From: a virus
Reading direction: 5' to 3' (one strand)
Length of the DNA stretch: 31,062 bases
Virus record (IMG/VR): IMGVR_UViG_3300005664_000037
Coordinates: 1 to 31,062 of that record
The translations under genes and the position numbers were made by a program. Positions 1 to 31,062 of the stretch are shown here, one piece after another (position 1 is the first letter of the stretch; each line of letters begins with the position of its first letter). The notes under the pieces were generated by a model that was given only the letters and a program-made list of their open reading frames with translations, ran no database searches and was not told the DNA's origin.

Positions 1-166
1 TTTTGCCGCCTTCAAGTGATAGAACTCTTAGCCAGCCAGGATAGTTGTTCTCGGTATCTTCGTAATAACCATCAGCATATTTAAGCGCTAAAACGTTGCG
101 TTCCCAATATGCTAGGTCTTGAGTTTCTTCTGATGACATATCTTTATGCCAAGTTTTTATTTTCAC
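1..166 (-). CDS. Conserved phage hypothetical protein, 5' part only (runs off left edge)
   Basis: A GTG start at 164-166 is preceded by a good ribosome binding site (GAGGTG, then AAAT). The frame stays open for 55 codons to the window edge, so the C-terminus is missing. The visible product is acidic and aromatic-rich: it opens MKIKTWHKDMSSEE and contains KYADGYYEDTENNYPGW followed by LEGGK. This pattern (HKDM near the start, YADG-YY-D..NNY.GW, then LEGG) is one I associate with small conserved phage proteins of unknown function. It is the last visible gene of the leftward early operon and follows a structured 245-nt gap. No function is claimed. Confidence 0.7.
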   Translation of the reverse strand, partial: MKIKTWHKDMSSEETQDLAYWERNVLALKYADGYYEDTENNYPGWLRVLSLEGGK

Positions 167-324
167 ATTTCACCTCGTTAAAAAAGTACTGCCAGGATCT
201 GGATCTGTCGGGCAGCTTCGACTAAGTACACATAGCCAGCTTGCGAAGAGTTTTGTATATCGGCTTTTCACTCTCATTCAGAAGCGTCCCGAAAGACCGC
301 CGACACTGATTACAAATTGTTAAA

Positions 325-403
325 GCAGGACGATGATAGGACATAGCATCAGCGGTCCTTTCACAGACAAACGTCGTCAGCAACGCCGCTATCATCATCC
401 CGC
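325..403 (-). other. Long intergenic RNA hairpin (element 4) in a 245-nt gene-free gap
   Basis: Read on the minus strand, GCGGGATGATGATAG (403-389) can pair with CTATCATCGTCCTGC (339-325): 15 pairs, two of them G-U, enclosing about 49 nt. An inner AGCGG/CCGCT pairing (390-386 with 355-351) could form in the loop. The stem starts 8 nt after the stop codon of the gene ending at 412. The rest of the gap (167-324) shows only short inverted repeats. A 58-codon reading frame crosses the hairpin (222-398) but has no clear ribosome binding site. A structured untranslated region is the simpler reading. Confidence 0.55.
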
Positions 404-411
404 AAGTTTAT

Positions 412-609
412 TTATTCTTCTCTGTCGAAATCTTCTTTAAGAACATTGGTAATTTTAATTTCGTAATTTTCACTGTGTTCAAAATTATCCATAATATAAT
501 CGAATAAAATTCTCGGTGTTTCGGGGTCTTTAGTATCAAACCAAAGATCTCCATTTCCATGTTCTCCCAAAATAGAAATTACCTCGACGTATCCTTTTTT
601 ATTTTCCAT
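412..609 (-). CDS. Small acidic hypothetical protein
   Basis: Encodes about 65 residues, rich in Asp and Glu (ending LKEDFDREE), with no membrane segment, cysteine motif or recognisable domain. The ATG at 609 is preferred over the one at 615 because AAGGA lies 6 nt upstream of it. It belongs to the string of small early genes downstream of the replication genes, all on the same strand, where phages usually keep host-takeover or counter-defence functions. The gap before it holds a long hairpin closing just before its ribosome binding site. I do not recognise the family. Confidence 0.6.
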   Translation of the reverse strand: MENKKGYVEVISILGEHGNGDLWFDTKDPETPRILFDYIMDNFEHSENYEIKITNVLKEDFDREE

Positions 610-625
610 ACTCATTCCTTAAATC

Positions 626-709
626 AGCGGCGCAAGTTTAAAACCTCAGCGGATACCATATGTAAACGCCGAAGATATATCCAAAAATCTAGTTCTGCCT
701 TACGCCGCT
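626..709 (-). other. Long intergenic RNA hairpin (element 1) bridging two early genes
   Basis: On the minus strand AGCGGCGTAAG (709-699) pairs with CTTGCGCCGCT (636-626): 11 pairs with one U-G, enclosing 62 nt. The stem begins 14 nt after the stop of the gene ending at 724 and closes about 8 nt before the AAGGA of the next gene. Folding would bring that stop codon close to the next ribosome binding site. Its outer stem resembles that of the element at 977-1052. Confidence 0.6.
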
Positions 710-723
710 TTAAATTATTTCTT

Positions 724-960
724 TTAAATTATGTTTGGTTTTAAGTACAAATCTTCAAGCTGTTCTAGCGCATCTAAAATTTGCCCTACAGCGGCTTTTG
801 AATACCCGGTTTTATCTTTCAACAAAATTAGAATCACATCTCTTTTTAAGCGAGACTGTTTAATTTGTTTCATGGCTTTAGATATATCAACTATAGCCTG
901 AGCCATAATTTGAACTGGTATCGGTTTTGTTGGTTGTGTTACTGTAATTTCTTTTTTCAT
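724..960 (-). CDS. Small hypothetical protein, possible winged-helix DNA binder
   Basis: Encodes 78 residues. The ATG at 960 has a clean GAGG ribosome binding site about 7 nt upstream. The C-terminal half (residues about 40-75, KRDVILILLKDKTGYSKAAV then GQILDALEQLEDL) looks helical and has the spacing of a helix-turn-helix, which suggests nucleic-acid binding; this is weak inference. It sits in the accessory part of the early leftward operon and is preceded and followed by long intergenic hairpins. No family is recognised. Confidence 0.6.
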   Translation of the reverse strand: MKKEITVTQPTKPIPVQIMAQAIVDISKAMKQIKQSRLKRDVILILLKDKTGYSKAAVGQILDALEQLEDLYLKPNII

Positions 961-976
961 TAAATCCTCTTTTATC

Positions 977-1052
977 AGCGACGCGGATTCATTTTCTCAC
1001 TACTCTGCACCATGCAGAAAGCGATTAGCTTAGCCGTTGTCCCCGCGCCGCT
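977..1052 (-). other. Long intergenic RNA hairpin (element 2) bridging two early genes
   Basis: On the minus strand AGCGGCGCGGG (1052-1042) pairs with TCCGCGTCGCT (987-977): 11 pairs, two of them G-U, enclosing 54 nt. The stem opens 5 nt after the TGA of the gene ending at 1058 and closes about 6 nt before the GAGG of the next gene. The wobble pairs point to the stem rather than the exact sequence being kept. The first seven bases of the 5' arm match those of the element at 626-709. Confidence 0.6.
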
Positions 1053-1057
1053 TTTGT

Positions 1058-1372
1058 TCATTTAATTAAATTTTTAATATGGCCTATGCTATCTTTAAGA
1101 ACTCGCAGATCCGCTATTTCTTTTTCAAGGCCAAAAATAATACCGAGCAATTCTTGTTCGCTAGACGTACTTTTATTAAACAAGTCGGCGACTTCCATTT
1201 TACGAGTGAGTTTTTTGACTGTTTTTGTCATATCAATAGGAATCTCGTACAATTCCGGGTGAATACTGCCGAAGGTTGGATAGTTGCGCTGGTAGTACGA
1301 CACAAATTTATCACTGACCAATTCTTTAAGCTGTTTCATTTGTTTTTCTGGTATCAAATTTACTTCACTCAT
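1058..1372 (-). CDS. Hypothetical protein with C-terminal coiled coil
   Basis: Encodes 104 residues. The ATG at 1372 lies 2 nt after the stop of the upstream gene and has AGAGGA in front of it, so the two are likely translated as a pair. The C-terminal 45 residues are heptad-like (EQELLGIIFGLEKEIADLRVL), predicting a coiled coil. No catalytic or metal-binding motif is seen. It is an accessory early gene and the family is unknown to me. Confidence 0.6.
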   Translation of the reverse strand: MSEVNLIPEKQMKQLKELVSDKFVSYYQRNYPTFGSIHPELYEIPIDMTKTVKKLTRKMEVADLFNKSTSSEQELLGIIFGLEKEIADLRVLKDSIGHIKNLIK

Positions 1373-1374
1373 TT

Positions 1375-1581
1375 CTATCCTCTATTGCCAACGGCCACGC
1401 TTGTTTCAACACCTACTAATTTAGGTTTACGTGACCGAAGGCGTTTAAATATTCTCAGAAGCACGTCACAGGGCCATAGGCAGGCCACAACACAAAAGCC
1501 AGTAAGCGCCATCAGCACAAGGCAAATAGCGAATCCGATTAGTTGTAGTGTTAGCCATGCGGCGTATGCGTATGAGTGCAT
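1375..1581 (-). CDS. Small membrane protein
   Basis: Encodes 68 residues. Residues about 5-40 are strongly hydrophobic, in two stretches (WLTLQLIGFAICLVLMAL, then FCVVACLWPCDVLL), followed by a basic tail FKRLRSRKPK. By the positive-inside rule this suggests a membrane hairpin, or one long segment, with a cytoplasmic C-terminus. There are several cysteines in the membrane part. GGAG lies about 11 nt upstream of the ATG. A small early membrane protein could act in superinfection exclusion or host takeover, but nothing in the sequence proves that. Confidence 0.6.
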   Translation of the reverse strand: MHSYAYAAWLTLQLIGFAICLVLMALTGFCVVACLWPCDVLLRIFKRLRSRKPKLVGVETSVAVGNRG

Positions 1582-1596
1582 CTAAAATTTTCTCCG

Positions 1597-2007
1597 TTAG
1601 ACTTTTACCGCTTTTGGCGATTTTATATTCTCGAGATCATTTAATTCGTCCATACTTGCGCGTATGTGCGATTGAGTGTCTTTGATCTTTTGTAATTTGA
1701 GATTACATTTCGCAAGGTCATCAGCGATTTGTTTTCTTATTCGATCCTTGCAAGCCTTCAAAGTTCCAAACAGATTTTCACGCGAACATCCTTTAGAAAA
1801 ATGAAACTCACGCTCGCATCCTTTTGCAGACCGAATCCTGAAATGCCTATGTGAATTGTCGACAGATATTACACGCCACGCATCTATCTTAACTTCACCT
1901 TCTTTATTGAAGTTATAGCCACTCGACCAATCGCCGAGATAGACAAGCGAATTCAAATTTATTTCCACCTCATCAACGGTCATCATTGGAACGTCTTTAA
2001 TACTCAT
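1597..2007 (-). CDS. Hypothetical protein, 136 residues
   Basis: The N-terminal 80 residues look beta-rich (NLNSLVYLGDWSSGYNF, then WRVISV and FRIRSAKGCEREFHF). The C-terminal 50 residues are charged and helical with heptads (IADDLAKCNLKLQKIKD). Three cysteines are spaced through the middle. AAAGGG precedes the ATG at 2007 and follows directly on the 3' arm of a 12-bp stem, so the ribosome binding site sits at the foot of an RNA hairpin. Family not recognised. It lies immediately downstream of the cluster that includes the Acb2-like gene. Confidence 0.6.
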   Translation of the reverse strand: MSIKDVPMMTVDEVEINLNSLVYLGDWSSGYNFNKEGEVKIDAWRVISVDNSHRHFRIRSAKGCEREFHFSKGCSRENLFGTLKACKDRIRKQIADDLAKCNLKLQKIKDTQSHIRASMDELNDLENIKSPKAVKV

Positions 2008-2025
2008 TTTCTTTCCCTTTGTTAG

Positions 2026-2081
2026 CCCCAGGCCATGTCTGCATATCCAAAAACGTTATTGTTTTGAATCATGACCTGGGG
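2026..2081 (-). other. Long intergenic RNA hairpin (element 3) bridging two early genes
   Basis: On the minus strand CCCCAGGTCATG (2081-2070) pairs with CATGGCCTGGGG (2037-2026): 12 pairs with one U-G, enclosing 32 nt. It opens 5 nt after the TAA of the gene ending at 2087 and closes 5 nt before the AAAGGG of the next gene. There is no U-run after the stem, so it is not a typical intrinsic terminator, and the genes on both sides are clearly co-oriented. Confidence 0.65.
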
Positions 2082-2086
2082 GTCTG

Positions 2087-2263
2087 TTATTTAGTTAGTT
2101 TCCAGCCGTCTTTCTTAGCGTTAATCGGCGCTGCGTATTCTTTTAACTCAACGCCAGATTTAGCGTTCTTAAGCTTGAATACTCGCTTTTGTTTCATCTT
2201 CGAGAATTCATAGTTACCCAGAAATTCTTTGCCTTTGTATTTTGATTTATGTGTCCAGTACAT
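2087..2263 (-). CDS. Small basic hypothetical protein
   Basis: About 58 residues, very lysine-rich (opens MYWTHKSKYKGKEF and ends NAKKDGWKLTK), with no domain I recognise. The ATG at 2263 is chosen over an in-frame GTG at 2269 because AGAGG lies 5 nt upstream of the ATG. It lies just downstream of the Acb2-like gene and is followed by hairpin element 3. Its basic charge would suit RNA or DNA contact, but that is only inference. Confidence 0.55.
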   Translation of the reverse strand: MYWTHKSKYKGKEFLGNYEFSKMKQKRVFKLKNAKSGVELKEYAAPINAKKDGWKLTK

Positions 2264-2271
2264 ATTCACCT

Positions 2272-2514
2272 CTACGAATTCGTTCGCTGTTCTTGCAATT
2301 GAGCAGAACCGCCACGGCTAATTTGTTGATCTCTAATTGCTTTGCCTACCCACATGTAAGCTTCTTCTAATTTATTAAAAACTAGAGACTGTGCGCGACC
2401 TGCTGGAAGCGAGTTAGCCACATGAATTTCAAGCTCCTTAAACATTGACTTGAAAGCCTCTTGATTTGTTTGCGCGTGATCATCGTATTTTACGTAATCA
2501 AAACGTCCTGACAT
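2272..2514 (-). CDS. Acb2/Tad1 hairpin-domain-like protein, candidate cyclic-nucleotide sponge
   Basis: Encodes 80 residues, nearly all helical. The motif GRAQSLVFNKLEEAYMWVGK followed by AIRDQQ (about residues 39-65) matches the pattern R..SLa.tKLEEA.MW...AI that I associate with the Acb2/Tad1 hairpin family of phage proteins. Known members bind and sequester the cyclic oligonucleotides made by CBASS, or the cADPR-type signals of Thoeris, and so block abortive defence. Seen here: the helix-hairpin pattern, the short length and a place in the accessory early operon. Inferred: a sponge function. The N-terminal Tyr/Lys ligand residues of characterised Acb2 cannot be aligned with certainty (FDYVKYDDHAQ is the candidate region), so the ligand, and even binding, is open. 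Confidence 0.55.
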   Translation of the reverse strand: MSGRFDYVKYDDHAQTNQEAFKSMFKELEIHVANSLPAGRAQSLVFNKLEEAYMWVGKAIRDQQISRGGSAQLQEQRTNS

Positions 2515-2543
2515 ATTATTCCCCTTGTTGTGCCTTTCGGCGG

Positions 2544-2792
2544 TTAAATTCTTTCTTTCTTAATCGTCGGCACTCTGTCCTTAACGATGTTTTGTTTATA
2601 TTTGTTTTGCATTTTTAGAATCATGTTTTTCACGCTCTCATAGTTCTGATCTCGGTGGCGTTTTTTCATCAGGCCAACGTAAATCAAGGCCTCAGTTATT
2701 TTCTTCACTTCATACTGATCGAACAGCGCATTGATCTTGATGTAGTGTGGAAAGTGCACGCGGATGTATTCTTCTTTGGATGTGCGGGTCAT
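2544..2792 (-). CDS. Small basic hypothetical protein
   Basis: About 82 residues, strongly basic at the C-terminus (KNMILKMQNKYKQNIVKDR, then PTIKKERI) and helical in the middle. The ATG at 2792 is preferred over an upstream start at 2855. It lies 1 nt after the TAA of the preceding gene with GGGA in front, whereas the longer form would overlap that gene by about 60 nt in another frame. The middle (ALFDQYEVKKITEALIYVG) could be a helical binding domain. Function unknown. Confidence 0.55.
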   Translation of the reverse strand: MTRTSKEEYIRVHFPHYIKINALFDQYEVKKITEALIYVGLMKKRHRDQNYESVKNMILKMQNKYKQNIVKDRVPTIKKERI

Positions 2793-2793
2793 G

Positions 2794-3075
2794 TTAATTC
2801 CCAAATGGCGGACATGCTTGTGCGAATCTATGAGCTCGTTCTTTTGCTTTATCACCGCACACTGGACACCATGGATCTTTTTTAGATAGAATCACGCAAG
2901 TTTCTTTTGCGCTGACTAACTCATTCTCAAGCTCATGTATTTTTAGCCGTTGAGTTTCGATTCTGTCGTTAGCTTCTTGCAGTGATTTACGAGTCGCCTT
3001 GAGCATTTCGTTTTCATCGTCGTTCTTAGTTTCAGTAAACATCGTGGTTCGATGTAGTCCGTCTAGTGATGTCAT
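2794..3075 (-). CDS. Coiled-coil protein with C-terminal zinc-ribbon-like CxxC
   Basis: Encodes 93 residues. Residues about 22-60 form a clear coiled coil (LKATRKSLQEANDRIETQRL and onward). Near the C-terminus there is a WCPVCGDKAKERAH stretch with a further Cys near the end, i.e. CxxC plus His/Cys ligands that could bind one zinc. The ATG overlaps the stop of the upstream gene (TAATG), so translation is probably coupled. The coil plus zinc knuckle could be a small adaptor or nucleic-acid binder. No family is recognised. Confidence 0.6.
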   Translation of the reverse strand: MTSLDGLHRTTMFTETKNDDENEMLKATRKSLQEANDRIETQRLKIHELENELVSAKETCVILSKKDPWCPVCGDKAKERAHRFAQACPPFGN

Positions 3076-3671
3076 TATTTCACTTCCGATCGATAGTATC
3101 GAATCGACTCTGTTATTATTTTCTTGTTCAGCTTGAATTCGCTTTCATCCCAAGTCGTAGTGCAGTCTTTGAGCTCAAATTTCTTTACTTCATCAAATGT
3201 GAACTTTCGACAACCCCATGACACTTGATTGTCTGCGATTGTGATGTGAAATTTCATACCGATGATATGCAGAGGGGTTTTCGAAGCGTCGCCGGACACC
3301 TGAGCGCCGCCGGACACCTGAGCGTCGCCGTACACCCGAGCGTTGCCGTACACCTGAGCGTTGCCGTACACCTGAGCGTTGCCGTACACCCGAGCGTCGC
3401 CGTACACCCGAGCGTCGCCGTACACCCGAGCGTTGCCGTACACCCGAGCGTTGCCGTACACCTGAGCGTTGCCGTACACCTGAGCGTTGCCGTACACCCA
3501 AGCGTCGCCGGACACGTCTAAGTGTTTTTCGCTTTCGATATAACCGCCGAGCTCACCTTCTCGTATCCCATAACGCTCAATTTTAGTTTTTGCTTTGATT
3601 CTAAAAACTTTCACGCCGAATACCGTGAGTTTAAAATCGGTTTGTATTAGTTCGTATTTTTCGTTTTTCAT
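3075..3671 (-). CDS. Hexapeptide-repeat protein (left-handed beta-helix type)
   Basis: Encodes 198 residues. Residues about 53-130 are 13 tandem six-residue units, most of the form VYGNAQ, VYGNAR or VYGDAR, with VSGDA variants at both ends. Hexads with a small or aliphatic residue at fixed positions build triangular left-handed beta-helices, as in bacterial acyltransferases and polymer-forming scaffold proteins. Here the repeat is not followed by a transferase active site but by about 65 residues with two cysteines. An ordered N-terminal cap (KIERYGIREGELGGYIESE) precedes it; phage and Bacteroidales hypotheticals with an EGELGGYIE cap are familiar to me, function unknown. It overlaps the DnaC-like gene by 4 nt (ATGA), with GGGGA ahead of its start. 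Confidence 0.7.
   Translation of the reverse strand: MKNEKYELIQTDFKLTVFGVKVFRIKAKTKIERYGIREGELGGYIESEKHLDVSGDAWVYGNAQVYGNAQVYGNARVYGNARVYGDARVYGDARVYGNAQVYGNAQVYGNARVYGDAQVSGGAQVSGDASKTPLHIIGMKFHITIADNQVSWGCRKFTFDEVKKFELKDCTTTWDESEFKLNKKIITESIRYYRSEVK
3282..3515 (-). repeat. 13 tandem 18-bp units inside the hexapeptide-repeat gene
   Basis: The 234 bp hold thirteen 18-bp units, with a consensus on the coding strand of GTGTACGGCAACGCTCAG. The inner units differ only at Asn/Asp and Gln/Arg codon positions, and runs of two or more neighbouring units are identical. Such near-identity in DNA suggests recent expansion by slippage or recombination. Since 18 is a multiple of three, gain or loss of units changes helix length without breaking the frame. 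Confidence 0.9.
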
Positions 3672-4429
3672 TTGGTCCCCTTTAATTGTTTCAATCTTTC
3701 TGAGTGAATATCCATGCGGCGGTCTTTGCCTTTAATTTCAACCATGACAGAGCATGCAATGATTCGAGAAAACACGCGTTCCCCGAATGTCTGTCTCATT
3801 TGCTCAAGCTTGCAGTTTGTAGAGAAGAAAGTTGGTAGATTGTTGTTTACTCGGTAGTCGAGAATTGAAATTAGTTTTTCAACGGCGTAGTCACTGAATT
3901 TGTGAGCCCCGAAATCGTCGATGAATAAATAATTATATTTTTGGATTTTCTCGATCTTTTTTAAAACTGATTCGTCCGCGCTGTATGAGTCTTTAAGCTG
4001 CTCAAGTAGCATCGATGCAGTATTCCAGTAGATGCTACCGTTTACAGCATAACCGTCGCTGGCTAGAGTGGAAGCAACGTGATTCAATATAGCCGTTAGC
4101 GCGTAAGTCTTTCCCGTACCAACCGGACCACAAATGCAGAATCCGAAATCCGAATACACACCCCAATTACTAAGCATTGCATAGATTTCTTCATTCTCAG
4201 ACTTAAGACTTTCAATACTGGCAGCGTTTGCATTGCACGGAAGGTGTTTATTTTTTTCAAAAAAATAGTCGTAGCTGTCCCAGCATCGATCAATTAACTT
4301 TTCACGCTCTGCATCTTTTTTCTGCTTTTCGCTCTCAATTTTTGCGGCCTCAATTTGCTCGGGCGTCATTTTTTGCCAAAGTTTATTAAGAAATTCCGAA
4401 GCCTCGGTGTTTGTTATTGTTTCACTCAT
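3668..4429 (-). CDS. DnaC-like replicative helicase loader (AAA+ ATPase)
   Basis: Encodes 253 residues, the usual size for DnaC/IstB-type loaders. The Walker A motif GPVGTGKT is at residues 101-108, Walker B LFIDDFG at 168-174, a sensor-like FFSTN at 201-205, and GERVFSRI (216-223) carries arginine-finger candidates. The N-terminal 90 residues are helical and charged, as expected of the helicase-binding part. Known role: loads the host DnaB-type hexameric helicase at the phage origin, in the cytoplasm. It overlaps the O-like initiator gene upstream by 4 nt (ATGA) and the next gene downstream by 4 nt, so the three are translated together. The pairing of initiator and loader mirrors lambda O/P-type modules. 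Confidence 0.85.
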   Translation of the reverse strand: MSETITNTEASEFLNKLWQKMTPEQIEAAKIESEKQKKDAEREKLIDRCWDSYDYFFEKNKHLPCNANAASIESLKSENEEIYAMLSNWGVYSDFGFCICGPVGTGKTYALTAILNHVASTLASDGYAVNGSIYWNTASMLLEQLKDSYSADESVLKKIEKIQKYNYLFIDDFGAHKFSDYAVEKLISILDYRVNNNLPTFFSTNCKLEQMRQTFGERVFSRIIACSVMVEIKGKDRRMDIHSERLKQLKGTK

Positions 4430-5229
4430 AGACCAAGCGCCTTTCGAGTTTCCTCGTCGGTCTGCTCAGACTGGTAGCCTTCGTTTAGTTTAGCTTGTGA
4501 AATGATTTTTCTATTGTCGTATGTGCCCTCGATAGCTTTTAGAGCTGTGTCGGGTTTTATCAAGAATTCAAAATCAGCTTTCCATCCCCGATCATTTTGT
4601 CCGTTACAAAATTGGCTATTAGCGATTCTTTTTATTATGTCCACCCATTCACCCTCGGAGTGTTCCGAAAATCGCGTGGCGGCCTTTTTGTTGCGATTAA
4701 GATTTGATTTAAATACTTTAGGCAACTGTCCAGAATGTTCATTCCAAAGCACTGCAAGCCGAGGTAACTCGACAAGAGTATTCTTTCTTTCTTTAATTCT
4801 TTTATTCTTTAATTCTTCATTATGTGGGACTGAATTGGGATACATTTGGGACGCAGTTGGGATGCAATTGGGATCTATTTGGGAATCCTCTGCGTCTTGT
4901 CCTTGATATCTCTCGTAATTATTGATTTTTAAAAATACGCCGCCGAAAGATCTTTCAACAAAAACTGTCTTTCTCAACGCTAAATAATTCAAATGTCGTA
5001 AAACGGTTTTTCGGTCACATTCGCCGAGTTCGGATAGCTCTAAAAGTGAGGTGATTATCTCGCCGCGTTCGAGCGTTCTTGGTTGACCATTCCACTCGAC
5101 AGTTGATGGTTGAATATTGGCCATGGCGATGATTGCACAAAACAAACCGCCACGAGTGTAATTAGAATTGATGTCCCCAAGGGCAGCTTTTCGATGAAGC
5201 TTAACCCAGCCGTTTAAATGCCTAGCCAC
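4426..5229 (-). CDS. Phage replication initiator / replisome organiser (O-like)
   Basis: About 267 residues from the GTG at 5229, chosen because GAGGT lies 6 nt upstream; a TTG 12 nt earlier lacks one. The N-terminal part (about residues 1-110) has the winged-helix pattern of phage replication proteins: HLNGWVKLHRKAAL, then ELGECDRKTVLRHLNYLAL as the recognition region, then FLKINNYERYQ. A low-complexity linker follows, and the C-terminal WVDIIKRIANSQFCNG with WKADFEFLIKPDTALKAIEG matches the conserved C-terminal domain of many phage replisome organisers. It would bind the phage origin and recruit the loader encoded next. It is the first gene after attP, which matters for its control (see findings). 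Confidence 0.8.
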   Translation of the reverse strand: MARHLNGWVKLHRKAALGDINSNYTRGGLFCAIIAMANIQPSTVEWNGQPRTLERGEIITSLLELSELGECDRKTVLRHLNYLALRKTVFVERSFGGVFLKINNYERYQGQDAEDSQIDPNCIPTASQMYPNSVPHNEELKNKRIKERKNTLVELPRLAVLWNEHSGQLPKVFKSNLNRNKKAATRFSEHSEGEWVDIIKRIANSQFCNGQNDRGWKADFEFLIKPDTALKAIEGTYDNRKIISQAKLNEGYQSEQTDEETRKALGL

Positions 5230-5242
5230 GGAACACCTCAAG

Positions 5243-5265
5243 TGGTGTCACAGTGGTGTCACTAA
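5243..5265. repeat. attP arm repeat, left copy
   Basis: A 23-bp sequence made of TGGTGTCAC, AG, TGGTGTCAC, TAA. An exact copy in the same orientation lies at 5475-5497 on the other side of the tRNA-like core. Each holds two 9-mers spaced 11 bp apart, about one helical turn. Paired arm sites flanking a core are what the N-terminal domain of a tyrosine integrase binds. The assignment follows from position and repetition. Confidence 0.7.
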
Positions 5266-5350
5266 CCCCGTATTTAGCACTATTTTCTAGACTTTCGTCT
5301 TTTTGAGTATTTCTAAGATTAACTTTGTAAGTAGTTGATTTTGTTAAAGA

Positions 5351-5410
5351 TGGTGCCCCGGGCCAGAATCGAACTGGCACGCCCGTTTGACCGAAGCCCA
5401 GGATTTTAAG
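5351..5410 (-). other. attP core: 3' part of a tRNA-Leu(UAA) gene
   Basis: On the minus strand the 60 bp read as the 3' part of a tRNA-Leu. They begin in the anticodon loop (CTTAAAA, anticodon UAA), then a long class II variable arm, a T arm GCCAG-TTCGATT-CTGGC, the acceptor strand CCGGGGC, a discriminator A and CCA. The sequence 5' of the anticodon loop does not pair with the 3' anticodon stem and has no D arm, so this is a fragment, not a gene. Phage integrases commonly target tRNA 3' ends and carry such a fragment so that the host tRNA is restored on insertion. The integrase gene ends 84 bp away and arm repeats flank both sides. Confidence 0.85.
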
Positions 5411-5474
5411 TGTTGATACCGATTTACTTATGCATTTAATATCATTAATGAATTCCGTTTTCATTTCTTCCCCA

Positions 5475-5497
5475 TGGTGTCACAGTGGTGTCACTAA
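5475..5497. repeat. attP arm repeat, right copy (overlaps integrase stop)
   Basis: An exact copy of the 23-bp sequence at 5243-5265, in the same orientation. Its last bases contain the TAG stop of the integrase gene (5494-5496). The spacing from the core is 64 bp on this side and 85 bp on the other. Taken with the core, this defines a compact attP of about 255 bp. Confidence 0.7.
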
Positions 5498-6573
5498 ACT
5501 GTGCGTTTTACTCCAAATTTCACGATTTCCCCGAAGCCTTTTAATCTCTCACCTGATAGCTCAGAATAGATATCCGTTGTCGAACTTGATGCGTGTCCTA
5601 AGATTGCTTGCAATGCTTTTATGTTGCCTGAGTTTTCAGCAAATGATCTACCATAAGTGTGCCTTAGTCCGTGAACATGAGTTCGAACGCCGGACTTCTC
5701 TGAAACCTCAATGATTAAATCATAGAACTGTCTTGGCCCCATAAAGCGGCCTGTAAAATCCTGAAATACGAATCCAGGTTTTGAGACCTCTTTCCAAGAC
5801 TTAAGAATCTCGTTCAAATCATCAGAATAGGGCACTATGCGCGTTTCTTTCGTCCCGCCCTTAGTTCCATCCTCTATTTTCATTGTCGTCTGTATGAGGC
5901 GTTTAGACACGTTTATGATTTGGCGTTTAAAATCGATATCATCCCATGTTAACGCCAAGACTTCAGACTTCCTAAGTCCGGCCATAATCACGATAGAACA
6001 TGCTGTTAAATGAAGCTGGCTTAGTTCCTTAGCAGATTTTAAAAACTTGATACACTCGTCGGTCGACGCAATATGAACCGGCTTGGCTTGCCCTACCCGC
6101 TTCTCATCAAACTTAATTCCGGTCACTGGGTTAAATCTAATTAGATCGCCGTTAAAAGCATCAGAGAACATTTTTGAAAGTAACGCTTTAACTCTCGTAC
6201 GAGTCGCTATCGATTTATTTTCTTCCTCGGTGATCTTTAAAAGAAGTGTTTTAATTTCCCTTGGATCAATTTTTGAAATTATGATTTCAGATAAATAAGG
6301 CAGAATATAGTCTCGAAGTCTTTGCTCATCAGCTTGCCAAGTCGCTGGACCGTAATTTTTAATGCGCTTTTTCATCCAGTCGCGTGCGAAGTCGATAAAC
6401 TTAAGCCCATCGTTAGGCCGATTCGGAACCATCAGGCCATTTGACGAAAATTGTTTCTTGACCTTCATTTGGTCATACCATGAGTCAGCGTCACTCTTTT
6501 TCTTAAATCGAGGTGACGGGACTATGTCGTTTCCAACTCTAATAAATCTGCGGTAGGTTTTCTGTGGCGGCAT
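5494..6573 (-). CDS. int: Tyrosine recombinase (phage integrase)
   Basis: Encodes 359 residues, a normal length. An N-terminal arm-binding region (about 1-50) is followed by a SAM-like core-binding domain (about 58-145, DFARDWMKKRIKNYGPATW) and the catalytic domain (about 165-345). The active-site residues are visible: Arg201 in AGLRKSEVLAL, a Lys near 239-242, His301 and Arg304 in HGLRH, His327 in LGH, and nucleophile Tyr336 in TDIYSEL. Known role: recombines attP with the bacterial attB to insert the phage and, with excisionase, to remove it. The ATG overlaps the stop of the excisionase gene (TAATG). The gene ends inside the right arm repeat of attP, and the core implies insertion at a tRNA-Leu(UAA) gene. 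Confidence 0.95.
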   Translation of the reverse strand: MPPQKTYRRFIRVGNDIVPSPRFKKKSDADSWYDQMKVKKQFSSNGLMVPNRPNDGLKFIDFARDWMKKRIKNYGPATWQADEQRLRDYILPYLSEIIISKIDPREIKTLLLKITEEENKSIATRTRVKALLSKMFSDAFNGDLIRFNPVTGIKFDEKRVGQAKPVHIASTDECIKFLKSAKELSQLHLTACSIVIMAGLRKSEVLALTWDDIDFKRQIINVSKRLIQTTMKIEDGTKGGTKETRIVPYSDDLNEILKSWKEVSKPGFVFQDFTGRFMGPRQFYDLIIEVSEKSGVRTHVHGLRHTYGRSFAENSGNIKALQAILGHASSSTTDIYSELSGERLKGFGEIVKFGVKRTV

Positions 6574-6869
6574 TATTTATTTTTCATTTCTCGTTCTAAA
6601 AAGTCTGCAATATATTCCGGCGTCGTGAAATATCGGCCTTTAATCTTAATGAACTTTAAGTCACCGTTTAGACGATATTCTCGAATAGTAGATTTACACC
6701 TACGAAGAAACTCGCCTGCCTCTTTTGGTGTCATCAAATCCGGCAAGTCCTCAGACTTAGTGATAGTCATCTGCTCAAACTTGTGAAGCTTGCGAACACT
6801 TGAGTTGGTTGACTTCTCACTTGGAGCATCCAGCCAGTTTTTATCAATTTGTACTTTGCGTGCGTTCAT
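6573..6869 (-). CDS. Excisionase-like helix-turn-helix protein
   Basis: Encodes 98 residues. The C-terminal half carries the MerR/excisionase-type winged helix: LMTPKEAGEFLRRCKSTIRE, then YRLNGDLKFIKIKGRYFTT and a final helix. This TPKEAA..L..S..T+R pattern is typical of small DNA-bending factors that direct integrase towards excision. The N-terminal 40 residues are unlike the family and probably flexible. GGGGA precedes the ATG. It is directly upstream of the integrase gene with overlapping stop and start codons, and a 26-codon ORF ends on its start codon. Confidence 0.8.
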   Translation of the reverse strand: MNARKVQIDKNWLDAPSEKSTNSSVRKLHKFEQMTITKSEDLPDLMTPKEAGEFLRRCKSTIREYRLNGDLKFIKIKGRYFTTPEYIADFLEREMKNK

Positions 6870-6946
6870 ACGTTCCCCAAAAAATTAATCATAAAGGACG
6901 AAAATACAAAAAGTATGCAAATCGTGTCGAAGTGATGTTGTTTCAT
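6866..6946 (-). CDS. 26-codon leader ORF coupled to the excisionase gene
   Basis: Reads MKQHHFDTICILFVFSSFMI and then NFLGNV. The ATG at 6946 has AAGGA 6 nt upstream, and the TGA at 6866-6868 overlaps the excisionase ATG as ATGA. The product would be hydrophobic after residue 8, like a small membrane peptide. The coding case rests on the ribosome binding site and the exact stop/start overlap, since length gives no statistical support. Its role may be only to deliver ribosomes to the excisionase start. Confidence 0.4.
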   Translation of the reverse strand: MKQHHFDTICILFVFSSFMINFLGNV

Positions 6947-6949
6947 TTC

Positions 6950-7339
6950 CTATCCTTGACCGTTATTTATAGCCCATGAGAAATTATCTAAAGATTGTTG
7001 GAATTTCTCCATTTCTAAATCAGCAATACGGTCTTTAATTTTCTTCTCGTCTTCCGCGTTAAACCAAACTCTCCAGTGTGAATTTCCATACATACTAGAC
7101 TCAAAATAAAGATGCATTTTTTTGTTGCTAACAGTATGAACGAGATCTTGTCCAATCGAGTTTTTTATTGCTTCGCCAATACTTTTCGATAGATCGTTAA
7201 ATTTATAGTCTGACCTTTTTAAAAGGTTTCCGTTAAATGCAGGATTTCTGTCCTCAAGTTTTTTCTTCAAAGCGGCAATTTCTTTTTGCTGATCTAAGAT
7301 GATTTCATCTTTTGCAATCTCTTCTTTTGTTTTTTGCAT
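6950..7339 (-). CDS. Hypothetical protein with N-terminal coiled coil
   Basis: About 129 residues from the ATG at 7339, which lies 2 nt after the stop of the nuclease gene (7342). A longer frame to 7381 would overlap that gene. Residues about 5-30 form a charged coil (EEIAKDEIILDQQKEIAALK), and the middle has an aromatic beta-like patch (MHLYFESSMYGNSHWRVWF). Its place directly after recT and the YqaJ-type nuclease suggests an accessory recombination role, but no family is recognised. Confidence 0.6.
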   Translation of the reverse strand: MQKTKEEIAKDEIILDQQKEIAALKKKLEDRNPAFNGNLLKRSDYKFNDLSKSIGEAIKNSIGQDLVHTVSNKKMHLYFESSMYGNSHWRVWFNAEDEKKIKDRIADLEMEKFQQSLDNFSWAINNGQG

Positions 7340-7341
7340 AA

Positions 7342-8058
7342 CTACCCAACCTTGCTTTCTTGCGCAGATAAACGCTTCCATTGATCACCGAAAGAGATAC
7401 CTACCATTTCAAGCATAGTATCCATATCGGATATAAATTGAGGGATCATTTCATCGAATTTCTTTTGATATTCAGAATCACGCTCTACCGTAATTGCCTT
7501 AAATGGAGTGACATTCATTCTTGGATCAAACTGCGCGAAATCTGCAACGTCAGCGCCCGTCACGCGCATTTGAAATTGATACTGCCACATGTATTCAGCT
7601 TTGATTTTGTCCTCAACTACAAACTTAATGTAATTTGTTGGATTGTATGGGCACTTTATTTCGATTATTTTATTAGAGCCTTTGATAAAGCCGTCAAGTG
7701 ATGCGCCTTCTCGAAATGTATCATCTTTAAAAATAAATCCGACGCTTTCAATTTCGCAATCATTTTGAAATTCATAAGAAGCTCTAGCCGCTGCTTCATG
7801 CATCTTTCCCCAGTCTAGGTATTTCGAATTGATTTCCTCAACAAAACCAGTCGCAACTTCTGAAACCAACTGACACATATAAGTGTTTCGAGTTTCAGTG
7901 CCAAGCTTTGCAACGGCTTTGTGGACTTCGCTAGCGGTGATCACGCCTAATCGTGCTTGAAGCCATGCAAGTGAACCCTGCTCTGCTTTAATAATATCAA
8001 CGCCGAATTTATCTTGAAATGACTTAATTTGTTGTTCTAAATTATTTAGTGTTTTCAT
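7342..8058 (-). CDS. YqaJ/lambda-exonuclease-type recombination nuclease
   Basis: Encodes 238 residues. The YqaJ viral recombinase motifs are in order: EQGSLAWLQARLGVITAS (26-43), LDWGKMHEAAARASYEF (81-97, with Glu88), SLDGF (120-124, Asp122), IIEIKCPY (131-138, Glu133 and Lys135 of the PD-(D/E)xK centre) and a Gln-rich YQFQM (160-164). Known role: 5'-3' resection of double-stranded DNA to give single-stranded tails for an annealing partner. That partner, RecT, is encoded just upstream and the two reading frames overlap by 17 nt. GAGGT precedes the ATG. Together they form a two-component recombination module, useful for replication through concatemers and for genetic exchange. Confidence 0.9.
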   Translation of the reverse strand: MKTLNNLEQQIKSFQDKFGVDIIKAEQGSLAWLQARLGVITASEVHKAVAKLGTETRNTYMCQLVSEVATGFVEEINSKYLDWGKMHEAAARASYEFQNDCEIESVGFIFKDDTFREGASLDGFIKGSNKIIEIKCPYNPTNYIKFVVEDKIKAEYMWQYQFQMRVTGADVADFAQFDPRMNVTPFKAITVERDSEYQKKFDEMIPQFISDMDTMLEMVGISFGDQWKRLSAQESKVG

Positions 8059-9001
8059 CTTTTACCTCATTTTTTGGTTTTGCTTTTAGCCATGAATAAA
8101 GCTGGATTAATACTTGCTCGACTTCTTTTTTAGAAAGATCCTCGACCGATTCAATGGTTCTTTTGTTTACCGTGCATAAATATGCAATGAATTTTGACTC
8201 GTCTTTATTTAAAGAATTAAGCAAATTTCTAATCTCTTGAAACTTCTCAGTTAGCTCATTTACTTTAGGAGCCTCAATCATCGGCGGCGTCACATCAATA
8301 GCGTCAACTTCATCTTGTGCAGCAATGGCCGTTTCAAAGCGACCGCCGTTAGTCATCGGCCATGCTTTAGAGGCTCTGCGAATCACGGTCTTTTTAATCA
8401 TCTCGCCCTCATCAGAAACCCAAGGGCACGACTTAGTTTTGCCGTCCATATAGGCTTTATAGGCTTGTGTTCTGTCTCTGATTGCGTAGATTTCATCAAT
8501 GGTCATAGTCTCAACTAAAAACTTATTTCCGGTCAATTCAGCCACGCAATAAGCGCCTCGAACATCGCCCCTGTCCGAAGCAAATGGATCACGCTCATGC
8601 ATTGGCTCTTGGCCTCGACCGCGCAATGCAAACTTATCTTTTTCGTAGACAATTTCAGCTTGAACATAAAGAACAGCGCCCGCGTCCATTGCTAAATGAG
8701 AAAGACCCTTGTAGCCAAAATCAAGACAAACCTTTTTATCGCGTGGAACCAAGTAAGCGTGTTTAAGGGCCGGATTTAAAGACAATCCAACCGATGCGAT
8801 ATTGTGAACTGCATTTAAAAGTGAATCAGGATTTTCAGCCGCAGTTTTGGCTAGGAAATCATTCGCTCTTAGAGCCTGCAAAGCGAAATGCGCTTCCTGC
8901 TCAAAGTTCACGGCTTTATGAGATTTCGCAAGATCAACAAACTTTTTAGATTGCGACATGATAAGAGATTCGGATTTCTGAAAAAGAGAAATATTGCTCA
9001 C
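8042..9001 (-). CDS. recT: RecT-type single-strand annealing protein
   Basis: Encodes 319 residues. RecT family features run from about residue 30: ANDFLAKTAAENPDSLLNAV, VGLSLNPALKHAYLVPRD, then LDFGYKGLSHLA and YVQAEIVYEKDKF, followed by KTVIRRASKAWPM. The last 80 residues are a charged, less conserved tail. Known role: binds single-stranded DNA and pairs complementary strands in phage recombination. The start is a GTG at 9001 whose bases overlap the TGA of the preceding gene (GTGA); AGGTGG lies 6 nt ahead. The gene sits directly before its nuclease partner. Confidence 0.93.
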   Translation of the reverse strand: MSNISLFQKSESLIMSQSKKFVDLAKSHKAVNFEQEAHFALQALRANDFLAKTAAENPDSLLNAVHNIASVGLSLNPALKHAYLVPRDKKVCLDFGYKGLSHLAMDAGAVLYVQAEIVYEKDKFALRGRGQEPMHERDPFASDRGDVRGAYCVAELTGNKFLVETMTIDEIYAIRDRTQAYKAYMDGKTKSCPWVSDEGEMIKKTVIRRASKAWPMTNGGRFETAIAAQDEVDAIDVTPPMIEAPKVNELTEKFQEIRNLLNSLNKDESKFIAYLCTVNKRTIESVEDLSKKEVEQVLIQLYSWLKAKPKNEVKDENTK

Positions 9002-9243
9002 GATGCCACCTCTTCAAAATATGGTTCTTCTTTATGTTCAAATCTCTTTAAAATTAAATCATTACCGTTGTACTTGTCGTAAAGTTCACGGGCTCTTTTC
9101 TTGTCCAAAACCTCAACCCAGTTATCATCTACGTTTTCAAAAAGCTGGAAATCAGTAACAACCAAAACCAAACCGATGATTTTGTAATCAACATCGATTG
9201 ACACGTTTTGCTCATTGTCTTGAAGGTCTGAAATGCGGCCCAT
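8998..9243 (-). CDS. Small acidic hypothetical protein ahead of recT
   Basis: Encodes 81 residues, acidic, with a beta-like segment (DVDYKIIGLVLVVTDFQLF) and a helical C-terminus. AAGGA lies 7 nt ahead of the ATG at 9243. The last codons overlap the start of recT by 4 nt, so it is in the same operon and translationally coupled. The 120-nt leader before it holds only short inverted repeats. Family not recognised. Confidence 0.65.
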   Translation of the reverse strand: MGRISDLQDNEQNVSIDVDYKIIGLVLVVTDFQLFENVDDNWVEVLDKKRARELYDKYNGNDLILKRFEHKEEPYFEEVAS

Positions 9244-9364
9244 GTTTAGTCCTTTTCAGGCATGACGAAGCCATGACCAATGTTGGCCCTGATTTCGCAG
9301 CTAGTGTTTTGTGTTGATCTTTAATTCTATCGAAAGCCCGGTTGCCGCCAGGATTTCTGTGGAA

Positions 9365-9574
9365 TTAAGAAGCTTTGATAAAGAGATCGTCCTCTCTTAT
9401 TCTTAAGCATTTACATAATCTCTTAATCGTCCGTCTAGATAGCTTGCTTGGATACCTACCAGCCCTAAGCTTCTCTAGAGTGGATATACCGATGCCACCT
9501 TCAATGGAGGCTTCGGCAAGCCCTATTTCTTCTATCTTTTTTCTAATCAAGTCTTTGTTAATCTCAGAACTCAT
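9365..9574 (-). CDS. Small Cro-like helix-turn-helix regulator
   Basis: About 69 residues from the ATG at 9574 (MSSEINKDLIRKK). The longer frame to 9589 would begin inside the first operator and upstream of the predicted transcription start. An XRE-type fold is visible: IGLAEASIEGGIGISTLEKL as helices 2-3 and RTIKRLCKCLRI as helix 5. As the first gene of the early leftward operon, transcribed away from the repressor gene, it holds the position of Cro in lambdoid phages and would shut off repressor synthesis during lytic growth. The message is probably leaderless: no ribosome binding site is present and the ATG falls at the expected start point. Confidence 0.75.
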   Translation of the reverse strand: MSSEINKDLIRKKIEEIGLAEASIEGGIGISTLEKLRAGRYPSKLSRRTIKRLCKCLRIREDDLFIKAS

Positions 9575-9609
9575 ATAACCACAATACATGGTTTACCATT
9601 AAAATGCAA
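9574..9609 (-). promoter_or_regulatory. Early leftward promoter (pL-like)
   Basis: On the minus strand TTGCAT (9609-9604) and TATTGT (9586-9581) are separated by exactly 17 bp. The 12-bp operator ATGGTAAACCAT lies in this spacer, so a bound repressor would block polymerase directly. The start point about 7 nt after the -10 box falls on the ATG at 9574. Confidence 0.65.
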
Positions 9610-9652
9610 GTATTTTTAATGTTTAACCATATTTATTTATGGGTTTAACCAT
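9588..9652. promoter_or_regulatory. Immunity operators: three ATGG..CCAT palindromes
   Basis: Three related sites lie between the divergent HTH genes: ATGGTTTACCAT (9588-9599), ATGTTTAACCAT (9619-9630) and ATGGGTTTAACCAT (9639-9652). All fit a dyad ATGGTTAACCAT with one to three changes. The right half-sites are 31 and 22 bp apart, about three and two helical turns, so dimers would sit on one face. Three spaced operators between cI-like and cro-like genes is the lambdoid arrangement. Confidence 0.7.
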
Positions 9653-9667
9653 AATAGGCTGTAACTA

Positions 9668-10003
9668 ATGGATATCTTTAAAATAAATGGAAATTTCGTT
9701 TTAGAATTAAGAGATCAGCTTAAGTGGACAAGGGAGAAACTAAGCGAAGAGTCAGGGGTTCCCGTAGGAACACTGCAAGACATTGAGAATGGAAAATCAA
9801 AAGATCCAGGCATTGAAAATATCAAAAAACTATTAAAAGCGTTGCCTAACTTTACCCAATATCAAAAAAAGAGTGAATTAATCGGCGAAATCGTTTTGGC
9901 CCTTTCCGCCTTGGATTATGACCAACTTAGGTCTGTCGCGGAAAGCATCGACAGCCTTCCTCCGCCCTCTAGCCTTGATTCTAAGGCAACAACCACAGAC
10001 TAA
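9668..10003 (+). CDS. CI-like XRE-family repressor (short, no protease domain)
   Basis: Encodes 111 residues. Residues about 10-60 are a textbook XRE helix-turn-helix: LRDQLKWTREKLSEESGVPV, GTLQDIENGKSKDPG, then IKKLLKALP. The C-terminal 45 residues may serve for dimerisation. No S24/LexA peptidase domain (Ala-Gly cleavage site, Ser/Lys dyad) is present, so induction by RecA-driven self-cleavage is not expected. Some other signal or an antirepressor would be needed. The start has no ribosome binding site, as is common for repressors made from a leaderless or near-leaderless message. It diverges from the Cro-like gene across three operators. Confidence 0.8.
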   Translation: MDIFKINGNFVLELRDQLKWTREKLSEESGVPVGTLQDIENGKSKDPGIENIKKLLKALPNFTQYQKKSELIGEIVLALSALDYDQLRSVAESIDSLPPPSSLDSKATTTD

Positions 10004-10026
10004 ATCCTCATTTTTTACTAACTCGT

Positions 10027-10052
10027 GAAAAAACGCCATAAGCGACTTTTTC
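10027..10052 (+). terminator. Possible weak terminator after the repressor gene
   Basis: GAAAAAACGC and GCGACTTTTTC can pair around a CATAA loop, with an imperfect step in the stem. The 3' arm is itself a T-run, as in A-tract/T-tract terminators. It lies 24 nt after the repressor stop. GC content is low, so termination may be partial. Confidence 0.35.
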
Positions 10053-10150
10053 AATACCTTTACCCGGTCCATATCAATTACATCCAATCCACACAGTTAC
10101 TATCAAGATTTCTTAATAGTAAATCATTTAAGGTAAATTAATGACTATTT

Positions 10151-10179
10151 TTGCGGAAAGTGTATCAAGATGTTACACA
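10151..10179 (+). promoter_or_regulatory. Candidate promoter of the lipoprotein gene
   Basis: TTGCGG (10151-10156) and TACACA (10174-10179) are spaced by 17 bp. A GTGTA...TACAC inverted repeat (10160-10164 and 10174-10178) overlaps the spacer and -10 box and could be an operator. The lipoprotein gene would then have its own promoter, as is usual for morons expressed in lysogens. The match to the consensus -10 is only moderate. Confidence 0.35.
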
Positions 10180-10235
10180 ATTTTTTTTAACTAAAGGATT
10201 CATGAGGAATGTCGAATAATATTATAGAGGTAAAA

Positions 10236-10775
10236 ATGAATCGCTTAATCGCTATTGTAATAGTCAGCGTTTTTGTTTTGTCGTGTAATAAGGCTTCGGA
10301 TAGCCCGGTAACAGCCGCGCCCACTGAATCGCCTACAATTAATAAAGAGAGCGTGAATCCGCTATTGGGCACTTGGTACGATTCTTCGCTTGGAAACGGC
10401 GACGGCAATAAATCTGCTATGTACTATAAATTTAATAGTGATTTTACTTTCGAAGAAAAAAGAATGGGAACCAAGGCAACGCCGATGGGTCCAAACGGTT
10501 GGCTAATGTACGGAGGAATCTATAAAGGTAAGTATGAAATCGTCGATGATATTTTCACACTGAAATACCAATTTGCAAAATCGAATTGTTTAAAGGACGA
10601 TTTAAAATTGCGATTTAGAATTTCGTCCGATAAAAAATGGCTTGAAATCCAGTCTATTGATCCTTTTTATGACAATCCCTCGACTGTGAATCCGTGGGGC
10701 GAGCACTTTAAAGTGGAAGTCTTGCCGGATATTTTAAAAGAAGCTTATATTAAATATGATGGGTGCGCACTTTAA
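10236..10775 (+). CDS. Lipocalin-like lipoprotein, candidate lysogenic-conversion moron
   Basis: 179 residues from the ATG at 10236, which has AGAGG 6 nt upstream; an earlier in-frame ATG (10209) lacks one. MNRLIAIVIVSVFVLSCNK is a type II signal peptide with lipobox VLSC and Cys17 as the lipidation site. After a Ser/Thr/Pro linker, NPLLGTWYDSS and the repeating strands (YYKFNSDFTFEEK, GKYEIVDDIFTLKY, KWLEIQSI) resemble a small lipocalin-like beta-barrel opening at the G-x-W motif. The product should sit in the periplasm or on the membrane. It lies directly downstream of the repressor, on the strand active in lysogens, where lipoproteins that exclude superinfecting phages are often found. The exclusion role is inference. 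Confidence 0.7.
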   Translation: MNRLIAIVIVSVFVLSCNKASDSPVTAAPTESPTINKESVNPLLGTWYDSSLGNGDGNKSAMYYKFNSDFTFEEKRMGTKATPMGPNGWLMYGGIYKGKYEIVDDIFTLKYQFAKSNCLKDDLKLRFRISSDKKWLEIQSIDPFYDNPSTVNPWGEHFKVEVLPDILKEAYIKYDGCAL

Positions 10776-10827
10776 ACCTAGACCTTGAAACTCTTGCTCT
10801 AAGCTGATTTCATGCGACCATTGAAGT

Positions 10828-11058
10828 ATGTCCATAGTTAAAGACATGTTTCTATTAGACATTGGAGCCGACGTTATCGACCTCGGCGAAATGACTCAAT
10901 CTGAGTGGAATCTCATCGGCGAAATCGCAAAAGAACTAATTAAAAAGAAGTATGTTTATAATGTGTCACACGCTTACATTGCGGCTTTCTTGCAATGGTC
11001 TGAGCTTCAAAGAGATATGCTTAGGGATTTTGATAAGGGCTTTGATCAGATGAATTAA
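10828..11058 (+). CDS. Small acidic hypothetical protein
   Basis: Encodes 76 residues, mostly helical (EMTQSEWNLIGEIAKELIKK, HAYIAAFLQWSELQRDM). There is no signal peptide or motif. The start at 10828 lacks a clear ribosome binding site; an internal ATG at 10846 also lacks a strong one, so the N-terminus is uncertain. It follows the lipoprotein gene by 52 nt on the same strand and is followed 2 nt after its stop by an 8-bp stem. Family not recognised. Confidence 0.5.
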   Translation: MSIVKDMFLLDIGADVIDLGEMTQSEWNLIGEIAKELIKKKYVYNVSHAYIAAFLQWSELQRDMLRDFDKGFDQMN

Positions 11059-11060
11059 AA

Positions 11061-11121
11061 CCGTGGATTTCGGAGATGCATAGACACCAACGCTTATTCA
11101 ATATATTCGCGCCATCCACGG
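11061..11121 (+). other. Long hairpin after the plus-strand gene (element 5)
   Basis: CCGTGGAT (11061-11068) and ATCCACGG (11114-11121) are perfect inverted repeats enclosing 45 nt, starting 2 nt after the TAA at 11056-11058. There is no T-run behind the stem, so it is unlike a usual intrinsic terminator. Confidence 0.5.
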
Positions 11122-11142
11122 CAAATTGTTAACAAATTAGAG

Positions 11143-11197
11143 GCACCTACGGACTTGATGCAATCTCAATTAAGCCGTGCGAGGGCTCCTTAGGTGC
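11143..11197 (-). other. Long hairpin after the minus-strand gene (element 6)
   Basis: On the minus strand GCACCTAAGGA (11197-11187) pairs with TCCGTAGGTGC (11153-11143), 10 of 11 positions, enclosing 33 nt. It starts 6 nt after the TAA of the gene ending at 11204. This gene and the one ending at 11058 converge, and each has its own hairpin right after its stop. Confidence 0.5.
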
Positions 11198-11203
11198 TTT
11201 AAA

Positions 11204-11419
11204 TTACAATCCTGATACTTTATCAATGGCCTGCATGATCAATTTCTGCAAGCGCTTTCCAAACTCTTTATTAGTTTCAGACTGCAAGATATCAAACTTC
11301 TCTTTGTACTTCTTATCAAGCCACAAAGTCAGAGTTGATTTTTCAACCGCACCTAATGAGCCTTCCTGCTGATACATTCCCTCGAATAAGTCTGTCATGT
11401 TCTGTTTTTCCAAATTCAT
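11204..11419 (-). CDS. Small ribbon-helix-helix-like regulator
   Basis: Encodes 71 residues. After a variable N-terminus, STLTLWLDKKYKEKFDILQS followed by FGKRLQKLIMQAIDK (about 28-66) has the strand-helix-helix pattern of Arc/MetJ-type DNA binders. It is transcribed away from the terminase genes. The 78-bp region between holds a TATAAT-type -10 box for this gene (11433-11428) and a pair of CTATAG sites. It may control the late genes or itself. A solitary antitoxin is the main alternative, but no toxin gene is adjacent. Confidence 0.6.
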   Translation of the reverse strand: MNLEKQNMTDLFEGMYQQEGSLGAVEKSTLTLWLDKKYKEKFDILQSETNKEFGKRLQKLIMQAIDKVSGL

Positions 11420-11455
11420 GTTTATATATTATAAGATTAAATATCTATTTAAAAA

Positions 11456-11472
11456 CTATAGTTATCCTATAG
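11456..11472. promoter_or_regulatory. Paired CTATAG sites, candidate operator
   Basis: Two CTATAG hexamers (11456-11461 and 11467-11472), each a perfect dyad, lie with centres 11 bp apart between the ribbon-helix-helix-like gene and the terminase genes. Tandem short dyads about one helical turn apart are the usual operator of ribbon-helix-helix dimers. The second also overlaps a TATAGT that could be a rightward -10 box. Confidence 0.45.
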
Positions 11473-11497
11473 TGAGTTGCAAGACTAATTTTAGGTT

Positions 11498-12004
11498 ATG
11501 GACGAAAAACCTAAGATGGGCGCACCTTCCAAGTACAAGCCCGAATTCATACAACTCTTAAAAGATTATTTTGATGTAGAACCTTACCGCGAAGTTGAGA
11601 AAAAAATCGTAACTAAGCAAGGCGATGTAATTGAGATTCCTACAGATGTTGCAAACGACTTCCCAACTCTAGCAGGATTTGCCGTATCTATCGGAATTCA
11701 TAGAGAAACTATCAGAGAATGGGCTCATGAAAAAGATGAACATGGCAATCTAAAACACCCTGACTTTTCCGCCGCATATAAAATGGCGAGTGAAGTTCAA
11801 GAACATTTTTTAATTACTAACGGCTTAAAAGGATTAACAAATCCGGCGTTTAGTATTTTCGCAGCAAAGAACATTTTGAAATGGCGAGACAATCAGCCCG
11901 GCGAATTAGACCGCAAAGTTGAACACGCTGGCAAAGTCGAAGTCCAACAAACTGATCTTAATGACCGCATTAATCAGATGAAGGGTGGAACAAATGAAAG
12001 CTAG
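11498..12004 (+). CDS. Terminase small subunit (P22 gp3-like)
   Basis: Encodes 168 residues. It opens with GAPSKYKPEFIQLLKDYF. It then carries FAVSIGIHRETIREWAHEKD, a helix-turn-helix-like segment (about 62-81), and PDFSAAYKMASEVQEHFLIT with NGLKGLTNPAFSIFAAKNIL and KWRDNQ, the pattern of small terminases of the P22/Sf6 type. Known role: a ring that recognises the pac or cos site and regulates the large subunit during DNA packaging. It is the first gene of the late rightward block. Its stop overlaps the next start by 11 nt. Confidence 0.82.
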   Translation: MDEKPKMGAPSKYKPEFIQLLKDYFDVEPYREVEKKIVTKQGDVIEIPTDVANDFPTLAGFAVSIGIHRETIREWAHEKDEHGNLKHPDFSAAYKMASEVQEHFLITNGLKGLTNPAFSIFAAKNILKWRDNQPGELDRKVEHAGKVEVQQTDLNDRINQMKGGTNES

Positions 12005-12254
12005 AGATTTTTGCTATTGGTTACAAGGGTACTTCGAAGTTAAAGAGGGCGAGTCAACAGTTCCACATGATAAGTCATTGACTCATCAGCAAGTAGCAAT
12101 GATCAAGAATCATCTTGCAATGGTTTTCAAATACGAAATCGATCCAACTTTTGGCAAACCGCAAATGCAGACAGCACTCGATGAAATTCATCAAGGGCAA
12201 ACACAAGCTACTTCTGGAAAAATTGATTCCGCTGGCTTTGCAATGAGGTGCTAA
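11994..12254 (+). CDS. Conserved phage hypothetical protein (FCYWLQGYFE family)
   Basis: 86 residues from the ATG at 11994, with GGTGGA ahead of it, overlapping the end of the small terminase gene. MKARDFCYWLQGYFEV followed by HQQVAMIKNHLAMVFKYEID is a pattern I recognise from small conserved genes in packaging regions of many tailed phages; function unknown. It is helical with no metal site. Its place inside the terminase operon suggests an accessory packaging or head role. Confidence 0.7.
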   Translation: MKARDFCYWLQGYFEVKEGESTVPHDKSLTHQQVAMIKNHLAMVFKYEIDPTFGKPQMQTALDEIHQGQTQATSGKIDSAGFAMRC

Positions 12255-12255
12255 A

Positions 12256-12465
12256 ATGAACCTAATTCAAGCCCTAGCTAACTATGAACGCGTGGCCGCC
12301 AAAAGCCTGCCCTACGGTTGGTTTGCGTATGATGAAGACGGAATTCTCTATAGATTTGGAATCTCAGGAGTAAAGTCTACATGTATTTGCAATCGAAGCA
12401 TGCTCGAACGAGAAGACTACATAGAATATAAACCCACGCTTAAAATTGTTTCGGAAGAGAAATGA
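12256..12465 (+). CDS. Small hypothetical protein between terminase genes
   Basis: Encodes 69 residues. GAGGTG precedes the ATG at 12256, and the TGA overlaps the large terminase ATG (ATGA), so it is coupled on both sides. The middle (YGWFAYDEDGILYRFGISG) is aromatic and beta-like, and two cysteines follow (TCICNR). No family recognised. Confidence 0.65.
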   Translation: MNLIQALANYERVAAKSLPYGWFAYDEDGILYRFGISGVKSTCICNRSMLEREDYIEYKPTLKIVSEEK

Positions 12466-13967
12466 TCTGCGCTGGCCTAACCCGCGAAAAATCTAATCAA
12501 CTATACTTAGAAGTACTCGGCGACAAAGATACAAAAGCCATGCGGCAACTTTGCACTGAGGACTTATTCTTTCTGTTAACGATAGGCTGTAAGCGCCCAG
12601 ACATTAACAAAGACTGGCTGTATGATAGATGCAGAGAGGTTGAGGCAAGTCCCAACGGGCATTTAGATCTATGGGCACGTGAGCACTATAAATCTACAAT
12701 CATCACGTTTGGCAAAAGCATTCAAGACATTTTGGCAAACCCTGATCACACGCTAATAGGCATTTTCTCACACACCCGCGGTATTGCTAAAGGCTTCCTT
12801 GATCAAATTAAACGCGAACTTGAGCAGAATTCTTACCTTAAAAACCTATTCCCTGATGTTCTATATCAAAACCCGCAATCAGAAGCGCCCAAGTGGTCGC
12901 TAAACGACGGAATCATAGTAAAGCGCACAACTAACCCCAAAGAATCTACCGTTGAGGCTTGGGGCCTTGTCGACGGTCAGCCAACATCTAAGCATTTCAC
13001 TCATTTGATTTACGATGACGTGGTGACTTTAGAGTCCGTCACAACTCCTGAGCAGATTAGAAAAACTACCGCTGCCTGGGAAATGTCGCAGAACTTAGGA
13101 GCAAGAGGGGGCGTAGCGAGATACATCGGCACTCGTTATCATGCGAATGATACCTATAAAACAATGATGGATCGTGGCTCTGTAACGCAAAGAATCTATC
13201 CAGCTACGGACAAAGCGACAGGCAAACCAGTATTTCTAGACGAAGAAACACTAGCTAAAAAGCGCAGAGATATGGGTCCATATACATATGGCACACAGAT
13301 GGAACAGGACCCGATTGCTGATAAGTCCATGGGCTTTAAAGAAGAATGGCTTAAATACTACGACAATTTAAAAGAAACCAAAGGCTGGAATAAATATATT
13401 CTCGTCGATCCTGCTGGCAAAAAGAAGATGACTAACGATTACACCGTTCAAGTTGTGATCGGACTAGCTCCTGATGGTAACTACTACCTGCTTGACGGAA
13501 TCAGAGACCGCATGAATTTAACTGAACGAACTCGTAAGCTGTTTCAACTTCATCGCAAGTGGAAACCAAAAGACGTCGGCTATGAGCAATACGGTATGCA
13601 GTCAGATATTGAGCACATTAAATATGTTCAAGAGACAGAGAATTACAGATTTAATATTAAAGAGCTCGGCGGCTCAGTAGCTAAAGAAGATCGCATCAAG
13701 CGGCTAATTCCTATATTTGAACAAGGTCGATTCTATATGCCTAAGAAGCTTATGTTCGTTGATGTTAAAGGCGAAGCTAAAGACTTTGTGCAGCTATTCA
13801 TTGAGCATGAATATAATAACTTCCCCGTCTCAACTCACGATGACATGTTTGATTGTATCGCTAGGATTCTAGAAGGCGACTTGCATGCTACGTTCCCTCA
13901 GATTGTTGAGGCTGTCGCGCAAGAGTCTTACCCTAGCTACGGCGGGGATCATTCGTGGATGGGTTAA
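12462..13967 (+). CDS. Terminase large subunit
   Basis: Encodes 501 residues, normal for the family. The ATPase domain has a variant Walker A AREHYKST (72-79) and Walker B HLIYDD (181-186). The RNase H-like nuclease domain has ILVDPAGKKKMTNDYT (313-328, Asp316), VGYEQYGMQ (372-380, Glu375) and STHDDMFD (457-464). Known role: motor that pumps DNA into the procapsid through the portal and cuts the concatemer. The ATG overlaps the previous stop. The gene's last bases overlap the 3' end of a gene on the other strand by 4 bp. A lysine-poor, HYK-type Walker A is usual in this terminase group. Confidence 0.93.
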   Translation: MICAGLTREKSNQLYLEVLGDKDTKAMRQLCTEDLFFLLTIGCKRPDINKDWLYDRCREVEASPNGHLDLWAREHYKSTIITFGKSIQDILANPDHTLIGIFSHTRGIAKGFLDQIKRELEQNSYLKNLFPDVLYQNPQSEAPKWSLNDGIIVKRTTNPKESTVEAWGLVDGQPTSKHFTHLIYDDVVTLESVTTPEQIRKTTAAWEMSQNLGARGGVARYIGTRYHANDTYKTMMDRGSVTQRIYPATDKATGKPVFLDEETLAKKRRDMGPYTYGTQMEQDPIADKSMGFKEEWLKYYDNLKETKGWNKYILVDPAGKKKMTNDYTVQVVIGLAPDGNYYLLDGIRDRMNLTERTRKLFQLHRKWKPKDVGYEQYGMQSDIEHIKYVQETENYRFNIKELGGSVAKEDRIKRLIPIFEQGRFYMPKKLMFVDVKGEAKDFVQLFIEHEYNNFPVSTHDDMFDCIARILEGDLHATFPQIVEAVAQESYPSYGGDHSWMG

Positions 13968-14167
13968 TCAATGACTGGTTCAAAGTGCATTGGCAAGTAT
14001 GACTGCAGAACTCCTCGGTCGTTATAAACCACGATTTTGTATTGGGCCGTATTAAACGCACCACCGCCCATTCCTTGTCTGTCCTCCTCAGTAACGTGCA
14101 AAATGTTACCGAGATATATTTTTCCTGTCGTTAGGTTCATAGAGCTAATTTTCGATTTCAACTTCAT
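13964..14167 (-). CDS. Small hypothetical protein, antisense to the late operon
   Basis: Encodes 67 residues, beta-rich (GKIYLGNILHVTEEDRQ, QYKIVVYNDRGVLQSYL), like a small SH3- or OB-type barrel, with an internal GMGGG. AAGGA lies 5 nt ahead of the ATG. It converges with the large terminase gene, overlapping its stop. Together with the gene at 14204-14602 and two tRNAs it forms a minus-strand island within the rightward late block. Family not recognised. Confidence 0.6.
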   Translation of the reverse strand: MKLKSKISSMNLTTGKIYLGNILHVTEEDRQGMGGGAFNTAQYKIVVYNDRGVLQSYLPMHFEPVID

Positions 14168-14203
14168 ATTTTTCCTTCGGGCAATGCCCTACACCGTAGC
14201 TTG

Positions 14204-14602
14204 CTAGTTCTTAATTAAACTGATGGCTGCGGAAGCAATTGCTGTTATAGCCGAAACAACCGAGACCCAAAACACTGGTCGGCCTCGCCTGTCTGTTGCT
14301 TTTCTATCTAAAACTAATTTTATGTATTCAATATGGTCACGAAGCGCGTCGCGAGTCATCGCGACATCAGTACCTGTAGAGTTTATTGTTATATATCGAC
14401 TCAAGATGAATACCAAATCCTTCTCGTTTAAGTGCTCCAGGCAGACTGAGTAGTATCGATGAAACCTATCCGCATCGGCAAAAGTATTGAGACGATCTCG
14501 AGACTCCTTCGCGATCATGTCGGCGTCGACACCATTAATCAATTTACCGAACTTCCAATCTACATACTTGTTTTTAAAACGTGAAAACATTCTTTTAAAC
14601 AT
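14204..14602 (-). CDS. Hypothetical protein with C-terminal membrane anchor
   Basis: Encodes 132 residues. Residues about 1-105 are charged and helical (RFHRYYSVCLEHLNEKDLVF). Residues about 110-130 (FWVSVVSAITAIASAAISLI) form one membrane segment preceded by basic RKATDRRGR, so the bulk should face the cytoplasm. The ATG at 14602 has no strong ribosome binding site; an internal ATG at 14590 is an alternative. It lies downstream of the tRNAs on the same strand. A tail-anchored moron is plausible; the function is unknown. Confidence 0.6.
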   Translation of the reverse strand: MFKRMFSRFKNKYVDWKFGKLINGVDADMIAKESRDRLNTFADADRFHRYYSVCLEHLNEKDLVFILSRYITINSTGTDVAMTRDALRDHIEYIKLVLDRKATDRRGRPVFWVSVVSAITAIASAAISLIKN

Positions 14603-14673
14603 TTACGACTGTTACCAAGTAGTTTAGAAAAAACAACAAAATGACTCCACCATTGTATAAATTGCAAATAAAA

Positions 14674-14747
14674 TGGGGTGACGTGTGAGAACCGAACTCA
14701 CGTGACCAGGATCACAACCTGATGAACTACCACTGTTCTAACGCCAC
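14674..14747 (-). tRNA. tRNA-His (GTG), unusual 5' end and T loop
   Basis: 74 nt folding as a full cloverleaf: acceptor GTGGCGT/ACGTCAC, D stem GAAC/GTTC, anticodon stem TCAGG/CCTGG with loop TTGTGAT, T stem GTGAG/CTCAC, discriminator C and encoded CCA. The anticodon GTG gives histidine. Two oddities: the base before G1 is T, so the usual extra G-1 of tRNA-His is not encoded, and the T loop TTCGGTT has G where A58 is nearly universal. It lies 2 nt after tRNA-Gln and probably shares its transcript. Confidence 0.88.
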
Positions 14748-14749
14748 AT

Positions 14750-14823
14750 TGGAAGGGGATCTAGGATTTGAACCTAGAACGCGAGAGTCAAAGTCCCGCA
14801 TGTTACCATTACACTAATCCCCA
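14750..14823 (-). tRNA. tRNA-Gln (TTG)
   Basis: 74 nt including encoded CCA. Acceptor TGGGGAT/ATCCCCT has an unpaired first position, which is typical of glutamine tRNAs (weak 1-72 pair). D stem GTGT/ACAT, anticodon stem CGGGA/TCTCG with loop CTTTGAC, T arm CTAGG-TTCAAAT-CCTAG. The anticodon TTG reads CAA and CAG. It is the first gene of the minus-strand island. Confidence 0.9.
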
Positions 14824-14858
14824 ATAAAAAAAGGCCACGCAATTGGAAACGTGACCTT
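14824..14858 (-). terminator. Intrinsic terminator or attenuator upstream of the tRNAs
   Basis: On the minus strand AAGGTCACG (14858-14850) pairs with CGTGGCCTT (14839-14831), eight Watson-Crick pairs with one wobble position, loop 10 nt, followed by a run of seven T and ATT. It stands just before the tRNA-Gln 5' end, not after a gene. It may insulate the tRNAs from incoming transcripts or act as an attenuator. Confidence 0.6.
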
Positions 14859-14907
14859 AAAGGAATGAAATGAACTTAGCGTAGAAACCTAATCTAATCA
14901 CAGCTTT

Positions 14908-14973
14908 TACGCTCACTACACCTATTTATTTATATAGGTTTTATATATAATTTTACACCCACAATATTGAAAT
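14908..14973 (+). promoter_or_regulatory. AT-rich region with TATAAT ahead of the portal gene
   Basis: TATAAT at 14946-14951 is followed by about 22 nt to the GTG start of the portal gene. No good -35 box is seen. A weak stem ACCTAT/ATAGGT (14920-14925 and 14934-14939) lies just upstream. It could restart late transcription after the antisense island, possibly with a phage-encoded activator. Confidence 0.4.
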
Positions 14974-17148
14974 GTGGATGAATCCCAAGACAAAACAGAA
15001 GACAAAAAGAAATCTCACGAAGATATCTTAGCCACGGCTAGAAAGCGCTTTGCTCTAGCTATTGAAGCTACCAAAGACATGCGAGATCTTGGGGATGAAG
15101 ATATAAAATTCATCGCCGGCGATCAATGGCCTGATGATATTAAAGCTTTCAGAACAAACGCTAAGCGCCCTGTCATTACAATCAATAGATGTCCTCAAAT
15201 GGTCAGAAACGTAACGAATGACCAGAAATTAAATCGTCCTTCTATTAAAGTATACCCGTGCGATGATAAAGCCGACGTTGATACTGCTAAAATATTTCAA
15301 GGCTTAATCCGCCAAATTGAAAACGAATCAAACGCTGAGCAAGCCTATGACACCGCTCATGAAAACGCAGCCAAACGCTCATACGGTTACTGGCGCGTAA
15401 TCACAGAGTATGAATCACCCACATCACTCAAACAAAAAATATTAATTAAAAGAATTCGAAACCCCAATTCAGTACTCCTTGATCCGTTCCACAAAGAAAA
15501 AGACGGTAGCGATGCGAAGTGGGGTTTTGTATTTGAAGACATTCCAAAAGATGAATTCGCAGCTGAATATCCTGACTCTGAATTAACAGAAGCTGGCGCG
15601 TGGAAAGTTGACGGCCAAAATGATTTAAACTGGGTCGGCGATAACACCGTAAGAATCGCTGAGTATTTCACTATTGAATACCAAGATGACGAACTACTTG
15701 AAGTGCAAATCATAAGCGCTGAAGGTTCTTCCGTTGAAACTATCTTGCAGTCTCAAGCTAAAGACATTCTTGCGAAATTAGAAGCAAACGGCGCTCAAGT
15801 TTTAATGACTGGAAAGTCTCGTAAGACAAAAATTCCGGTTGTTGAGTGGTACAAAATGGACGGCTGCACAATCCATGATGAAAACGTTTTTCCCGGTCAG
15901 TACATCCCGATCATTCCTTGCTACGGTGAAGAACACGACATTGACGGCAAAGTAATTTATGAATCAGTTATCCGCCATTCTAAAGATTCTCAGCGCCTCT
16001 ATAATTACAATAAATCTACAATTGCCGAAACTATCGCAATGGCTCCAAAAGCTCCTTACATCGTAGTTGAGGGGCAAATTCCTAAGCAGTATGAACCACA
16101 ATGGCGAACGGCAAACACTGCAAACCACGCATATTTAACTTATTCTCCAGTCGACGTTAATGGCAACCTTGCTCCTCCGCCTCAGCGACAAGTATATGAG
16201 CCTCCAATTCAGGCCGTAACTCAAGCCGCAATGGTTGAGGCTGAAGATATGAAAAATACTTCTGGCATCACAGATTCGGCGATGGGCAATCGCTCTAATG
16301 AAACTTCAGGACTAGCTATTAATGCTAGAGCTCAACAATCACAAAAGAACACATTCCACTTAACTGACAACGTTAACTTATCAATCAAACACACTGGCAG
16401 AATTCTAGTCGATATCATTCCTATTGTTTACGACACGGCTCAAGCAGTTCGTATTTTAGGTGAAGATAATGAAGGTGAAATCGTTAAGATTAACGAGCTA
16501 TTCACTTACAAAGGTGAAAAACGCACGTTTGATTTCAGCCGTGGTAAGTACGACGTTTACGTTGATTCAGGTCCAGGATACGCAACGAAACGTCAAGAGG
16601 CCGTTGAATCAATGCTCGAAATGGCAAAAGCCGCTCCACAAATTATGCAAATCGCACCCGATCTAATCGTTAGAAACTTAGATTGGCCGGGAGCTACTGA
16701 GCTTGCTGAGCGTTTGAAGAAAACTGTAGATCCAAAATTAATCGATAGCAAAGATCAAGCTCCTATTCCGCCAGAGATCCAAAATCAAATGATGCAAATG
16801 GATCAAACAATCAAAATGCTGACCGCAAGATCAGCTGAGCTTGAAACGAACGAAGCTACTAAGAAAATGGAACTTGAATCTAAAGAGCGCATCGAAACTC
16901 TAAAGCTGCAAACACAAGTAGCTCTTAAAGATATGGATATCAAAGCCAAAGCGCTCGATGCGACTTACAAAGCCGAATTGGACAGCATCAAACTGATGAT
17001 GAACAAGCGTCTCGGCCTGCTCGATTTTAATGAACCAATTAATGACGAATTTGAACAATCTGGACCCGATCAGTCTGAGAATTTTCAAATGAATCAAGAA
17101 CAAAACGAAAACTTTCCCGGACAACAACCGGGCTTAACGGAGTACTAG
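14974..17148 (+). CDS. Portal protein (P22 gp1-like)
   Basis: 724 residues from a GTG at 14974, the size of P22-type portals. Recognisable segments: DEDIKFIAGDQWPDD (about 41-55), RPVITINRCPQMVRNVTNDQ (about 65-84), then NAAKRSYGYWRVITEYE and ILIKRIRNPNSVLLDP, and further on a SGITDSAMGNRSNETSG region. The C-terminal about 130 residues form a long coiled coil (EIQNQMMQMDQTIKML onward), like the barrel of P22 portals. Known role: a 12-subunit ring at one capsid vertex, the channel for packaging and ejection and the dock for the gp4/gp10 tail proteins encoded downstream. No ribosome binding site is seen before the GTG, although the scaffold gene 1 nt after the stop has one. Confidence 0.9.
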   Translation: MDESQDKTEDKKKSHEDILATARKRFALAIEATKDMRDLGDEDIKFIAGDQWPDDIKAFRTNAKRPVITINRCPQMVRNVTNDQKLNRPSIKVYPCDDKADVDTAKIFQGLIRQIENESNAEQAYDTAHENAAKRSYGYWRVITEYESPTSLKQKILIKRIRNPNSVLLDPFHKEKDGSDAKWGFVFEDIPKDEFAAEYPDSELTEAGAWKVDGQNDLNWVGDNTVRIAEYFTIEYQDDELLEVQIISAEGSSVETILQSQAKDILAKLEANGAQVLMTGKSRKTKIPVVEWYKMDGCTIHDENVFPGQYIPIIPCYGEEHDIDGKVIYESVIRHSKDSQRLYNYNKSTIAETIAMAPKAPYIVVEGQIPKQYEPQWRTANTANHAYLTYSPVDVNGNLAPPPQRQVYEPPIQAVTQAAMVEAEDMKNTSGITDSAMGNRSNETSGLAINARAQQSQKNTFHLTDNVNLSIKHTGRILVDIIPIVYDTAQAVRILGEDNEGEIVKINELFTYKGEKRTFDFSRGKYDVYVDSGPGYATKRQEAVESMLEMAKAAPQIMQIAPDLIVRNLDWPGATELAERLKKTVDPKLIDSKDQAPIPPEIQNQMMQMDQTIKMLTARSAELETNEATKKMELESKERIETLKLQTQVALKDMDIKAKALDATYKAELDSIKLMMNKRLGLLDFNEPINDEFEQSGPDQSENFQMNQEQNENFPGQQPGLTEY

Positions 17149-17149
17149 A

Positions 17150-18061
17150 ATGAGCACACCTGCTTTGTCTAATACCGATTCAAAGACTGCTGATGGCAAT
17201 GCTAATGGCGGCAACGAATCTGAATTAGATCAAAACAAATCCGCTTCTCGCTCTCAAGAGCAAGATGAAACTGCAGATGATTCGGAAACATCTGAAAACG
17301 ATTCGGAATCTGAAGATACAGAAGATGAAATCAAGGATGATTCATCAGAAGAATCAAAAGATAAACCAAAGAAGAATGGTTATAAGAGAAAAATTGGTAA
17401 GCTAACAGCTGAGAAAACTGCGGCTGAACGCAGAGCCCTTGCTGCTGAGGCTGCGCTTCTGGCGTTGAAACAACCCGCTGCGAAGACAGAGCCAAATGAA
17501 GCTAAACCAACTGGAAAACCAAACCCAGACGACTTTGATACAAATGCTGAGTATATCGACGCAGTAACTGACTGGAAACTTGAGCAACGTGAACTTAAAG
17601 CTAAAGCGGAGATTGAAAAAGAATCTTCTGCTAAAGCTGAAAAGCAACGTCAATCGGAATTCGTCAGCAAAGTATCTGAGTTTGTTAAAGCAAATCCAGA
17701 TTTCGAAGATGTAGTTGAGGACTGCGAAGTAGATCTTTCTAAAGAACTACAAAAGCAAATCCTTGATTCTGATATCGCTCCGAAATTGATGTACGAATTA
17801 GCAAAGAACCCAGCTGAGATCGAAAGACTCAATGAGCTCTCAGGTTCAAAGCTAATCAAGCAGCTAGGAATTCTCGAAGACCGCTATTCAAAAGCTTCTG
17901 AATCGACAAAAGAAATTAAAACAAGCAAAGCACCGACGCCAATTACTCCTGTTGGATCAAAAGGATCAGCAAGTCATAAGACTATTTTTAATGCTGCAAA
18001 CCAATCTGAGTATGAGTCACTTCGGCGCGAACAAATGAAATCTAAGAAGGCATGGGGCTAA
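17150..18061 (+). CDS. Scaffolding protein (P22 gp8-like position)
   Basis: Encodes 303 residues. The N-terminal 70 residues are very acidic and Ser/Glu-rich. The middle is an Ala/Lys/Glu coiled coil (GKLTAEKTAAERRALAAEAA). Residues about 170-245 are helical (EFVKANPDFEDVVEDCEVDL), and a basic tail ends SLRREQMKSKKAWG. Acidic N-terminus, coil and short basic C-terminus between portal and coat is the plan of a scaffolding protein, whose basic tail contacts coat. Known role: drives procapsid assembly and leaves before packaging. GGAG precedes the ATG, 1 nt after the portal stop. Confidence 0.82.
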   Translation: MSTPALSNTDSKTADGNANGGNESELDQNKSASRSQEQDETADDSETSENDSESEDTEDEIKDDSSEESKDKPKKNGYKRKIGKLTAEKTAAERRALAAEAALLALKQPAAKTEPNEAKPTGKPNPDDFDTNAEYIDAVTDWKLEQRELKAKAEIEKESSAKAEKQRQSEFVSKVSEFVKANPDFEDVVEDCEVDLSKELQKQILDSDIAPKLMYELAKNPAEIERLNELSGSKLIKQLGILEDRYSKASESTKEIKTSKAPTPITPVGSKGSASHKTIFNAANQSEYESLRREQMKSKKAWG

Positions 18062-18117
18062 CTTAGAAAGATTAAACTTTTACCTTTGTTCCATAACTAG
18101 GAACCAGGAGATATAAA

Positions 18118-19362
18118 ATGGCAAGCAATTCAATATTAACCAATGATGTAATTTTACGCGAGAGCTTGATGGCTCTTAAAAATCATCTAGTTTTCACAAA
18201 AGGCGCAACGAGAGAATATAGCAAAGAGTTTGCAAAGTCTGGCGCAAAAGTCGGCAATACAATTAATATTCGCAAACCAGTAAGATACGAAGTCACCGAA
18301 GGCGCTACTTTAAACATTCAAGGCAGCCAAGACCAATCAATGCCATTGGTTCTAGATAAACACTTTCACGTTGGCCTAGCTTTCTCTGAAGTTGATAGAA
18401 CTCTATCGCTTGATAAATTCCGGGAAAGATACATCGACAACGCCATGATCGCAATGGGAAACAAAATTGATTCAACTTTTTTCGCCGATATGGTTAAGCA
18501 AGTTGGTAACTCAGTTGGCGTTCCTAGTCCATCTGCACTTCCTAACTCAATGAAACCATTTTCTTTTGCTAAGGCTAAAATTGCTTCGTTGGGCGGTCCA
18601 AAGGGAATTTACTCAGCAGTACTTGATCCATTGAGTGAGGCGTCTTTGATTGATGGTCAAAAATCTTTATTCCAATCATCTGAGAAAATTGCTGATCAAT
18701 ATGAGTCAGGTGAAATGGGATTAGCTGGCGGGATGCGCTTTGCAATGTCGCAAAACGTGCCTAAGCATACAGCCGGTGCTCCAGTTGGAACTCCCAAGAT
18801 CTCTACCACAGTAACCACAAATGGAACTGCAACGCTAGCTTTAGACGGGATCACTGGATCAATCACTAACTGTTATAAAAAAGGTGATTCAATCCAAATC
18901 GCTAACGTTTACTCTGTTAATCCTCAAACGAAAGAAAACACAGGTGAATTAGCTCAGTTCGTTGTAACAGCAGATACAAATTCGTCTTCTGGCTCAATTG
19001 CATCGCTTCCAATTTCCCCTGCTATTGTTCTCGATGGACCATACAAAAACGTAAACAGAGCACCTACTGATGAGGACGCTGTAACTCTTTTTGGCCACGC
19101 GACAAATTACGCTGGAATCGTTGCTCCGCAAAATCTTGTTTATCACAAGTCTGCGTTTGCGTTCGGATCTGCGGATTTCGAATTGCCAGATGCTGGCGTG
19201 AAAGCGTCGCGCGTTTCAGATGAGGACGCTGGTATTTCATTAATGATGTGCTCTCAGTACGACATCACTAACCACAGAACAATACACCGTATTGATTTCT
19301 TGGGCGGATGGAAATGTGTTTACCAAGAGCTTGCGGCACGTGTCGTCGGACAACTTTCTTAG
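18118..19362 (+). CDS. Major coat protein (P22 gp5-like)
   Basis: 414 residues, close to the 430 of P22 coat. The N-terminus SILTNDVILRESLMALKNHL with GAKVGNTINIRKPVRY and DQSMPLVLDKHFHVGLAFSE, then DRTLSLDKFRERYID, matches the P22 coat family (HK97 fold, N-arm and E-loop). A beta-rich insertion follows (about 220-310), then ISLMMCSQYDITNHRTIHRI and DFLGGWKCVYQELAAR. It forms the icosahedral shell. A strong AGGAG sits ahead of the ATG and a perfect 8-bp hairpin follows the stop, both fitting very high expression. Confidence 0.92.
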   Translation: MASNSILTNDVILRESLMALKNHLVFTKGATREYSKEFAKSGAKVGNTINIRKPVRYEVTEGATLNIQGSQDQSMPLVLDKHFHVGLAFSEVDRTLSLDKFRERYIDNAMIAMGNKIDSTFFADMVKQVGNSVGVPSPSALPNSMKPFSFAKAKIASLGGPKGIYSAVLDPLSEASLIDGQKSLFQSSEKIADQYESGEMGLAGGMRFAMSQNVPKHTAGAPVGTPKISTTVTTNGTATLALDGITGSITNCYKKGDSIQIANVYSVNPQTKENTGELAQFVVTADTNSSSGSIASLPISPAIVLDGPYKNVNRAPTDEDAVTLFGHATNYAGIVAPQNLVYHKSAFAFGSADFELPDAGVKASRVSDEDAGISLMMCSQYDITNHRTIHRIDFLGGWKCVYQELAARVVGQLS

Positions 19363-19378
19363 AACTCAATAAACTAGT

Positions 19379-19401
19379 GGGTCTCGTTAACAGCGAGACC
19401 C
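19379..19401 (+). other. Perfect hairpin after the coat gene
   Basis: GGGTCTCG (19379-19386) and CGAGACCC (19394-19401) enclose a 7-nt loop TTAACAG. It begins 16 nt after the coat stop. The following bases (TACACAAAAACTTT) are not a T-run, so it is more likely an mRNA stabiliser, processing site or partial terminator than a strong terminator. Confidence 0.65.
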
Positions 19402-19430
19402 TACACAAAAACTTTAACAGGAGATTTTAA

Positions 19431-19697
19431 ATGAATACATCAACAGATGCTTTAGAAACAAACACACCTAAATCAAGTGGCGGATTTACGTTAGGACAAT
19501 CTTCAACTGACTTAGTAGCATTGCATGGAGCTGCTCCAGTGGCTCAGCGTTCAGGAGCTGCGCAAGCGGCGGTAGCAACAACTACGCCAGCGACTTCGTC
19601 ATATGGCTACACCCTAGCTCAAGCTACGGCGATCATCACTCTACTTAATGAGATTCGCGCTGCTTTAGTTGAAAAAGGAATTATTGCAGGAGCTTAG
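19431..19697 (+). CDS. Small head fibre/decoration-like protein
   Basis: Encodes 88 residues. The segment LGQSSTDLVALHGAAPVAQR followed by SGAAQAAVATTTPATSS and the C-terminal ATAIITLLNEIRAALVEKGI matches a pattern common in phage genes beside coat: a (Y/L)HGATPV-Q motif, a Thr/Ala linker and a short trimerising helix with LI-G at the end. I associate it with head fibre or decoration proteins. AGGAG precedes the ATG. It sits between the coat hairpin and the gp4-like gene. Confidence 0.65.
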   Translation: MNTSTDALETNTPKSSGGFTLGQSSTDLVALHGAAPVAQRSGAAQAAVATTTPATSSYGYTLAQATAIITLLNEIRAALVEKGIIAGA

Positions 19698-19769
19698 CTC
19701 TGAAAATATTTAAGTACACACTGGCGGCTTGGACACTGCGCCTTGCCGTCCTTCTTTCGTGAGGCACGA

Positions 19770-20477
19770 ATGACTTTAAGAGACATGCTTTCTAGATCAC
19801 TACGACTAATCGGAGTGCTTGCCAGCGGTGAAACCGCTGATGGCTCTCAGATAGTTGATGCTATGGCATCAGTGAACGGAATGATTGATTCAATGAAAAA
19901 CGATGGGTTCATGATTTATGAATACCAAGAAGTTCCATTGTCGCTTATTTCAAGTCAGCAGTCTTACACTATCGGCGCCGGAGGAAACTTTGACGTCGCT
20001 AGGCCAAACGATATCGAAAAAGCAACATATCTGCTTGGCGATATCGAATACCCAGTAGAAATCATTACCTCATTGCAATGGGCAGAAATCTGCAACAAAG
20101 CTCAAACTTCTACAATTCCATGCAAATTATTTTACAACCCAGCTAGTCCGCTAGGGATCATAAACATTTGGCCGAAGCCAGAAGCTACGGGAACACTAAA
20201 ACTTTACACCACAAAACCCATTGAGAAATTCACATCAGTTAACGCTATTGTTGATTTGCCTCCTGGTTATGAAGATCTAATAGTTTACGGCGGCGCTGAG
20301 CGCATCGGTTCTGAGTACGGCAAAGAGCTTACGCCAAGTCAGATGAATATTTTAAGCAAAGCACGAGCAGGCATTTCGCGCAAAAATACTCAGCCTCAAT
20401 ACATGGAATGCGACCCAACTGGCGCAAACACTGGCTCTCATTACTCAAACCCAAACCGAATTTTCGGAGGGTCTTAA
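19770..20477 (+). CDS. Head completion / DNA stabilisation protein (P22 gp4-like)
   Basis: 235 residues from the ATG at 19770 (MTLRDMLSRSLRLIGVL), chosen because GTGAGG lies just upstream; the frame is open a further 27 nt. Features of the gp4 tail-accessory family: SRSLRLIGVLASGETADGSQ at the start, ASVNGMIDSMKNDG, the VARPNDIEKATY strand region and LPPGYEDLIVYGGAERIGSE (about 170-189). In P22 gp4 binds the portal and seals packaged DNA; it also has muralytic activity, which cannot be judged here. The stop is immediately followed by the gp10-like ATG. Confidence 0.85.
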   Translation: MTLRDMLSRSLRLIGVLASGETADGSQIVDAMASVNGMIDSMKNDGFMIYEYQEVPLSLISSQQSYTIGAGGNFDVARPNDIEKATYLLGDIEYPVEIITSLQWAEICNKAQTSTIPCKLFYNPASPLGIINIWPKPEATGTLKLYTTKPIEKFTSVNAIVDLPPGYEDLIVYGGAERIGSEYGKELTPSQMNILSKARAGISRKNTQPQYMECDPTGANTGSHYSNPNRIFGGS

Positions 20478-21980
20478 ATGAATTGGATGGATCTTAAAGG
20501 CTTCGTAGGTCCTTCAAATGCGCTATCTGCTAAGAGTATCGACTATCAACGTACTGTGAACATGTACGCTGAAATGATCGAGTCTGGAAGCGGTAAGGAT
20601 GGACAGCAAGCTTATTTAAAATCATGTCCTGGTTTAGTTGAGCTATTCACAATATCTGCTATTTACAACTACCCTATTCGCTTAATTCACCCTTGTGCAA
20701 ACGGCGGATTCTTTGTTGTTTCCGAAACTGAATTATATCTTTGCACTGAAACAGGCGGCGTTTGGTCTAAGAATCTTGTGAACGGCATCACTGGCGTGTT
20801 TACAACAAACACAGGACCAGTTCGAGCGGCTACATCTCTAGTTGGCGATGAAGAAATTGTAGTTTTTGTCGATGGCAAAGATTGCTATTTGTATTTATAC
20901 GATGCTGGAATAGACACTACGTTCTGGGCTCTATTTGCGGCTTATGGATATGTTGGAGTAGCCAATGCATCACACGTAAAATACATCGACGGATATTTCG
21001 TCTTTAATCAAGGCGGAACGAATCAGTTCTATGTATCAGATTACGCATCTTTCAACATCGATCCTTTAAGCTTTGCATCGGCTGAGGGCGATCCAGACAA
21101 CATTGAAGCAATTGAAGTTATCAATAGAAATCTAATTATACTTAACACGACATCTACAGAAATTTGGTATAATTCAGGCAATGCAGATTTTCCATTTGAA
21201 AGAATCTCGGGCGGGTTCTTTGAAATAGGCATTCTTGCAAAATACAGTATCGCTAAGGATACCGAAAACGGTTATTTCTTATCAAAAACTAAGTCTGGCG
21301 ACAGTGAAGTTATCATGCTTAGCGGTCTTAACTACCGAAGAATTAGCACTCATGCGCTCGAAACTAAGATTAAGACCTATGCAAACCCACAGAATGCCAC
21401 AGGGTACGTTTATAAATCTAAAGGCCATACTTTCTATGTCTTAACATTTGATGAAGCTACGTGGGCGTATGACGTGTCCACTGGCATGTGGGCTGAGCGT
21501 GCTGCTCTTGTGAATGGCGAGTACACTCGAGAGAGGATTGATTGCTACGGATATATCGAATCAATGCGCTTGCAAGTCGTCGGCGATCGATCAAATAGCA
21601 AAGTTTACGTTTTATCAGATGATGCTTACTCGCTTAACGGCGACGTTTTATGTCGTGAGCGCACATCGCCCACAATTTCAGCTGGCGGCGCTTTGATGCT
21701 AAATAACGCGCTCATGGTTGAGTGCGAAGTTGGCGTAGGTCTTAACGGCAATGTCCAAGGCTCTGATCCAATGATCATGCTTACGTGGTCTGATGACGGC
21801 GGCAAAACTTGGTCTAATGGTCGCACTAAAAGCTTAGGTAAAATCGGTGAAGCTAGAAAACGAATCATATTTGAGCGCCTAGGTTCATGCAGACAAAGAA
21901 TCTATAAATTAAGAATCACTGATCCAGTTCCCGTGGACCTGCTCTCTGCAAAAGTTAGCTTTGATGTGGGGGCTGCGTAA
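20478..21980 (+). CDS. Packaged DNA stabilisation protein / tail hub (P22 gp10-like)
   Basis: 500 residues, close to P22 gp10 (472). It opens DLKGFVGPSNALSAKSIDYQ then RTVNMYAEMIESGSGKDGQQ and YLKSCPGL, the signature opening of this family, followed by beta-propeller-like repeats (GGFFVVSETELYLCTETGG, WYNSGNADFPFERISGGFFE). It ends with LTWSDDGGKTWSNGRTKSLG, also characteristic. Known role: hexameric hub below gp4, to which the tailspike and needle attach. It is immediately downstream of the gp4-like gene with no gap. Confidence 0.9.
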   Translation: MNWMDLKGFVGPSNALSAKSIDYQRTVNMYAEMIESGSGKDGQQAYLKSCPGLVELFTISAIYNYPIRLIHPCANGGFFVVSETELYLCTETGGVWSKNLVNGITGVFTTNTGPVRAATSLVGDEEIVVFVDGKDCYLYLYDAGIDTTFWALFAAYGYVGVANASHVKYIDGYFVFNQGGTNQFYVSDYASFNIDPLSFASAEGDPDNIEAIEVINRNLIILNTTSTEIWYNSGNADFPFERISGGFFEIGILAKYSIAKDTENGYFLSKTKSGDSEVIMLSGLNYRRISTHALETKIKTYANPQNATGYVYKSKGHTFYVLTFDEATWAYDVSTGMWAERAALVNGEYTRERIDCYGYIESMRLQVVGDRSNSKVYVLSDDAYSLNGDVLCRERTSPTISAGGALMLNNALMVECEVGVGLNGNVQGSDPMIMLTWSDDGGKTWSNGRTKSLGKIGEARKRIIFERLGSCRQRIYKLRITDPVPVDLLSAKVSFDVGAA

Positions 21981-22471
21981 TGCCTGCTATTAATTCACTT
22001 GGCTTTGAAGTTCCATATAGAGAGGCAATGGTTGATAAGGCCAGCGCTTTATTAACAGTCGTATGGCAGCAATTTTTCACATTGCTACATTTACGACTTG
22101 CTCCGCTTGGCATCGAGCTATCGTGTCCACTAGCAAATAACGTAAGTGTTGCTGCAGATATTTCAGGTATGGTTTTTAATTCTACAAAAACTAACCACGC
22201 GGTAGTTGAATATTTAATTCAGCGAATTACAACCGGAGGCGGCGCTACGGCGCTTTATGCTGCTGGCGCGTTTCACGTTGTTTACAAAGCTAGTGCTGGC
22301 ACTTGGCACATCGTCGCTATTGGCACTCCTGGTCCTGATTCACATGGAATCACTTTCACAATTACTACAAGCGGCCAAGTTCAATACGCAAGTACGAACA
22401 TCACAGGCACTGCAAACGTTTCTAAAATCACATGGCGGGCGCGAACGCTAGCTGCAAAGGTGGCGTCATGA
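21980..22471 (+). CDS. Structural protein of unknown role after the tail hub
   Basis: Encodes 163 residues. It starts on the TAATG overlap with the hub gene. The first 50 residues are helical (YREAMVDKASALLTVVWQQF). The rest is beta-rich (MVFNSTKTNHAVVEYLIQRI, TFTITTSGQVQYASTNI) like a small beta-sandwich. Genes of this shape, with a FNSTKT..A.V.Y.I.R strand pattern, recur next to gp10 homologues in podoviruses. In P22 this slot holds the needle gene 26, but the long coiled coil of a needle is absent here. Confidence 0.6.
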   Translation: MPAINSLGFEVPYREAMVDKASALLTVVWQQFFTLLHLRLAPLGIELSCPLANNVSVAADISGMVFNSTKTNHAVVEYLIQRITTGGGATALYAAGAFHVVYKASAGTWHIVAIGTPGPDSHGITFTITTSGQVQYASTNITGTANVSKITWRARTLAAKVAS

Positions 22472-22806
22472 GCGATCTATTTCTTAAATACAAAAAAGAA
22501 CGTGAAGGCATTGAGTTCATCGAAGCTGATGGCGCTTTCATAACTTACAAATTCTTAAATGATTTTTGCTACATCGAAGACATTTATTGTGAGCCTCAAC
22601 TTAGGAAGACAGGACTAGCACACGACTTATCAAAACAAGTTGAAAAAATCGCATCAGATAAGGGCTTTAAAAAACTACTCGGTAGCGTGGATGTTTCAAG
22701 ATCAAATCCAGAGCGAAGTCTTATCGCTTGTTTCAACGACGGTTTTAAAATCTTAAATTTACAAGGAAGCGTAATCTGGCTTCAAAAGGAGATTGTCAAT
22801 GGGTAG
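22468..22806 (+). CDS. GNAT-acetyltransferase-like protein in the virion gene block
   Basis: 112 residues from the ATG at 22468, which overlaps the previous stop (ATGA). The core FCYIEDIYCEPQLRKTGLAH followed by DLSKQVEKIASDKGFKKLLG (about 31-70) follows the GNAT pattern: strand 4, the acetyl-CoA loop (normally Q/RxxGxG/A, here QLRKTGLA) and helix 3. It is shorter than most GNATs and lacks much of the N-terminal part. It occupies the place of P22 gene 14, just ahead of the gp7-like ejection gene. It may modify a virion protein or be a structural protein that has kept the fold. Confidence 0.6.
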   Translation: MSDLFLKYKKEREGIEFIEADGAFITYKFLNDFCYIEDIYCEPQLRKTGLAHDLSKQVEKIASDKGFKKLLGSVDVSRSNPERSLIACFNDGFKILNLQGSVIWLQKEIVNG

Positions 22807-23422
22807 CGTAATCAGCGATGTAAGCAACGGCCTAAATAATCTACACGGAAACATGACTGATGCCGTGGGCATTACCAACTATTCAGGCGAACGAGCTCTA
22901 GGAGCTCAGCAAGCTGCAACGAATGCGGCAAACCAAACAATGTCGCAAATGTATCAGCAACAACGCGCTGATATGGAACCATGGCGTGCAGCCGGTGCGA
23001 CTGCGCTAACGGGTCTTCAAGGCGACTTCATGAAGGATTGGCAGAAAGATCCAAGCTACCAATTTAATCTTAATGAGGGCAACAAGGCGATCAATTCGGC
23101 AGCAGCAGCGCGTGGACTTGGCAACTCAGGAGCGACACTTAAGGCGCTCACTAAATATGGTAGTGACTATGCATCGAACGAATATCAAAAAGTTTACGAC
23201 AGAAATTTCAATCGACTATCAACTCTTGCTGGATACGGAAACAATGCATCAAGTACCAATTCTGCAAACGCTGGAGCTTACGGCCAGGGTGTCGCCGCAA
23301 ATCAAATCGGAATGGGCAACGCAAACGCCGCAAACGCAATGGCTGGTGCAAACCGAATGACGGGCCTTCTAAATACGGGAATTAAAGCGGCTGGCGCGTA
23401 CTACGGCGGAGGGATGGGCTAA
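22799..23422 (+). CDS. DNA transfer / ejection protein (P22 gp7-like)
   Basis: 207 residues from the ATG at 22799 (AGGAG 7 nt upstream). The Ala/Gly/Asn-rich helical sequence has the pattern QQQRADMEPWRAAGATAL, then DPSYQFNLNEGNKAINSAAA, RGLGNSGATLKALTKYGSDY and RNFNRLSTLAGYG, which I recognise from gp7-type DNA transfer proteins. Known role: stored in the capsid, expelled at infection and helps form a conduit across the cell envelope. The C-terminal AGAYYGGGMG is typical. It overlaps the neighbours on both sides. Confidence 0.82.
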   Translation: MGSVISDVSNGLNNLHGNMTDAVGITNYSGERALGAQQAATNAANQTMSQMYQQQRADMEPWRAAGATALTGLQGDFMKDWQKDPSYQFNLNEGNKAINSAAAARGLGNSGATLKALTKYGSDYASNEYQKVYDRNFNRLSTLAGYGNNASSTNSANAGAYGQGVAANQIGMGNANAANAMAGANRMTGLLNTGIKAAGAYYGGGMG

Positions 23423-24492
23423 TGGCATCAATCGACTCTAGTATCTATGGAAAATTCGACACTGTAGATCTCGGCGGAAGTTTTGAGAGCGGAATGCGCT
23501 TAGGCGACATGATCAAACAACGCCGAAACGCCCAAGAGGTTCAAAGCGCTTATAAGGCAGGCATGGTTGAAAATCCTGACGGTACTTACAAGCAAGACAT
23601 GGGTATAACACTGAGCGAACTTGCAAAAAGAGGACACGCTCAAGAGTACACATCATTAGCGCAACAGCAAAAAGATCAACAAGCCGCTCAGCTAAAACAA
23701 CAAAGAGAACAAAAACAATTTGAAGAAGAAGAGATTACAAAAGCAGCGTGGATGTCAAACGATCAACCATCGTATACCGCTGCTATCGAAAAACTTGCGT
23801 CCAATAAAATAGATACGTCAAAAATTCCAAAAGAGTACAATCCTCAATTTATTGATCAAGTTCGCAGACAGACTCTGACTGTGAAAGAACGATTAGATGA
23901 ATTGGATAAGCAAGCTAGATTAAAAATTGAACAAGACAAGTTAGGAATTGAAAGAACAAAAGCCGGTGCAAAATCTGGTGGAGCGGAAGGCCGCAAGGCT
24001 CTAGATAAAGATTTCGCTAAGGACTACAATGATTGGACTACTGGAGCCGCAAAACGCTCTAGAAATGAAATCCAAAAACTTGAGGGCGTAGTTGAAAGAC
24101 TAAAAGAAAACAAGGGAACTACGGGCGGTTTAACTGGAATGTTCGGCGACCGATTAACATCTGACGACGTACTTAAAAACAGGGCCGACGTTCAACAGTC
24201 AGCGATGACACTGATTAAGCAATTACTATCAGGCGCGACATCTGACACTGATAGAAAGGCAATTGTTGATACTTTGTGGAACGAGGCGGATTCAACCGAA
24301 AATAATATCGGTAGAATTGAGCGCTTTGTGGTTGATATGAAAAATCGAGCAGATGACTACGACGCAAAAGCTTCGTTCTTCGAAAAAAATAATACACTTG
24401 GAGGCTATAAAGCTTTTCCAGATTCTAACTCGCCAAAAGGCCCACTTAAACCGCAAAACGTTGCTGCGACAAAACCAAGTTGGGCAAAATAA
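23422..24492 (+). CDS. Internal virion / ejection protein (P22 gp20 position)
   Basis: Encodes 356 residues, mostly helical with a Gln/Lys/Glu-rich coiled coil at about 70-110 (QQQKDQQAAQLKQQREQKQF) and another near 160-175. No enzyme motif is present. It starts on the stop of the gp7-like gene and ends overlapping the next gene (TAATG). By order it corresponds to the second of the three P22 ejection proteins. The family assignment rests on position, composition and size. Confidence 0.65.
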   Translation: MASIDSSIYGKFDTVDLGGSFESGMRLGDMIKQRRNAQEVQSAYKAGMVENPDGTYKQDMGITLSELAKRGHAQEYTSLAQQQKDQQAAQLKQQREQKQFEEEEITKAAWMSNDQPSYTAAIEKLASNKIDTSKIPKEYNPQFIDQVRRQTLTVKERLDELDKQARLKIEQDKLGIERTKAGAKSGGAEGRKALDKDFAKDYNDWTTGAAKRSRNEIQKLEGVVERLKENKGTTGGLTGMFGDRLTSDDVLKNRADVQQSAMTLIKQLLSGATSDTDRKAIVDTLWNEADSTENNIGRIERFVVDMKNRADDYDAKASFFEKNNTLGGYKAFPDSNSPKGPLKPQNVAATKPSWAK

Positions 24493-26741
24493 TGAAGACG
24501 TTTACTGTTAGAAACGATTCAGGACAAGAGTTTCAAGTCGATGAAAACAAAGTAAGCGCCGCTGAAAAAGACGGATTTCTGCCTTTGGTTTCAAAAGGCG
24601 ATGAAATTCATCGAGTCGCATACAATGACATCAAGCTAGCTCAGCGTGATGGCTTTGAACCATTTGATCCAAGTAATTACGATTCAGAAAATATAGAAAA
24701 AACAAAAGCAAAGTCAGCAAATAATTTAAAAGGCGCTGGAAATTTCGTAATGGATAAAGTTGTCGACCCGGCAATGACTGCGCTTGATTATCCACAAGCT
24801 CCGCTTAGACAACTAATGGCCGCGCCAGCGAAAATTGCAAAGGGCGATTTCATCGGCGCTATTGCTGATCCAATTAGGCAACTAGGTCGATCCCCAAAAG
24901 AAGCGCCAACTTCTGCGCAAGTATTAGAAATGTACGGAGTTCCAAAAGAGAAAAAAGTTTCGCCGATTGGCGTGACAAATCCTCTGATGGCAACCAGCTA
25001 CGAAATGAATCCAGATGATGAGGACCCAACAAACGAGACTATTTATCCAAGCTCTCAAGGAGCCATGTTGCTCGACACCGTCGTAGGCGGTGAAGGAATT
25101 AACTTAGTCACAAAAGGCATTGGCAAGGTTGGCAAGGGAATCAGTAAAACAGCTCAAGCCGTGGCCGAGGCGACAAGCCCTGCCCGATCAAAAGCTCAAA
25201 CTGAAGCAATTATCGAGGCCGCAAAACGCATCGGCGTTAAAGTTACGCCAGCTATGTTAGACGATACAAAATTCGTTCAACGTTTAGAATACACTCTAGC
25301 AAATTCACCGAGCGGCGTTGGGCAATCGATCGCAAGAAAGCAAGATGCGGTTGCCAAAGGAATGCAGACTGCTGCAAAAAATTTAACTTCTGAGGCCACG
25401 ACTTTAAGTCCGTACGATATTGGCGAAGGTTTTAAAAAAGGCATAAACGCAAGCGTTGCAGAGCGCCTTGACCCAATTTCAGAGACTTTTAACGAGATAT
25501 CTAAAAACACTCAAGCGTCTAAAATAACTCCTGAGTCTAAACAAGCAATTGTTAGAAATATTCTTAAATTAGATGACTACCGATTAACTGCTGGACAGGG
25601 CCGACCATCGCAATATGTTGAAATGCTTGGTCGCGCAGAGAACGCCAACGATGTTAAAAAAATAATTTCATACATTAACGATGACTTAAAAACAGTTTCT
25701 GGACCTGAAAAATTCACGCTCATCCAAATGAAGGACAAGCTTCTTAATCTAGAGAAAAACACTGTCACTCGCGCTGCTGTTCAAACTGCCAGGGATCTTG
25801 GTATGAAAGGAAAAGAAGGCGAGCAAATCGGTAAACAGCTAATGGCCGATCTTAAGGGTGCTAGAAAAGGCTACGCTGAGCTCTCAAGTGATTTAAAAAA
25901 TGCATCAGAAAGCGCTCGTCTTAAATCAGGCGGTCCGCTAGACACATTAGATAAAATCGAAAAAATTCCTAGCGAAAATATTCAATCAAAGTTTTTCAAC
26001 GTTGATAACAATAGGCAATTAAAAGCTTTGCAAGAAAAGTTTCCGGAGCAATTCGATTTATTACGCCAAGGAAAACTAAAAGACATCGCAGAGAAATCAA
26101 TCGACTACTCGCTTAAGGGAAAAGGCGAAACATCGACGGCTAATTTCTTAAAAGAACTTAGAAACCTAAACCCCGAAGCTAAACAAATGCTTTTCGGTAA
26201 AAACTCTCAAGCTATTGATGACCTAAAAACCCTTCAAAGCTCGTTGCCAGAGAATTTCAATCCTCCCAGTTCTGCAAATCAGATGGGCTGGAAAGACGCC
26301 ATTGTGCAAAACGTGAAAGACGTTCCAAACTATGTTCTCTACCGTGGAGCCACTAGCAATCTTGGGAAAAAAATATCAGAAGGCACTGCTCGCGCAGTAA
26401 ACGCATCCAAAGACATTCCAGAAATTCCAGAATCGCTAAGACAAGTTCCAAATTTAGCGGGAAAGAGTTCGTCAATACTAAACGAATTTAGTCGCGGCGG
26501 AATTCAATCGGTAGCTAGCAATGAGCCAACCAAAGGCCCCGAAAAGTGGATAAGAGAAGGCTCTAAAAAACTATTAGAATCTGACTCATCAATTTCACCG
26601 GAAATCATTGAGCGACTTAAAAAAGACATAAAAGGCCGTGAGCTTTTATACCAAGCTTCGGATGTCTCACCAAACTCAAAAGCAATGGAAAACATCAAAA
26701 AGAAAATCAGAACTGGTTATCTAAACAAAGGAGATCAGTAG
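24492..26741 (+). CDS. Large ejection protein (P22 gp16 position)
   Basis: 749 residues from the ATG at 24492; an upstream in-frame TTG at 24480 lies inside the previous gene. The N-terminal 60 residues are a small repeat-like domain (FTVRNDSGQEFQVDENKVSA, VAYNDIKLAQRDGFEPFD). A Pro/Ala-rich membrane-active-looking segment follows (QAPLRQLMAAPAKIAKGDFI), then about 500 residues of helical, Lys/Glu-rich sequence. No lytic transglycosylase or metallopeptidase motif is visible. As the last of the three ejection genes it matches P22 gp16, needed for DNA entry across the inner membrane. It could carry an unrecognised enzyme domain. Confidence 0.65.
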   Translation: MKTFTVRNDSGQEFQVDENKVSAAEKDGFLPLVSKGDEIHRVAYNDIKLAQRDGFEPFDPSNYDSENIEKTKAKSANNLKGAGNFVMDKVVDPAMTALDYPQAPLRQLMAAPAKIAKGDFIGAIADPIRQLGRSPKEAPTSAQVLEMYGVPKEKKVSPIGVTNPLMATSYEMNPDDEDPTNETIYPSSQGAMLLDTVVGGEGINLVTKGIGKVGKGISKTAQAVAEATSPARSKAQTEAIIEAAKRIGVKVTPAMLDDTKFVQRLEYTLANSPSGVGQSIARKQDAVAKGMQTAAKNLTSEATTLSPYDIGEGFKKGINASVAERLDPISETFNEISKNTQASKITPESKQAIVRNILKLDDYRLTAGQGRPSQYVEMLGRAENANDVKKIISYINDDLKTVSGPEKFTLIQMKDKLLNLEKNTVTRAAVQTARDLGMKGKEGEQIGKQLMADLKGARKGYAELSSDLKNASESARLKSGGPLDTLDKIEKIPSENIQSKFFNVDNNRQLKALQEKFPEQFDLLRQGKLKDIAEKSIDYSLKGKGETSTANFLKELRNLNPEAKQMLFGKNSQAIDDLKTLQSSLPENFNPPSSANQMGWKDAIVQNVKDVPNYVLYRGATSNLGKKISEGTARAVNASKDIPEIPESLRQVPNLAGKSSSILNEFSRGGIQSVASNEPTKGPEKWIREGSKKLLESDSSISPEIIERLKKDIKGRELLYQASDVSPNSKAMENIKKKIRTGYLNKGDQ

Positions 26742-26742
26742 G

Positions 26743-27300
26743 ATGGCAATTTTATTAAGTCCCTCGCCTAGGTTACGGTTTGTCGATCAAAACGGTGATC
26801 CGCTAGCTGCGGGCAAGGTTTACACTTATGCAGCTGGGACATTAAACCCAGCGATCACTTACTCAAACAAAGACGGTGCGGAAAACACTAATCCAGTCAT
26901 CCTAGATGCTGCGGGAAAAGGTGATTTTTGGATTTTGGACAACATCTCTTATAAATACGTAGTCAAAGATTTGAATGACGCTGATATAGAAACTATCGAT
27001 GACATTTCAATTCCAGAAGTTACTGGTGGTGGCGGAGGCGGAGGCGGAACTCCACTGCGTTCTGGCGTTCAAGCTATCTCAAATGGCGCGAGTGTTGTTG
27101 ATATCACTTTCTCAAGCGCGGTTGATGATACGACTTACCGAATTCCAGCGCCTTCGTTCATAAATACAACTGACACAGATCCAATTAATTTTTCATACAC
27201 AATCACAGAAAAAACAGTCGACGGTTTTAAGATAAAATTAGGCGCGCCGGCTGATTCTGCTAACTACAAAGTGGAGTATTCAGTTCATGAAAACACTTAA
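26743..27300 (+). CDS. Tail fibre/spike adaptor with virion-binding N-terminal domain
   Basis: 185 residues. Residues 1-85 (LRFVDQNGDPLAAGKVYTYA, then NTNPVILDAAGKGDFWIL and YKYVVKDLNDADIETID) match the N-terminal domain shared by many podoviral fibres and spikes, the part that docks to the tail. Eight glycines (about 94-101) form a hinge. The C-terminal 80 residues are a separate beta-sandwich, like receptor-binding modules of the GVxxIxxGxxxVxITFSxAV type. Having dock, hinge and one small domain, it is either a short fibre or an adaptor for the long fibre encoded next, whose start overlaps by 14 nt. GGAG precedes the ATG. Confidence 0.7.
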   Translation: MAILLSPSPRLRFVDQNGDPLAAGKVYTYAAGTLNPAITYSNKDGAENTNPVILDAAGKGDFWILDNISYKYVVKDLNDADIETIDDISIPEVTGGGGGGGGTPLRSGVQAISNGASVVDITFSSAVDDTTYRIPAPSFINTTDTDPINFSYTITEKTVDGFKIKLGAPADSANYKVEYSVHENT

Positions 27301-30118
27301 TTTAATTTTTACACTTTTATTACTAACTACATTTGCTTTTGGCGATGTTACAGGCACGTTCAATAAAGGTCCCGCAATGGTTGAGGGCTTTAACGAAGTC
27401 GCATCAGCTGCGGGCACAACGACCTTAACTAAAGACTCACAAGTAAAGCAGATTTTAACAGGCACGACGACGCAAACTTATGTTTTGCCTAGCGCCACTA
27501 CCCTTCCGTTATCTCGCAAATTTACAATCATAAATAAATCAACCGGAGTTGCCACGGTGCAAACTTCCGGCGGCGGAGCTCTAACGACAATCGCGGCGGG
27601 CTCACAAAAAGAATTCCATTTACGCGCTGCTGGTTCTGCGGCTGGCACTTGGGATGTATTAAATACTGGCGGTGTATGGGGTGGAATTTCTGGCACTCTT
27701 GGCGCTCAAACTGATTTACAATCTGCACTTGACGCAAAACCCGATAAGTCTACTTTAACAACTAAAGGCGATATTTACGGCGCGACTGGCGCTGGCGTCT
27801 TAGCTCGAGTCGGCGTTAGCGGAAACAATGGCTGGGTACTTACTGAGGATTCATCTCAAGCTGCTGGCTTTAAGTGGGCGGTATCAAGCGGCGGCGGCGG
27901 CGGAGTTTGGGGTGGCATCACTGGCACACTATCGTCACAGACTGACTTGCAGTCGGCTTTAGATTTAAAAGCTCCTCTTGCGAACCCGACTTTCACTGGC
28001 ACTATCACAACCCCACTCGTTGTCAGCAAAGCGGTTGTAACTAACGGATCGGGTGCGTTAACAGCATCGGGAGCGTCAGCGACTCAGGTCGGATATCTAT
28101 CTAATATATCTCAAGACGTTCAAACTTCATTAGATTCAAAAACCGATGAGGCAGTATTAACAACAAAAGGTGATTTATACGTTGCCACAGGTTCGGCTAC
28201 AGTCGCAAGACAAGCGGTTGGATCAAATGGTCAAATGCTTATTGCCGATTCAACACAGACCAATGGTGTTCGTTGGGCTGCTGATCCAGATGGGAATCTA
28301 ATTCCAGACGGCAACGCTGAGTTTGGGATTACTAACTTCGTCGAGGGTTCATACTCAGCGGCTACACGTCCAGCGGGTACGTTCACGTCATCTAGCGGTT
28401 CTGGCACTTTTGCGATTACGGCAAGCACGTCAAGCCCATTATTTGGGAATACTTCATTCTTATTAACTAAATCCTCAGGCGCATCAAGACAAGGCAGAGC
28501 GATTGAGCGCACGATTTCTATCGATGCTGGTTATCGCACAAAGATGCTTAAAACGCGCATCGATTACACGATTGTGTCTGGATCATTCGTAGCTGGATCA
28601 AATGGCTCAAGCCCGACCGACTCAAGTTTAATTTGGTATGTCGGACAATATAACGGATCAACTTGGTCTTACACAGAGCCTAGCACGTTCAAAATGTTTT
28701 CTAACTCTACGACTAATTCAGATTTTGTTGAGGGTGAATTTCAAGTCAACTCAGACACCACGCAAATTAAATTAATCGGATTTATTTCAGAATCTGCAAA
28801 TAGTGCTTGGGTTGTTAAGGCTGAGGTTGGGATTAAGCCGAGTACTTATGCGGCTGGCACGACGATAAGCGGATTAAATAACTGGACACCGACAGGTGGC
28901 TGGACGGGTGCTGTTTCTTATGCAGGCAAATGGAGACAAGTCGGCGATATTGCGGAATATCAAGTAACAGTTACGACTTCGGGTGCGCCGACCGGCACAG
29001 TTCTAACTATAAATCTACCCCCTGGCCATACAATTGACACGTCTAAATTAAATACCACAACTAGTGATGTAGTTCATGTTGGAACATCAAAAGTTTTAGA
29101 TTCTGGCGTTCAAGAATACGGAATAGGTTACGTAAAATATACTTCTCCAACTTCGGTGACGGTAATGGCTTCGAATGCCTCAACTACATACTTAGCTTCA
29201 GCAAGTATGACCCCGACAGTTCCAATTACTTTTGGCGCAAGTGATAGCGTAGATATTCGATTCTCAGTTCCGATCGCAGGCTGGTCATCAAGCACTCAGC
29301 AATCTGATGGCTACGAATCTAGAAAAATTATTTTTGAAGCAAGGACAAATCCAGGTTCAATTGCAACCTCAGCGGCAACATACGTAACGCTGACATGGTC
29401 AACACCGACCGTTGATCACGTAGCGGGTTGGAATGGAACTGATACATATACTATTAAAACTGCTGATTGTTATGACATTCAGGTTTTAGCAAATCAAAAC
29501 TCACCGGCGGCAGCATATATCGATGTGGCCTATAGAATTGATGGCGGCTCAGAAGTCCTCATTGGACGGGGAATGGGATCTGGCTCCGCAGGCGGCGTGG
29601 CCAATGGAACGGCGACTGTATGTTTAAATGCTGGCCAGACAGTACAGGCGCGGGCGCAAACAGAAGGCACCCAAGGCATTGGTTCACTTCGACGCTTTAC
29701 AATTAAGAGAAGTGGTGGCGGGTCATATGTAACATCAGCGACTGATTTGGCATCCTTTAAAGGATACGTTTCTTCAAACCAAGTTCTTACTGGAGCAACA
29801 ACTAACCTACCGCTTACCTCTATTAAAGATTCTCATGGTGTGTGGACTGGATCGACATATCCTGTACCTCACCAAGGTGATTACATGGTGTGTGCTGTTT
29901 TAATTAATAGCTCTGGCTCAGGTACGTATCATGTTTACGTTGATGCCGCACAACCAACTGGATTTGCGCTTTTTACAGCCGACACAACAACGTTTAAATC
30001 AGGATGTGTGATGGCTGTAGGATTGAGATCAGGGCAGGTAATATCACTAAGATCTAATTCAGGGGTGACAGCTTTGGGTGATACGGGATCTAGCGTCTCA
30101 ATTTACAAGATTAAATAA
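27287..30118 (+). CDS. Tail fibre with an apparent Sec signal peptide and C1q-like tip
   Basis: 943 residues. Residues 1-19 (MKTLNLIFTLLLLTTFAFG) have a basic n-region, a hydrophobic core and an A-x-G cleavage-type end: a signal peptide by appearance. Next come beta-rich fibre modules, including two WGGI(S/T)GTL..QTDLQSAL units (about 126-143 and 205-223), a Gly-rich hinge and TLTTKGD(I/L)Y repeats typical of trimeric fibres. The middle contains carbohydrate-binding-like beta-sandwiches, and the last 130 residues (LTSIKDSHGVW, YMVCAVLINSSGSGTYHVYV, IYKIK end) look like a C1q/TNF-type jelly roll tip. It likely binds the host receptor. If the ATG at 27377 (AAAGG upstream) is the true start, the signal would be absent. 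Confidence 0.75.
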   Translation: MKTLNLIFTLLLLTTFAFGDVTGTFNKGPAMVEGFNEVASAAGTTTLTKDSQVKQILTGTTTQTYVLPSATTLPLSRKFTIINKSTGVATVQTSGGGALTTIAAGSQKEFHLRAAGSAAGTWDVLNTGGVWGGISGTLGAQTDLQSALDAKPDKSTLTTKGDIYGATGAGVLARVGVSGNNGWVLTEDSSQAAGFKWAVSSGGGGGVWGGITGTLSSQTDLQSALDLKAPLANPTFTGTITTPLVVSKAVVTNGSGALTASGASATQVGYLSNISQDVQTSLDSKTDEAVLTTKGDLYVATGSATVARQAVGSNGQMLIADSTQTNGVRWAADPDGNLIPDGNAEFGITNFVEGSYSAATRPAGTFTSSSGSGTFAITASTSSPLFGNTSFLLTKSSGASRQGRAIERTISIDAGYRTKMLKTRIDYTIVSGSFVAGSNGSSPTDSSLIWYVGQYNGSTWSYTEPSTFKMFSNSTTNSDFVEGEFQVNSDTTQIKLIGFISESANSAWVVKAEVGIKPSTYAAGTTISGLNNWTPTGGWTGAVSYAGKWRQVGDIAEYQVTVTTSGAPTGTVLTINLPPGHTIDTSKLNTTTSDVVHVGTSKVLDSGVQEYGIGYVKYTSPTSVTVMASNASTTYLASASMTPTVPITFGASDSVDIRFSVPIAGWSSSTQQSDGYESRKIIFEARTNPGSIATSAATYVTLTWSTPTVDHVAGWNGTDTYTIKTADCYDIQVLANQNSPAAAYIDVAYRIDGGSEVLIGRGMGSGSAGGVANGTATVCLNAGQTVQARAQTEGTQGIGSLRRFTIKRSGGGSYVTSATDLASFKGYVSSNQVLTGATTNLPLTSIKDSHGVWTGSTYPVPHQGDYMVCAVLINSSGSGTYHVYVDAAQPTGFALFTADTTTFKSGCVMAVGLRSGQVISLRSNSGVTALGDTGSSVSIYKIK

Positions 30119-30130
30119 AGGAGGCTCACC

Positions 30131-30334
30131 ATGGACTTTAACAAATTTATAGAATGGGCACTTCAAGCATTGATAATCGGAATAGCCGCATATGGCGTCG
30201 GAGTACTTTCTAGTTTGAAAAATTCAGTGAATGAATTGAACGAAAAAATAGCAACGATAATTGAAAAAGTGACGTGGCATGAAAAATGGCTAGAGCGCCA
30301 TGACGATGAAATTACAAATTTAAGAGACAAATAA
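30131..30334 (+). CDS. Small membrane protein with cytoplasmic coil, holin candidate
   Basis: 67 residues. One membrane segment (about 10-28, ALQALIIGIAAYGVGVLSSL) is followed by an amphipathic coil (SVNELNEKIATIIEKV) and a charged HEKWLERHDDEITNLRDK tail. This is like XhlA-type and other small phage lysis accessory proteins with the order of parts reversed. A very strong AAGGAGG precedes the ATG. It directly follows the fibre gene, where lysis cassettes often start. No endolysin gene is present before the window ends, so the lysis role is inference. Confidence 0.55.
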   Translation: MDFNKFIEWALQALIIGIAAYGVGVLSSLKNSVNELNEKIATIIEKVTWHEKWLERHDDEITNLRDK

Positions 30335-30336
30335 TA

Positions 30337-30352
30337 ACCGCAATTAAGCGGT
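30337..30352 (+). other. Short hairpin between two late genes
   Basis: ACCGC and GCGGT enclose a 6-nt loop, 2 nt after the stop of the membrane protein gene and ahead of the strong AAGGAGG of the next gene. Too short and without a T-run for a good terminator. Confidence 0.4.
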
Positions 30353-30371
30353 AACAAACAAGGAGGGCACT

Positions 30372-30848
30372 ATGGGAATTTTAGAAAAATTAGAAGCTAA
30401 AAAACTATCAATTGAAGCTGAGTTTAACAGCAAGATCGAAGTTATTGAGGCAAACGCTGCACAACAAAAAGGTGAAGTTGAGTTGCTTAAATCATCACAA
30501 CTTAATGAACTTGCTGAAATGGAAATTCAACTAGCGATTGATTTAAAAGCCGCTGAGGACAAAGGTTTTGATTTAGGCCTAGCACAAGCTGGCATTCCTG
30601 CGACTGACAAGATCTACACTGAGGCAGATTTACAAGCTGAAAAGGAATTAGTGGCTAAGCCTTTTTTGGCACAAGTCGCGCTCCTAGAGGGCAAAGTGGC
30701 AGAATTGCAGAGCGCAGTAGACTCAATTCCAGCAATGATCGCAGCTGAAGTTAAGACGGCAAAAGCTCAACTTCTAGAAAAAATCAAAGCGACTAAAGCC
30801 GATGATAATTCTCTAGTGGCTGAATTAGAAGCGGAAACAGCTGGGTAA
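30372..30848 (+). CDS. Coiled-coil hypothetical protein
   Basis: 158 residues, Ala/Glu/Lys-rich, with coils at about 1-60 (LEAKKLSIEAEFNSKIEVIE) and 90-158. A short break DLGLAQAGIPATDKIYTEAD lies between. No membrane segment or cysteine. A strong AAGGAGG precedes the ATG, suggesting high expression like the gene before it. It may be a late structural or lysis-associated protein; it overlaps the next start (TAATG). Family not recognised. Confidence 0.65.
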   Translation: MGILEKLEAKKLSIEAEFNSKIEVIEANAAQQKGEVELLKSSQLNELAEMEIQLAIDLKAAEDKGFDLGLAQAGIPATDKIYTEADLQAEKELVAKPFLAQVALLEGKVAELQSAVDSIPAMIAAEVKTAKAQLLEKIKATKADDNSLVAELEAETAG

Positions 30849-31062
30849 TGATTCACGTTGAGCATAAGACCTTAATCATTCGGGGCGGAGCAAGTTTTAA
30901 TGTGTACGGTGATCCGTATGATTATTGCTTATCTGTTTTCATTGATGGGACTCATGCTCATATTTTCGGTCTTTGTGGGAAGTTTTCTCACAAGGACTAT
31001 CAAGATGTTAAAAACGCGCTGATATCTTTAGGGATAACAAAAGCGCATTGGGAAAGAAAAAA
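30848..31062 (+). CDS. Conserved phage hypothetical protein, truncated by the window edge
   Basis: The ATG at 30848 overlaps the previous stop (TAATG), and the frame is open to the edge: 71 full codons. It reads MIHVEHKTLIIRGGASFNVY, GDPYDYCLSVFIDGTHAHIF, GLCGKFSHKDYQDVKNALIS, then WERKK. The pattern RGGA.F..YG.P.D.C.SVFIDG..A.I.GL.G, ending near WERKK, is one I have seen in small phage proteins of unknown function, where WERKK is close to the C-terminus. Only the last codons and stop may therefore be missing. Confidence 0.7.
   Translation, partial: MIHVEHKTLIIRGGASFNVYGDPYDYCLSVFIDGTHAHIFGLCGKFSHKDYQDVKNALISLGITKAHWERK

Follow-up and report, generated by a model that had tools for sequence, protein, structure and literature searches.

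Four hairpins in the gaps between small early genes are probably structured parts of the early polycistronic mRNA of a P22-like virus. We infer that each is an intercistronic or 3'-end mRNA element of the cistron upstream of it, and our tentative preference is for a putative processing or stability role attached to that upstream gene. The window, meaning the whole stretch of DNA analysed, is a virus record of 31,062 bases with P22-like coat (PF11651), integrase, RecT and YqaJ genes. Its left-end genes all lie on the minus strand, so the elements were read on that (mRNA) strand. The left end resembles an accessory or anti-defence region: by its domain match, the product of 2272–2514 is a putative anti-CBASS/Thoeris (cyclic-nucleotide) sponge. 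The elements and their neighbouring genes, from the open reading frame (ORF) list unless a match is given, are as follows.

292–360, minus strand: second stem near H4, 16 bp (360–345/307–292), with its 5' arm in the H4 loop; not in the earlier sequence-only reading
325–403, minus strand: H4, 15-bp stem (403–389/339–325), 8 nt past the stop of 412–615, in the gap 171–411; likewise new
412–615, minus strand: small early ORF between H1 and H4; no PHROG match, and no Pfam match above the cut-off
626–709, minus strand: H1, 11-bp basal stem (709–699/636–626), 62-nt loop, in which two inner hairpins are predicted and 7 nt stay unpaired ahead of the 3' arm
724–960, minus strand: small early ORF preceding H1; weakly similar to a regulator PHROG (E 0.018)
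977–1052, minus strand: H2, 11-bp basal stem (1052–1042/987–977), 54-nt loop; inner hairpin with a UGG triloop closed by GCA/UGC
1058–1372, minus strand: small early ORF preceding H2
1597–2007, minus strand: small early ORF following H3
2026–2081, minus strand: H3, 12-bp basal stem (2081–2070/2037–2026), 32-nt loop, in which a single inner hairpin is predicted and 7 nt stay unpaired ahead of the 3' arm
2087–2269, minus strand: 60-aa ORF preceding H3
2272–2514, minus strand: Acb2/Tad1 hairpin-domain protein (PF24729, E 1.2e-7)

H1 to H3 lie between one gene's stop codon and the next gene's start. The sequence-only reading had described three gap stems of 11–12 bp, and all were found where it put them, on the minus strand. 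They open 14, 5 and 5 nt past the stop (H1 to H3), matching the 5–14 nt it gave, and close just before the next ribosome binding site, their 3' ends about 5–6 nt from an SD-like sequence. Its remarks that U-runs are lacking and that the first two stems share AGCGGCG also held: none follows the H1–H3 stems in the sequence, and this heptamer begins both H1 and H2. H4 is stronger than these three stems (15 bp; 0 of 1,000 shuffles) and has no ribosome binding site behind it. The stem 292–307/345–360 was reached in 2 of 1,000 shuffles with H4 masked; the two stems cross and are compatible with a pseudoknot.

Strand-specific signals identify the stems as RNA rather than DNA elements. On the mRNA strand, the best-stem score was reached in 4, 1, 0 and 0 of 1,000 dinucleotide shuffles (H1 to H4), against 51, 430, 52 and 528 per 1,000 on the opposite strand. 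Fold z-scores were −3.68, −3.84, −4.05 and −2.36 on the mRNA strand (whole gaps for H1 to H3, the stretch 270–411 for H4) and −1.94, −2.44, −1.90 and −1.03 on the other. When G-U and A-C pairs were allowed equally, the best stems of H1 to H4 and of a related element, L020, held 11 G-U pairs versus 2 A-C pairs, a modest bias, as shuffles favour G-U too (570:351). Taken together, these scores and the G-U bias mean that the stems act as RNA, if they are active at all.

Similar hairpins close behind stop codons in related loci suggest that those of the window are probably real parts of the phage mRNA. Two such elements were chosen post hoc from large scans: a 16-bp stem in L020, between 4764–5021 and the ORF at 5108 (0 of 1,000 shuffles; z −5.06), and a 16-bp stem at 10336–10411 of L178, 5 nt past the stop of a Tad2-like gene (0 of 500 shuffles; z −4.70). 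L020 has the nearest RecT and exonuclease found in viral contigs, 74% and 64% identical to the window's. L178 is part of a record, G013, whose TerL is 70% identical to that of the window, and it encodes a relative of the window gene 4426–5241 (51% over 88 aa). Its Tad2-like anti-defence gene (L178:10085–10330; PF11195, E 3.1e-18) lies directly before the hairpin, no ribosome binding site lies behind, and the next gene is 197 nt further on. L178 was picked from a long list for its place, which makes it support, not proof.

Relatives were gathered by MCP, RecT, TerL and integrase, and their fetched loci were searched for hairpins. In a relaxed-limit scan of ten of them (G002, G012, G013, G014, G026, G027, G028, G030, G032 and L020), sense counts were about equal to control overall; G002 gave one candidate (12 bp, 19-nt loop, 24 nt past a 42-aa ORF). 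A 19-bp stem in L002 was rejected as an intergenic element, as it sits inside a coding frame. Single-protein scans of viral contigs found no relatives of 724–960, 3668–4429 or 4426–5241, and neither the phage collection nor 12 records held one of 1597–2007. Among the matches listed (20 of 25 records), named phages resembled the DNA of 100–5400 nowhere but in the repeat gene near 3280–3560. This gene (3075–3671, minus strand) encodes a repetitive protein with YGNAQV/YGDARV-like repeats, and many unrelated phages have genes similar to the DNA of these repeats. The viral contigs, phage collection and records searched contained no homologous gap or close relative for covariation.

The factor common to all elements is the upstream stop codon, and we therefore prefer to see in them 3'-end or processing elements that belong to the cistron before them. 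Position is tied to that stop throughout, and two of the six elements (H4 and L178) are not followed by a ribosome binding site. After the last ribosome leaves the stop codon, the strong basal stem would fold and could then block 3'-to-5' decay; it may also offer a cut site to a double-strand-specific nuclease of the RNase III type. The 3' end of each small accessory gene would thus be protected separately, and the ribosome binding site of the following gene would stay free. In predicted folds, the region from SD to start has a mean unpaired probability of 0.62, 0.67 and 0.88 behind H1, H2 and H3. Several points count against such an upstream element: the SD-to-start region of L020 is mostly paired (0.31), the inner structures are weak when taken by themselves (shuffle p 0.046, 0.084, 0.116 and 0.01 for H1, H2, H3 and L020), the shape is unlike T7 sites, and the L020 and L178 elements were chosen post hoc. 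Should the hairpins prove to be processing or stability signals, they would show a temperate phage setting the fate of each accessory gene separately within a single long early message.

The T7 early region offers the closest comparison for such a role and also marks a difference. Its intercistronic RNase III sites, like the window's elements, are hairpins in early-gene gaps with an interrupted helix and no U-run. In minimum-free-energy folds of H1, H2, H3, L020 and L178, about 6–10 unpaired nt on the 3' side separate the inner hairpin from the basal stem, loosely recalling those interrupted helices; the basal stem encloses two predicted hairpins in H1, H2 and L178 and one in H3 and L020. The four T7 gaps that gave a stem, however, show a strong apical stem with a 3–5 nt loop, whereas the window and its relatives have a strong basal stem and a loop of 27–62 nt. 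The elements thus lack the small-looped apical stem of a T7-type RNase III site. Of the T7 control gaps, R0.5 as cut yielded no stem.

Other known RNA classes were also compared with the elements. Intrinsic terminators were rejected, the loops being 32–62 nt rather than short and the stems lacking a following U-run. Integron attC sites carry paired core sites, RYYYAAC and GTTRRRY, at their ends; read by eye, the ends of H1 to H4 hold no such pair, and this class was likewise set aside. No Rfam family reaches its gathering score for the elements. The S6-S18-Chlorobi leader (RF03134) resembles the L178 element in having a basal stem that encloses hairpins, and that element covers the model with a score of 19.8 bits (E 0.3). 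The assignment was rejected, since the score is far below the gathering score of 47.4 and the match was lost in a shorter search; RF03134 gave no match for the window elements.

Possibly, though at a low probability, the elements form a specific and undescribed phage RNA family carried by accessory genes. Its members would have a stop-proximal basal stem of 11–16 bp around one or two hairpins, UGG-capped in some, at the 3' ends of small accessory or anti-defence genes in P22-like temperate phages. They would bind a phage or host protein, or act as RNA effectors themselves after processing. Acb2-like and Tad2-like genes are among the neighbours, and parts of the elements are shared: H2 and L178 have the inner hairpin tip GCATGGTGC in common, flanked by pairs that differ (p 0.01 in 400 shuffles), and TTTTTGGATAT is common to H1 and H3 (0 of 400 shuffles). 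An N3-UGG-N3 palindrome occurs in three of the six elements (H1, H2 and L178), a number reached with any loop in 2 of 1,000 shuffles. This motif evidence is post hoc and small, however. The UGG triloop has a predicted probability of 0.66 in H2 and L178 but 0.0 in H1, and it is absent from H3, H4 and L020, leaving two different motifs and none common to all. A search for a single motif in H1, H2, H3 and L020 gave mostly chance-level results, except for a 10-mer driven by H1 and H3. Among stop-proximal stems at large, the palindrome was present in 9 of 626 on the sense strand, three of them H1, H2 and L178, versus 6 of 579 in the control. The shared tips and the palindrome are leads; if a family does travel with anti-defence genes, it would help to mark them and would add a new RNA for study.

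The sequence-only reading had proposed that each stem folds its spacer away so that the terminating ribosome restarts at the next gene, and this bridging now seems unlikely. Two parts of the idea stood, the RNA structure on the coding strand and the collapse in spacing: stop-to-start distances of 108, 97 and 79 nt (H1 to H3) and 86 nt (L020) become 24, 21, 23 and 27 nt if folded. The mechanism itself fared worse. H1, H2, H3 and L020 lie between a stop and a downstream ribosome binding site, but H4 and L178 do not, having no such site at the stem. A terminating ribosome covers stems that begin 5 nt past the stop, and such a stem therefore cannot be folded while the ribosome sits there; the two would clash sterically. 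According to a review (PMC12548453), coupling occurs mostly below about 30–40 nt, a range that the folded spacings of 21–27 nt reach and the unfolded 79–108 nt do not, and one study cited there reports coupling at larger spacings too. A library screen cited in the same review (PMC12548453) correlates structure right after the stop with weaker coupling, which argues against a bridge. The structure-linked couplings that the review (PMC12548453) describes, such as f1 VII-IX and rpmI-rplT, resemble the window in placing intercistronic RNA structure near a ribosome binding site, but there the site is hidden by structure, whereas in the window elements the SD lies outside the stem.

Insulation of untranslated spacers, in which structure would keep Rho or single-strand nucleases off naked gaps of 80–110 nt, is comparably improbable. 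The hairpins do fill about 69–78% of the H1–H3 and L020 gaps. Against this, an 80-nt gap in the same operon (6870–6949) has no stem (913 of 1,000 shuffles reach its score), so stems are not in every long gap, and the other fetched phages show no excess of hairpins behind their stops. A scan for a stem 1–20 nt past a stop followed by SD and start returned 3 of 207 tested stops in the window and 1 of 76 in L020. In the other fetched loci it returned 19 of 28,753 stops versus 24 for a complement control, and such stems are thus not generally typical of these phages. When no SD was required, sense and control counts were close among 29,036 stops: 221 and 207 at a score of at least 26, and 8 and 3 at a score of at least 36, in a scan that lists the H4 stem twice (two ORFs with nearby stops). 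The scans used all stop codons after a gene caller had missed H2 and H3. In these two scans and that for the palindrome, stretches of identical sequence entered the count a single time, and neither the T7 locus nor the window's own copy was included; overlapping locus copies skipped by hand numbered 13, 12, 23 and 25 across scans (23 in the stem-plus-SD scan, 25 in the other two).

Chance inverted repeats are a very remote explanation: background stems of similar size do exist, as those 221 sense and 207 control stems attest, but the other loci predict about 0.14 stem-plus-SD cases in 207 stops against the three observed, to which H4 and L020 are added. A mobile or duplicated hairpin inserted after stops, an alternative raised by the sequence-only reading, is similarly implausible: H1 and H2 share AAAGCGGCG and H1 and H4 share TAAACTTGCG, but flanking direct repeats (target-site duplications) are at chance (total score reached in 27.6% of 1,000 shuffles), the element bodies are dissimilar, blastn of H2 and L178 in phages gave only chance-level matches, and G-U pairs are retained on the coding strand.

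Several further features of the window and its relatives were observed. A tRNA 3'-end-like sequence at 5350–5411 adjoins the integrase gene and matches L175 (95% over 61 bp), L020 (84%) and L201 (75%); it is a probable attP, and the overlying ORF 5222–5464 is unlikely to be a gene. In a gap between late genes, tRNA genes for His and Gln are present at 14674–14823 (minus strand). A relative of the coat gene in L018 (8241–9449, minus strand) has one stop codon within the tblastn span, and directly after the window's own coat gene is a 10-bp hairpin with a 3-nt loop (19379–19401, plus strand).

Follow-up and report, generated by a model that had tools for sequence, protein, structure and literature searches.

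The stretch of DNA analysed here (the window) is a virus record of 31,062 bases in the unintegrated form. It is best explained as an unintegrated temperate phage of the Bdellovibrionaceae with a tyrosine integrase that targets the 3' half of tRNA-Leu(UAA). A minus-strand array running from ∼9589 to 412 encodes, in this order, a Cro-like protein, RecT, a YqaJ exonuclease, an excisionase-like protein and the integrase (int), followed by the attP core, a replication initiator, a DnaC-like helicase loader, a β-solenoid protein and an Acb2/Tad1-hairpin protein (Table 1). The genes are closely packed from RecT to the neighbours of the initiator, except for 264 nt that separate int from the initiator gene, where attP lies. 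The ends of the window share no repeat and one reading frame runs off each of them (1-166 and 30848-31062). The record may be short of complete, and its circular order across the ends is presumably that of G064, an integrated relative described below. No endolysin was recognised in the window, whereas the corresponding position in G064 holds a peptidase-like gene (L083:11560-11952).

Table 1. Features of the early region of the window, in the order of the minus-strand array.
Feature	Position	Strand	Evidence and remarks
CI-like repressor	9668-10003	+	HTH_3 5.3e-12; divergent from early array
Operator-like palindromes ATGGTTTACCAT and ATGTTTAACCAT	9588-9599, 9619-9630	.	Sequence and motif search
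Presumed early promoter	9581-9630	-	TTGCAT 9609-9604, TATTGT 9586-9581; sequence and motif search; score not above shuffles
Cro-like gene	9365-9589	-	Divergent from repressor
RecT	8042-9001	-	Promoter-proximal half of early array
YqaJ exonuclease	7342-8058	-	Promoter-proximal half of early array
Excisionase-like HTH_17 protein	6573-6869	-	PHROG excisionase 2.8e-6; HTH_17 3.2e-8; G064 copy 69% identical
Tyrosine integrase (int)	5494-6573	-	Phage_integrase 7.8e-25; PHROG integrase 8e-52; adjoins attP; in G064 and G018, adjoins the tRNA fragment of attR
Probable integrase arm-type sites, int side	5475-5497	.	Perfect 23-nt direct repeat of 5243-5265; overlaps end of int
attP core (tRNA-Leu(UAA) 3' half, anticodon loop to CCA)	5351-5410	-	60/60 identity to host tRNA-Leu(taa)
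Probable integrase arm-type sites, initiator side	5243-5265	.	Same 23-nt repeat; ends ∼14 nt before initiator start
Replication initiator (O-like/DnaD-like)	4426-5229	-	GTG start 5229, SD-like GAGGTG; PHROG DnaD-like and O-like replication families (1.9e-18, 2.8e-14)
Iterons within initiator gene, likely replication origin	4825-4884	.	∼5.5 x 11 nt; tandem-repeat search
DnaC-like helicase loader	3668-4429	-	PHROG 4.3e-35; IstB_IS21 2.2e-11
β-solenoid (YdcK/hexapeptide-type repeat) protein	3075-3671	-	PF18836 2.5e-19; same array
Acb2/Tad1-hairpin protein	2272-2514	-	PF24729 1.2e-7; same array; also in G064 array beside tRNA-Leu

The first-pass annotation of this DNA had placed an early promoter at ∼9600. 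The divergent repressor and Cro-like genes and the operator-like palindromes make an early control region at this position plausible, but the score of the presumed promoter itself is not above that of shuffled sequences. Indeed, sigma-70 scans by two methods returned only scores at the shuffle level. The annotation had further reported no strong promoter between 5229 and 5350, and the scans likewise give none; since they also fail to pick out the presumed early promoter, they are without power here. Each of the three sequences scored has AT-rich promoter-like hexamers after the core, none of them scoring above shuffled sequence.

That int, the attP core and the initiator share one strand, as the same annotation had claimed, is borne out by the domain matches and by the complete identity of the core to the tRNA. 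Matches of 60/60 were found in Bdellovibrio sp. 28-41-41 and in Bdellovibrionaceae UBA2351 and UBA2316 (L020, L021 and L023), where ARAGORN identifies a complete 92-nt tRNA-Leu(taa) of which the core is the 3' part. Window base 5411 also matches the host tRNA, and the identity ends there. The core lies between int and the initiator, and the spacing from core to initiator, put at ∼120 nt in the annotation, is 121 nt on the same strand. At the empty sites of the three nearest hosts, a strong intrinsic terminator is present within ∼75 nt after tRNA-Leu (−12.8, −12.5 and −10.8 kcal/mol). Insertion shifts this terminator to the far end of the element and no obvious replacement was found in the int-initiator gap of the window, which would leave the replication genes of a lysogen open to read-through. 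The element TCAANTACTTA at 5328-5338, ∼11-15 nt past the tRNA CCA, occurs at tRNA-Leu in the G064 prophage and in some genomes as well (L071, L089, L094 and L098, the last with one mismatch). It is not specific to phages, being present after tRNA-Leu in G062 and G071 too, and could represent a trailer or a recombination element that is shared.

A perfect 23-nt direct repeat, which the annotation had not recorded, lies on both sides of the core. Each copy consists of two TGACACCA units in tandem, 11 nt apart, and the unit TGGTGTCAC occurs without mismatch at only these four places in the window. Such a layout of tandem units on either side of a core is typical of integrase arm-type sites. Arm-like tandem repeats, some of them degenerate, surround the core in four of the five phages known to have this layout, with related ones in G064, L122 and G018.

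Of 144 genomes of the class that were searched, two (G064 and G018) carry a close integrase whose gene is immediately followed, on its own strand, by a 3' fragment of tRNA-Leu. In G064, attR lies on contig C71, where int (63% identical to that of the window) is followed by the tRNA fragment, and attL lies on contig C89, which has a complete tRNA-Leu and, 122 nt further on, an intact gene for a 345-aa protein at the place of the initiator. The product of this gene matches no family above the cut-off, but is 34% identical to the initiator of L122, which itself matches PHROG replication initiation families. In all likelihood C71 and C89 represent opposite ends of a single prophage, since both contigs end in the same tail-fibre gene and the late genes of the window map along C71. 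The host flank preceding the G064 tRNA matches the upstream flank of other genomes. In G018, both junctions are on one contig, 42.5 kb apart (attL C12:138859-138950; attR C12:96275-96338). Its attL shows a complete tRNA-Leu, a small gene and then, 405 nt away on the same strand, an initiator whose N-terminal part is 44% identical, and int is at the opposite end beside the tRNA 3' fragment. The host sequence past this fragment matches the one found directly after tRNA-Leu in four other genomes. The G018 counterparts of the exonuclease and RecT (7342-9001) are 66% and 74% identical. In both relatives a complete tRNA-Leu is restored at attL and the window has a Phage_integrase gene beside attP, as in other phages that target tRNA genes.

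The junction order predicted from the window, with the rebuilt tRNA followed by the initiator and int at the far end, is thus the one seen in both close relatives. Integrases in the opposite order do not speak against it, since they belong to other lineages (28-32% identical for two at the same tRNA-Leu). Within the class, eight loci with more distant integrases have the downstream tRNA end convergent with int (on the opposite strand), and G064 and G018 alone have it on the strand of int; the convergent form dominates among broader viral relatives too. Two viral loci with a same-strand tRNA fragment past int (G178 and G177) were set aside, as the next genes are on the opposite strand and do not look replication-like. 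At this same tRNA-Leu(UAA), a separate integrase lineage (L038 and L039; 31-32% and 29-31% identical) is arranged the other way round, int and the complete tRNA being convergent.

Searching viral contigs with the initiator protein found no relative, and the integrase alone retrieved only relatives of 22-30% identity; relatives were better found by integrase alignment, RecT and terminase. The unintegrated phage L122 has int (51% identical), the tRNA-Leu(UAA) core and the initiator on one strand with 180 nt from core to initiator. The same order is found, with 131 nt, in the unintegrated phage L284/G149, which has an integrase of only 29% identity, Erf and ExoVIII instead of RecT and YqaJ, and an initiator followed by a DnaB-like helicase. 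The layout is therefore known in five phages (the window, G064, G018, L122 and L284/G149). Phage L124 has no xis-int-attP module. It encodes RecT, an HNH-like protein, the exonuclease and the initiator, the last two separated by 21 nt on the same strand, and its integrase gene lies elsewhere on the other strand, which suggests that the initiator belongs naturally to the early array. The early and replication genes hence look like one operon, inside which the lineage of the window has a xis-int-attP module.

In the integrated state of G064 and G018, the presumed promoter half and its target genes are at opposite ends of the element and are joined on one strand at attP only. The control region, recT, exo, xis and int end at attR, and the initiator and accessory genes begin ∼120-400 nt past tRNA-Leu. 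On the evidence of these junctions, integration physically splits an early operon, leaving int on one side of the break and the initiator and its likely origin on the other. We propose, as the simplest functional reading, that attP acts as a circularisation gate, by which transcription from the early promoter arrives at the replication genes only by way of attP, in circular DNA, and we assign this reading a probability of ∼0.55. In circular DNA, after infection or excision, early transcription would cross attP into the initiator and the origin. The replication genes of a lysogen would be mostly silent, exposed only to read-through from tRNA-Leu, and upon induction, expression would begin with recT, exo, xis and int and extend to the replication genes only after excision. 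Replication would accordingly be held back until the phage has excised. Some hairpin-plus-T sequences within the array of the window count against this reading.

The initiator might instead have its own promoter in the int-initiator gap, in which case integration would have no regulatory effect and the gene order would be neutrally inherited. The 264 nt provide room, promoter-like AT-rich hexamers follow the core in the three sequences scored, and the gap can be partly aligned between the window and G064. However, no hexamer exceeds the shuffles, the best conserved blocks of the gap are the arm-like repeats, the 21 nt between exonuclease and initiator in L124 leave little room for a promoter, and the order is kept in G149 despite its very different integrase and recombination genes. 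On balance we regard such a promoter as rather unlikely.

A stronger version of the proposed gate, in which the placement of attP is fixed as an obligate excision-before-replication checkpoint, with basal expression of the Acb2-like gene in the lysogen by read-through from tRNA-Leu, is put forward tentatively and is itself unlikely. Under this checkpoint, in situ replication of the prophage and lateral transduction would be barred by gene order, as the early promoter of the prophage could neither yield initiator nor transcribe the origin. Whether replication comes before or after excision sets the amount of host DNA that a prophage can mobilise, and even P22, long assumed to excise first, is reported to perform lateral transduction (PMC8575938). 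A phage family in which the order of genes would by itself impose excision first makes this question testable by moving one site.

Read-through from the tRNA-Leu promoter could also be useful in its own right, giving the lysogen low-level expression of the replication, β-solenoid and Acb2-like genes, for example as a standing anti-CBASS protection. It would be favoured by the same-strand initiator 121-405 nt past the tRNA, an arrangement seen in both prophages, by the displaced terminator, and by the Acb2/Tad1-hairpin gene in the tRNA-side half of both the window and G064. Constant synthesis of initiator beside an origin should, however, harm the lysogen, and a weak hairpin with a T-rich tail stands just before the G064 initiator. 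A useful role for read-through is distinctly unlikely, and silencing by separation from the early promoter is the likelier outcome. In a limited literature search, the present arrangement of a tRNA promoter reading into a prophage at attL was not found described.

Finally, a leader frame spanning attP (5222-5464 on the minus strand, 80 aa, overlapping the initiator start) could couple translation on the int side to the initiator, so that integration would break the frame and read-through in the lysogen would be untranslated and lost, but this is highly improbable and the frame was dropped as a main mechanism. In its favour, a frame that opens in the interval from int to the core and continues without a stop as far as the next gene is present in the window, G064 and L122, and in G018 up to a 54-aa gene before the initiator; 2-5% of dinucleotide shuffles do the same for each phage, and the frame that passes through the core differs between the window and G064. 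Against it, such a frame is missing in the fifth phage (G149), no peptide is conserved, the initiator carries an SD-like sequence of its own, the four phages with an open frame are relatives of one another and the test was partly post hoc.

The layout can be compared with that of known elements. In lambda, int is the last gene of the pL operon, next to attP, and the replication genes belong to the second early operon, whose promoter is kept in the prophage. The window shares with lambda the order of early promoter, recombination genes, xis, int and attP, as well as iterons within the initiator gene. Unlike in lambda, where the replication genes of the prophage keep their promoter, the lineage of the window splits them off.

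The closest counterpart in regulation would be the circularisation-dependent transcription of Tn916. Integration parts the replication genes of Tn916 from their promoter and excision rejoins them across the attachment site (Celli and Trieu-Cuot 1998, via PMC6540685, PMC9956884), and transcripts across the joined site have been demonstrated (PMC6540685, PMC9956884). The geometry is the same, with the promoter parted from the replication genes when integrated. However, Tn916 is conjugative and has many insertion sites, whereas the window is a temperate phage with one tRNA-Leu site and a phage initiator and loader. The proposed gate would extend this type of control to phages, here of Bdellovibrio-like predatory bacteria; a limited literature search found no description of it for a phage. 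The mycobacteriophage BPs and its relatives show integration-dependent immunity with attP within the repressor gene (PMC4557955). They resemble the window in that the position of attP makes the integration state alter phage gene expression, but here attP is not in the repressor gene, which is intact and far from it (Table 1). In the STI and OC shapes of tRNA integrases, int is beside the complete tRNA, and transcriptional coupling to the tRNA has been raised as a possible benefit (PMC2951348). These shapes likewise involve a tyrosine integrase that inserts at the 3' half of a tRNA gene, whereas in G064 and G018 int is at attR with the 3' fragment and the replication genes are beside the complete tRNA.

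Several further features were observed at these loci. The gene after the G064 initiator (L083:2886-4277), which occupies the place of the DnaC-like and β-solenoid genes of the window, contains a long alanine-threonine-rich repeat block and a DUF6745 match, and the tRNA-proximal array of this prophage also encodes a Sigma-70 region 4 protein (a phage sigma factor; L083:5890-6501). Just past the G064 attR, an apparent piece of a serine recombinase gene (L061:76-579) reads towards the fragment, and a second element may be present in tandem at this tRNA-Leu. An apparent second tRNA fragment in G001 (C152) was rejected as probably a contig overlap, the downstream sequence being the same as in C146. 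In the window, complete phage tRNA-His(gtg) and tRNA-Gln(ttg) genes are located at 14674-14823 on the minus strand, opposed to the direction of the surrounding late genes.
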